Origin: Deltaproteobacteria bacterium
Lineage (GTDB): Bacteria > Desulfobacterota > Dissulfuribacteria > Dissulfuribacterales > QOAL01
Reading direction: 5' to 3'
Length of the DNA stretch: 38,951 bases
Assembly: GCA_024275145.1 (NCBI GenBank)
Contig: JAJRZR010000023.1
Span: 1-38,951 of the forward strand
In this document: positions 1 through 38,951 of the stretch, piece by piece
Layout of the letters: each line of letters opens with the position of its first letter
How positions within the stretch are numbered: the first letter of the stretch is position 1
Program-made: the position numbers and the translations under genes
Notes under the pieces: generated by a model
Told to the model about the DNA's origin: nothing
Seen by the model: only the letters and a program-made list of their open reading frames with translations
The model's database searches: none

Positions 1-205
1 AGACATACTTAGGTATTTCAGTCCCTGATAACGCGGCAGATTCGGTAAAATTTCGAGCCCCTTGCGGCTTCAAATGCCGAACAACTTCATTGCATTTTGC
101 TTGCACCTTTTAGGTGGAAAAACGAAAACGGTTTCTTGCTTATAACATCTTGAAATTTAAAGAACAATATTTTTGTTCGGCATTTGAAGTGCATAATTTG
201 GGATT
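1..205 (+). repeat. Copy A of MITE-like dispersed repeat, cut by window start
   Basis: This stretch aligns along its whole length with the reverse complement of 34312-34525. Shared blocks include ATTCGGTAAAATT (near 41-53), a 24-nt exact match at about 54-77 containing CCCCTTGCGGCTTCAAATGC, CACCTTTT (near 105), and GTGCATAATTTGGG at 189-202. The right end, GCATAATTTGGG, is the terminal motif found in the other copies. The left end lies outside the window. No open reading frame is conserved between copies. It occupies most of the leader upstream of rpmF, so it may contribute to, or displace, the operon promoter. Confidence 0.7.
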
Positions 206-315
206 ATTGTTGGGCACATGGTGCCGCACCCCAAGGGCATGAAAACATGGCCTTATGTGCAGGGTGTATTTTAAGGCAGAACAAAATTCACATTATTCGG
301 AGGATAAATTAAAAA
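206..315 (+). promoter_or_regulatory. Leader of the rpmF operon
   Basis: Non-coding stretch between repeat copy A and rpmF. A clear Shine-Dalgarno GGAGG lies at 299-303, 12 bases before the rpmF ATG. The promoter of the long downstream operon should lie here or inside the repeat, but I cannot point to a convincing -35/-10 pair. Confidence 0.3.
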
Positions 316-504
316 ATGGCTGTACCGAAGAGAAAAGTTTCAAGGTCCCGTAGGGGAAACAGGCGCTCACATGATGCACTCAAGGCACCAGGCCTTTCGA
401 CATGCCCCCAATGCGCCGAGCCCAAACCACCTCACAGGATCTGCCCGCACTGTGGCACCTATAAGGGCAGGGTGTTTACAGGAAAGGAAGAGATAGAGGC
501 ATAA
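316..504 (+). CDS. rpmF: 50S ribosomal protein L32 (bL32)
   Basis: Small basic protein of the large ribosomal subunit. The 62-residue product begins [19 protein letters not shown], the classic L32 N-terminus. It carries a zinc ribbon with two CxxC pairs (Cys30/33 and Cys43/46), so it is the zinc-binding form of L32. It opens a fatty-acid/phospholipid gene block, and the rpmF-plsX-fabH order is widely conserved in bacteria. Its TAA stop shares its last base with the plsX ATG (TAATG), which points to translational coupling. Family assignment is certain. Confidence 0.98.
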
Positions 505-1511
505 TGCACGTAGCAGTAGACGCCATGGGGGGCGACCGGGGCGCGGTCATTGCGGTAAAAGGGGCGATTGCCGCGGCAAGGAACAGTGGCGTTGAAATCG
601 CACTGGTAGGTCGTGAAGATCTTCTAGTCAGCGAGATAAAAAAATTGGGCGGTAAGGGGCTGCCAATCAAGGTATACCCGGCGAGTCAGATCGTTGGAAT
701 GAGTGAATCGCCGGCCGAAAGTCTTAGGAAGAAGAAGGATTCCTCGATCAGGGTTGCATTCGAACTGGTGAAGAGGGGAGAGGTCGAGGCCGTGGTGAGC
801 GCTGGCAACTCTGGTGCTACCTTGGCAACCGCCATGATTGTCCTGGGAAGGATTAAGGGGGTCAGGCCTGCCATAGCCACCTTGATACCCACATTGAAGG
901 AACCTGCCGTACTGATAGACGTGGGCGCCAATGTGGATTGTAAGCCTCATCACCTCTTACAATTTGGCATAATGGGCTCCATCTTCTCGAAGGAGTTTCT
1001 TGACAGGCAAAATCCGCGGGTGGGGCTGTTGAGCATAGGCGAGGAAGATACCAAGGGTAATCAACAGGTAAAAAAGGCCTACGATCTCCTTGCGGCCAGT
1101 GATATCAACTTCGTTGGCAACGTGGAAGGCCGGGATGTGTTCAAGGGTGATGTGGACATAATCGTCTGCGATGGCTTTGTCGGAAATATTTGCCTCAAGT
1201 TGAGCGAAGGGCTTGCGGAGGCAGTTATCACCATGCTGAAGACCGAGATCGAAGGTAATCTGGTCGCAAGCATGGGCTATACCTTGGCCAGATCCGCCTT
1301 CAAAAGGTTCAAAAAAAGGGTTGATTATTCAGAGTATGGTGGTGCCCCCCTCTTGGGGATCAAGGGCATAGCAATAATCTGCCATGGCCGTTCAGGCCCC
1401 AAGGCCATGAAGAATGCCATAGAAGCCGCCCATCGTCTGTCATCCCTTGAAATCGCTACGAAGTTAGCTGATTCCATCTCAAAAAGAAGCGATATCCTTA
1501 AGATCGCTTGA
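504..1511 (+). CDS. plsX: Phosphate acyltransferase PlsX
   Basis: PlsX converts acyl-ACP to acyl-phosphate, the acyl donor for PlsY in membrane phospholipid synthesis; it is a peripheral membrane enzyme. The 335-residue protein has the family's N-terminus (VAVDAMGGDRG), the NSGAT segment near residue 102, IDVGANVDCKP near 138, and the C-terminal YGGAPLLGIKG motif. Length is normal. The start overlaps the rpmF stop by one base, with GAGG a few bases upstream. The 3' end lies close to fabH (possible overlap depending on the fabH start), so acyl-phosphate formation and fatty-acid initiation are expressed together. Confidence 0.97.
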   Translation: MHVAVDAMGGDRGAVIAVKGAIAAARNSGVEIALVGREDLLVSEIKKLGGKGLPIKVYPASQIVGMSESPAESLRKKKDSSIRVAFELVKRGEVEAVVSAGNSGATLATAMIVLGRIKGVRPAIATLIPTLKEPAVLIDVGANVDCKPHHLLQFGIMGSIFSKEFLDRQNPRVGLLSIGEEDTKGNQQVKKAYDLLAASDINFVGNVEGRDVFKGDVDIIVCDGFVGNICLKLSEGLAEAVITMLKTEIEGNLVASMGYTLARSAFKRFKKRVDYSEYGGAPLLGIKGIAIICHGRSGPKAMKNAIEAAHRLSSLEIATKLADSISKRSDILKIA

Positions 1512-1525
1512 GCTTCCAGGAACGA

Positions 1526-2509
1526 ATGCCAATTAAGACCATCATAATCGGTACGGGTTCCCATGTACCCAGCCAGGTTGTCACGAACAAGGACCTCGAG
1601 GCAAGGGTTGATACCACCGATCAGTGGATTCGAACACGTACCGGCATCGTGCAGAGGCATATTGCCAGCGATCAGGAGCCAAACTCCTTCCTTGCCAGCC
1701 AGGCCGCCAGGAAGGCACTTGATATGGCAGGGGTGGAACCGGGAGAATTGGATCTGATCATCGTCGGAACCCTTACGCCGGACATGCCCATGCCCTCAGT
1801 GGCCTGTCTGGTACAGAAGGAGCTGGGGGCTATGCGTGCCGGGGCCTTCGATCTTTCTGCAACATGCTCCGGCTTCTTGTATAGCCTTTCGGTCGCGGAC
1901 AAGTTCGTCCGCTCAAACCCCGCTTCTAAGATACTGGTCGTGGGCAGCGAGGTGCTGTCCAGGAGGACCAACTGGGAAGACAGAAGTACCTGCATTCTGT
2001 TCGGTGACGGTGCCGGGGCAGCGGTGGTGACCGGTACCAGTGAAGACCGTGGCATAGAGTCCACGCACCTGCACGCCGACGGTTCGCTCTGGGAGCTATT
2101 GACCATTCGTGGGCTGGGTACCGCTCACCCGGTAACCCAGGAGATCCTGGATAAGGGTTGGCAATATATCCAAATGCAGGGACGCGAGGTGTTCAAGCAT
2201 GCAGTCCGTGCGCTGGAGGCGGTGACCGGGGAGGCGCTGAAGGCCAACGGATGGAACGGACATGATGTGGACCTGCTCATTTCTCATCAGGCCAACATGA
2301 GGATACTTGATTTCCTGAGGGAAAGACTTGGACTCGACCGGGAGAAAGTCTTTATCAATATCCACAAGTATGGTAATACCTCAGCGGCCAGTGTGCCTAT
2401 TGCCCTGGACGAAGCGAACCGTTCTGGACGCCTTAAGCCTGGGATGAAGATCCTTATGGTTTCCTTCGGTGGCGGGTTTACCTGGGGCGCGGTAGCCATG
2501 CGCTGGTAA
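1526..2509 (+). CDS. fabH: 3-oxoacyl-ACP synthase III (KAS III)
   Basis: FabH condenses acetyl-CoA (or another short acyl-CoA) with malonyl-ACP to start type II fatty-acid synthesis. The Cys-His-Asn triad is visible: Cys114 in ATCSGF, His in SHQANMR and Asn in KYGNTSAAS. The protein is 327 residues from the ATG at 1526, the typical length. The reading frame also opens at a TTG at 1508 overlapping plsX. I prefer 1526 because AGGA lies just upstream and MPIKTIIIGTGSHVP matches the usual FabH N-terminus. A 27-base gap separates it from the acyl-CoA dehydrogenase gene. Confidence 0.96.
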   Translation: MPIKTIIIGTGSHVPSQVVTNKDLEARVDTTDQWIRTRTGIVQRHIASDQEPNSFLASQAARKALDMAGVEPGELDLIIVGTLTPDMPMPSVACLVQKELGAMRAGAFDLSATCSGFLYSLSVADKFVRSNPASKILVVGSEVLSRRTNWEDRSTCILFGDGAGAAVVTGTSEDRGIESTHLHADGSLWELLTIRGLGTAHPVTQEILDKGWQYIQMQGREVFKHAVRALEAVTGEALKANGWNGHDVDLLISHQANMRILDFLRERLGLDREKVFINIHKYGNTSAASVPIALDEANRSGRLKPGMKILMVSFGGGFTWGAVAMRW

Positions 2510-2536
2510 TACAGAGGTAATAAAGAGGGGAAATTT

Positions 2537-3703
2537 ATGACCAAAGTCAATTACTTTTTGACTGAAGAGCAGCAGATGATCGTTGAGCTGACTAGGCAGA
2601 TCGCCGAAGAAAAGATCATCCCGGTCCGGGCTGAATTGGACGAAACTGAGGAATTCCCCTGGGGAATCATGAAGGATCTTGCCCAGGCCGATCTCTTTGG
2701 GCTTTATATCCCGGAGGAATACGGGGGACTTGGGGGTGGTTGTTTCGAGAACTGCCTTGCGGTGGAACAGCTTGCCTATGGCTGTATTGCCATAACCACC
2801 ACCTTTGCCGCGAGTGCCCTTGGTGGATATCCGATCCTGCTTTTCGGAACCGATGAACAAAAGGCCAAATATCTCCCTGACATAGCCGCAGGCAAGCGCT
2901 TGGTGGCCTTTGGATTGACCGAGGCCGAGGCCGGCAGTGATGCGGCGGGCATCCGCACGGCTGCAATCGATGAGGGCGATCACTGGGTCATAAATGGTAC
3001 GAAACAGTGGATCACCAGTGGCGGAGAGGCAGAGATATACACGATCATCGCCATGACCGACCGGAGTAAGGGGGCAAGAGGGGCCACGGCCTTCATTGTT
3101 GAAAAAGGCGATGAAGGTTTCAGCTTTGGCAAGAAGGAGAGGAAAATGGGGCTCAGGGCCTCTTCCACCAGGGAGCTCGTATTCAATGACTGCCGTATCC
3201 CAAAGGACAGGATACTCGGCAGGCGTGGACAGGGCTTCATTATAGCCATGAGGACCTTGGATCTGGCCAGGCCAGGCATAGGGGCCATAGGCGTTGGACT
3301 TGCACAGGCAGCGCTGGACGAGGCCGTGCGGTATGCCAGGCAGAGGATTCAATTCGGGCAGCCTATAATCTCCTTCCAGGCAATCCAACACATGCTTGCG
3401 GATATGGCGACCCAGACCGAGGCTTCAAGGGCACTGGTGTATGCAATCGCCAAGACTATAGATGCTGGTGCGAAAAATTTCTCCAAACTTTCTGCCATGG
3501 CCAAACTGTTTCCCACGGATATTGCCATGAAGGTCACCACCGATGCGGTCCAGATCCTGGGGGGATATGGCTACATGAAGGACTATCCGGTAGAGAAGAT
3601 GATGAGGGATGCCAAGATCCTTCAGATATATGAAGGTACCAACCAGATCCAGCGGAACGTGATAGGTCAGGCACTAAATAAGGAATACGCCAATAAGCAA
3701 TGA
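2537..3703 (+). CDS. Acyl-CoA dehydrogenase (short/medium-chain, butyryl-CoA dehydrogenase-like)
   Basis: FAD enzyme of 388 residues that interconverts acyl-CoA and trans-2-enoyl-CoA, passing electrons to or from EtfAB. Visible family marks are the FAD/substrate segment FGLTEAEAGSDAAG, the WITSGG strand motif, the R-Q-IQFG helix, LGGYGYMKDYPVEKMMRDA, and the catalytic glutamate (about Glu366) in IYEGTNQIQR. A GAGGGG ribosome site precedes the ATG. The stop overlaps the etfB start as ATGA, so its electron partner is made from the same message. Its place between fabH and fabG is unusual; see findings. Chain-length preference cannot be read reliably. Confidence 0.95.
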   Translation: MTKVNYFLTEEQQMIVELTRQIAEEKIIPVRAELDETEEFPWGIMKDLAQADLFGLYIPEEYGGLGGGCFENCLAVEQLAYGCIAITTTFAASALGGYPILLFGTDEQKAKYLPDIAAGKRLVAFGLTEAEAGSDAAGIRTAAIDEGDHWVINGTKQWITSGGEAEIYTIIAMTDRSKGARGATAFIVEKGDEGFSFGKKERKMGLRASSTRELVFNDCRIPKDRILGRRGQGFIIAMRTLDLARPGIGAIGVGLAQAALDEAVRYARQRIQFGQPIISFQAIQHMLADMATQTEASRALVYAIAKTIDAGAKNFSKLSAMAKLFPTDIAMKVTTDAVQILGGYGYMKDYPVEKMMRDAKILQIYEGTNQIQRNVIGQALNKEYANKQ

Positions 3704-4488
3704 ATATCGTAGTTTGTATCAAACAGGTACCCGATGCCAGGACAGTAAAATTTGACCAGGAAAAGGGCACTTTGGTCAGGGAAGGGGTTGAGAGTGTTAT
3801 CAATCCATTCGATTACAATGCAATAGAGGCTGCCCTGGAATTGAGGGATGCCTTCGGAGGACAGGTAAGCGCCGTGACTATGGGGCCACCTCAGGCACAG
3901 GAGGCCATAAGGGAGGCCCTCTCTCTGGGGGTTGACAAAGGCGTAGTTGTCTCTGACCGGGCCTTTGCTGGTTCTGATACCCTGGCCACGACCTATACCC
4001 TTGCCAAGGCCATAGAGAAACTGGGCGCGCCTGATATCGTAATCTGCGGCAAACAGGCCATAGACGGTGACACGGGCCAGGTGGGCCCCGGGCTCGCGGT
4101 GAGGCTTGGTATTCCCTATGTAACATGTGTCAACGAGATGGAGATCCTGAAGGGACGCAACGTGTTAAGGCTCAAGAGGATGTGTGAGCAGGGCTATGAC
4201 ATAGTAGAGGTCGAAACACCATTGCTCATGACCGTTCTGGCTACACTCAATACACCCAGGGTCCCGTCGCTAAAAAACAAGATGCGGGCGAGGAAGGCGG
4301 ACATTCCTCTATGGGATGTGTCGGCAATCGGGGCAGAACCTGGGAGGACCGGCCTTGCCGGTTCACCTACTCAGGTGGTGTCTACCTCGGTGCCCACCTT
4401 TGATGCTAAAAAGGAGATGCTGGAAGGTGAGCCTGAGGAGCAGGTGGATGCCCTTGTCACAAGATTAAAAGAAGCAGGTGTGATTTAA
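3700..4488 (+). CDS. etfB: Electron transfer flavoprotein, beta subunit
   Basis: EtfB of 262 residues, beginning MNIVVCIKQVPDA as in the family. It has the AMP/FAD-binding segment CGKQAIDGDTGQVGP near residue 110 and the C-terminal arm TLNTPRVPSLKNKMRARKADI that contacts the dehydrogenase. The DGDTGQVGP stretch resembles the EtfB group of anaerobes that includes flavin-bifurcating Bcd-EtfAB; that functional reading is inference. It overlaps the acyl-CoA dehydrogenase by four bases (ATGA) and etfA by one (TAATG), giving a tightly coupled trio. Confidence 0.96.
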   Translation: MNIVVCIKQVPDARTVKFDQEKGTLVREGVESVINPFDYNAIEAALELRDAFGGQVSAVTMGPPQAQEAIREALSLGVDKGVVVSDRAFAGSDTLATTYTLAKAIEKLGAPDIVICGKQAIDGDTGQVGPGLAVRLGIPYVTCVNEMEILKGRNVLRLKRMCEQGYDIVEVETPLLMTVLATLNTPRVPSLKNKMRARKADIPLWDVSAIGAEPGRTGLAGSPTQVVSTSVPTFDAKKEMLEGEPEEQVDALVTRLKEAGVI

Positions 4489-5690
4489 TGCTTGAGGTCA
4501 ATGTCGATAGATGTATCGGTTGCGGTGAGTGTGAGGAGGTCTGCAGTTTTGGGGCCATTGCCGTTGAACAGGATGTTGCCGTTGTCGACTACGATAGCTG
4601 TACCTTGTGCGGTACCTGTGTCGATACATGTCCCGAAGACGCCCTTACGCTTGAGCGCAGTGACGAGGTCCGAGATGCCACTGACCTGGATACATGGCGC
4701 GGGGTCTGGGTGGTCGCAGAACAGCGTGATGGCAAGGTGGCTACGGTTACATATGAGCTGCTGGGGAAGGCCAGGGGGCTTGCCGATGATCTAAGGGTGC
4801 CGCTTACCGCAATACTTATGGGCCATGAGATCGGGGACAAGGCTGTAGATATTGCGTCACACGGGGCCGACCGTGTCCTGGTGGTGGATCATCCTGCCTT
4901 TGCAGCCTTTACCGATGAGGTCTTTGGGAACACATTGGTCTACCTTGCCAGGCAAGAAAGGCCGGAGATCATCCTGGCAGGGGCAACCTCCATGGGGCGT
5001 TCCTTTATACCGAGGGTGGCAACGGTTCTTGAGACCGGTCTTACGGCAGACTGTACCGAGCTTTCCATTCGCAAGGATGACAGGGCCCTTTTGCAGACAA
5101 GGCCTGCCTTTGGCGGTAATCTCCTGGCGACCATTGTCTGTCCTGATCATAGGCCGCAAATGGCCACAGTGAGGCCGCACGTATTCAAGGCCCGGCCGGC
5201 CACGGAAAATCCAACGGCCGAGATAATAAACGTCAATATCCCGGAGGGATTGTTAAAATCGAGGGTGAGGGTGGTCGAGTCGGTGCAGGAACTGGTAGAG
5301 GGGCCAGGCCTCACAGAGGCAGAGGTCATAGTTACCGCTGGCCGCGGCATGGAGGACAAGAAGAATATTGCCCTTGTCAAGGAATTAGCAGAACTCATGG
5401 GGGCCGGTGTCGGGGCATCCAGGGCCGCTACGGATGCCGGCTGGTTGCCGGAAAGGGCCCAAATCGGCCAGACCGGGGTGACGGTGTCTCCCAAATTATA
5501 TATTGGATGCGGTGTAAGTGGGGCGATACAACACATTGTGGGCATCCAGGGCTCTGAGATCATCGTAGCCATAAACAAGGATCCCGATGCCCCTCTTTTT
5601 GACCTGGCAACCTATGGAATAGTAGGGGACGTCAAGGTGATCCTTCCCTTGCTTATCAAGAGGATTAAAAAGGAAAGAGGGATACCCTGA
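4488..5690 (+). CDS. etfA: Electron transfer flavoprotein alpha subunit with N-terminal two [4Fe-4S] ferredoxin domain
   Basis: EtfA/FixB-type protein of 400 residues, about 70 longer than plain EtfA. The extra N-terminus (residues 1-60) is a bacterial ferredoxin module with two CxxCxxCxxxC clusters: CIGCGECEEVC and CTLCGTCVDTC. The rest is a standard EtfA ending in the FAD domain: AGRGMEDKKNI, GASRAATDAGW, QIGQTGVTVSPKLYIGCGVSGAIQH and the NKDPDAPLFDLATYGIVGD tail. The iron-sulphur module suggests electron exchange with ferredoxin or another low-potential carrier as well as the acyl-CoA dehydrogenase. That is inference; the domain call is firm. Confidence 0.96.
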   Translation: MLEVNVDRCIGCGECEEVCSFGAIAVEQDVAVVDYDSCTLCGTCVDTCPEDALTLERSDEVRDATDLDTWRGVWVVAEQRDGKVATVTYELLGKARGLADDLRVPLTAILMGHEIGDKAVDIASHGADRVLVVDHPAFAAFTDEVFGNTLVYLARQERPEIILAGATSMGRSFIPRVATVLETGLTADCTELSIRKDDRALLQTRPAFGGNLLATIVCPDHRPQMATVRPHVFKARPATENPTAEIINVNIPEGLLKSRVRVVESVQELVEGPGLTEAEVIVTAGRGMEDKKNIALVKELAELMGAGVGASRAATDAGWLPERAQIGQTGVTVSPKLYIGCGVSGAIQHIVGIQGSEIIVAINKDPDAPLFDLATYGIVGDVKVILPLLIKRIKKERGIP

Positions 5691-5729
5691 AGGGGGCGTC
5701 CAGTGCCTAAGGAATCCATGGGAGAGAAC

Positions 5730-6482
5730 ATGATGCAAGGTTTTGACGGAAAAGTTGCCCTTGTTACAGGGGGCTCCAGGGGAATAGGCCGGGCGGTTTG
5801 TACGAGGCTCGCCGGCCTTGGGGCCTACGTCCTTATAAATTACGCAAGTAATCGCAAGTCAGCCGAGGATGTGCTCGAGGCTATAGCAAAGGAGGGCGGC
5901 AAGGGGGCACTTTTGCCATTTGATGTGTCGGATTTTCAAGGGGTCAATGGGGCCATTTCGGGTGCGATCAAAGAACATGGCCCCATCCAGATACTGGTGA
6001 ACAACGCGGGCATCACCAGGGACGGGCTCATGGCAAGGATGAAGGAGGAGGATTGGGACAAGGTCCTTTCCGTAAACCTCAAGGGGGCCTTTAATTGTAC
6101 CAGGGCCGTTGCAATGTCCATGATGAAATCACGCTGGGGCCGTATCATCAATATCGGTTCAGTGGTAGGGACCATGGGGAATGCCGGCCAGGCGAATTAT
6201 GCGGCCTCCAAGGCCGGTCTTGAGGGGTTTACCAAATCCCTGGCAAGGGAGATGGCCTCCAGGGGCATTACTGCAAACCTTGTTGCACCGGGTTTCATAG
6301 AGACCGACATGACCGCAGTGCTTTCCAGAAAGATGCGGGATCAGCTCATTGACCAAATTCCCCTGGGGCGTATGGGAAAGCCGGAAGAGGTGGCTGCGGC
6401 GGTGGCCTTCTTGGCTTCAGATGATGCCTCTTATCTCACAGGGCATGTGCTCCACGTAAACGGCGGCCTCGTATGCGATTGA
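5730..6482 (+). CDS. fabG: 3-oxoacyl-ACP reductase FabG
   Basis: NADPH-dependent SDR enzyme for the first reduction in each fatty-acid elongation cycle. Cofactor motif TGGSRGIG, NNAG, the catalytic Ser (NIGSVVG) and YAASKAG (Tyr/Lys) are all present, with PGFIETDM and the C-terminal YLTGHVLHVNGG typical of FabG. From 5730 the product is about 250 residues, matching the family. The frame extends to a GTG at 5703, which also has a purine-rich site upstream. I prefer 5730 or 5733 because GGAGAG lies at 5721-5726. A short inverted repeat (TCAGCC/GGCTGA, 6484-6500) follows the stop without a T-run. Confidence 0.96.
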   Translation: MMQGFDGKVALVTGGSRGIGRAVCTRLAGLGAYVLINYASNRKSAEDVLEAIAKEGGKGALLPFDVSDFQGVNGAISGAIKEHGPIQILVNNAGITRDGLMARMKEEDWDKVLSVNLKGAFNCTRAVAMSMMKSRWGRIINIGSVVGTMGNAGQANYAASKAGLEGFTKSLAREMASRGITANLVAPGFIETDMTAVLSRKMRDQLIDQIPLGRMGKPEEVAAAVAFLASDDASYLTGHVLHVNGGLVCD

Positions 6483-6663
6483 TTCAGCCTAGCCGGCTGA
6501 TAAGGACCGGGAATATATAAAAATTAGCACAGCTTATCATGGAAGATACGTCCCAGGCGGGGCCGTGTCTTTGTTCCCAGGGATGCGGCTTTGGGTGCAC
6601 GGGCCGCAGGAGAGTTTAGGGTGTGCCAAGCAACCAAAATTTCTATTCATACCGGAGGAGATT
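6483..6663 (+). promoter_or_regulatory. Intergenic leader of acpP
   Basis: This 181-base gap is long for this compact operon. It contains a small hairpin right after fabG (6484-6500), a weak AT-rich TATATAAAAATT stretch near 6515-6526 and a strong GGAGGAG ribosome site at 6654-6660. ACP is needed in large amounts, so an extra internal promoter would be reasonable, but I do not see a convincing one. Confidence 0.25.
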
Positions 6664-6897
6664 ATGAGTGTAGAATCCAAAATGATTGATATCATCGCCA
6701 GCCAGTTGAGTGTCGCTAAAGATAAAGTGGTACCAAAGGCATCCTTCGTGGATGATCTCGGCGCTGACTCCCTGGATCTCGTGGAATTGGTGATGGCCAT
6801 GGAAGAAGAATTCGGCATTGAAATAGCCGACGAGGATGCTGAGAAGATGCAGACCGTTCAAGATGCCATTGACTATGTGAACAAGCAAAAGGGATAA
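6664..6897 (+). CDS. acpP: Acyl carrier protein
   Basis: Carrier of growing acyl chains for FabF/FabG/FabH and donor to PlsX. The 77-residue acidic protein starts [15 protein letters not shown] and carries the phosphopantetheine attachment motif GADSLD with Ser36. The remainder ([24 protein letters not shown]) is textbook ACP. The frame is open further upstream to 6565, but the start at 6664 is fixed by GGAGGAG three bases upstream and by the family's length. It lies between fabG and fabF as in most bacteria. Confidence 0.98.
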
Positions 6898-6918
6898 CCC
6901 GAGTCCAAGTAACCTCAC

Positions 6919-8172
6919 ATGACAAATCAAAAGGATAGCCGAAGAGTAGTAGTTACAGGGCTTGGCTTGCTTTGCCCTGTGGGTATAGGGGTGGAACAAA
7001 GCTGGGCCAATATTGTTGCTGGCAAATCCGGCATCGGCCTTGTAACGAAATTCGACACAGAAGGCTATGCCAGCCGTATAGCCGGCGAGGTCAAGGGATT
7101 TGAGCCAACTGATTTCATGCCGGAGAAGCTGGTCAAGAGACTGGACCCGTTCGTACGGCTCGGTATCGCTGCAGCCAAGATGGCCGTGGAGGATTCAGGC
7201 CTGGATATGGACAGGGAGGATCCGGATCGGATCGGCGTGGTTACAGGATGCGGATTGGGCGGATTGAGTTCAATAGAGTTTTTCCGGGACGTTCTGGTGA
7301 ACAGGGGACCAAGGAGGGTCAGCCCTTTCTTTATTCCCATGGCCATTCCCAATATGGCATCGGGTCAAATCTCCATCCTGTTTGGTGCCAAGGGACCCAA
7401 TACGGTCATTTGCACTGCATGTGCCGCAGGTACTCATGCGATTGGTGAAGCATTCAAGATTGTGCAACGTGGGGATGCAGATATAATGATATGTGGGGGG
7501 GCGGAGTCCGTTATTACAGAGCTTGCGCTTGCCGGTTTCGCATCGCTCAAGGCGCTTTCTACACGTAACGATGAGCCGGAAAGGGCATCGAGACCCTTCG
7601 ACAGGGACCGTGACGGTTTTGTAATAGGTGAGGGGGCCGGCCTGCTGATATTGGAAGAGTTAGAACACGCCAAAAAACGTGGCGCGTTCATAAAGGCAGA
7701 GGTTGTCGGTTATGGTCTAACTGGCGATGCCTATCATATGACAGCACCACCCAGTGACGGGGAAGGTGGTGCCAGGTGTATGCAGATGGCCCTTGAGGAC
7801 GCGGGCATCTCCTACCAGGATGTCGACTATATCAATGCCCATGGCACAGGCACCCCCCTTAACGATTTGTGTGAAACTCAGGCCATAAAGACGGTCTTCA
7901 GGGAAAGGGCCAAGCAGATTCCCGTAAGCTCAACCAAGTCCATGACCGGCCATCTTCTTGGAGGTGCGGGTGGGATAGAAGGGGTATTTTGTGTAAAGGC
8001 CCTTGAAACAGGTATCATCCCTCCTACAATAAACTATGAGATCCCTGACCCGGATTGTGACCTTGATTACGTACCAAATGAGGCCAGAGAGGCGGAGCTG
8101 GACGTGGTGATGTCGAATTCGTTCGGCTTTGGAGGTACCAACGCCGTCGTGATATTTAAAAAATTCCAGTAG
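6919..8172 (+). CDS. fabF: 3-oxoacyl-ACP synthase II (FabF)
   Basis: Elongating condensing enzyme of type II fatty-acid synthesis, 417 residues. The Cys-His-His catalytic set is visible: Cys168 in [11 protein letters not shown], His in [11 protein letters not shown], and His in [11 protein letters not shown]. The C-terminal [11 protein letters not shown] loop is typical. No clear Shine-Dalgarno precedes the ATG, only 21 bases after acpP, so translation may depend on coupling. It ends with TAG, which shows that TAG is an ordinary stop here. Confidence 0.97.
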
Positions 8173-8189
8173 ACAGGATTTTTACCATC

Positions 8190-8627
8190 ATGAAGATAGC
8201 TATCGGTTCGGATCACGGAGGATTTGTCCTGAAGACACGGATACGGGGTCTTCTCATCTCGTTGGGCCACGAGGTTACAGATGTGGGTTGTTTTTCCGAG
8301 GAGGCGGTGGATTACCCTGTACAGGCCAAGGAAGTCACACAAATGATTTCCCGGGGCGAGGCCGACAGAGGCATACTCATCTGCGGTACCGGGATAGGTA
8401 TGTCTATTGTCGCCAACCGGGTTCCTGGTATCCGGGCGGCCCTGTGTCACGAGATATTTACCGCCACTATGAGTCGAAAGCACAACGATGCCAATGTGTT
8501 GTGCATGGGGGGGAGGGTCATAGGTCCTTCATTGGCCGAGGAAATGGTCCGGGTCTGGCTTGAAACTGGGTTCGAAGGTGGCAGGCACCAGAGGCGTCTA
8601 GACCTGATCGACAAGAAAGAGGGCTAA
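8190..8627 (+). CDS. rpiB: Ribose 5-phosphate isomerase B
   Basis: RpiB/LacAB family sugar-phosphate isomerase interconverting ribose 5-phosphate and ribulose 5-phosphate, which supplies the ribulose 5-phosphate used later by RibBA. The 145-residue product begins MKIAIGSDHGGFVLK and contains the active-site Cys in ILICGTGIGMSIVANRVPGIRAA and the HNDANVLCMGGR segment. Length is normal. rpiB-glyA adjacency is common in Desulfobacterota. A 17-base gap follows fabF and 13 bases precede glyA. Confidence 0.96.
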   Translation: MKIAIGSDHGGFVLKTRIRGLLISLGHEVTDVGCFSEEAVDYPVQAKEVTQMISRGEADRGILICGTGIGMSIVANRVPGIRAALCHEIFTATMSRKHNDANVLCMGGRVIGPSLAEEMVRVWLETGFEGGRHQRRLDLIDKKEG

Positions 8628-8640
8628 AGGAGAGACTTAA

Positions 8641-9936
8641 GTGTTTGAATTGTGCCGTACAGATCCAGAGGTCTTCCAGGCATTAAGGGCAGAGATAGAA
8701 CGTCAGACCAGCCAGCTGGAAATGATCGCATCGGAAAATTTTGTCAGTGAGGCCGTTATGCAGGCCGAAGGCAGTGTTTTCATGAACAAGTATGCAGAAG
8801 GCTATCCTGGCAAGAGATATTACGGCGGCTGCGAGAACATGGACGTGGTGGAAACGCTTGCGGTCAGTCGTCTCAACATGCTCTTTGGTTCTGAATATGC
8901 CAATGTACAGCCCCATTCAGGAAGCCAGGCGAACATGGCAGTGTACTTCGGTGCCTTGAATCCTGGTGACACCATACTTTCCATGAATCTTGCCCATGGC
9001 GGTCACCTCTCCCATGGCTCACCGGTAAGTTTTTCAGGAAGGCTCTTCAATATAATCCATTACGGGGTCCGAAAAGACACGGAAACCATAGATTATGACC
9101 AAGTAGCCGAACTGGCAAGATCCCACAGGCCTAAGCTGATCCTCGCCGGTGCCAGCGCCTATCCACGAACCATTGATTTCGCAGCATTCCATGCGATTGC
9201 CCGGGAAACCGGGGCTTACCTGATGGTTGACATGGCCCATATCGCTGGTCTTGTAGCGGCTGGCATCCATCCATCACCCGTGCCATTTGCTGATTTCGTG
9301 ACATCAACAACCCACAAAACGCTTCGAGGTCCAAGAGGCGGTTTCATTCTGGCAAAGGAGCAATATGGCCGTCTCCTGAATAGCCAGATATTCCCTGGAA
9401 TCCAGGGGGGGCCCCTGATGCACGTTATTGCCGCAAAGGCGGTGGCCTTTCAGGAGGCCCTGGGAGATGAATTCAAGGCCTATTGCCAACAGGTGGTGAA
9501 AAATACCAGGAAGCTGGCAGAGGTTCTTGAATCAAGGGGTTTTCGTCTGGTCTCCGGCGGGACCGACAACCACCTGATATTGTTGGACGTCACCAATAAG
9601 GATCTTACGGGGGCCGAGGCAGAGGAGATACTGGAAAAAGCAGGTATTACGGTAAACAAGAACGCTATACCCTTTGATACCCTGCCACCCAGGGTGACAA
9701 GTGGCATAAGGCTTGGTACCCCTGCCGTTACCACCCGTGGACTCAAGGAAAAGGAGATGGAAGAGGTCGGAAACTACATCGCTGATCTACTCATCAACCA
9801 TGCAGGCGATAAGCTCATCCGGGATATCAGGGCAAAGATAAGACGGATGTGCCAGGAATTCCCCCTCTATACCGACAGGCTTGCCCGCTACAATGCCTGT
9901 ATTGAAGAAATGGCCTGCGTCGGGATGAATGCCTAG
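8641..9936 (+). CDS. glyA: Serine hydroxymethyltransferase
   Basis: PLP enzyme that converts serine plus tetrahydrofolate to glycine plus methylene-THF. The 431-residue protein contains [15 protein letters not shown] near residue 31, the [13 protein letters not shown] substrate loop, [13 protein letters not shown], and the PLP lysine Lys226 in [12 protein letters not shown]. The start is GTG at 8641, with AGGAGA at about 8629-8634. The 3' end overlaps the deaminase gene by eight bases. It supplies one-carbon units for the deoxynucleotide step encoded next. Identity is certain. Confidence 0.98.
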
Positions 9937-10423
9937 GCCAAGAAATCTTCCTGTGGATAGAGACGCAAAGGATCCCCGGCCTTCATGGGATGATTACTTC
10001 ATGTCCATCACTGACTTGGTGGCACAACGATCTACCTGCTTGAGGCGCAAGGTCGGTGCGATACTGGTAAAGGATAAACGGATTCTGGCCACTGGGTATA
10101 ACGGTGCTCCTACCGGATTAAGACACTGTCTCGAAACAGGGTGCCTGAGGGAAGAACTAAATATCCCCTCGGGGCAGAGGCACGAGCTGTGCCGTGCCCT
10201 GCATGCTGAGCAGAATGTACTTATCCAGGCGGCCTATTATGGTATTCCCGTGGCCGGCTCCACCCTATACTGCACCAATCTCCCATGTATCATCTGCACA
10301 AAGATGTTGATAAATGCGGGCATTACGGCAATATATTATTCTAATGGATATGCAGATGAAATGTCAGAAGGAATGCTGAAGGAGGCCGGAATAAGGCTGA
10401 TCAGGTTGCCCGGGTATAAATGA
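9929..10423 (+). CDS. Deoxycytidylate (dCMP) deaminase, ComEB-like
   Basis: Zinc-dependent CMP/dCMP deaminase of 164 residues, converting dCMP to dUMP, the substrate of thymidylate synthase. Zinc and catalytic residues are visible: His92-Ala-Glu94 ([11 protein letters not shown]) and Cys120-x-x-Cys123 ([10 protein letters not shown]). The [11 protein letters not shown] segment is typical of dCMP deaminases. It starts inside the glyA 3' end and is followed by nrdR, so these genes join folate, pyrimidine deoxynucleotide supply and ribonucleotide reductase control. ComEB in Bacillus is the same family; no competence role is implied. Confidence 0.95.
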
Positions 10424-10534
10424 ACCCGGCACTTGTCACAAATTGCCTGCCAACAAACTGATCCCATCCTGGATCGTCTCAGCCAGTAGATTGCCTGCCA
10501 GATGGGGCCCGCAGCGCCGGAGGTATCAGTATCT

Positions 10535-10987
10535 ATGAGATGTCCTTTCTGTAAAACCGACGACAGCAGGGTGGTGGACTCCAGGCCAAGCCGTGACGGC
10601 AGGGCTATCAGGCGCCGCCGGGAATGTCTTTCCTGCCGGGAACGATTTACCACGTATGAACGAATAGAGGAGTTCCAGCCGTTGGTGGTGAAAAAAGACG
10701 GCCGGCGTGAACCATTTGACAGGCGAAAGATAATAGAGGGCATAATGAAGGCCTGTGAAAAGAGGCCAATCAGCATCAACGAGGTAGAGGCCTTCGTTGG
10801 GAACCTGGAAAAGGACATACAGGAAAAGGGCGAAAGGGAGATCGCCAGCCGTTTCATAGGCGAGAAGGTGATGGAACAACTCAGGCTTTGGGATGATGTG
10901 GCCTATGTGCGGTTTGCCTCGGTATATAAGCAATTCAAGGACTTGAAGGAGTTCATGAATCAACTTAAGGAACTTCTTGAAAAATGA
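10535..10987 (+). CDS. nrdR: Transcriptional repressor NrdR
   Basis: Zinc-ribbon/ATP-cone repressor of ribonucleotide reductase genes, sensing dATP/ATP. The 150-residue product starts [18 protein letters not shown] with zinc cysteines 3 and 6 and 31 and 34 (CLSC), followed by RERFTTYER. The ATP-cone spans about residues 49-139. The frame is open upstream to 10502, but NrdR proteins start M(K/R)CPFC, so 10535 is the real start. GGAGG lies at 10519-10523. The 111-base gap before it shows no clear NrdR box pair. The 3' end is adjacent to, or overlaps, ribD, an arrangement seen in many bacteria. Confidence 0.96.
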
Positions 10988-11018
10988 TCTTCTTATATTC
11001 TCCCGTTACCTTAGATCA

Positions 11019-12167
11019 ATGAAGGATTGGTCCACACAAGACAAAAGGCTCATGTCCAGGGCGCTGCAGCTCGCCAGGAAGGGGCTTGGTCATACAAGGC
11101 CAAATCCGGCGGTAGGGGCCGTAGTGGTAAGGGACGGTGTTATCGTCGGTGAAGGTTACCATGAGAGGGCAGGTACACCCCATGCCGAGATCCATGCATT
11201 ACTTGCAGCCGGTGACAAGGCCAGGGGAGCCGATATCTATGTGACCCTGGAGCCCTGCAACCATACCGGGCGTACCCCTCCATGCACCAGGGCCATACTG
11301 GAACATGGAATTAAAAGGGTGGTCATAGGGACCTCGGATCCCAATCCCAAGGTGGCTGGTGGAGGGGGAAGGTTTTTGGCAGACCATGGGATCATCGTGG
11401 AAACGGGCTGCAAGGAACAGGAATGTCGACTCTTGATAGCCCCCTTTGCAAAACATATGGTGAAGGGGCTTCCTTGGGTAAGGTCAAAGGTGGCCTGCAG
11501 CCTGGATGGCAAGATCGCCACCCGGACGGGTCACTCCAAGTGGATAACGAATGAAAAGGCAAGACGTTTCGGGCACAGGCTCAGGGAAATCAGTGATGCA
11601 ATCCTGGTAGGCCGAGGGACCGTGGCTGCAGACAACCCGCGGCTCACGTGTAGGATGCTTCCTTCCAGGGCTAGCCGGGAACGTGCCAACGCAGATCCGG
11701 CCAGGGTAATACTGGATAGCCATTTCCAGATGGACCCGGCCAGCCTGGTATGCCAGCCGGGCTCTTCCGCTCCTACCATAGTGGCAGGCGTGGATGGTCC
11801 TGCATCCAGGATAGATGCACTCAGAAGGTCTGGTTGCGAAATATGGCGGGTGCCTGCCGGTAGGGACGGGCGGGTGGATCTTGAGGCATTGCTCCGCCTG
11901 TTTGGTAAGTCAGGGTTTCAATCGATATTGGTAGAGGGAGGGGCCACACTCCATGGCGCCTTCTGGGAACGCAGATTGGTGGATGAAGCCTTCTTTTTCT
12001 TTGCCCCCCTGGTAATAGGTGGTACAAAGGCCCTGGGAGCGATAGGCGGACCCGGGGTGGAAAAGGTACACGATGCGCCCCGCTTGCACGGGATTACCCA
12101 TCGAAGATTGGGAGATAACTGGTTGGTAACCGGCATCGTTTCCGATCCTGGAGCACTTTGGCGGTGA
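11019..12167 (+). CDS. ribD: Bifunctional riboflavin deaminase/reductase RibD
   Basis: Catalyses two successive steps of riboflavin synthesis. The N-terminal deaminase (residues 1-145) has HAE (His55-Glu57) and EPCNHTGRTPPC (Cys80, Cys89) zinc ligands. The C-terminal reductase has SLDGKIATRTGHSKWITN, DAILVGRGTVAADNPRLT and VEGGATLHGAF. The frame opens at TTG 10977, overlapping nrdR, with AAGGAA upstream. The ATG at 11019 gives 382 residues and a more usual N-terminus, but lacks a good ribosome site, so the start is uncertain. It begins a complete riboflavin gene set. Confidence 0.95.
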   Translation: MKDWSTQDKRLMSRALQLARKGLGHTRPNPAVGAVVVRDGVIVGEGYHERAGTPHAEIHALLAAGDKARGADIYVTLEPCNHTGRTPPCTRAILEHGIKRVVIGTSDPNPKVAGGGGRFLADHGIIVETGCKEQECRLLIAPFAKHMVKGLPWVRSKVACSLDGKIATRTGHSKWITNEKARRFGHRLREISDAILVGRGTVAADNPRLTCRMLPSRASRERANADPARVILDSHFQMDPASLVCQPGSSAPTIVAGVDGPASRIDALRRSGCEIWRVPAGRDGRVDLEALLRLFGKSGFQSILVEGGATLHGAFWERRLVDEAFFFFAPLVIGGTKALGAIGGPGVEKVHDAPRLHGITHRRLGDNWLVTGIVSDPGALWR

Positions 12168-12176
12168 TGAGGGCCT

Positions 12177-12824
12177 ATGTTTACAGGTATCATTGAAGGG
12201 CTTGGCCAGCTCAAGGGGATAAGGCCCACGGGGCATGGCCTCAAGTTCGTCATTCATACTGATTTCGATCTTAGCCAACCCCGGGAAGGGGAGAGCATTG
12301 CAGTTAACGGGGTCTGCCTGACAGCGACCGCCATCGATATAAGGTCTTTTACAGTGGATGTCTCCCCTGAAACGCTTTCGCGTTCCACCCTTGGTCTGCT
12401 CAGCGTTGGAGACAAACTCAACATAGAAAGGGCATTGCGATTGTCGGATCGCCTTGGAGGGCATCTGGTTAGTGGGCACGTGGATTGTGTGGGCAGGGTG
12501 ACAGGCAGGAAGGCCCTGAGCAGCTTTACCATCTTCTCCGTATCGGTTCCGGAAAGATACGATCGCTACCTGATCGAGAAGGGATCGGTTGCCCTGGATG
12601 GGATAAGCCTTACTGTTAATAGCTGCAGCAGAGGGAATTTTACCCTTGCCATTATTCCTCACACATTGAAGATTACTACTCTGGGGCTGAGGAACGTAGG
12701 GGATAAAGTCAATATTGAGTTGGATCTTGTAGGGAAGTATATTGAAAAACTGCTAAGGAACAGCAGCGAGGAAGAAGGCAGGGAACTGGATAAAAATTTC
12801 CTGGCCAAGTACGGTTTTTTATAA
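12177..12824 (+). CDS. ribE: Riboflavin synthase, alpha chain
   Basis: Dismutates two 6,7-dimethyl-8-ribityllumazine molecules to riboflavin. The 215-residue protein has the duplicated lumazine-binding domains. It starts with the obligatory MFTGIIEGLG, has VNGVCLTAT and LGGHLVSGHVD in the first half, and ALDGISLTVN and IPHTLKITTLG in the second. Length fits. It lies nine bases after ribD. Naming varies: this is ribE in Bacillus-type usage and ribC in E. coli usage. Confidence 0.96.
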   Translation: MFTGIIEGLGQLKGIRPTGHGLKFVIHTDFDLSQPREGESIAVNGVCLTATAIDIRSFTVDVSPETLSRSTLGLLSVGDKLNIERALRLSDRLGGHLVSGHVDCVGRVTGRKALSSFTIFSVSVPERYDRYLIEKGSVALDGISLTVNSCSRGNFTLAIIPHTLKITTLGLRNVGDKVNIELDLVGKYIEKLLRNSSEEEGRELDKNFLAKYGFL

Positions 12825-12916
12825 CAGGGCAGTGTGGTGCCTTGTACGCGTTTGCAAAATTTTAATCTTTCCGCTCAGGATAAGGCCTGAAGCGGGTATC
12901 GGGGTGAAGATAGACC

Positions 12917-14128
12917 ATGCCAGTTTCTAAGATAGAAGAGGCGATCAAGGATATTCAAGAAGGCAAAATGGTTATCCTGGTGGATGACGAGGACCGGGAA
13001 AATGAAGGCGATCTTACCATGGCCGCTGAGATGGTAACGCCTGATGCCATAAATTTCATGGCCAGATATGGCCGCGGCCTGATATGCCTGACCTTGACCG
13101 GTGAACATGTAGACAGGCTCGGTCTCCCCATGATGGCCTCAAAGAATACCTCACGGTTTGGAACCGCCTTTACGGTCTCAATCGAGGCCAGGAAAGGGGT
13201 TACCACGGGTATCTCCGCCCACGACCGGGCTACCACGATAAAGACTGTAATGAAAGATGACTGTGGCCCGGATGACATAGCTACCCCTGGCCATGTCTTT
13301 CCATTGAGGGCCAGGGATGGCGGCGTTCTCGTGCGGGCAGGGCAGACCGAGGGATCGGTTGATCTTGCAAGGCTGGCGGGGCTTAAACCTGCTGGGGTCA
13401 TATGCGAGATCATGAAGGACGATGGCACCATGGCAAGGATGCCGGATCTGGAGGAATTTTCCAACCAGCATGGTCTCAAAATCTGTACCATAGCCGACCT
13501 TATCGAGTACCGGCTCAGGACCGAAAGCTTTGTGAAAAGGGAGGTAGAGACCAGGTTGCCTTCGCGTTACGGCGGGGAGTGGAGGCTTATTGCCTACAGC
13601 TCGATCCTTGACCCCCAGGAGCATCTGGCCCTGGTGTTGGGTGGTGAGCCCATTACACCAGACGAAGAGATACTGGTCCGGGTCCATTCCGAGTGTCTTA
13701 CCGGGGACGTGCTCGGATCGCTCAGGTGCGATTGCGGCCCGCAGCTTCACCGAGCCATGCATCAGATTGCAAGGGAAGGGCGGGGTGTTTTGCTTTACAT
13801 GAGACAGGAGGGCCGGGGTATAGGGCTTTTGAATAAACTCAAGGCCTACTGCCTTCAGGATCAAGGACGCGATACGGTGGAAGCCAACAAAGAGCTTGGC
13901 TTCAAGGCCGATCTTCGGGACTATGGCGTAGGGGCGCAGATACTTCGCGATCTAGGCATAAAAAAGATGCGGCTTATGACCAATAATCCCAAGAAGATCG
14001 TTGGCCTGGAAGGTTACGGACTCGAGGTGGTCGAGCGGGTACCAATAGAGATCCCTCCCCATGAGGAAAACCTTGGCTATCTTAAGACAAAGATGGAGAA
14101 AATGGGGCACCTTCTTCACATTGAGTGA
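12917..14128 (+). CDS. ribBA: Bifunctional DHBP synthase / GTP cyclohydrolase II
   Basis: Provides both precursors for riboflavin. The RibB half (residues 1-200) makes 3,4-dihydroxy-2-butanone 4-phosphate from ribulose 5-phosphate and shows [17 protein letters not shown] and [14 protein letters not shown]. The RibA half opens GTP and shows the zinc site [19 protein letters not shown] plus [14 protein letters not shown]. At 403 residues it is a normal fusion. A 92-base gap precedes it, without a recognisable FMN riboswitch. The repeat copy B begins about 22 bases after its stop. Confidence 0.97.
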
Positions 14129-14149
14129 ATACTTATGTGGCTCAAAATA

Positions 14150-14218
14150 ATTATAACTGCTTTAAATGGAAGAAGAACTGTTTTTTGTTCGGCACTTGAG
14201 GCACATGATTCGGGTTCA
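14150..14218 (+). repeat. Copy B (one-ended) of MITE-like dispersed repeat
   Basis: Aligns with the last 70 bases of copy A and the reverse complement of copy C: TTATAACTGCTTTAAATG, then TTTTTTGTTCGGCACTTGAGG and ATTCGGGTT at the end. The opposite terminal motif is not recognisable upstream, so this copy is truncated or diverged. It lies in the 177-base gap between ribBA and ribH, directly behind the ribBA stop. The rest of that gap (14219-14305) shows only the GAGGGGAAAAT ribosome site of ribH. Confidence 0.6.
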
Positions 14219-14305
14219 AGGCTAAAGCGTCAAAGGGCCTGGAAAACGCAAGGCGCGGAAGGTGGATCATTGCTTTAGGCTGTATAAGCTGTTAGAGGGG
14301 AAAAT

Positions 14306-14776
14306 ATGCCGAAAAATTATGAGGGGCATCTGAATGCCGATGGGATGCGCGTAGGGATAGTAATAGCCCGTTTTAACGAATTCATATCCAACAAGCTCCT
14401 GGGAGGGGCACTGGATGCATTGATCCGCCATGGGGCCAGGAATGAAGATATCGAAGTGGCATGGGTTCCCGGGGCCTTTGAGATTCCCCTTGTGGCCAGG
14501 CGCATGGCATCCTCAGGAAGATATCATGCGTTGATATGCCTGGGTTGTATCATCAGGGGGGCGACCCCGCACTTCGAATACGTGGCAGCGGAATCCGCCA
14601 AGGGTATTGCCCAGGTGGCGATACAGGCGGACTGCCCGGTCACCTATGGCGTCCTTACCACCGAAAGCATAGAGCAGGCAATAGAGAGGGCCGGGACGAA
14701 GGCTGGTAACAAGGGATGGGATGCAGCCCTGGCGGCGATAGAAATGGTAAATCTGTTGCGAGAATTCAAGGATTAG
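14306..14776 (+). CDS. ribH: 6,7-dimethyl-8-ribityllumazine synthase
   Basis: Joins the RibA/RibD pyrimidine product with DHBP to form the lumazine precursor of riboflavin; it usually assembles as pentamers or a 60-mer capsid. The 156-residue protein shows VARFNEFI-type [25 protein letters not shown] (substrate binding) and [17 protein letters not shown] with the catalytic His. A GAGGGG site precedes the ATG. The stop TAG is immediately followed by the nusB ATG with no gap, the common ribH-nusB pairing. Confidence 0.97.
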
Positions 14777-15223
14777 ATGTCTGTGCGAGGCAAAGGCCGG
14801 GCCATTGCGCTACAACTGTTATATCAGTCCGACTGGAATACAATCAAGGACGTTGATGAGGCCATCACGGATTACTCCAGGAATCTGGCTGAAAAACCAC
14901 TGCCTGAAGGCAATCCGGCGTTGGCGTTTGCCAGGACAAGGATTGAAGGGGTCCTTGGATACAAGATGGAGCTCGATGCCATAATTGGCAGGCATAGCAG
15001 GAGGTGGCGCCTTGAACGTATGTCTGCGGTTGACAGAAACATATTGCGCCTGGGTGTATTCGAACTTTGCCACTGCGAGGACATCCCCCCGCGTGTCGCC
15101 ATCAATGAGGCAGTAGAGCTGGCCAAAAAATTTGGAAGCGACGAATCCCCTGCGTTCGTAAATGGTATCCTGGACAGTATCATGCGTGATGAGGAATGTG
15201 CAGAGAAGGTCGGGCAATCGTAA
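14777..15223 (+). CDS. nusB: Transcription antitermination factor NusB
   Basis: All-helical RNA-binding factor that acts with NusE/S10 at boxA in rRNA transcription antitermination. The 148-residue protein starts MSVRGKGRAIALQLLYQSDW. It has the family's C-terminal signature RMSAVDRNILRLGVFEL followed by PPRVAINEAVELAKKFGSDESPAFVNGILD. It is directly abutted to ribH, so translation is almost certainly coupled. A 92-base gap follows before leuS. Confidence 0.96.
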   Translation: MSVRGKGRAIALQLLYQSDWNTIKDVDEAITDYSRNLAEKPLPEGNPALAFARTRIEGVLGYKMELDAIIGRHSRRWRLERMSAVDRNILRLGVFELCHCEDIPPRVAINEAVELAKKFGSDESPAFVNGILDSIMRDEECAEKVGQS

Positions 15224-15315
15224 ACGAGGAAAGACCTTACGTGATGGACCACAGGGTTGTTGCTGAAAATCGTGAAAAGTTCCTTGCTTGAAGTAGCGGT
15301 GGTAATGGTTACGAG

Positions 15316-17832
15316 ATGAAAGAATATGCATTTGATGAGATAGAAAGGCGGCAGCAAGAAAGATGGGAGAAGGCAGGCCTGTTTCTTGCCGACGACCATG
15401 ATGATACCAGGCCCAGATATTATGCCCTGGAGATGTTCCCGTATCCATCCGGCAGGATACACATGGGGCATGTACGCAATTACAGCATAGGCGATGTGAT
15501 AGCCAGATATATGCGCATGAAGGGTTTTAATGTCCTTCACCCCATGGGCTGGGACGCCTTCGGGATGCCCGCCGAAAATGCGGCCATAAAGCATGGGACA
15601 CATCCTGCCAAGTGGACCTATGAGAACATTGAATACATGCGCAAGGAACTCAAGCGCATGGGCCTATCCTATGATTGGAAGAGGGAGTTTGCCACCTGCG
15701 ATCCTGAATATTACCGCTGGGAGCAGTTGTTTTTTATTGAGATGTACGAAAAGGGCCTCGTATACCGCAAGAAGTCCAAGGTTAACTGGTGCGAGACCTG
15801 TCAGACCGTGCTTGCCAATGAACAGGTAGAGGATGGGAGGTGCTGGCGCTGCAAGGACGAGGTCATGGAGAGGGAGCTTGAAGGTTGGTTTTTCAGGATT
15901 ACTGCCTATGCCGACGAGCTCCTGGAGGGATCTTACAGGCTGAAGGGCTGGCCTGAAAAGGTCCTCACGATGCAGCGCAACTGGATCGGTAAAAGTGTAG
16001 GTGCTGAAATCGATTTTCCTTTGAAGGGGCACCAGGGCAATATCAAGGTCTTTACCACGCGGCCTGATACCCTTTTCGGTGTAACCTTTTTGAGCCTGTC
16101 TCCTGAGCATCCCCTTGCCCTTGAGTTGTCCAAGGGGACTGGTCAGGAGAGGGCAATCCAGGAATTCGTAGAGCAATGGAACAGGATTCCTGCTACTGAA
16201 CGTCGCATGCAAAGGGAGAAGAAAGGCGTCTTTACCGGTGCCTACGTGGTCCATCCGTTGACCGGAGAGGCCATTCCTGTCTTTTTGGCCAATTTCGTAC
16301 TTATGGAATACGGCACCGGGGCAGTCATGGCCGTTCCTGCTCACGACCAGAGGGACTTTGAATTCGCCAGGCAATATGGCCTTCCTATAAAGCTTGTCAT
16401 CAGGCCCAGGGACAAGGAGCTTCAAGCGGAAGATATGGATGCAGCCTGGGAAGGGCCGGGTGTCCTGGTGAACTCAGGCCAGTTCGATGGCTTGGACAGT
16501 GTGGTTGCCAAGGAGGCCATTACCGATGAACTGAAACGATTGGGAAGGGGTTCACCCAAGATAACATACCGCTTACGGGACTGGGGGATTTCCAGGCAGC
16601 GTTATTGGGGTGCTCCGATTCCGATGATCCATTGCCCTAGATGCGGCGTTGTAGCGGTGCCAAGGAACGCGTTGCCGGTAAGGCTTCCTCTGGATGCGCA
16701 TCTCGATAAAAGGGGCAGGTCCCCATTGCCATCCCTCGAGGAGTTTTATTCCACGAAGTGTCCGAAATGTGACGGGCCAGCCAGGCGGGAGACCGATACA
16801 ATGGACACCTTCGTGGAATCCTCCTGGTATTTTGCCCGGTTCACCTGCGCAAATGATATTTCAAGCCCCCTTGACAAAGAACTTGCCGCCAGTTGGCTGC
16901 CCGTTGACCAGTATGTTGGCGGGATTGAACACGCAATCCTGCACCTTCTGTACGCCAGGTTTTTTACAAAGGTGCTGCGTGATCTGGGTTACTTAACGGT
17001 GGACGAGCCTTTCTCCAACCTGTTGACTCAGGGAATGGTGCTCAAGGATGGGGCAAAGATGTCCAAGTCCAAGGGTAATGTCGTGGACCCGGATCTCATG
17101 ATCCGAAAATACGGTGCCGACACGGTCAGGCTTTTTATCCTGTTTGCCGCTCCACCAGAACGGGATCTAGAATGGAGCGACAGGGGGCTGGAGGGGGCAT
17201 ACCGATTCCTGCTCAGGGTCTGGAGACTCGTTCAAGGGCATATTTCGTACCTCAGGGAGGCCAAGACCGATGTCGGGGCACTGGAGGCTGCTTCCGCCGC
17301 GTCAAGTGTGCTCAGGGGGCTCAGGCAGAAGACCCATCAAACGATAGAGAAGGTAACCGGGGATATCGGGGAACGTTTTCATTTCAATACGGCCATCAGT
17401 GCGGTCATGGAGCTTGTAAACCAGCTTTCGGACGTCCTGAATAATTTAGGTGGAGTCGAAAAAGACATCACCGCGGGGATAGATCCATGGCCTGTAATCC
17501 GTGAGGCAGTCGAGGCCGTCATCCTCCTGCTTTCTCCCATGGTACCTCACATAACAGAGGAATTATGGGCAGAACTCGGCCATGATACATTCATTTGTAG
17601 AGAGAATTGGCCGGTGGCCGATCCTCAGATAGCAAGGGCCGATACCATTAAGCTTGCCGTTCAGGTAAATGGAAAGCTCAGGGGGCAGATCGAGGTCGCC
17701 TGTGATGCCTCGGAGCAGACCGTCAAGGAAAGGGCGATAAAAGAGCCAAATGTAGCTCGTTTCGTCCAGGGAAAGACTGTAAAAAAGGTGATCTATGTCC
17801 CCAACCGGCTGGTCAACTTGGTAGTCCGATGA
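15316..17832 (+). CDS. leuS: Leucyl-tRNA synthetase
   Basis: Class I aminoacyl-tRNA synthetase charging tRNA-Leu, 838 residues and full length. The HIGH motif is HMGH (residues 49-52) within [15 protein letters not shown], and the KMSKS motif is residues 581-585. The CP1 editing domain is present ([22 protein letters not shown] and [14 protein letters not shown]), as is the zinc-ribbon-like CPRCGVV/CPKCDG region. The C-terminal [13 protein letters not shown] domain is complete. No strong Shine-Dalgarno precedes the ATG. Its stop overlaps an ATG of the lptE frame. Confidence 0.98.
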
Positions 17833-17906
17833 AGCTGGCAGCCTTGCCCTGTTCACTCCATCCTTACGGGTACCTGTCCGGTGTTGGGACGTTATGGAGG
17901 GCAGGG

Positions 17907-18437
17907 ATGCCAGCGGAGGCCCTCCATTGGATCACCTTATTTGCTCTGCTGGCCTGCTCGTTGATCCTTGCAGGTTGTGGATATCACCGTGCAGAACGTA
18001 CCAGTGCGGCCCCGAATTGGATAAGGAATATCTATGTAGCTCCCCTTGAGAACAGGAGCAATGAACTCATGCTGGCTGCCTGGATCACCGATGAGTTGAG
18101 GCAAGAATTTCTCAGGGATACTTTTTTTAACCTTACTCCGAGGGAAGAGGCAGATGTGATCCTGGAGGGCAAGGTGAAGTCGGTATTTTCTGGAGGCCTG
18201 TCCTATTCAACCTATAATGCGGCCATTGAAAGGAGGATTACGGTTACATGTTCCCTCAAGATGCTCGATGCCCATACAGGGAGACTCCTCTGGCAGACTT
18301 CAGATGTTACTAGGGAGGAGGCCTTTCTGGTAGAAACCGATCTCATGAAGACACAGGCACGCAAGGATCAGGCATTGAAAAAGGTAAGTAGAGACGTGGC
18401 AGAACTTACTCACCACAGAATTGCAGATCTGTTTTAA
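17907..18437 (+). CDS. lptE: LPS-assembly lipoprotein LptE
   Basis: Outer-membrane lipoprotein that plugs the LptD barrel in lipopolysaccharide export. The 176-residue product has a lipoprotein signal (ITLFALLACSLILAGC) with lipobox LAGC and then GYHRAERTS. The body shows the LptE-like IYVAPLENRSNE and the ADVILEGKVKSV segment. The frame opens at 17829 overlapping leuS (ATGA). I choose 17907 because GGAGG at 17896-17900 is well placed and gives a normal signal peptide. leuS-lptE is a standard pairing and indicates a Gram-negative envelope. Confidence 0.9.
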   Translation: MPAEALHWITLFALLACSLILAGCGYHRAERTSAAPNWIRNIYVAPLENRSNELMLAAWITDELRQEFLRDTFFNLTPREEADVILEGKVKSVFSGGLSYSTYNAAIERRITVTCSLKMLDAHTGRLLWQTSDVTREEAFLVETDLMKTQARKDQALKKVSRDVAELTHHRIADLF

Positions 18438-18626
18438 CTGGTATTTTTAGGGCGCGGATTTTGGCTCGGTGGCCCGTGGCTTTCATTTCTTGCCGTGAAA
18501 ATACATCTGCCCTTGGGCCGTGTTCCATGCCGGAGGGACGGTACCGGGGATGCGGGCCGCGTGAAGATTTTTAACCAAGTAGGGCCGCTTGCCGGTCCGA
18601 GATGGCTGCGCCAAAGGGAATCGCGA
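18438..18626. other. Convergent intergenic gap lptE/rpsT
   Basis: A 189-base space between the converging lptE and rpsT genes. I see GC-rich sequence with short imperfect inverted repeats but no clean hairpin with a T-run in either direction, and no gene. Confidence 0.4.
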
Positions 18627-18908
18627 CTAACCTTGCTGGCCCTTGAGCAGGGCGTTGACCTTCAGTGCAAGTCTTGAGACCTTTCTTGATGCGGTCTTCC
18701 TGTGAAGTGTTCCCCTTTTTCTACCGATTTTGTCGATATACCTTTGTGCTGAACGGAGAAGTTCCAGGGCCTTTTCCGGTGATTTTTCTTCAACGGCCTT
18801 GTGTACCGCCTTGGAAAGGTTCTTGATCCGCGTTTTTCTCATCTTGTTACGCAAACGGCGCTTACTGTTCTGCCTGACCCGCTTCAGAGCCGATTTGTGG
18901 TTTGCCAA
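18627..18908 (-). CDS. rpsT: 30S ribosomal protein S20 (bS20)
   Basis: Small basic protein that binds 16S rRNA early in 30S assembly. The 93-residue product starts with the S20 signature (M/L)ANHKSALKRVRQNSKRR and ends KVNALLKGQQG. The initiation codon is TTG (18908-18906), with a very strong AGGAGGA ribosome site on the same strand at 18914-18920. A UUG start on rpsT is also known in E. coli, where it takes part in autoregulation. The gene stands alone and diverges from the MscS gene. Confidence 0.97.
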   Translation of the reverse strand: MANHKSALKRVRQNSKRRLRNKMRKTRIKNLSKAVHKAVEEKSPEKALELLRSAQRYIDKIGRKRGTLHRKTASRKVSRLALKVNALLKGQQG

Positions 18909-19040
18909 TTGGATCCTCCTTCATAATTTTCGAGCTGTCTTTTGAACAGACGTCCGGTAGACCTGGGCTTAAGCACCAAGACAGGGTCATTTCAATCCAA
19001 ACCTTCATATAGCCCATACAGTCGACGCCACATCCCAGGC

Positions 19041-20213
19041 ATGAAAACATATCTTGCCGGGCTAATCTTCCCGGTGAAAAGCCTGTTTACTAGGATACAG
19101 CGGCTTCTTATAATATGGGCCATGTTTGATGTCAATACATATGTGGCTGCCCTCTTGGGACATCTTCGGCCCCTTGAGCATAACAACCTGATCAAGGCAG
19201 CCTTCACCTTTATCATATATTGCATCCTGTCCAAGATCGCTGATGTCTTCATAGACAAGATCCTCAAACGTATTACCGCCAGGACCAAGGTCAAATTCGA
19301 TGATGAATTGTTGAACCTGGTGCATTCACCTGTCGTATGGACGGTTATCCTGCTTGGGGCGCTCCATTCACTCATATGGCTTGCGCCTTCCACACCCTGG
19401 AATCTAGTTGCACCAAGGCTGCTCAAGACAGCGATCTTCCTGGTTTGGTGGGTGGCTGGACTCAGGGCCGTAAACTGGTTGACCCAACACAGTTTTGCCG
19501 TGATCTCGCGCCGCGGGAATATTGGCAGGGAGATATTCTATCTTTTCAAGAACGTCATAAGGGTGACGGTAATCGTGGCCGGGGTATTGTGGATACTTGC
19601 CATATGGCAGATCAATCTTACACCGCTTTTTGCCTCGGCAGGTATTGCAGGTATTGCCGTGGCACTGGCTGCCAAGGATACGCTTGCCAATTTCTTTGGC
19701 GGAATCAGCATATTCGTGGACAAGACCTATAACATCGGGGATTATATCATCCTCGATTCAGGGGAAAGGGGCGAGGTGGTTGATATAGGTATAAGGTCGA
19801 CAAGGGTAAAGACCAGGGATGATGTCCTTATCACCATTCCAAATTCGATACTTGCCAATGCCAAGATAGTCAATGAAAGTGCCCCGTTCCCCAGGTTCAG
19901 GATCAGGTTGCCGCTAGGTGTGGCCTATGGCAGTGACTTGAAGGAGGTCGAGGAAATGCTTGTAGGTATCGCCAAGGCCAATGCCATGGTTTCCTCTTCC
20001 CCTGAACCACGGGCCAGGATCAGGGCCTTCGCCGATTCTTCCATAAATTTTGAACTCCTTTGCTGGGTGGACGATCCTAGAGACAAGGGTAAGGCCATGC
20101 ATCAGTTGTTTAACGAGATCTACGATACCTTCGCAAGGGAAGGCATCTCCATACCTTTCCCCCAACGGGATATACATCTGTATACAAGACGTTCCTACCC
20201 TGACAGGAGTTGA
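19041..20213 (+). CDS. MscS-family small-conductance mechanosensitive channel
   Basis: Inner-membrane channel protein expected to release solutes on hypo-osmotic shock. Several hydrophobic segments (about residues 45-65, 90-110, 130-150, 175-200) lead to the pore helix with the family's Gly/Ala pattern, GIAGIAVALAAKDTLANFFGG. After this come IFVDKTYNIGDYI, the beta domain (GERGEVVDIGIRSTRVKTRDD, ITIPNSILANAKIVN) and a C-terminal alpha/beta domain. The frame opens at TTG 18942, and ATGs occur at 19041 and 19122; none has a good ribosome site, so the start is uncertain. Repeat copy C begins seven bases after its stop. Confidence 0.92.
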   Translation: MKTYLAGLIFPVKSLFTRIQRLLIIWAMFDVNTYVAALLGHLRPLEHNNLIKAAFTFIIYCILSKIADVFIDKILKRITARTKVKFDDELLNLVHSPVVWTVILLGALHSLIWLAPSTPWNLVAPRLLKTAIFLVWWVAGLRAVNWLTQHSFAVISRRGNIGREIFYLFKNVIRVTVIVAGVLWILAIWQINLTPLFASAGIAGIAVALAAKDTLANFFGGISIFVDKTYNIGDYIILDSGERGEVVDIGIRSTRVKTRDDVLITIPNSILANAKIVNESAPFPRFRIRLPLGVAYGSDLKEVEEMLVGIAKANAMVSSSPEPRARIRAFADSSINFELLCWVDDPRDKGKAMHQLFNEIYDTFAREGISIPFPQRDIHLYTRRSYPDRS

Positions 20214-20220
20214 CAGCTTC

Positions 20221-20334
20221 AACCCAAGTTATGCACTTCAAATGCCGAACAAAAACACCTCTTCTTTCATTTAAGCAATTATGAGCATCCGCCCTGTATC
20301 CTTGGCAAGCTTGCGAGCTGCATAATTTGGCTTC
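20221..20334 (-). repeat. Copy C (two-ended, internally deleted) of MITE-like repeat
   Basis: Both ends of the element are present within 114 bases. The left end is AACCCAAGTTATGCACTTC. The right end is GCGAGCTGCATAATTTGGCTT, whose reverse complement begins AAGCCAAATTATGCAGC, so the termini are imperfect inverted repeats. The inner part GCATCCGCCCTGTATCCTTGG pairs with the corresponding part of copy D (near 34520-34545). Compared with copy D, about 140 bases in the middle are missing. It lies immediately downstream of the MscS stop codon. Confidence 0.65.
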
Positions 20335-20656
20335 AATTCCTGAGGCCCCGGGTTCCTTGCAGGTGTGCCCCCTTAATGGTTCGCCATTTTAAGGCCGATA
20401 TCTATAAAGTGATCTCTATCGTAATTACCACACCCGGCATTTTATTTGGCGTTTTCAGGGCCAACCTGCCATTAAAATGCGGTGTTTTTTCATGTTCTGG
20501 GGTGGTGGACACCAATGCTGAGGACTGCATGGAAGCCGCCGTGAGGATAAATTCTCCCTTACGTACTGCATAGTCATACACCGGGTCCTGATCGATCCGT
20601 GGCCAGCCGCCTGGAGTAGCGGACCCTTTAGCGTGATCAGGGATATACAAGGGCAC
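20335..20656 (+). promoter_or_regulatory. Leader region of the TonB receptor/YfiR/kinase operon
   Basis: About 320 bases without a gene between repeat copy C and the receptor. It holds the terminator-like hairpin at 20431-20490, a TATAAA box near 20403-20408, and an AAGGG ribosome site near 20649-20653. I looked for cobalamin, FMN and c-di-GMP riboswitch cores and did not recognise any. Confidence 0.3.
20431..20490 (+). terminator. Rho-independent terminator or leader attenuator
   Basis: Arms CACCCGGCATTTTA (20431-20444) and TAAAATGCGGTG (20473-20484) pair with a small bulge, and a nested TTGGC/GCCAA stem lies inside. TTTTTT follows at 20485-20490. The structure could end transcription from the MscS gene. 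It is also 170 bases upstream of the receptor gene, so it could act as an attenuator in that operon's leader. Confidence 0.6.
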
Positions 20657-22693
20657 ATGATTCATATAGAAGAGAGGCGCTGCCATGGGATTCTGGAGAT
20701 AGCGGTTGCCATCAAGGCCATTTTGTTTGCCTTGGTGATTTTCCCAGGGGGTGTCGAGGCCTCTGCCGATTATTTTTCCATGGATCTTGAGGAATTGATG
20801 CAGATCAAGGTGACATCTGCATCGAGACGTCCACAGTGCCTTTCCGATGTTGCCGCTGCCATTTTCGTAATTACCCCGGAGGATCTAAGACATTCAGGTG
20901 TGACCAGTGTGCCTGAGGCACTCCGAATGGTACCCGGGATAGAGGTGGCAAGGATAAACAGCTCAAATTGGGCCGTTACCGCCAGGGGGTTCAACAACCG
21001 TTTCGCCAACAAACTATTGGTCCTGATCGATGGGAGAAATATCTATTCCCCTATATTTTCCGGTGTGTCCTGGGAGGAACAGAATCTATTGCTCGACAAC
21101 ATAGAGCGTATCGAGGTCATCAGGGGACCTGGTGGCAGCCTCTGGGGGGTCAACGCCGTAAACGGCGTCATCAACATAATTACGAAGAAGGCACGGGATA
21201 CCCAGAGATATTATGCCCAGGTCGGTGGTGGGACCTATGATAAGGCCTTCGGTGCCATCCGTTACGGTGGCAAGATGGGTCGGGATGCCTTTTACAGATT
21301 CTATCTGAAGGGACTTGACAGGGGTAATTTCAAGACCGCATCGGGCCGGGATGCCAGGGATGGCTGGCAGGATTTCCGGTCGGGCTTCCGTATGGACTGG
21401 AGCCCTATATCAGGTGATATCTTAAGGTCATCGGGGGATTTTAGCCTGGAGACGCTGAATAACAATTACCTCCTGCCCTCCATGTCTCCACCCTATAGCA
21501 AACAGCACCTGAACGATACAGAGGTGCATACAGGAGATCTCCTGATAAACTGGCAACACAAGCTGGTTGGTGCCTCCAGGTTTTCTTTGAAGGGGTATTA
21601 TGACTGGAACCATGCCAATGATTTTATCCTGAGATACAGGACCGAGGCCCTTGATCTAGAGGCGCAGATCTACCTGGCCATGTGGAACAGGCATGATTTT
21701 ACCATCGGGGCCGGTTACCGGCATATCTCAAGCCGGATGCAGGGCTCGTGGTATATTACCTTTGATCCAGAGGTTCAGCAGGATGACATATACAATGCCT
21801 TTATCCAGGATGAGGTCTCCTTCCTGGGGGATAGACTCGCCCTGTATCTTGGCACCAAGATCGAGCACAATCCCTATACAGGCCTTGAGACCCAGCCCTC
21901 GATAAGGCTTCTTTGGAAGGCCAGGGCAAATCAAACCTTTTGGGCTGCCATATCACGTGCAGTTCATACCCCTGACATAGCGACCAGCAGTGCGCACACT
22001 CCAGCCAGCGTCATCCCGCCCAGCTTTCCCTTTCAAAGGCCTGTTACAGTCTATCTCAGAGGTAATAACCACTTTGGTTCGGAGATCCTTTGGGCCTACG
22101 AAGCAGGTTACCGCGCCAGTCCATCTGGAATTTGCAGCCTGGATGTAACCATATACATGAACCGTTACCGTAAACTCCTGATGATAATGCCTGATTCCAG
22201 GCAGCCCGGATTGCTCTTGGCGTATCCCGAATTTTACATAACCGTCCAGAATGGGATGCGTGGAGAGACCTACGGAGCAGAACTGGCCGCCAGATTCAAT
22301 CCGTCTCGTTGGTGGCATCTTCAGGTGGCCTATACCTATGAACGACTTTTCCTGCACAGGGAGCAGGACATTACGACCGGTTATAGTGATGAAGAGCAGG
22401 AAGGCAAGTCCCCAAGAAATCAGTTTTCCCTTCGCTCCAGCATGGGCCTTCCCGGGAATTTGTCGTTCGATGCCTGGCTGAGATACGTTGACAACCTCTC
22501 AGACAGCCATATTCCTGCGTATCTTACCATGGATCTACGTCTTGCCTGGAAACCCCGCGAGGGCCTGGAGTTGGCCCTTGTGGGCCGGAATTTGCTGGAT
22601 AACAGCCATCCGGAATTTGTACCTGAATATCTTCTTACGGAACGCTCCGAGGTTGTCCGCAGCCTTTATGGACAGATAACATGGAATTTTTAA
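20657..22693 (+). CDS. TonB-dependent outer-membrane receptor
   Basis: Beta-barrel receptor of about 678 residues. An N-terminal signal (ILEIAVAIKAILFALVIFPGGVEA) is followed by the short DLEELMQIKVTSASRR segment seen in this receptor subclass. The plug domain follows (LSDVAAAIFVITPEDLRHSGVTSVPEALRMVPGI, then GFNNRFANKLLVLIDGR, then IERIEVIRGPGGSLWGVNAVNGVINIITKKA). The rest is barrel strands ending in a terminal Phe (YGQITWNF), as required for Bam insertion. The frame also opens at GTG 20633; ATG 20657 is preferred for its ribosome site. The ligand is unknown, and no siderophore or cobalamin genes are nearby. It heads a YfiR/kinase/HD-GYP operon. Confidence 0.93.
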   Translation: MIHIEERRCHGILEIAVAIKAILFALVIFPGGVEASADYFSMDLEELMQIKVTSASRRPQCLSDVAAAIFVITPEDLRHSGVTSVPEALRMVPGIEVARINSSNWAVTARGFNNRFANKLLVLIDGRNIYSPIFSGVSWEEQNLLLDNIERIEVIRGPGGSLWGVNAVNGVINIITKKARDTQRYYAQVGGGTYDKAFGAIRYGGKMGRDAFYRFYLKGLDRGNFKTASGRDARDGWQDFRSGFRMDWSPISGDILRSSGDFSLETLNNNYLLPSMSPPYSKQHLNDTEVHTGDLLINWQHKLVGASRFSLKGYYDWNHANDFILRYRTEALDLEAQIYLAMWNRHDFTIGAGYRHISSRMQGSWYITFDPEVQQDDIYNAFIQDEVSFLGDRLALYLGTKIEHNPYTGLETQPSIRLLWKARANQTFWAAISRAVHTPDIATSSAHTPASVIPPSFPFQRPVTVYLRGNNHFGSEILWAYEAGYRASPSGICSLDVTIYMNRYRKLLMIMPDSRQPGLLLAYPEFYITVQNGMRGETYGAELAARFNPSRWWHLQVAYTYERLFLHREQDITTGYSDEEQEGKSPRNQFSLRSSMGLPGNLSFDAWLRYVDNLSDSHIPAYLTMDLRLAWKPREGLELALVGRNLLDNSHPEFVPEYLLTERSEVVRSLYGQITWNF

Positions 22694-22772
22694 TATGGCC
22701 GTATCCTCACGGTAAGATACCAGACCGGACGAGGACTGCCTTCCGTATCTGGTTGCCCCATGGGCTTCAGGT

Positions 22773-23432
22773 ATGTGGTGGTTTGCCCTGATTGCAGATA
22801 CAAGACCTCTAAAAGACAGCATGCTGTGGCCTGAACCCCGCATAGCCTCGGAGGAACGATTAGGACGCATCCCTGGATCGATCCGGATAATTGCCATCGC
22901 CTGGCATCTATTTGTTTTTTCCGTTTTATTTTCATATGGTTCTGGACCAGCCTTTGCGGATCATGACGATGAAACGGTGGAAGAACACCTCATCAAGGCG
23001 GCCTTCGTTTACAATTTCATGAAGTTCGTGGAATGGCCGTCATCCACTAGCGATGGAGGGCCTTCGCTATCCATTTGTATCCTGGGAACAGGACCCATGC
23101 GAGAGGCACTGTTGTCATTGTCCGGCAAGAAGATAGGCGACAGGACGCTCACGGTGGATACCTGCATGGATATGAGAGAACTTAGGGAGTGCGACGTGCT
23201 TTTCATTACTATATCGGAAAAAGGGCGCCTGAATAAGATACTCGATGCGATAAGGGGGGCGAGTATACTTACGATCAGCGACATGGATCATTTTGTCGTG
23301 CGTGGTGGCCTGATAGGGATGATTACAGAAAACAAGAGGATTCGTTTTGCCATAAACTTGAGATCTGCGCGAAGCGCCTCCCTTCGGATCAGCTCCCGTC
23401 TGCTCAAGCTTGCAAGTAAGGTTGTCCAGTGA
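22773..23432 (+). CDS. YfiR-family periplasmic regulatory protein (DUF4154)
   Basis: Secreted protein of 219 residues as opened here. A hydrophobic signal segment ([24 protein letters not shown]) precedes [20 protein letters not shown], the hallmark of YfiR proteins. [12 protein letters not shown], the CDVLFIT strand, [19 protein letters not shown] and the [24 protein letters not shown]-terminus follow. In Pseudomonas, YfiR represses the CHASE8-domain cyclase YfiN from the periplasm; here the adjacent CHASE8-like kinase is the likely target (inference). The stop overlaps the kinase start (TGATG). An ATG at 22821 is an alternative start. Confidence 0.92.
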
Positions 23433-25195
23433 TGCGAAACGGAATGATTGCCCAGGCACTACGCAGGATGAATTTTACGAATAAGCTTACCTTGCTCATG
23501 GTCTTGACCAGTATGCTGGTCCTTCTTTTGGCTGGCAGCACCTTCATGGCGAGCCAGATATTCAATCGTTACGACAGGATGATTGCCGATCTCTCCACGT
23601 TGTGCAGGGTGCTAGGCACTAATTGCATAGCGGCCCTGACCTTCCAGGATCAAAAGGCTGCACAGGAGACCCTGGATAGCCTGAGGCAGGTACCGAGCAT
23701 AAAGGCGGCTGCAATATTCACCGGGGACCTGAGGGCCTTTGCCCTTTATATACAGAGGCCTGGAAAGGGCTTGTCTAAGGAACAGGTCCTGGACCATTTC
23801 CGCAAAGAAATCAAGGGGTGGGGCAACCGAAAGGAATTCATGGGCTTTCTGGGCGCCATAGGGCACAATGACGTGGAATGGGTGGAACCCATACGGTTTG
23901 ACGGTGCCCGGCTGGGTACAATAATCATGTCCAGGGATCTGTCCAGCCTGTATAAAGATGTATTGAGCTTCATCCTGATGAGCCTTTTTGTGTTTTCCCT
24001 ATCTGTAATCTTAGCCTATCTGATTGCAAGGAGGCTTCAGCCCTTCATTTCAGCCCCGGTCCTGGGCCTGGCGGCCAGTATGAAAAAGGTCTCAAGTACG
24101 AAGGATTTTTCAATACGGGCGATGAGGGAGACCGACGACGAGATCGGGGGATTGATAGATGGCTTTAACGAGATGTTGAACCAGATTGAATTGAGGGAAA
24201 AAGAGCTTGAAAAGCATCGCAAGAATCTTGAACTACAGGTGACATTCCGGACCCTCGAATTGTCCGATACGAACAAAAAACTCAGGGAAACGGTAAAAAT
24301 GCTCCACAAGGCAAAGAAGGCGGCAGAGGCTGCAAGCCAGGCCAAGAGCCAGTTTCTTGCCAATATGAGCCATGAAATACGTACGCCACTAAACGGCATA
24401 CTGGGGATGTCGGAGTTGCTTCTTACCACCAAGCTCAGCCCTAAACAGCGTAATCTGGTGGAAACCGCACTAAGCTCAGGTGATGCACTCCTTTCCATCA
24501 TCAATGATATCCTGGATTTTTCAAAGATCGAGGCAGGTCGGTTGGAACTCAAACGCCAGTCGTTCCGGTTGCCCGATCTCGTAGAGGATACGGCCCATTT
24601 GTTCGCTGAAGGCGCCCAGAGGAAGGGCCTCGAGCTGATCTGTCTGTTGGAGGATGATTGCCCGCATACCGTTATGGGCGACCCGGATCGTCTGCGCCAG
24701 ATTCTGATGAATCTTTTGGGAAATGCGGTCAAGTTTACCCTACAGGGTGAATTGTGCTTGAAGGTTGGACTTGAAAAAGGCCGCCCCGGAGGTCGGGTTG
24801 TTTTTCAGGTCAAGGATACCGGGATGGGTATCCATGAAGACAAGATAGGTCTTATATTTGATCCGTTTTCACAGGCCGACAGTTCTACGAATAGAAGGTT
24901 TGGTGGTACAGGCCTTGGCCTTGCCATAGTCAAGGAATTGGTGACCATGATGCAGGGGGACATCGCCGTTGAAAGCCTTCCTGGTCGTGGCACGACGTTT
25001 CGCGTTGCTATCCCCTTTGAGATCCTGAAGGAATCCAGCGCCATGGAACCAGGGGACAACGCCCTTCTTGAGGGGAAGAAAGTTGTTATCATCTCTGACA
25101 ATCCTTCAAATCGTGAGGTGTTCTATCGTTATCTTTCACATTGGGGCCTGGTTTGTAACGAAGCTCCTGCCAACCATTTCCAGGAATTGGACTAG
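23432..25195 (+). CDS. CHASE8-like sensor histidine kinase, N-terminal part of an interrupted hybrid kinase
   Basis: Inner-membrane kinase of 587 residues. TM1 is at about 19-40, then a periplasmic CHASE8-like sensor ([26 protein letters not shown]), TM2 at about 180-200, HAMP and coiled coil (210-300). The HisKA domain has [10 protein letters not shown] (about His314), followed by HATPase_c with NAVKFT, DTGMGI and [10 protein letters not shown]. It then enters a receiver domain ([23 protein letters not shown]) and stops at TAG 25193-25195. The same frame continues after the TAG with the rest of that receiver. The kinase core is intact, so the truncated protein may still autophosphorylate. 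GTG at 23429 is an alternative start. Confidence 0.9.
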
Positions 25196-26311
25196 CCTTT
25201 CGAAGGCGCGGATCTAATAATCGTAGATATCGCCTCCAGTTGTCAGGATCCGGTGCATCATATGGCCAATCTCAGGAAATATATGGGCGAAAAGGTCCCG
25301 GCCATGATAATCGCAGTGCCTGTTTCAGGTATTCTTGAGGGGCTTGGCAATATCCAGACCGGTTGTCTTGTCGAAAAACCTGTCAGGAGGGCCGAGCTTT
25401 ACTCCTGCCTCCGCAGGACCTTGGCGGGGGAAAATGTTTCTGTCTGCGAGAGCCCGGCTGCGAAAGACTACCTGGTTGTAGAGTCTTTCAGGGTTCCAAT
25501 CCTTCTTGTTGAAGACAATACGGTCAATGTGGAGTTTGCCAGGAGTGCCTTGTCATATTTCAAGTGTATGGTTGATGTGGCCCGGGATGGATACGAGGCG
25601 TTGGATGCATGGTCCAAGAGACGGTATGCTCTTATTTTTATGGATTGTCAAATGCCCGGCATGGATGGGTATGAGGCAACCCGAAAGATCAGGGACCTGG
25701 AAAGGAGACAGGATATTCCAAGGACTCCAATAGTCGCCCTTACCGCCCATGCCCTTTCCGGTGACAGGCAGAAGGCCCTTGCCTCGGGTATGGACGATTA
25801 CCTTAGCAAGCCATTCAAGCTTCATCAACTCCAAGAAATGCTACAGAAATGGGCAGGGTGTGACGATAAGTTACCAGGAGATGGGGCCGATGGCATGGAA
25901 CAGGATTTGCTTGGATATGATGCAAGGGCCGGGGATACAGCGGTTTTGGACCTTGCAATGCTTTCGGGCCTCAAGGCCCTTGATACCCCGGAAAATCCCG
26001 GGTTTATGGAGAAGATCGTCGGTATCTTTGTGAAGGATACCCCTGCTATTCTCGACAAGATGAAAGAGGCCAGGGGAAAAGGGGACATGCAGACGTTACA
26101 TCGCCTTGCCCATAGTCTCAAGTCGAGTTCCGCATCCCTTGGGGCCATGCTCTTGTCAGAGCTATGTAAGAAACTGGAAGTCCAGGCCTCGCTAGGTGAG
26201 GTGGAAGACGCTGAGGGCCAACTAGAGCGGATTGAATCCGCTTTCTTTGATGCGAGGGATGCCCTCATAAGGGAATTGGACGGGCTCAAGGCAGGTATAT
26301 CAAATGCCTGA
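25196..26311 (+). pseudogene. C-terminal part of interrupted hybrid kinase: rest of receiver 1, receiver 2, HPt
   Basis: In-frame continuation of the kinase after the TAG. Residues PFEGADLIIVDIASS complete receiver 1, including its likely phospho-Asp. A complete second receiver follows (PILLVEDNTVN, phospho-Asp in FMDCQMPGMDG, VALTAHA, DDYLSKPF), then an HPt domain with its phospho-His in RLAHSLKSSSASLGA. A GTG at 25253, with AGGA upstream, could restart translation. That would give a free receiver-HPt protein of 352 residues lacking the first part of receiver 1. It may be a pseudogene fragment, a split but working phosphorelay, or a read-through product. Domains are clear; expression is not. 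Confidence 0.8.
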
Positions 26312-26328
26312 GTGGTTGCTTACCAGAT

Positions 26329-27378
26329 ATGAGCCAGGGATTTATCAAATCTAGAATACTGGTCGCAGATGACGACATCGTGCAGAGGGCCTTGTTGCGC
26401 ATGATCCTCGAAGGCGAGGGATACGGTATAACCGAGGTGGAAAATGGTCGCGAGGCCTTTGAAATGTTGTCAGAAGATCCTGACCTGAAATTTCTTATAA
26501 CAGATCTGAATATGCCGTTGGTGGACGGTTTTGAGCTGATAAGAAACATCAGGAACAAGGAGGTACGTTATACATATATCATTGTCCTTTCCGCCAGCGA
26601 TGGCCGTGACAGCCTGCTCAAGGCGCTTTCATTGGGGGCGGATGACTATCTCCAGAAACCGGTTCATCCTGAGGAATTGATGTTGAGATTGAAGGCTGGA
26701 GAACGGCTTTTGAAGTTGGAAAGTCATGAGGAATTGATCTTTGCCATGGCAAAGCTCGCTGAATATCGCAGCCCTGAAACCGGCTATCACCTTGAAAGGG
26801 TTTTGCACTATACCAGGGCGCTGGGGCGTGACCTTGCCAGGAATTGTCCCGAGCTCAGAATTACGGCACAGGAGGCAGAGGAAATAGCAAGGCTCAGTCC
26901 ACTGCATGACATTGGCAAGGTTGCCATCAGCGATAGCATATTGAAAAAGACCGGTGCCCTTACAAAGGAGGAATACGAGCTGATGAAGGGCCATACCACC
27001 GCAGGTGGCAACCTCATCAAGGAGATATATGAAAAGACCGGGTCCCCGTACTTAAGATTGGCCTACGAGATCGTCTTGTATCATCACGAAAGGTGGGACG
27101 GAAGTGGTTATCCCAGGGGACTTGCAGGTGAGGAGATACCCCTGAGCGCCCGCATAGTTGCCTTGGCCGATGTCTATGATGCCATAAGCAGCAAAAGGTG
27201 CTACAAGGCGGCCCAGTCACACAACAGGGTCAGGGCTTCGATCATGGAACAGGAAGGGGAACATTTCGATCCCAGGGTGGTTGCGGCCTTTTTAAGGCAA
27301 GAGGATATGTTCGTTTCCATCCAGGAAAGATTTCAGGAACAGGAGTGCATCGATGCCTGCCTTTCAGCAACCCTTTGA
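26329..27378 (+). CDS. Response regulator with HD-GYP c-di-GMP phosphodiesterase domain
   Basis: Cytoplasmic output protein of 349 residues. The receiver domain (1-125) has the acidic ADDD pocket (13-16), phospho-acceptor Asp59 in ITDLNMPLVDG, and Lys110 in YLQKPV. The HD-GYP domain (about 135-335) has the metal-site LHDIGKVAI (His193/Asp194), KGHTTAGG, and the diagnostic HHERWDGSGYP (252-262). It is predicted to hydrolyse c-di-GMP when phosphorylated. It lies 17 bases after the HPt-encoding frame, so it is the natural phosphorelay endpoint of the kinase. All key residues appear intact. Confidence 0.95.
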   Translation: MSQGFIKSRILVADDDIVQRALLRMILEGEGYGITEVENGREAFEMLSEDPDLKFLITDLNMPLVDGFELIRNIRNKEVRYTYIIVLSASDGRDSLLKALSLGADDYLQKPVHPEELMLRLKAGERLLKLESHEELIFAMAKLAEYRSPETGYHLERVLHYTRALGRDLARNCPELRITAQEAEEIARLSPLHDIGKVAISDSILKKTGALTKEEYELMKGHTTAGGNLIKEIYEKTGSPYLRLAYEIVLYHHERWDGSGYPRGLAGEEIPLSARIVALADVYDAISSKRCYKAAQSHNRVRASIMEQEGEHFDPRVVAAFLRQEDMFVSIQERFQEQECIDACLSATL

Positions 27379-27394
27379 CGCCAGAAATTTCTTG

Positions 27395-28063
27395 CTATGC
27401 CAGGAGCACAGCGATAATGCCTGTTAAAAAGATGCCGTCAAAGGTCCCTGCCCCTCCTATGGATACTACCGGTGCGTAGAGTTTTTTGACATCCTTGAGG
27501 TGCATGATATCTGCACCGATCAATGTGCCCATTGTGCCCGAGATATAGGCAACCACCGGTGCGTGGATGCCTGGTGATATTATTATTGCCACCAATGCCG
27601 CAAGTAGGGGAGGGACAAACAGGGGCAGGGCAATGCCAACACCTGGTACAGGCCGGGCCATAAGGTAACACAGGATGGCCACTATCGAGATCCCCATGAC
27701 AGGTTCCAGGAAGAGATGCCATTTCAGCATCAGGTATGCGGACAAGAAGAGCGGTATCAATGCGCCACCTAGGTTTATGGCTATTACGGAACCCTGGAAG
27801 GCATGGGAGGGGATCTTGTATTTTATGCCAAAGGCCCTGACAGTGGGGGGTATCGCCTGTGGCTTGACCGATATTTTCCTTACAGGGATATTTATATAAC
27901 TGCCAAGTAGTGACAGCATCAGGAAACCAAAGACCTGGCTTGGGCTGAGTCCTATCTTGGCAAAGGCGATGCTGATCAGCCCAACCTGGACAAGGGCAAA
28001 TAGCAGGATGAAGCCCAGCAGGAAAAAAAAGAAGAACAAGATGGCAAAGGGGCTGAAAAACAT
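27395..28063 (-). CDS. DUF1614 family integral membrane protein
   Basis: Polytopic inner-membrane protein of 222 residues with about seven hydrophobic segments. It matches the DUF1614 pattern: INIPVRKI after the first helices, VAINLGGALIPLFLSAYL, and the C-terminal SGTMGTLIGADIMHLKDV followed by VSIGGAGTFDGIFLTGI. The frame opens further upstream to 28129, but the ATG at 28063 has AGGAGG correctly spaced and starts at the first membrane helix. The function of the family is unknown. It is the last gene of the minus-strand group behind htrA and converges on the HD-GYP gene. Confidence 0.9.
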   Translation of the reverse strand: MFFSPFAILFFFFFLLGFILLFALVQVGLISIAFAKIGLSPSQVFGFLMLSLLGSYINIPVRKISVKPQAIPPTVRAFGIKYKIPSHAFQGSVIAINLGGALIPLFLSAYLMLKWHLFLEPVMGISIVAILCYLMARPVPGVGIALPLFVPPLLAALVAIIISPGIHAPVVAYISGTMGTLIGADIMHLKDVKKLYAPVVSIGGAGTFDGIFLTGIIAVLLA

Positions 28064-28095
28064 TGGGGCCTCCTGGCAGGCAGGGATTTTAAGGG

Positions 28096-28122
28096 CAGGG
28101 GACGTTTCATCAACGTCCCCTG
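28096..28122 (-). terminator. Perfect 11-bp hairpin downstream of htrA
   Basis: CAGGGGACGTT (28096-28106) and AACGTCCCCTG (28112-28122) form an 11-bp perfect stem with a five-base loop. It begins 16 bases after the htrA stop on the minus strand. The downstream T-run is weak (CCCTTAAAAT), so it may attenuate rather than fully end transcription before the DUF1614 gene, or protect the htrA mRNA end. Confidence 0.6.
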
Positions 28123-28137
28123 TAACCATAACTGCGG

Positions 28138-29616
28138 TTATTTTATACTGATTGCCACGTAGCGGCTGAATTCGCCGTCACGGATCCGGAATAATACACG
28201 TTTGGTCCTTCTCGATATGGCTAAGGCCTTCAGGAATTCCTTCATGTTGTGGACCCTTACCCGGTTGACCTCCTCTATGAGTTCTCCAGGGCGTATGCCT
28301 ACGTTTGCAGCAGGGCTTTCCGGCTCAACCTCTGCCACCAGCACGCCTTGGCCCTCCTTGTAGCCGAATTGCTCAGCAAGCTGGGCGTTGAGATCCTGCA
28401 CGACCAGTCCAAGCTGCCTCAGGATCTCGTGTTTTGCCATGCCAAAGGTCTTGCCCGCTGGCTGTTCACCGATGGTGACCGTTACGTTCCTGTGTTTGCC
28501 CTCTCTCAGTATCTCAAACTGTACCTTGGTGCCAGGGGGAGTAAGCGCGATCTTGTTCCTGAGTTCTCCCACGTCGTTTACCTTGTGGCCGTTGAGCTTC
28601 AGGATGATATCACCTGATTTGAGCCCGGCCTTGTCTGCAGGAGAGCCCTCTGATACCTCTGATATCAAGACACCTTCAGTAGTCTTTAGCCCGAACGATT
28701 TGGCTAGATCCTCATCCATCTGTTGTATGACCACGCCAAGCCAGCCCCTGATGACCTTACCGTGCTTGATCAACTGGTCCTTAACCGCCCTTGCCATATT
28801 GATCGGGATGGCAAAACCTATCCCCATGCTACCCCCGCTCCTTGAGAATATGGCAGTGTTCATGCCGATTGCCTCTCCATGTATGTTTATGAGAGGGCCA
28901 CCGGAGTTGCCAGGGTTTATGGCTGCATCGGTCTGGATAAAGTCTTCATAGTCGTTTATTCCGAGCCTGCTTCTTCCCTTGGCGCTGACAACGCCCACTG
29001 TAACGGTCTGGGTCAGGCCGAAGGGGTTGCCGATGGCTATAACCCATTCGCCCACCTCCATCTTGTCGGAATCACCCATGGGCAATACAGGCAGGTTGTC
29101 TGCGTTTATCTTGATGACCGCCACGTCCGACTGGGGATCAGTGCCTATCACCTTTGCCTTGAACCTCCGGCCATCGGCCAGCTTCACCTTTATGACATCG
29201 GCATTACCCACGACGTGATTGTTGGTGAGTATGTAGCCATCCTTGCTTATTATGAAGCCAGAACCTTGTCCCATTTCTCGGTATTTCCTGGGAGCCCTTG
29301 GCCCTGGGCCGAACTGGGGTCCAAAAAAGTGTTTGAAGAATGGATCGTTGAAGAGGCCAAACGGAACTTCACCACCAAAGGGAGACATGGGCTTTTGTTC
29401 TATGGTCTTTTCCACCTGGACGAATACCACGGCTGGCATGGCCGCCTTGACGATTTCTGCAAAGGCCTTGGCAGTCCTGTCCAGGAGGGCGACGTTTTCA
29501 TCGTAACGCAAGGGCCTGGCAAAACTATTGGCTGTTAACGCCATGAAAACCATAAAAAATACAGCCTGGGTCAATAAAACGCGAAAATGGTCAAATCGCG
29601 GTGTTTTGGAACACAT
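28138..29616 (-). CDS. Periplasmic serine protease/chaperone, HtrA/DegP family
   Basis: Envelope stress protease of 492 residues. The N-terminal export signal (RVLLTQAVFFMVFMALTANSFA) is followed by a Phe/Pro/Gly-rich loop and the trypsin-like domain with His134 (TNNHVVG), Asp164 (PQSDVAVIKI) and Ser238 (NPGNSGGPLI). Two PDZ domains follow (about 290-385 and 400-490), as in DegP/MucD. A strong AGGAGGAGA ribosome site precedes the ATG. A TATAAT-like box (29642-29647, minus) lies in the 66-base gap behind ftsH, so it may have its own promoter. MucD-like by length and layout. Confidence 0.95.
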   Translation of the reverse strand: MCSKTPRFDHFRVLLTQAVFFMVFMALTANSFARPLRYDENVALLDRTAKAFAEIVKAAMPAVVFVQVEKTIEQKPMSPFGGEVPFGLFNDPFFKHFFGPQFGPGPRAPRKYREMGQGSGFIISKDGYILTNNHVVGNADVIKVKLADGRRFKAKVIGTDPQSDVAVIKINADNLPVLPMGDSDKMEVGEWVIAIGNPFGLTQTVTVGVVSAKGRSRLGINDYEDFIQTDAAINPGNSGGPLINIHGEAIGMNTAIFSRSGGSMGIGFAIPINMARAVKDQLIKHGKVIRGWLGVVIQQMDEDLAKSFGLKTTEGVLISEVSEGSPADKAGLKSGDIILKLNGHKVNDVGELRNKIALTPPGTKVQFEILREGKHRNVTVTIGEQPAGKTFGMAKHEILRQLGLVVQDLNAQLAEQFGYKEGQGVLVAEVEPESPAANVGIRPGELIEEVNRVRVHNMKEFLKALAISRRTKRVLFRIRDGEFSRYVAISIK

Positions 29617-29682
29617 TATGTCTCCTCCTTTTATCTGTTTTATTATATGGTGTCGTGTGAATTTCTGACGTGAAGCTGAAGG

Positions 29683-31644
29683 TTATCTATCTTTTACAAG
29701 ATTCCGGAATTCCTCTGCGCTCATGATCTCTTCAACCAGCAGTTTTTCAGCAACCAAATCGAGGGCCTCCCTGTGGGCCTCGATTATCTCCTTTGCCCGC
29801 TGGTATTGTTCGCTCAGTATTCTGCGCACCTCTTTGTCCACCTCGGCTGCAAGCTCAGGGCTCATGGACTCAGGCTGCTCTTGCATGCCCGGAATCTTTA
29901 GATATGGGGAGCGTTCCCTTGCCAGGGCTACCGGCCCGATCTTGTCGCTCATTCCAAAACGCAGGATCATGCTTTTGGCCATTTCGGTGGCGACCTCAAG
30001 GTCATTTTCAGCCCCTGAGCTCAGTTCACCAAGGACCACATCCTCCGCTGCCCTTCCCCCTAGGGAGACGCGGATTTTGTCCAGTAGTTCGCTCTTGGTC
30101 ATCAAGTAACGTTCTTCCTGTGGAAGTTGAAGGGTATAACCAAGGGCGGCTTTGCCCCGCGGTATGATGGAAATTTTTGCCACAGGCGCGGCATTTGGGG
30201 AATGAAATGCTACGAGTGCATGGCCGGATTCATGATAGGCTACGCGTTTGCGCTCGTTTTTCCCAAGCCGCCTGCTCTTTCTTTCAGGCCCGGCGAAGAC
30301 CTTTTCAACCGCCTCCTCCAGGTGATCCTGGGTTATCTGGTCAGCCCCCTTCTTGGCGGCAAGCAGGGCGGCCTCGTTCATGATGTTGGCAAGATCTGCC
30401 CCTGAAAAGCCAGGGGTTCTCAAGGCGATGGACCGCAGATCCACGTCCGGGGCCAGGGGCTTACCCCTGGCATGGACCTTCAATATGGCCTCCCTGCCCT
30501 GGACATCCGGGGCATCGAGAACTACCTGGCGGTCGAATCTGCCAGGCCTCAACAGTGCAGGGTCCAATACCTCGGGGCGGTTGGTGGCAGCGAGCAATAT
30601 TACGCCTATATTCGGCTCGAATCCATCCATCTCCACAAGGAGCTGGTTCAAGGTCTGTTCCCTCTCTTCGTGGCCACCAGAAACCATGCCACCCCTGAAT
30701 TTTCCTATGGCATCGATTTCATCGATAAATATGATACACGGGGCATTTTGCTTCGCCTGGTTGAAGAGGTCCCTCACCCTGGCGGCCCCTACACCCACGA
30801 ACATCTCCACGAATTCCGAGCCGGATATGCTAAAGAAAGGTACCTCTGCTTCGCCTGCAAGTGCCCTTGCCAACAGGGTTTTCCCAGTGCCTGGTGGCCC
30901 CAAGAGCAGAACTCCCTTGGGTATTTTGGCCCCTAATCTTTCAAATTTTTGGGGCTGCTTGAGGAATTCCACCACTTCCTTGAGTTCCTCTTTTGCCTCT
31001 TCACATCCGGCCACGTCATTGAAGCGGACGCCCGTATCCTTTTCCATGGCAACCTTTGCCTTCGACTTGCCTATGGAAAGGAGGCCCGCACCCGGTTGGC
31101 GCATGCCCTTGATCAGAAGGAACCACAGGCCCACCCAGAAAAGGATTGGGATGATGGTGCCCCAGAATATCTCGGAGAACATTCCCTGCTTTTCACCGGA
31201 GTATTCGACCCCCTTGGCATCAAGTTCTTCCACCAGCTTCGGGTCGTTGACCCTCACCGTGTGGAACAGCACGATCTGGTTCCGGTATTCCTTGATCTTC
31301 CTGAGCTTCTTCAGGACATCTTGTAGAGAAGGCTGCCTGGGCTTGTTATAGAAACCCCTGGAGGCCAGGGCCTCTTGTTCCATGCGTTGGAGTTTCTCCC
31401 TGAGACGGCCGATGTCCTTTCGCGGGCCGTTGAACAGGATGCCCTTGATATCCTCCTTTTCGAGCCTGACCTCAATTATCCGTTCCCGGGCAAGCATGTC
31501 CTTGAAATCCGAATAGGAAAGCTCCCTGGTCTGCATATTGATCCATAGCTGGGGCAGGCCGAATATTACAAGGAGGCCCAGAAGCCAATAGAAGGCAGAA
31601 AAGATTATTTTACGCCAGCGCTTGTCCATGAGAGGGTTTTCCAA
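29683..31644 (-). CDS. ftsH: ATP-dependent zinc metalloprotease FtsH with enlarged periplasmic domain
   Basis: Membrane-anchored AAA+ protease for quality control of membrane and short-lived cytosolic proteins. TM1 is at about 12-34 and TM2 at about 157-178. The AAA domain has Walker A GPPGTGKT (249-256), pore loop [12 protein letters not shown], Walker [10 protein letters not shown] and [21 protein letters not shown]. The zinc site is HESGH (471-475), with the third ligand in [14 protein letters not shown]. The periplasmic part is about 120 residues, clearly longer than the roughly 70 in E. coli, with a Lys/Arg-rich insertion near residues 75-125. A start six residues later (MDKRW) is possible. 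Confidence 0.96.
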
Positions 31645-31686
31645 GGAATTTTTCCCCGTGCCCTGCCGAGGCAGGATGCTAAGGTT

Positions 31687-31721
31687 AAAAGGGGCTGCAC
31701 CACGAATGGGGCGCCCCTTTG
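31687..31721 (-). terminator. Probable Rho-independent terminator/attenuator behind the foldase gene
   Basis: AAAGGGGC (31688-31695) pairs with GCCCCTTT (31713-31720), an 8-bp stem. Read on the minus strand the stem ends in GCCCCTTTTAACCTT, a short T-run. It begins 12 bases after the foldase stop and lies 40 bases before ftsH, so it probably reduces read-through into ftsH. Confidence 0.5.
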
Positions 31722-31732
31722 ATCGTTTTCAA

Positions 31733-32674
31733 TCAAGGATGTCCCGGCATCCCCATGGAACCGTGATGTGAATTTTCAATCTCCTTGGTGAGTGCCTCTT
31801 TGTTGATGACGACCTTGTACTTGGCCCTAAGCCTCTTCATGAGTTCATCATTGTATTGTTTTTCCTTTTTCCTCATCAGTTCTTGACGGATTTGGGCCTC
31901 TACGGCAGCCAATTTTTTCTGGGACGCCGGCCTCTTTTCCTGGACCTGTATGATATGGTATCCAAAGGTTGTCTTTACGGGGTTACTGATCTCCCCTGGC
32001 TTGAGCGAAAAGGCTGCCTTTTCGAATTCCGGTACCATCCTTCCCTTTGGAAAGAACCCGAGTTCTCCGCCCTTGTTTTTGGAGCCTGGATCATCAGAAT
32101 ATTTTTTGGCAAGCTCAGAGAAATCTGCACCCTTTTCCAGGCGGCTTCGTATATCCTCAGCCTTCTTCCTTGCCGCTTCCCATGTCTTCTGGTCTGCCCC
32201 GGAAGGAACCTTGATAAGTATATGCCGGGCCTTTACCGACTCCGGTTCCTTGAAATCGGCCTTGTGTGCCTCATAGTATTTCTTCGCCTCGGCATCGGTT
32301 ACCTTGGCATTGGCGCCGGTGTCCCTGCGCATGTATTCCTGGGCGAGGACGGCATTGGTTATGTCTTCGATACGTTTCTGGACATCTGCCTTTTTATCCA
32401 GGCCCTTTGCCCTGGCCTCCTGGGCAAGAAGGGTGATCTGAACCCACCGGTCCAGGAGTTGCTCCTTGAGGCTGGGGTTGCGCATCAGGGCCATTTGAAG
32501 CTGTGGGGGAAGGGATTTTATCTGATCGTTGAAGTCCTTTACCGTGAGCTTATATTTGCCCACCTGGGCCAGAACCGTATCATTTTTAGGGGCCGCCGAT
32601 ACGCAGGTTGCGCATACGGCAAGGCATACAGCCGTAAGAGCTGCCAGGATAGTCCTCGGAAAATACGTCTTCAT
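31733..32674 (-). CDS. Periplasmic peptidyl-prolyl cis-trans isomerase (parvulin/SurA-PrsA type foldase)
   Basis: Exported folding helper of 313 residues. Its signal peptide (TILAALTAVCLAVCATCVSA) ends near residue 28. The SurA-like N-terminal chaperone helices include LKEQLLDRWVQITLLAQEA. The parvulin domain (about 145-240) has VKARHILIKVP, GADFSELAKKYSDDPGSKNKGGELGFFPKGRMVPEFE and GYHIIQV. The tail is His/Gly/Met-rich (HHGSMGMPGHP), possibly metal-binding. The frame begins with TTG at 32677, but the ATG at 32674 with GGAG six bases away is preferred. It forms a protein-quality group with ftsH and htrA. Confidence 0.94.
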   Translation of the reverse strand: MKTYFPRTILAALTAVCLAVCATCVSAAPKNDTVLAQVGKYKLTVKDFNDQIKSLPPQLQMALMRNPSLKEQLLDRWVQITLLAQEARAKGLDKKADVQKRIEDITNAVLAQEYMRRDTGANAKVTDAEAKKYYEAHKADFKEPESVKARHILIKVPSGADQKTWEAARKKAEDIRSRLEKGADFSELAKKYSDDPGSKNKGGELGFFPKGRMVPEFEKAAFSLKPGEISNPVKTTFGYHIIQVQEKRPASQKKLAAVEAQIRQELMRKKEKQYNDELMKRLRAKYKVVINKEALTKEIENSHHGSMGMPGHP

Positions 32675-33000
32675 CAATGTCTCCTTTTTGTTTTGTTGTT
32701 TTAGTAAAGATCTTTTCGAGAGTTTTTATGTTTGGAAAAGCAGGGTAATGCCTTGGTCCTATCCATGGAAAAGGTTGTTGGTTATGTTTTGTAAGGTACT
32801 TGAAATATGAAAAATATGAATACGTTCCACGCCCAATCTATTCCACCTAGCATCGTATATACCCGGGTACGGATCGGGGGTAAAGAAGAAACGACATCCT
32901 GCAGCCAGATATGGCCCGATGGCTAAGTGCATAGGAGGGTGGTTATCATCGATAATTACTGTTCCTGGCAGCCTGCCTTTGTTCGGACATGCCCTTGATC
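32675..33000. other. Intergenic region upstream of the foldase gene
   Basis: This 326-base gap has no coding sequence I can support. It includes the foldase ribosome site (GGAGA near 32681) and should contain its promoter on the minus strand, in the AT-rich stretch 32690-32830. I see no repeat copy, tRNA or riboswitch. Confidence 0.4.
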
Positions 33001-33804
33001 TTACCTAATAACGGCCTTTGTAGGATAATATCCTGGCAGCACCGTGGTGTTTGGTGCGATCAACGACCCGATTCCAACAATTGTCCCTGGATTGGTAACG
33101 GAGTTGCAACCGGTCAGGGTATTGTTTCCAAGGATTGCCCCGATTTTCCTGCGACCTGTATCCACTACCCGGCCTTGGATCTTGATCATCACGTTGCCTG
33201 GTGCGAAACGCAGGTTGGCAAGCTTGGTGCCTGCCCCCAGGTTTACGCCCTGCCCAAGTATGCTGTCGCCTATGTAGGCAAAGTGGCCAGCCTTTGCACC
33301 ATCGAGCAATATGGAATGTTTTACCTCTGTCGCATGGCCTACCACGGTATTCTTTCCTATGAGGCAGTCACCCCGAAGGTAAGCGCCATGGCGGATCTCG
33401 GCATGGTCGCCGATTATTGCCGGCCCCCTTATCATGGCCCCCGCCTCTACGAGGACCCCCTGGCCTATCTGGATCCTTTCATCCAACAAAACAGCGCCGG
33501 CACATATGAGAGATGCGTTCGGAACAGGCTCCCCCTCTAGCCAGACCTTCATCTTGCCATTGGTGGAATCATCACATACGACCTCGAAGCCTTCGGTGGT
33601 CCATCCCCCTGGTAGCAGTACGAGATGACAGGGAAGGGGAACCCCAAGCTCGCACTGACCTTGAAGGTTAGGGCGGACCTTTGTCCTTATAAAATCCTTG
33701 AGCCTGTCAAGGGCGGTCCATACCGGGGCATCTTCAAGGAAGAGTCCGGGATAGGTGCCCAGGATACCGGGGAAAAATTCCTCAGGATAGCAGTCAAAGG
33801 GCAT
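33001..33804 (-). CDS. GlmU-like left-handed beta-helix (hexapeptide) protein without uridylyltransferase domain
   Basis: Protein of 267 residues. The first 90 residues are not recognised. From about residue 95 onwards it shows hexapeptide repeats of a left-handed parallel beta-helix (for example IQIGQGVLVEAGAMIRGPAIIGDHAEIRHGA). The segment HATEVKHSILLDGAKAGHFAYIGDSILGQGVNLGAGT closely resembles the acetyltransferase part of GlmU, including the equivalent catalytic His (His174, KAGH). There is no N-terminal GlmU pyrophosphorylase signature. It could be an acyltransferase or nucleotidyl-sugar-type enzyme. AGGAGA precedes the ATG. Function is inferred only at family level. Confidence 0.8.
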   Translation of the reverse strand: MPFDCYPEEFFPGILGTYPGLFLEDAPVWTALDRLKDFIRTKVRPNLQGQCELGVPLPCHLVLLPGGWTTEGFEVVCDDSTNGKMKVWLEGEPVPNASLICAGAVLLDERIQIGQGVLVEAGAMIRGPAIIGDHAEIRHGAYLRGDCLIGKNTVVGHATEVKHSILLDGAKAGHFAYIGDSILGQGVNLGAGTKLANLRFAPGNVMIKIQGRVVDTGRRKIGAILGNNTLTGCNSVTNPGTIVGIGSLIAPNTTVLPGYYPTKAVIR

Positions 33805-33863
33805 GTGTGAATCTCCTGCCTAGCTCTGGTATATGAAGATGTGATACCCAACAAATGCTGGCG

Positions 33864-34163
33864 CTATCCAGCCTTTGCTTCATCCCGGATGAGCCTCACG
33901 GCTATGTCGAAGTCATACAGGTGGATAGGTGGCTTCCCTCTTCTCTTTTCTTTTTTGTAAAGCTCAACAGCCTGTTGAATTGCCGACCAAGGCACCCATC
34001 CATGTTCCTCCCACAGGCCAGGATCATCTGCATTCCATAGCCTGAATTCCAGCTCGTCCTTGTTGGGCCGGACATACATCCTAAGACTTTTATTCTCTAA
34101 TAAAGGGTAATAGTACAGGCCCCGTTCGTCTTTCACCTCTACGCTCCTGGCAAAAATATCCAT
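33864..34163 (-). CDS. Hypothetical protein, 99 residues
   Basis: I do not recognise this protein. It is soluble, charged and rich in aromatic residues: YYYPLLENKSLRMYV, then FRLWNADDPGLWEEHGWVPWSAIQQA, and a C-terminal helix AVRLIRDEAKAG. There is no signal or membrane segment. Codon phase looks protein-like and no larger gene overlaps it. It follows 583 bases of non-coding, repeat-bearing DNA and precedes the beta-helix protein by 59 bases on the same strand, so co-transcription is possible. No strong ribosome site is visible. Confidence 0.6.
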   Translation of the reverse strand: MDIFARSVEVKDERGLYYYPLLENKSLRMYVRPNKDELEFRLWNADDPGLWEEHGWVPWSAIQQAVELYKKEKRRGKPPIHLYDFDIAVRLIRDEAKAG

Positions 34164-34746
34164 CCGTTTTGGACTAAGCTAACCTCTTGCAACTCCATGG
34201 TCAATATCCCGAGATCCCTGGAAGGCAACTATTTTATTCTGGAGCGATGCATCTGTTGCTTTCAAGACTCTCATGTATCAAATAGATGATGGCGGAACAC
34301 CTGCAATATTTAACCCAAATTATGCACTCCAAATGCTGAATAAATAGGATTGTGTTAAAATTACAAGATCTCATAAGCAAATCAGCATTCTCTTCGGTTC
34401 ACCCAAAAGGTGCATCAACTTCTCAACGAAATCATCCAGCATTTGAAGCCGCAAGGGGCTCGCAATTTTACCGAATTTGCTGCGTTGTCGGTTATTTGAA
34501 ATACACAAGTACGTCTGCATGTCCTCCGCCTTGCATCTTCGGCAGAATTGCGAGCTGCATAATCCGGGGTCTAGGCATTCAGGGAAAGAAGGGTTCGCGG
34601 CATGTCTCTGGGACGGGGGTGCCATAGGGCCGTTTCCTGGCACTGGTCTTTTACCGATCACCGGTGATGACAAAACAGCGTGGGCGGCGGTGCTAATGGC
34701 ATTGGGCAACGCTGCCTGCCTTGAATTGCATCTCCAAGTTGTGCTC
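34164..34746. other. Repeat-rich intergenic region at the border of the defence island
   Basis: This 583-base gap separates the housekeeping region from the helicase gene. It is largely taken up by repeat copy D (34312-34569). Outside the repeat I note a perfect 12-bp palindrome ATCACCGGTGAT at 34657-34668 and no convincing gene. The longest frame (34371-34709, minus) translates the repeat itself and is rejected. Confidence 0.5.
34312..34569 (-). repeat. Copy D (near-complete) of MITE-like repeat
   Basis: Longest copy, about 258 bases. The left end is AACCCAAATTATGCACTCC and the right end GCGAGCTGCATAATCCGGGG, giving imperfect terminal inverted repeats. Its reverse complement aligns with window bases 1-205 over the whole overlap, including a 24-nt exact block (+ strand 34438-34461), and its right part aligns with copy C. 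No open frame is shared by the copies. It sits at the left border of the methylase/helicase locus. Confidence 0.72.
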
Positions 34747-37443
34747 TTACCAAGGTCTGGAAAGCCTTTCCTCCACGGCCCTTCTTGAAACCACCCTTTC
34801 CCAAAGTTCCCAGCGGTTCATGTCCGGGTCGATATCCTCTTCATAGCGGATGGAAAATTCGTCCCTGGCCCTGGCCCTCAGGTGAATATACTTGTCCATC
34901 ATCTCCTCGAGCCTCTCTATGTCTTCAATCCAGTCGTCTTCAATGGTGTCCGGCAGGCTTCCGAAGATGTCATAGCGGTCTTTCATCCTCTTTGAAAGGA
35001 CCCTATATATCTTTTCATCCTGGGTATCCTTGTAAACCAGGTTCAGCATGTCCACGTTCCGGCGTATCTGTCCGATCCTTTTGATCCTGCCAAGCCTCTG
35101 CTCAAGGCGTGATGGATTCCACGGAAGGTCTATGTTTATGAGGGTGCCGAGGGTCTGGAGGTTTAGGCCCTCTGATGCGGCATCAGTGGCTACAACCAGC
35201 CTGATCTCACGCTCCCTTATGGCAGTCTTGATCTCCTCCCTTTCAACGCCCGTAAAGGTCTCGCCCCTGAATATCCCGCTTCGGCCGCTTCCGCCGTAAA
35301 CCGCCACCAGTTCGCTGTCAAATTTCTTTGAAAGCTCCCCTGCTATCCAGAAAACCGTATCATAATACTGGCTGAAGATTATGGAGCCGTGCCCAAGCCA
35401 TGTCCTGCCCTCTGAAGTGAAATCCCTCAAGAAAAAGACCACGGCTGCAAGTTTTGGGTCATGGGCCTCGGGCCTTGAAAGCTCATGCCTTATGATCTCA
35501 AGCTGTTCGGCCTCATCTAGAGTCAGGGAAGAGACGGCCTCTGTCAGGAGCTCTTCTGCCTCTTCATCATCGAGCACCTTTCTTTCAAGCATCCTTTCCG
35601 CAGTGGCCCTTCCTGCTGCAAAGCTTGAACATATCCTCTGAAGCAGCAGGGTCTTCATGAACCCTCCAGCCCTGGTCCTCTTCCTGAGGAGTTTGGTGAA
35701 TCTTTCAGCGGCCCTGTAGGCAAGGTCAAAGGGGTGATTTGTAAGAAGCCCCAGGCCATCAAAGTTTGCGCCGGAGTACAGGGATGGACCTGCATCGAGG
35801 CGAGGATGGATATCCACCCCGATCTTTGGAAGGAGCCCCTGGTCTTCAAGGGTCTTTCTCCTCCTCAGAACCGTGTGCCTTATGACCGGATTGTGTCTTT
35901 TGAAAAAGCCAGGCTCAAGGGCATCCATGAGGGCCAGCCTGCTTGCCGCATCAAGTGAGCCAAAGCCTGTGGAGCACTGAAATCTTTTTTCAGGGACCTC
36001 GATATTCAGGCGAAGCCTTGCAAAGAGGCTCGACTCATTTCCTGGCGGAAGCGGGTCGCGAAGCCACTCCCAGGCCTCTTTTTCATCGTCCGGATACCTG
36101 CTCCCCTTTACTATCTCCACGGCCTCCTGCCATTTTCTCCATATCCCGTAACGGCCCAGGACAAAATCAGCCCCTTCGTTCAATATACTCAGAAGATCCC
36201 ACAACTCATACACATGGGTCTGGATGGGAGTGGCAGTGCCAAGGAGCACGTGGCGGCTAAGGGGGGCGATCTTCAGCATGAAATCAAGAAGGTTGTTCGG
36301 CTCTTCGTCCTGCCTGCCAAGCCCGCCCTTTCGCCTTGCCCTGTGGGCCTCATCAAGTATCACCGTCCCGTATTTTCTTGTGAGAAGCGCCTCTTTTTCC
36401 GCAGCCCCGTGAAAGATGAGCCCGGTTGATACGATGGCTATCTGGAAAGGGGCCCTTTTTATGTCTTCTGCCCCGCTGGTCCTTATGACATGCCCGTTAT
36501 GGTCAACCCATTCCTTTTTCCGGGAAGACCAGACGGCGCTTGGGATGCCGAGGCGGTCTTTGAGCTCCACCTGCCACTGCCACGTCAGGGTGGCGGGACA
36601 GAGGATGAGAACCGGCCCGTCGTCAAGCAGGCACGAGATCATGGCGCTTGCCGCAAGTGACAGGGTCTTTCCAACACCCACCTCGTCTGCCAGAAGGAGC
36701 CTCACCTTGCCGTAGGTTTCCCTGTGTCTCAAAAAGATGGTGACAAAGGAGCGTTGCCAGGGCTGGAGTTCTTCTCCTCCCCTGTAGATGGGGCTTTCTG
36801 CAAGGGAGGCAGGGGGAACCTCCTCTGGAGAAAGCCCTTCGAACCTTATCTCTGTGCGCCTTGAGATCCGGCCTATTTCTTCAACTATTGCATCCGGAAG
36901 GGGATAGGCCCCTTCCCAAAGGGCTGAAAACTCCTCCTCCAGCCACTCTACGCCATCTGGTGATTCGTCCTCCCAGATAAGCTCATAGTTTTCTGAAAAC
37001 GCCTCCCTGGTCTCATTGGCAGAGCCGAGAAACGCTGCCTTCCTTCCGTCCCCAAGCTCAATAATCCCGGCCTTTCCGTGGATGAAGACCTTTTGCCTTG
37101 GCACCACCCTTATCTCCACGTTGCCGACACGTAATAGCTCATAGAGCCTCTTGTAACGCTTGCGGCAAAGAAGGGCCTCGATTTCAGGGGAGATGTCCCT
37201 GTTGAAGCGCTCCTTGAGTGCCACCTGCCTTGCATGCCTTGAGACGGCCATGTCTGAAATGTCGAGATCACTGTTGCAGACCACCTGCACCCGGGGAATC
37301 CGGGCGATTTCCTCTCCAACAAGCTCAAATATGGAGCTTCTGAAATAGCCTGCTATTCGTTTGTAACAGCGGGCGTTTTTTAGCCTTTTGGCAAGAAATG
37401 CCTCTTTAAGCCCCTGTCTTCTGGAGGAGAAGCGGTTTATCAT
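34747..37443 (-). CDS. Phospholipase-D-like nuclease / SNF2-type helicase fusion
   Basis: Cytoplasmic nucleic-acid enzyme of 898 residues. The N-terminal PLD-like domain (about 1-160) contains one HKD half-site: His122-x-Lys124 (IHGKAG) and GSANETREAF (140-149). The SNF2/superfamily 2 motor follows, with Walker A DEVGVGKT (253-260), LCPATLTWQW, DEAH (364-367), GTATPIQ (402-408), then IIFSQYYDT, VVATDAASEGLNLQ and QRLGRIKRIGQ. Such fusions occur in restriction-like defence loci with DUF1156 methylases. All motifs look intact. It is the last gene in a minus-strand run after the methylase and the MNT/HEPN pair. RapA-type helicases are relatives but lack the PLD domain. Confidence 0.93.
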   Translation of the reverse strand: MINRFSSRRQGLKEAFLAKRLKNARCYKRIAGYFRSSIFELVGEEIARIPRVQVVCNSDLDISDMAVSRHARQVALKERFNRDISPEIEALLCRKRYKRLYELLRVGNVEIRVVPRQKVFIHGKAGIIELGDGRKAAFLGSANETREAFSENYELIWEDESPDGVEWLEEEFSALWEGAYPLPDAIVEEIGRISRRTEIRFEGLSPEEVPPASLAESPIYRGGEELQPWQRSFVTIFLRHRETYGKVRLLLADEVGVGKTLSLAASAMISCLLDDGPVLILCPATLTWQWQVELKDRLGIPSAVWSSRKKEWVDHNGHVIRTSGAEDIKRAPFQIAIVSTGLIFHGAAEKEALLTRKYGTVILDEAHRARRKGGLGRQDEEPNNLLDFMLKIAPLSRHVLLGTATPIQTHVYELWDLLSILNEGADFVLGRYGIWRKWQEAVEIVKGSRYPDDEKEAWEWLRDPLPPGNESSLFARLRLNIEVPEKRFQCSTGFGSLDAASRLALMDALEPGFFKRHNPVIRHTVLRRRKTLEDQGLLPKIGVDIHPRLDAGPSLYSGANFDGLGLLTNHPFDLAYRAAERFTKLLRKRTRAGGFMKTLLLQRICSSFAAGRATAERMLERKVLDDEEAEELLTEAVSSLTLDEAEQLEIIRHELSRPEAHDPKLAAVVFFLRDFTSEGRTWLGHGSIIFSQYYDTVFWIAGELSKKFDSELVAVYGGSGRSGIFRGETFTGVEREEIKTAIREREIRLVVATDAASEGLNLQTLGTLINIDLPWNPSRLEQRLGRIKRIGQIRRNVDMLNLVYKDTQDEKIYRVLSKRMKDRYDIFGSLPDTIEDDWIEDIERLEEMMDKYIHLRARARDEFSIRYEEDIDPDMNRWELWERVVSRRAVEERLSRPW

Positions 37444-37464
37444 GCCCTTGTCTATACCGCCTCC

Positions 37465-37849
37465 TCATGGCTTCTCATTGTCTTTTGCCTTTTCAAGCAT
37501 CCTTTCAAATGCTGGTAAAATCCGTCTTACGTCTTTTTGTATGGTCTTCCATATTACCGCATGATCTATTCCAAAATATTGATGAATATCTATTCCAAAA
37601 TATTGATGAATAAGGATGTCTCTCATGCCAGCCATCTCTTTCCAGGGGATTTCCGGGTACATGGCCCTAAGGTCATCCGGGATATTTTTCGCAGCCTCGC
37701 CGGCAATCTCCAGGGCCTCTGATTACGGCGAAAAGTGTCCTGTCATCCCTGGTAAACTGCTCAAATTCCATGTTTTCCTTGAAGATGAGGCATTTATTCA
37801 GGGCATCGCAAATATCCTTGATAAAATCAAGAACCATTCTTTTTGTCAT
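37465..37849 (-). pseudogene. HEPN-domain (HepT/DUF86-like) toxin gene, frameshifted and with duplicated active-site segment
   Basis: The ATG at 37849 overlaps the MNT stop (ATGA) and starts MTKRMVLDFIKDICDALNK, a HepT-like N-terminus. At AGAGGCCCTGG (plus-strand CC at 37716-37717) one extra base shifts the frame. Removing it restores [20 protein letters not shown] and continues to the stop at 37465. The RX4HXY ribonuclease motif is seen as [12 protein letters not shown]. The next eight residues IHQYFGID are repeated exactly by a 24-bp tandem duplication (37564-37611). The toxin is predicted to be inactive. HepT proteins are ribonucleases neutralised by the adjacent MNT protein. Confidence 0.85.
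37564..37611. repeat. 24-bp perfect tandem duplication inside the HEPN gene
   Basis: Two exact adjacent copies of a 24-base unit beginning ATCTATTCCAAAATATTG (37564-37587 and 37588-37611). Because 24 is a multiple of three it keeps frame and duplicates eight residues covering the His and Tyr of the HEPN active-site motif. Confidence 0.97.
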
Positions 37850-38169
37850 ACAGTAACGGCCTCTTTTAAAATTTGCTCATCTATATGCGGTTTAAGCGCA
37901 TCTCGCATCACAAGGTCCACTTTAATGCCCAGCATTTCAGACAGGTGGATTTTCAACCTTACAAATTCTAGGAGAGAGGGTGGAGAAGAAAAGGTTGCCA
38001 GGATATCCAGGTCACTGTCGGGTCTATTGTCTCCCCTGGGTCTTGAGCCGAAAAGCTCCAGGGACTCCACATTATATTCCCTTTTAAGAGCCGGGAGTTG
38101 CCGAGCCAGGGTCTTTCTGATTTCATTTAAACTCACTTGCTTTTTCACCATTTCCTTTTTGCTCTTCAC
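37846..38169 (-). CDS. MNT-type nucleotidyltransferase antitoxin (MntA-like)
   Basis: Minimal nucleotidyltransferase of up to 107 residues. The polymerase-beta-type motif GSx10DxD is complete: Gly41-Ser42, then Asp53 and Asp55 (GSRPRGDNRPDSDLDIL), with the third acidic residue in KVDLVMRD. MntA antitoxins adenylylate (AMPylate) the Tyr of their HEPN partner. Its stop overlaps the HEPN start by four bases, the normal antitoxin-toxin coupling. The start is a GTG at 38169; in-frame ATG 38151 is equally possible. It lies 24 bases after the methylase stop, inside the same transcription unit. Confidence 0.9.
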   Translation of the reverse strand: MKSKKEMVKKQVSLNEIRKTLARQLPALKREYNVESLELFGSRPRGDNRPDSDLDILATFSSPPSLLEFVRLKIHLSEMLGIKVDLVMRDALKPHIDEQILKEAVTV

Positions 38170-38193
38170 CTTTATCTTAGCATATTGAAATCC

Positions 38194-38951
38194 TTATCCA
38201 ATCCTCTGGTTTCTAACAAGCTCGCCCAGGACCCTTGCGGCCTCTGCCTCCTTCGGCCTTATCTCTTTCAGCTTCTCCGCCAGATAGTCTGACAGGGCAA
38301 TCACAAGCCCCCTTACGCCGGCATCAGCGTAATATTCAGGAACGTTGAGGGTAAGGTGTGCCAGGACCTCGTCGCCCTCCACATCCCTTTGAAGCTCCAT
38401 CAAGGCATAAAGGATTGCCCTCAAGGGCGACTGATGGAACTGGGAGCCCTCGCCCATTTCACTCCTTCCAAGCTCGAGTGCGCCCTTGAGCCTTGCCCTG
38501 TTCGCCCTGGCAGAGGCCATGACCGCCCTGAAATCCCTTACCTTGAAGGCCTTGGCAAAATTCTGGTAGTTGTCGAGCCTGTGGACCTCCCTTGCCTCCA
38601 TGTCGAGCATCTTGAGATAGAACCTTTCAATGCCCGAAAGCCTCTTCCAGAACCGCTCCTCTATCCCCTGGGGGACAAGGCACCTGTTTGCAACATCCAC
38701 GGCAAAATCTATAAGCTCTTCCACAAATGTCTTCTCGCCCGGAATCCTTGGACGCAGGGCCTCCCTTGCCATCTCCTTTCCGTCAATCATGTCATAGCGG
38801 GTAAGGGTTCTGAGGGCCGCGGCATAGCCTGCCATCTGGATGTCCGCGTCTTCAAACACGTTCTCGTCCCTGCCTTCGCCCCTCACCGCCTGGTTAAGCC
38901 CCATAAGCTCCCTGACCTGCCCCTCCACCTCTTCCTGTATCTCGTATGCAA
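38194..38951 (-). CDS. DUF1156-type (COG1743-like) DNA methylase, C-terminal part, cut by window edge
   Basis: The frame is open through the right window edge, so the real start is outside. About 252 residues are visible. The segment EDADIQMAGYAAALRTLTRYDMIDG, then RDFRAVMASARANRARLKGA, and YYADAGVRGLVIALSDYLAEKLKEIRP resemble what I recall of the C-terminus of DUF1156 proteins. These are large adenine-specific methyltransferases with a zinc-ribbon. The catalytic domain (expected NPPY/NPPF motif) is not in the window, so the call rests on the tail and on the neighbouring PLD-helicase. It is the first of the visible defence-locus genes. Confidence 0.65.
   Translation of the reverse strand, partial: AYEIQEEVEGQVRELMGLNQAVRGEGRDENVFEDADIQMAGYAAALRTLTRYDMIDGKEMAREALRPRIPGEKTFVEELIDFAVDVANRCLVPQGIEERFWKRLSGIERFYLKMLDMEAREVHRLDNYQNFAKAFKVRDFRAVMASARANRARLKGALELGRSEMGEGSQFHQSPLRAILYALMELQRDVEGDEVLAHLTLNVPEYYADAGVRGLVIALSDYLAEKLKEIRPKEAEAARVLGELVRNQRIG

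Follow-up and report, generated by a model that had tools for sequence, protein, structure and literature searches.

Hybrid histidine kinases of the BarA/ArcB type, which have two receivers and a C-terminal Hpt domain, carry a membrane sensor, HAMP, HisKA, HATPase_c, receiver(s) and Hpt in one frame, and their first receiver is degenerate. Established phosphorelays also include Hpt domains on separate proteins. The kinase that we analyzed here is encoded in a window of 38,951 nucleotides (the whole stretch of DNA under study), located on contig 5. The draft genome comprises 120 contigs totaling 2.65 Mb, with completeness rated at 100% and contamination at 0.58%. The kinase resembles the BarA/ArcB-type kinases in domain composition, including the degenerate first receiver, but differs from them in its CHASE8 sensor, in its neighbors (a YfiR-like gene and a gene for an HD-domain response regulator) and, in the deposited sequence, in a TAG codon within the first receiver. 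What this locus shares with pyrrolysine or suppressor-tRNA decoding is a TAG in frame within a gene that is intact elsewhere; unlike in such systems, neither pylS/pylB nor a tRNA with a CUA or UUA anticodon was found in this genome, TAA codons are involved as well, and the site is absent from the congener. A further comparison is offered by false stops that stem from sequencing or assembly errors in draft genomes, among them G to T errors from guanine oxidized during sample handling, which raises the G:C to T:A class in a sample-specific manner (PMC6417284). As in those errors, unrelated single-copy genes are hit here by single-base changes absent in relatives, most of the inferable ones being G:C to T:A; unlike the documented errors (PMC6417284), the one proposed here is deduced from a pattern.

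The earlier note had described a TAG at 25193–25195 that splits the hybrid kinase within its first receiver, and this description held. Indeed, the frames 23432–25195 and 25253–26311 are in register, the intervening bases are open and read PFEGADLIIVDIASSCQDP, and the TAG, codon 588, is the sole interruption of a frame that encodes 959 residues when read through, in the domain order CHASE8-HAMP-HisKA-HATPase-REC1-REC2-Hpt (Table 1). In the read-through protein, Pfam detected CHASE8, HAMP (slightly under the Pfam cut-off), HisKA with its phospho-acceptor His (E 1.1e-24), HATPase_c (E 2.3e-30), one Response_reg domain and Hpt. The first receiver (about residues 549–665) was not detected by Pfam and was seen by homolog alignment, in which 'SDN' replaces the acidic pair and the conserved Thr is absent, while the Asp of 'IVDIA' and the Lys of 'EKP' are retained; the TAG occupies a variable loop ahead of strand 3 of this domain. 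REC2 and Hpt share the kinase frame but sit behind the TAG; in the congener and in other relatives, a receiver with a phospho-acceptor Asp and Hpt belong to one polypeptide. Given that the frame runs for 371 codons past the TAG with REC2 and Hpt intact and that its dN/dS is low (see below), a frame interrupted in this way is not a product of chance.

Table 1. Features of the hybrid kinase locus, with positions in the window.
Feature	Position	Strand	Basis
YfiR/HmsC-like (DUF4154) periplasmic protein gene	22773..23432	+	Pfam PF13689, E 4.5e-42
Hybrid histidine kinase gene, one in-frame TAG, 959 aa read through	23432..26311	+	Frame and Pfam
CHASE8 periplasmic sensor domain	23588..23926	+	PF17152, residues 53–165
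HisKA and HATPase_c kinase core, ahead of the stop	24341..25021	+	PF00512, residues 304–369; PF02518, residues 416–530
First receiver, degenerate, split by the TAG	25076..25426	+	Homolog alignment
In-frame TAG, codon 588; CAG (Gln) in congener	25193..25195	+	Sequence and congener alignment
GTG, proposed restart codon; GTA in congener	25253..25255	+	Congener alignment
Second receiver (REC2), intact	25499..25843	+	PF00072, residues 690–804
Hpt phosphotransfer domain, intact	26015..26263	+	PF01627, residues 862–944
Response regulator with HD domain (HD-GYP-like), next gene	26329..27378	+	PF00072 and PF13487

The kinase is preceded by genes for a TonB-dependent receptor and the YfiR-like protein, whose TGA overlaps the kinase ATG (TGATG), and is followed by the gene for the HD-domain response regulator. 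This cluster of TonB receptor, YfiR-like protein, CHASE8 hybrid kinase and HD-domain response regulator (20633–27378) could plausibly form a cyclic-di-GMP signaling unit, and the HD-domain response regulator, judging from its position next to the kinase, is the probable output partner.

We compared the kinase with that of the congener (G001, the single other genome of the genus in the comparison; records WFZW01000112 and WFZW01000192), in whose draft a contig end breaks the gene at residue 272. The two proteins are 81% identical, and the congener has no stop: as the residue expected at the TAG, which the earlier note had proposed to read from homologs, it supplies a glutamine encoded by CAG. 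Relatives within the family have uninterrupted kinase frames of about 920–995 residues (921–995) with the same architecture, and none of the aligned homologs carries a stop or a restart at the site, so that the stop at codon 588 is not conserved as a programmed one would be. Relative to the congener, dN/dS was 0.085 before the stop and 0.17 behind it, with 0.059 for REC2 alone and 0.052 for the kinase core. Judged by these ratios, purifying selection on REC2, which lies behind the stop, is equal to that on the kinase core, and relaxed selection past the TAG was rejected (0.06 for REC2 versus 0.05 for the core). This pattern implies that translation of the part behind the stop ceased only very recently or continues.

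A search of the genome for kinases exposed an internal TAG in another receiver gene, and this led us to survey the assembly for stops within genes. This receiver/PAS/HisKA gene (contig 54, 54400–56000, minus strand) has its in-frame TAG behind the strand of the phospho-Asp, and its frame also shifts by +1 within a stretch of seven G; it is intact in the congener and is here either a pseudogene or the site of two errors. For the survey, a dicodon model was trained on the genome's long frames, stops with coding-like sequence in the same frame on both sides were listed, and mid-gene stops were told from ordinary gene boundaries by eye from these lists. Over about 1.36 Mb of non-redundant sequence, roughly half of the assembly, and with an IS3-like transposase remnant left out, 12 mid-gene TAG or TAA codons emerged, the kinase TAG included. 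Six of them are TAG (in the window kinase, PntB, the response-regulator/kinase gene, an ABC ATPase, glycogen synthase and biotin carboxylase) and six are TAA (in TrmFO, SecA, PurL, an ATP-binding kinase-like protein, another hybrid kinase and an outer-membrane protein). The genome contains no second copy of secA, purL, trmFO, pntB or glgA. At 10 of the 11 sites other than the kinase TAG, the congener has a sense codon (GAG, GAA, GAC, AAA, TCA or GGA), and at the glgA site GAT was found in a more distant relative (G009), the sole relative readable there. The same survey applied to 0.98 Mb of relatives (0.26 Mb of the congener, 0.40 Mb of others and 0.32 Mb of a closed genome of the order) returned no mid-gene TAG or TAA. 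The assembly, at about 0.9 mid-gene TAA/TAG per 100 kb, is therefore above its relatives, and the probability that all 12 would fall in this genome under equal rates is 0.0015. The affected genes are unrelated and include essential ones, and the rate of such disabling point changes is elevated in this assembly.

One of these sites is in secA. A conserved Glu of the 'HHEREA' motif, which is also Glu in solved SecA structures, is encoded by GAG in the congener and replaced by TAA in the only copy here. As secA is essential in bacteria, a real stop in its only copy is not credible, which leaves an erroneous sequence or translation through the stop. Across the set of sites, we infer faulty bases rather than dead genes.

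From this pattern across genes, we consider the kinase TAG to be probably a single-base consensus error of the draft assembly. The earlier note had listed a recent mutation, a split phosphorelay and an assembly error as possibilities; assembly error is favored over mutation, because at least 11 other mid-gene TAG/TAA codons occur in the assembly, that of the single-copy secA among them, and none in the surveyed relatives, while the split was not supported. This decisive evidence lies beyond the window, which was all that the note had to go on. The kinase gene would then be one ordinary hybrid histidine kinase from which the cell most likely makes a single 959-residue protein, with phosphate presumably passing from HisKA to REC2, then to Hpt and on to a separate response regulator, and the TAG would be one of many base errors in the assembly, with no biological role.

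The kinds of change involved bear on this reading. For the eight sites at which the change could be inferred, six are G:C to T:A. The congener codon is one step from the stop at 6 of 11 sites, which is what changes falling on random codons would give in genes whose codons are 58% identical. A missense comparison with the congener in conserved contexts, which has low power, did not show G to T in excess (2 versus 2), and an excess of A to T (9 to 1) was not significant when the number of classes was allowed for. Frameshift junctions were balanced between the genome and the congener (5 versus 4, duplicates included), and the idea of an indel-rich assembly was rejected on this count. Apart from the missense comparison, three points run counter to a base error. 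First, the congener codon implies C to T at the kinase, unlike the G to T changes at most other sites, even though the codon of this species before the change could have been GAG instead of CAG. Second, the kinase gene is not essential, so that a truly broken gene could be at hand. Third, a genome rated 100% complete and 0.58% contaminated is not obviously a poor assembly. If a consensus error is indeed the cause, the kinase TAG as such is probably of no biological importance, and its value lies in a warning: nonsense codons that look false occur about once per 100 kb in this assembly, so that reads are needed before any split gene or sign of recoding in it is believed.

The main rival to a consensus error is a genuine recent nonsense mutation from CAG to TAG that disabled the relay half of the kinase in the sequenced population, a possible but rather doubtful explanation. 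It would leave, as the upstream product, a membrane-bound kinase whose receiver is broken, with REC2 and Hpt untranslated. The TAG is a single transition away from the CAG of the congener, the kinase is presumably non-essential in a genome with dozens of kinases, the purifying selection seen behind the stop fits a very recent loss, and another signaling gene, that on contig 54, combines a TAG with a +1 shift of frame at its G run. However, the excess of mid-gene stops is assembly-wide and extends to the single-copy genes secA, purL, trmFO and pntB, and their absence from the 0.98 Mb of relatives indicates that genuine nonsense alleles occur less often than the apparent errors in this assembly.

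Very unlikely, in our view, is a functional split, raised in the earlier note, in which a kinase ending within the first receiver would work with a REC2-Hpt protein of 352 residues whose translation restarts at GTG 25253, phosphate being passed in trans. The AGGA ahead of this GTG is present as claimed (25245–25248, four bases before the GTG), the second frame contains REC2 and Hpt complete, and separate Hpt proteins have the precedent mentioned above. The homologs, however, neither stop nor restart at this position, and the GTG at 25253 and the ATG at 25262 are replaced in the congener by GTA and ATA, which excludes a conserved restart. Moreover, the cut lies inside the receiver fold, so that neither product would possess a whole first receiver.

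The least probable explanation is that TAG and TAA both serve as stop and sense codons here and that full-length protein is made because they are partly, if rarely, read as an amino acid, probably Glu or Gln, by for example an ochre-type suppressor tRNA missing from the assembly; we give it hardly any credence. Such a tRNA, if it existed, would explain the intact genes with internal TAA or TAG, secA included, and should the stops exist in the living cell, the 12 sites together would argue strongly that a free-living bacterium suppresses stop codons. All 12 mid-gene stops are TAA or TAG, with no TGA outside selenocysteine sites, as a tRNA with a UUA anticodon would yield, but codon usage alone predicts TAA or TAG at 79% per site, which puts the probability of 12 out of 12 at 0.055. 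Where these stops stand, the congener mostly has Glu, Asp, Gln or Lys; no mid-gene stop of this kind occurs in 0.26 Mb of its own sequence. Against suppression also stand the presence of RF1, with a match well over the cut-off, and the use of TAG and TAA as common terminators (235 and 228, respectively, of 869 long frames in the surveyed stretches). No CUA or UUA anticodon occurs among the 36 tRNAs found, a set that is incomplete (Tyr, Asn and Ile, for example, are absent), and a genome-wide pattern search for a CUA/UUA anticodon loop followed by a T loop returned only tRNA-Arg(TCT) and chance matches; a suppressor tRNA was rejected on this basis, although with an incomplete tRNA set its absence is not absolute. 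The search for pyl genes that the earlier note had suggested gave best PylS and PylB matches far below the cut-off, as in control genomes without Pyl, and with no pylS or pylB above it, pyrrolysine was likewise rejected. The note's own judgment that recoding is unlikely, since TAG is a normal stop in this DNA, is thus borne out, TAG ending about 27% of genes.

In-frame TGA codons in the surveyed sequence were confined to selenocysteine sites that are conserved in relatives. Two of these, both on the complement strand, lie in an Hdr-like CCG-domain protein ('YYINTE*GHMFY') and a peroxiredoxin ('FTFV*PTE'); the TGA is conserved in relatives in both genes, and comparison with these relatives suggests that they are likely selenocysteine codons. 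A third is found in an ABC transporter substrate-binding protein (BtuF/FecB-like) on contig 98 near 31.3 kb ('GAS*MEITLERF'), where the TGA is conserved in the congener and likely specifies selenocysteine in an unusual protein class (metal or cobalamin substrate-binding). That the Hdr-like and substrate-binding TGA codons are errors was rejected, given their conservation in relatives. As the selenocysteine codons pass the test of conservation in relatives, the survey method does recognize true recoding, and a gene for a SelB-like elongation factor is present in the genome.
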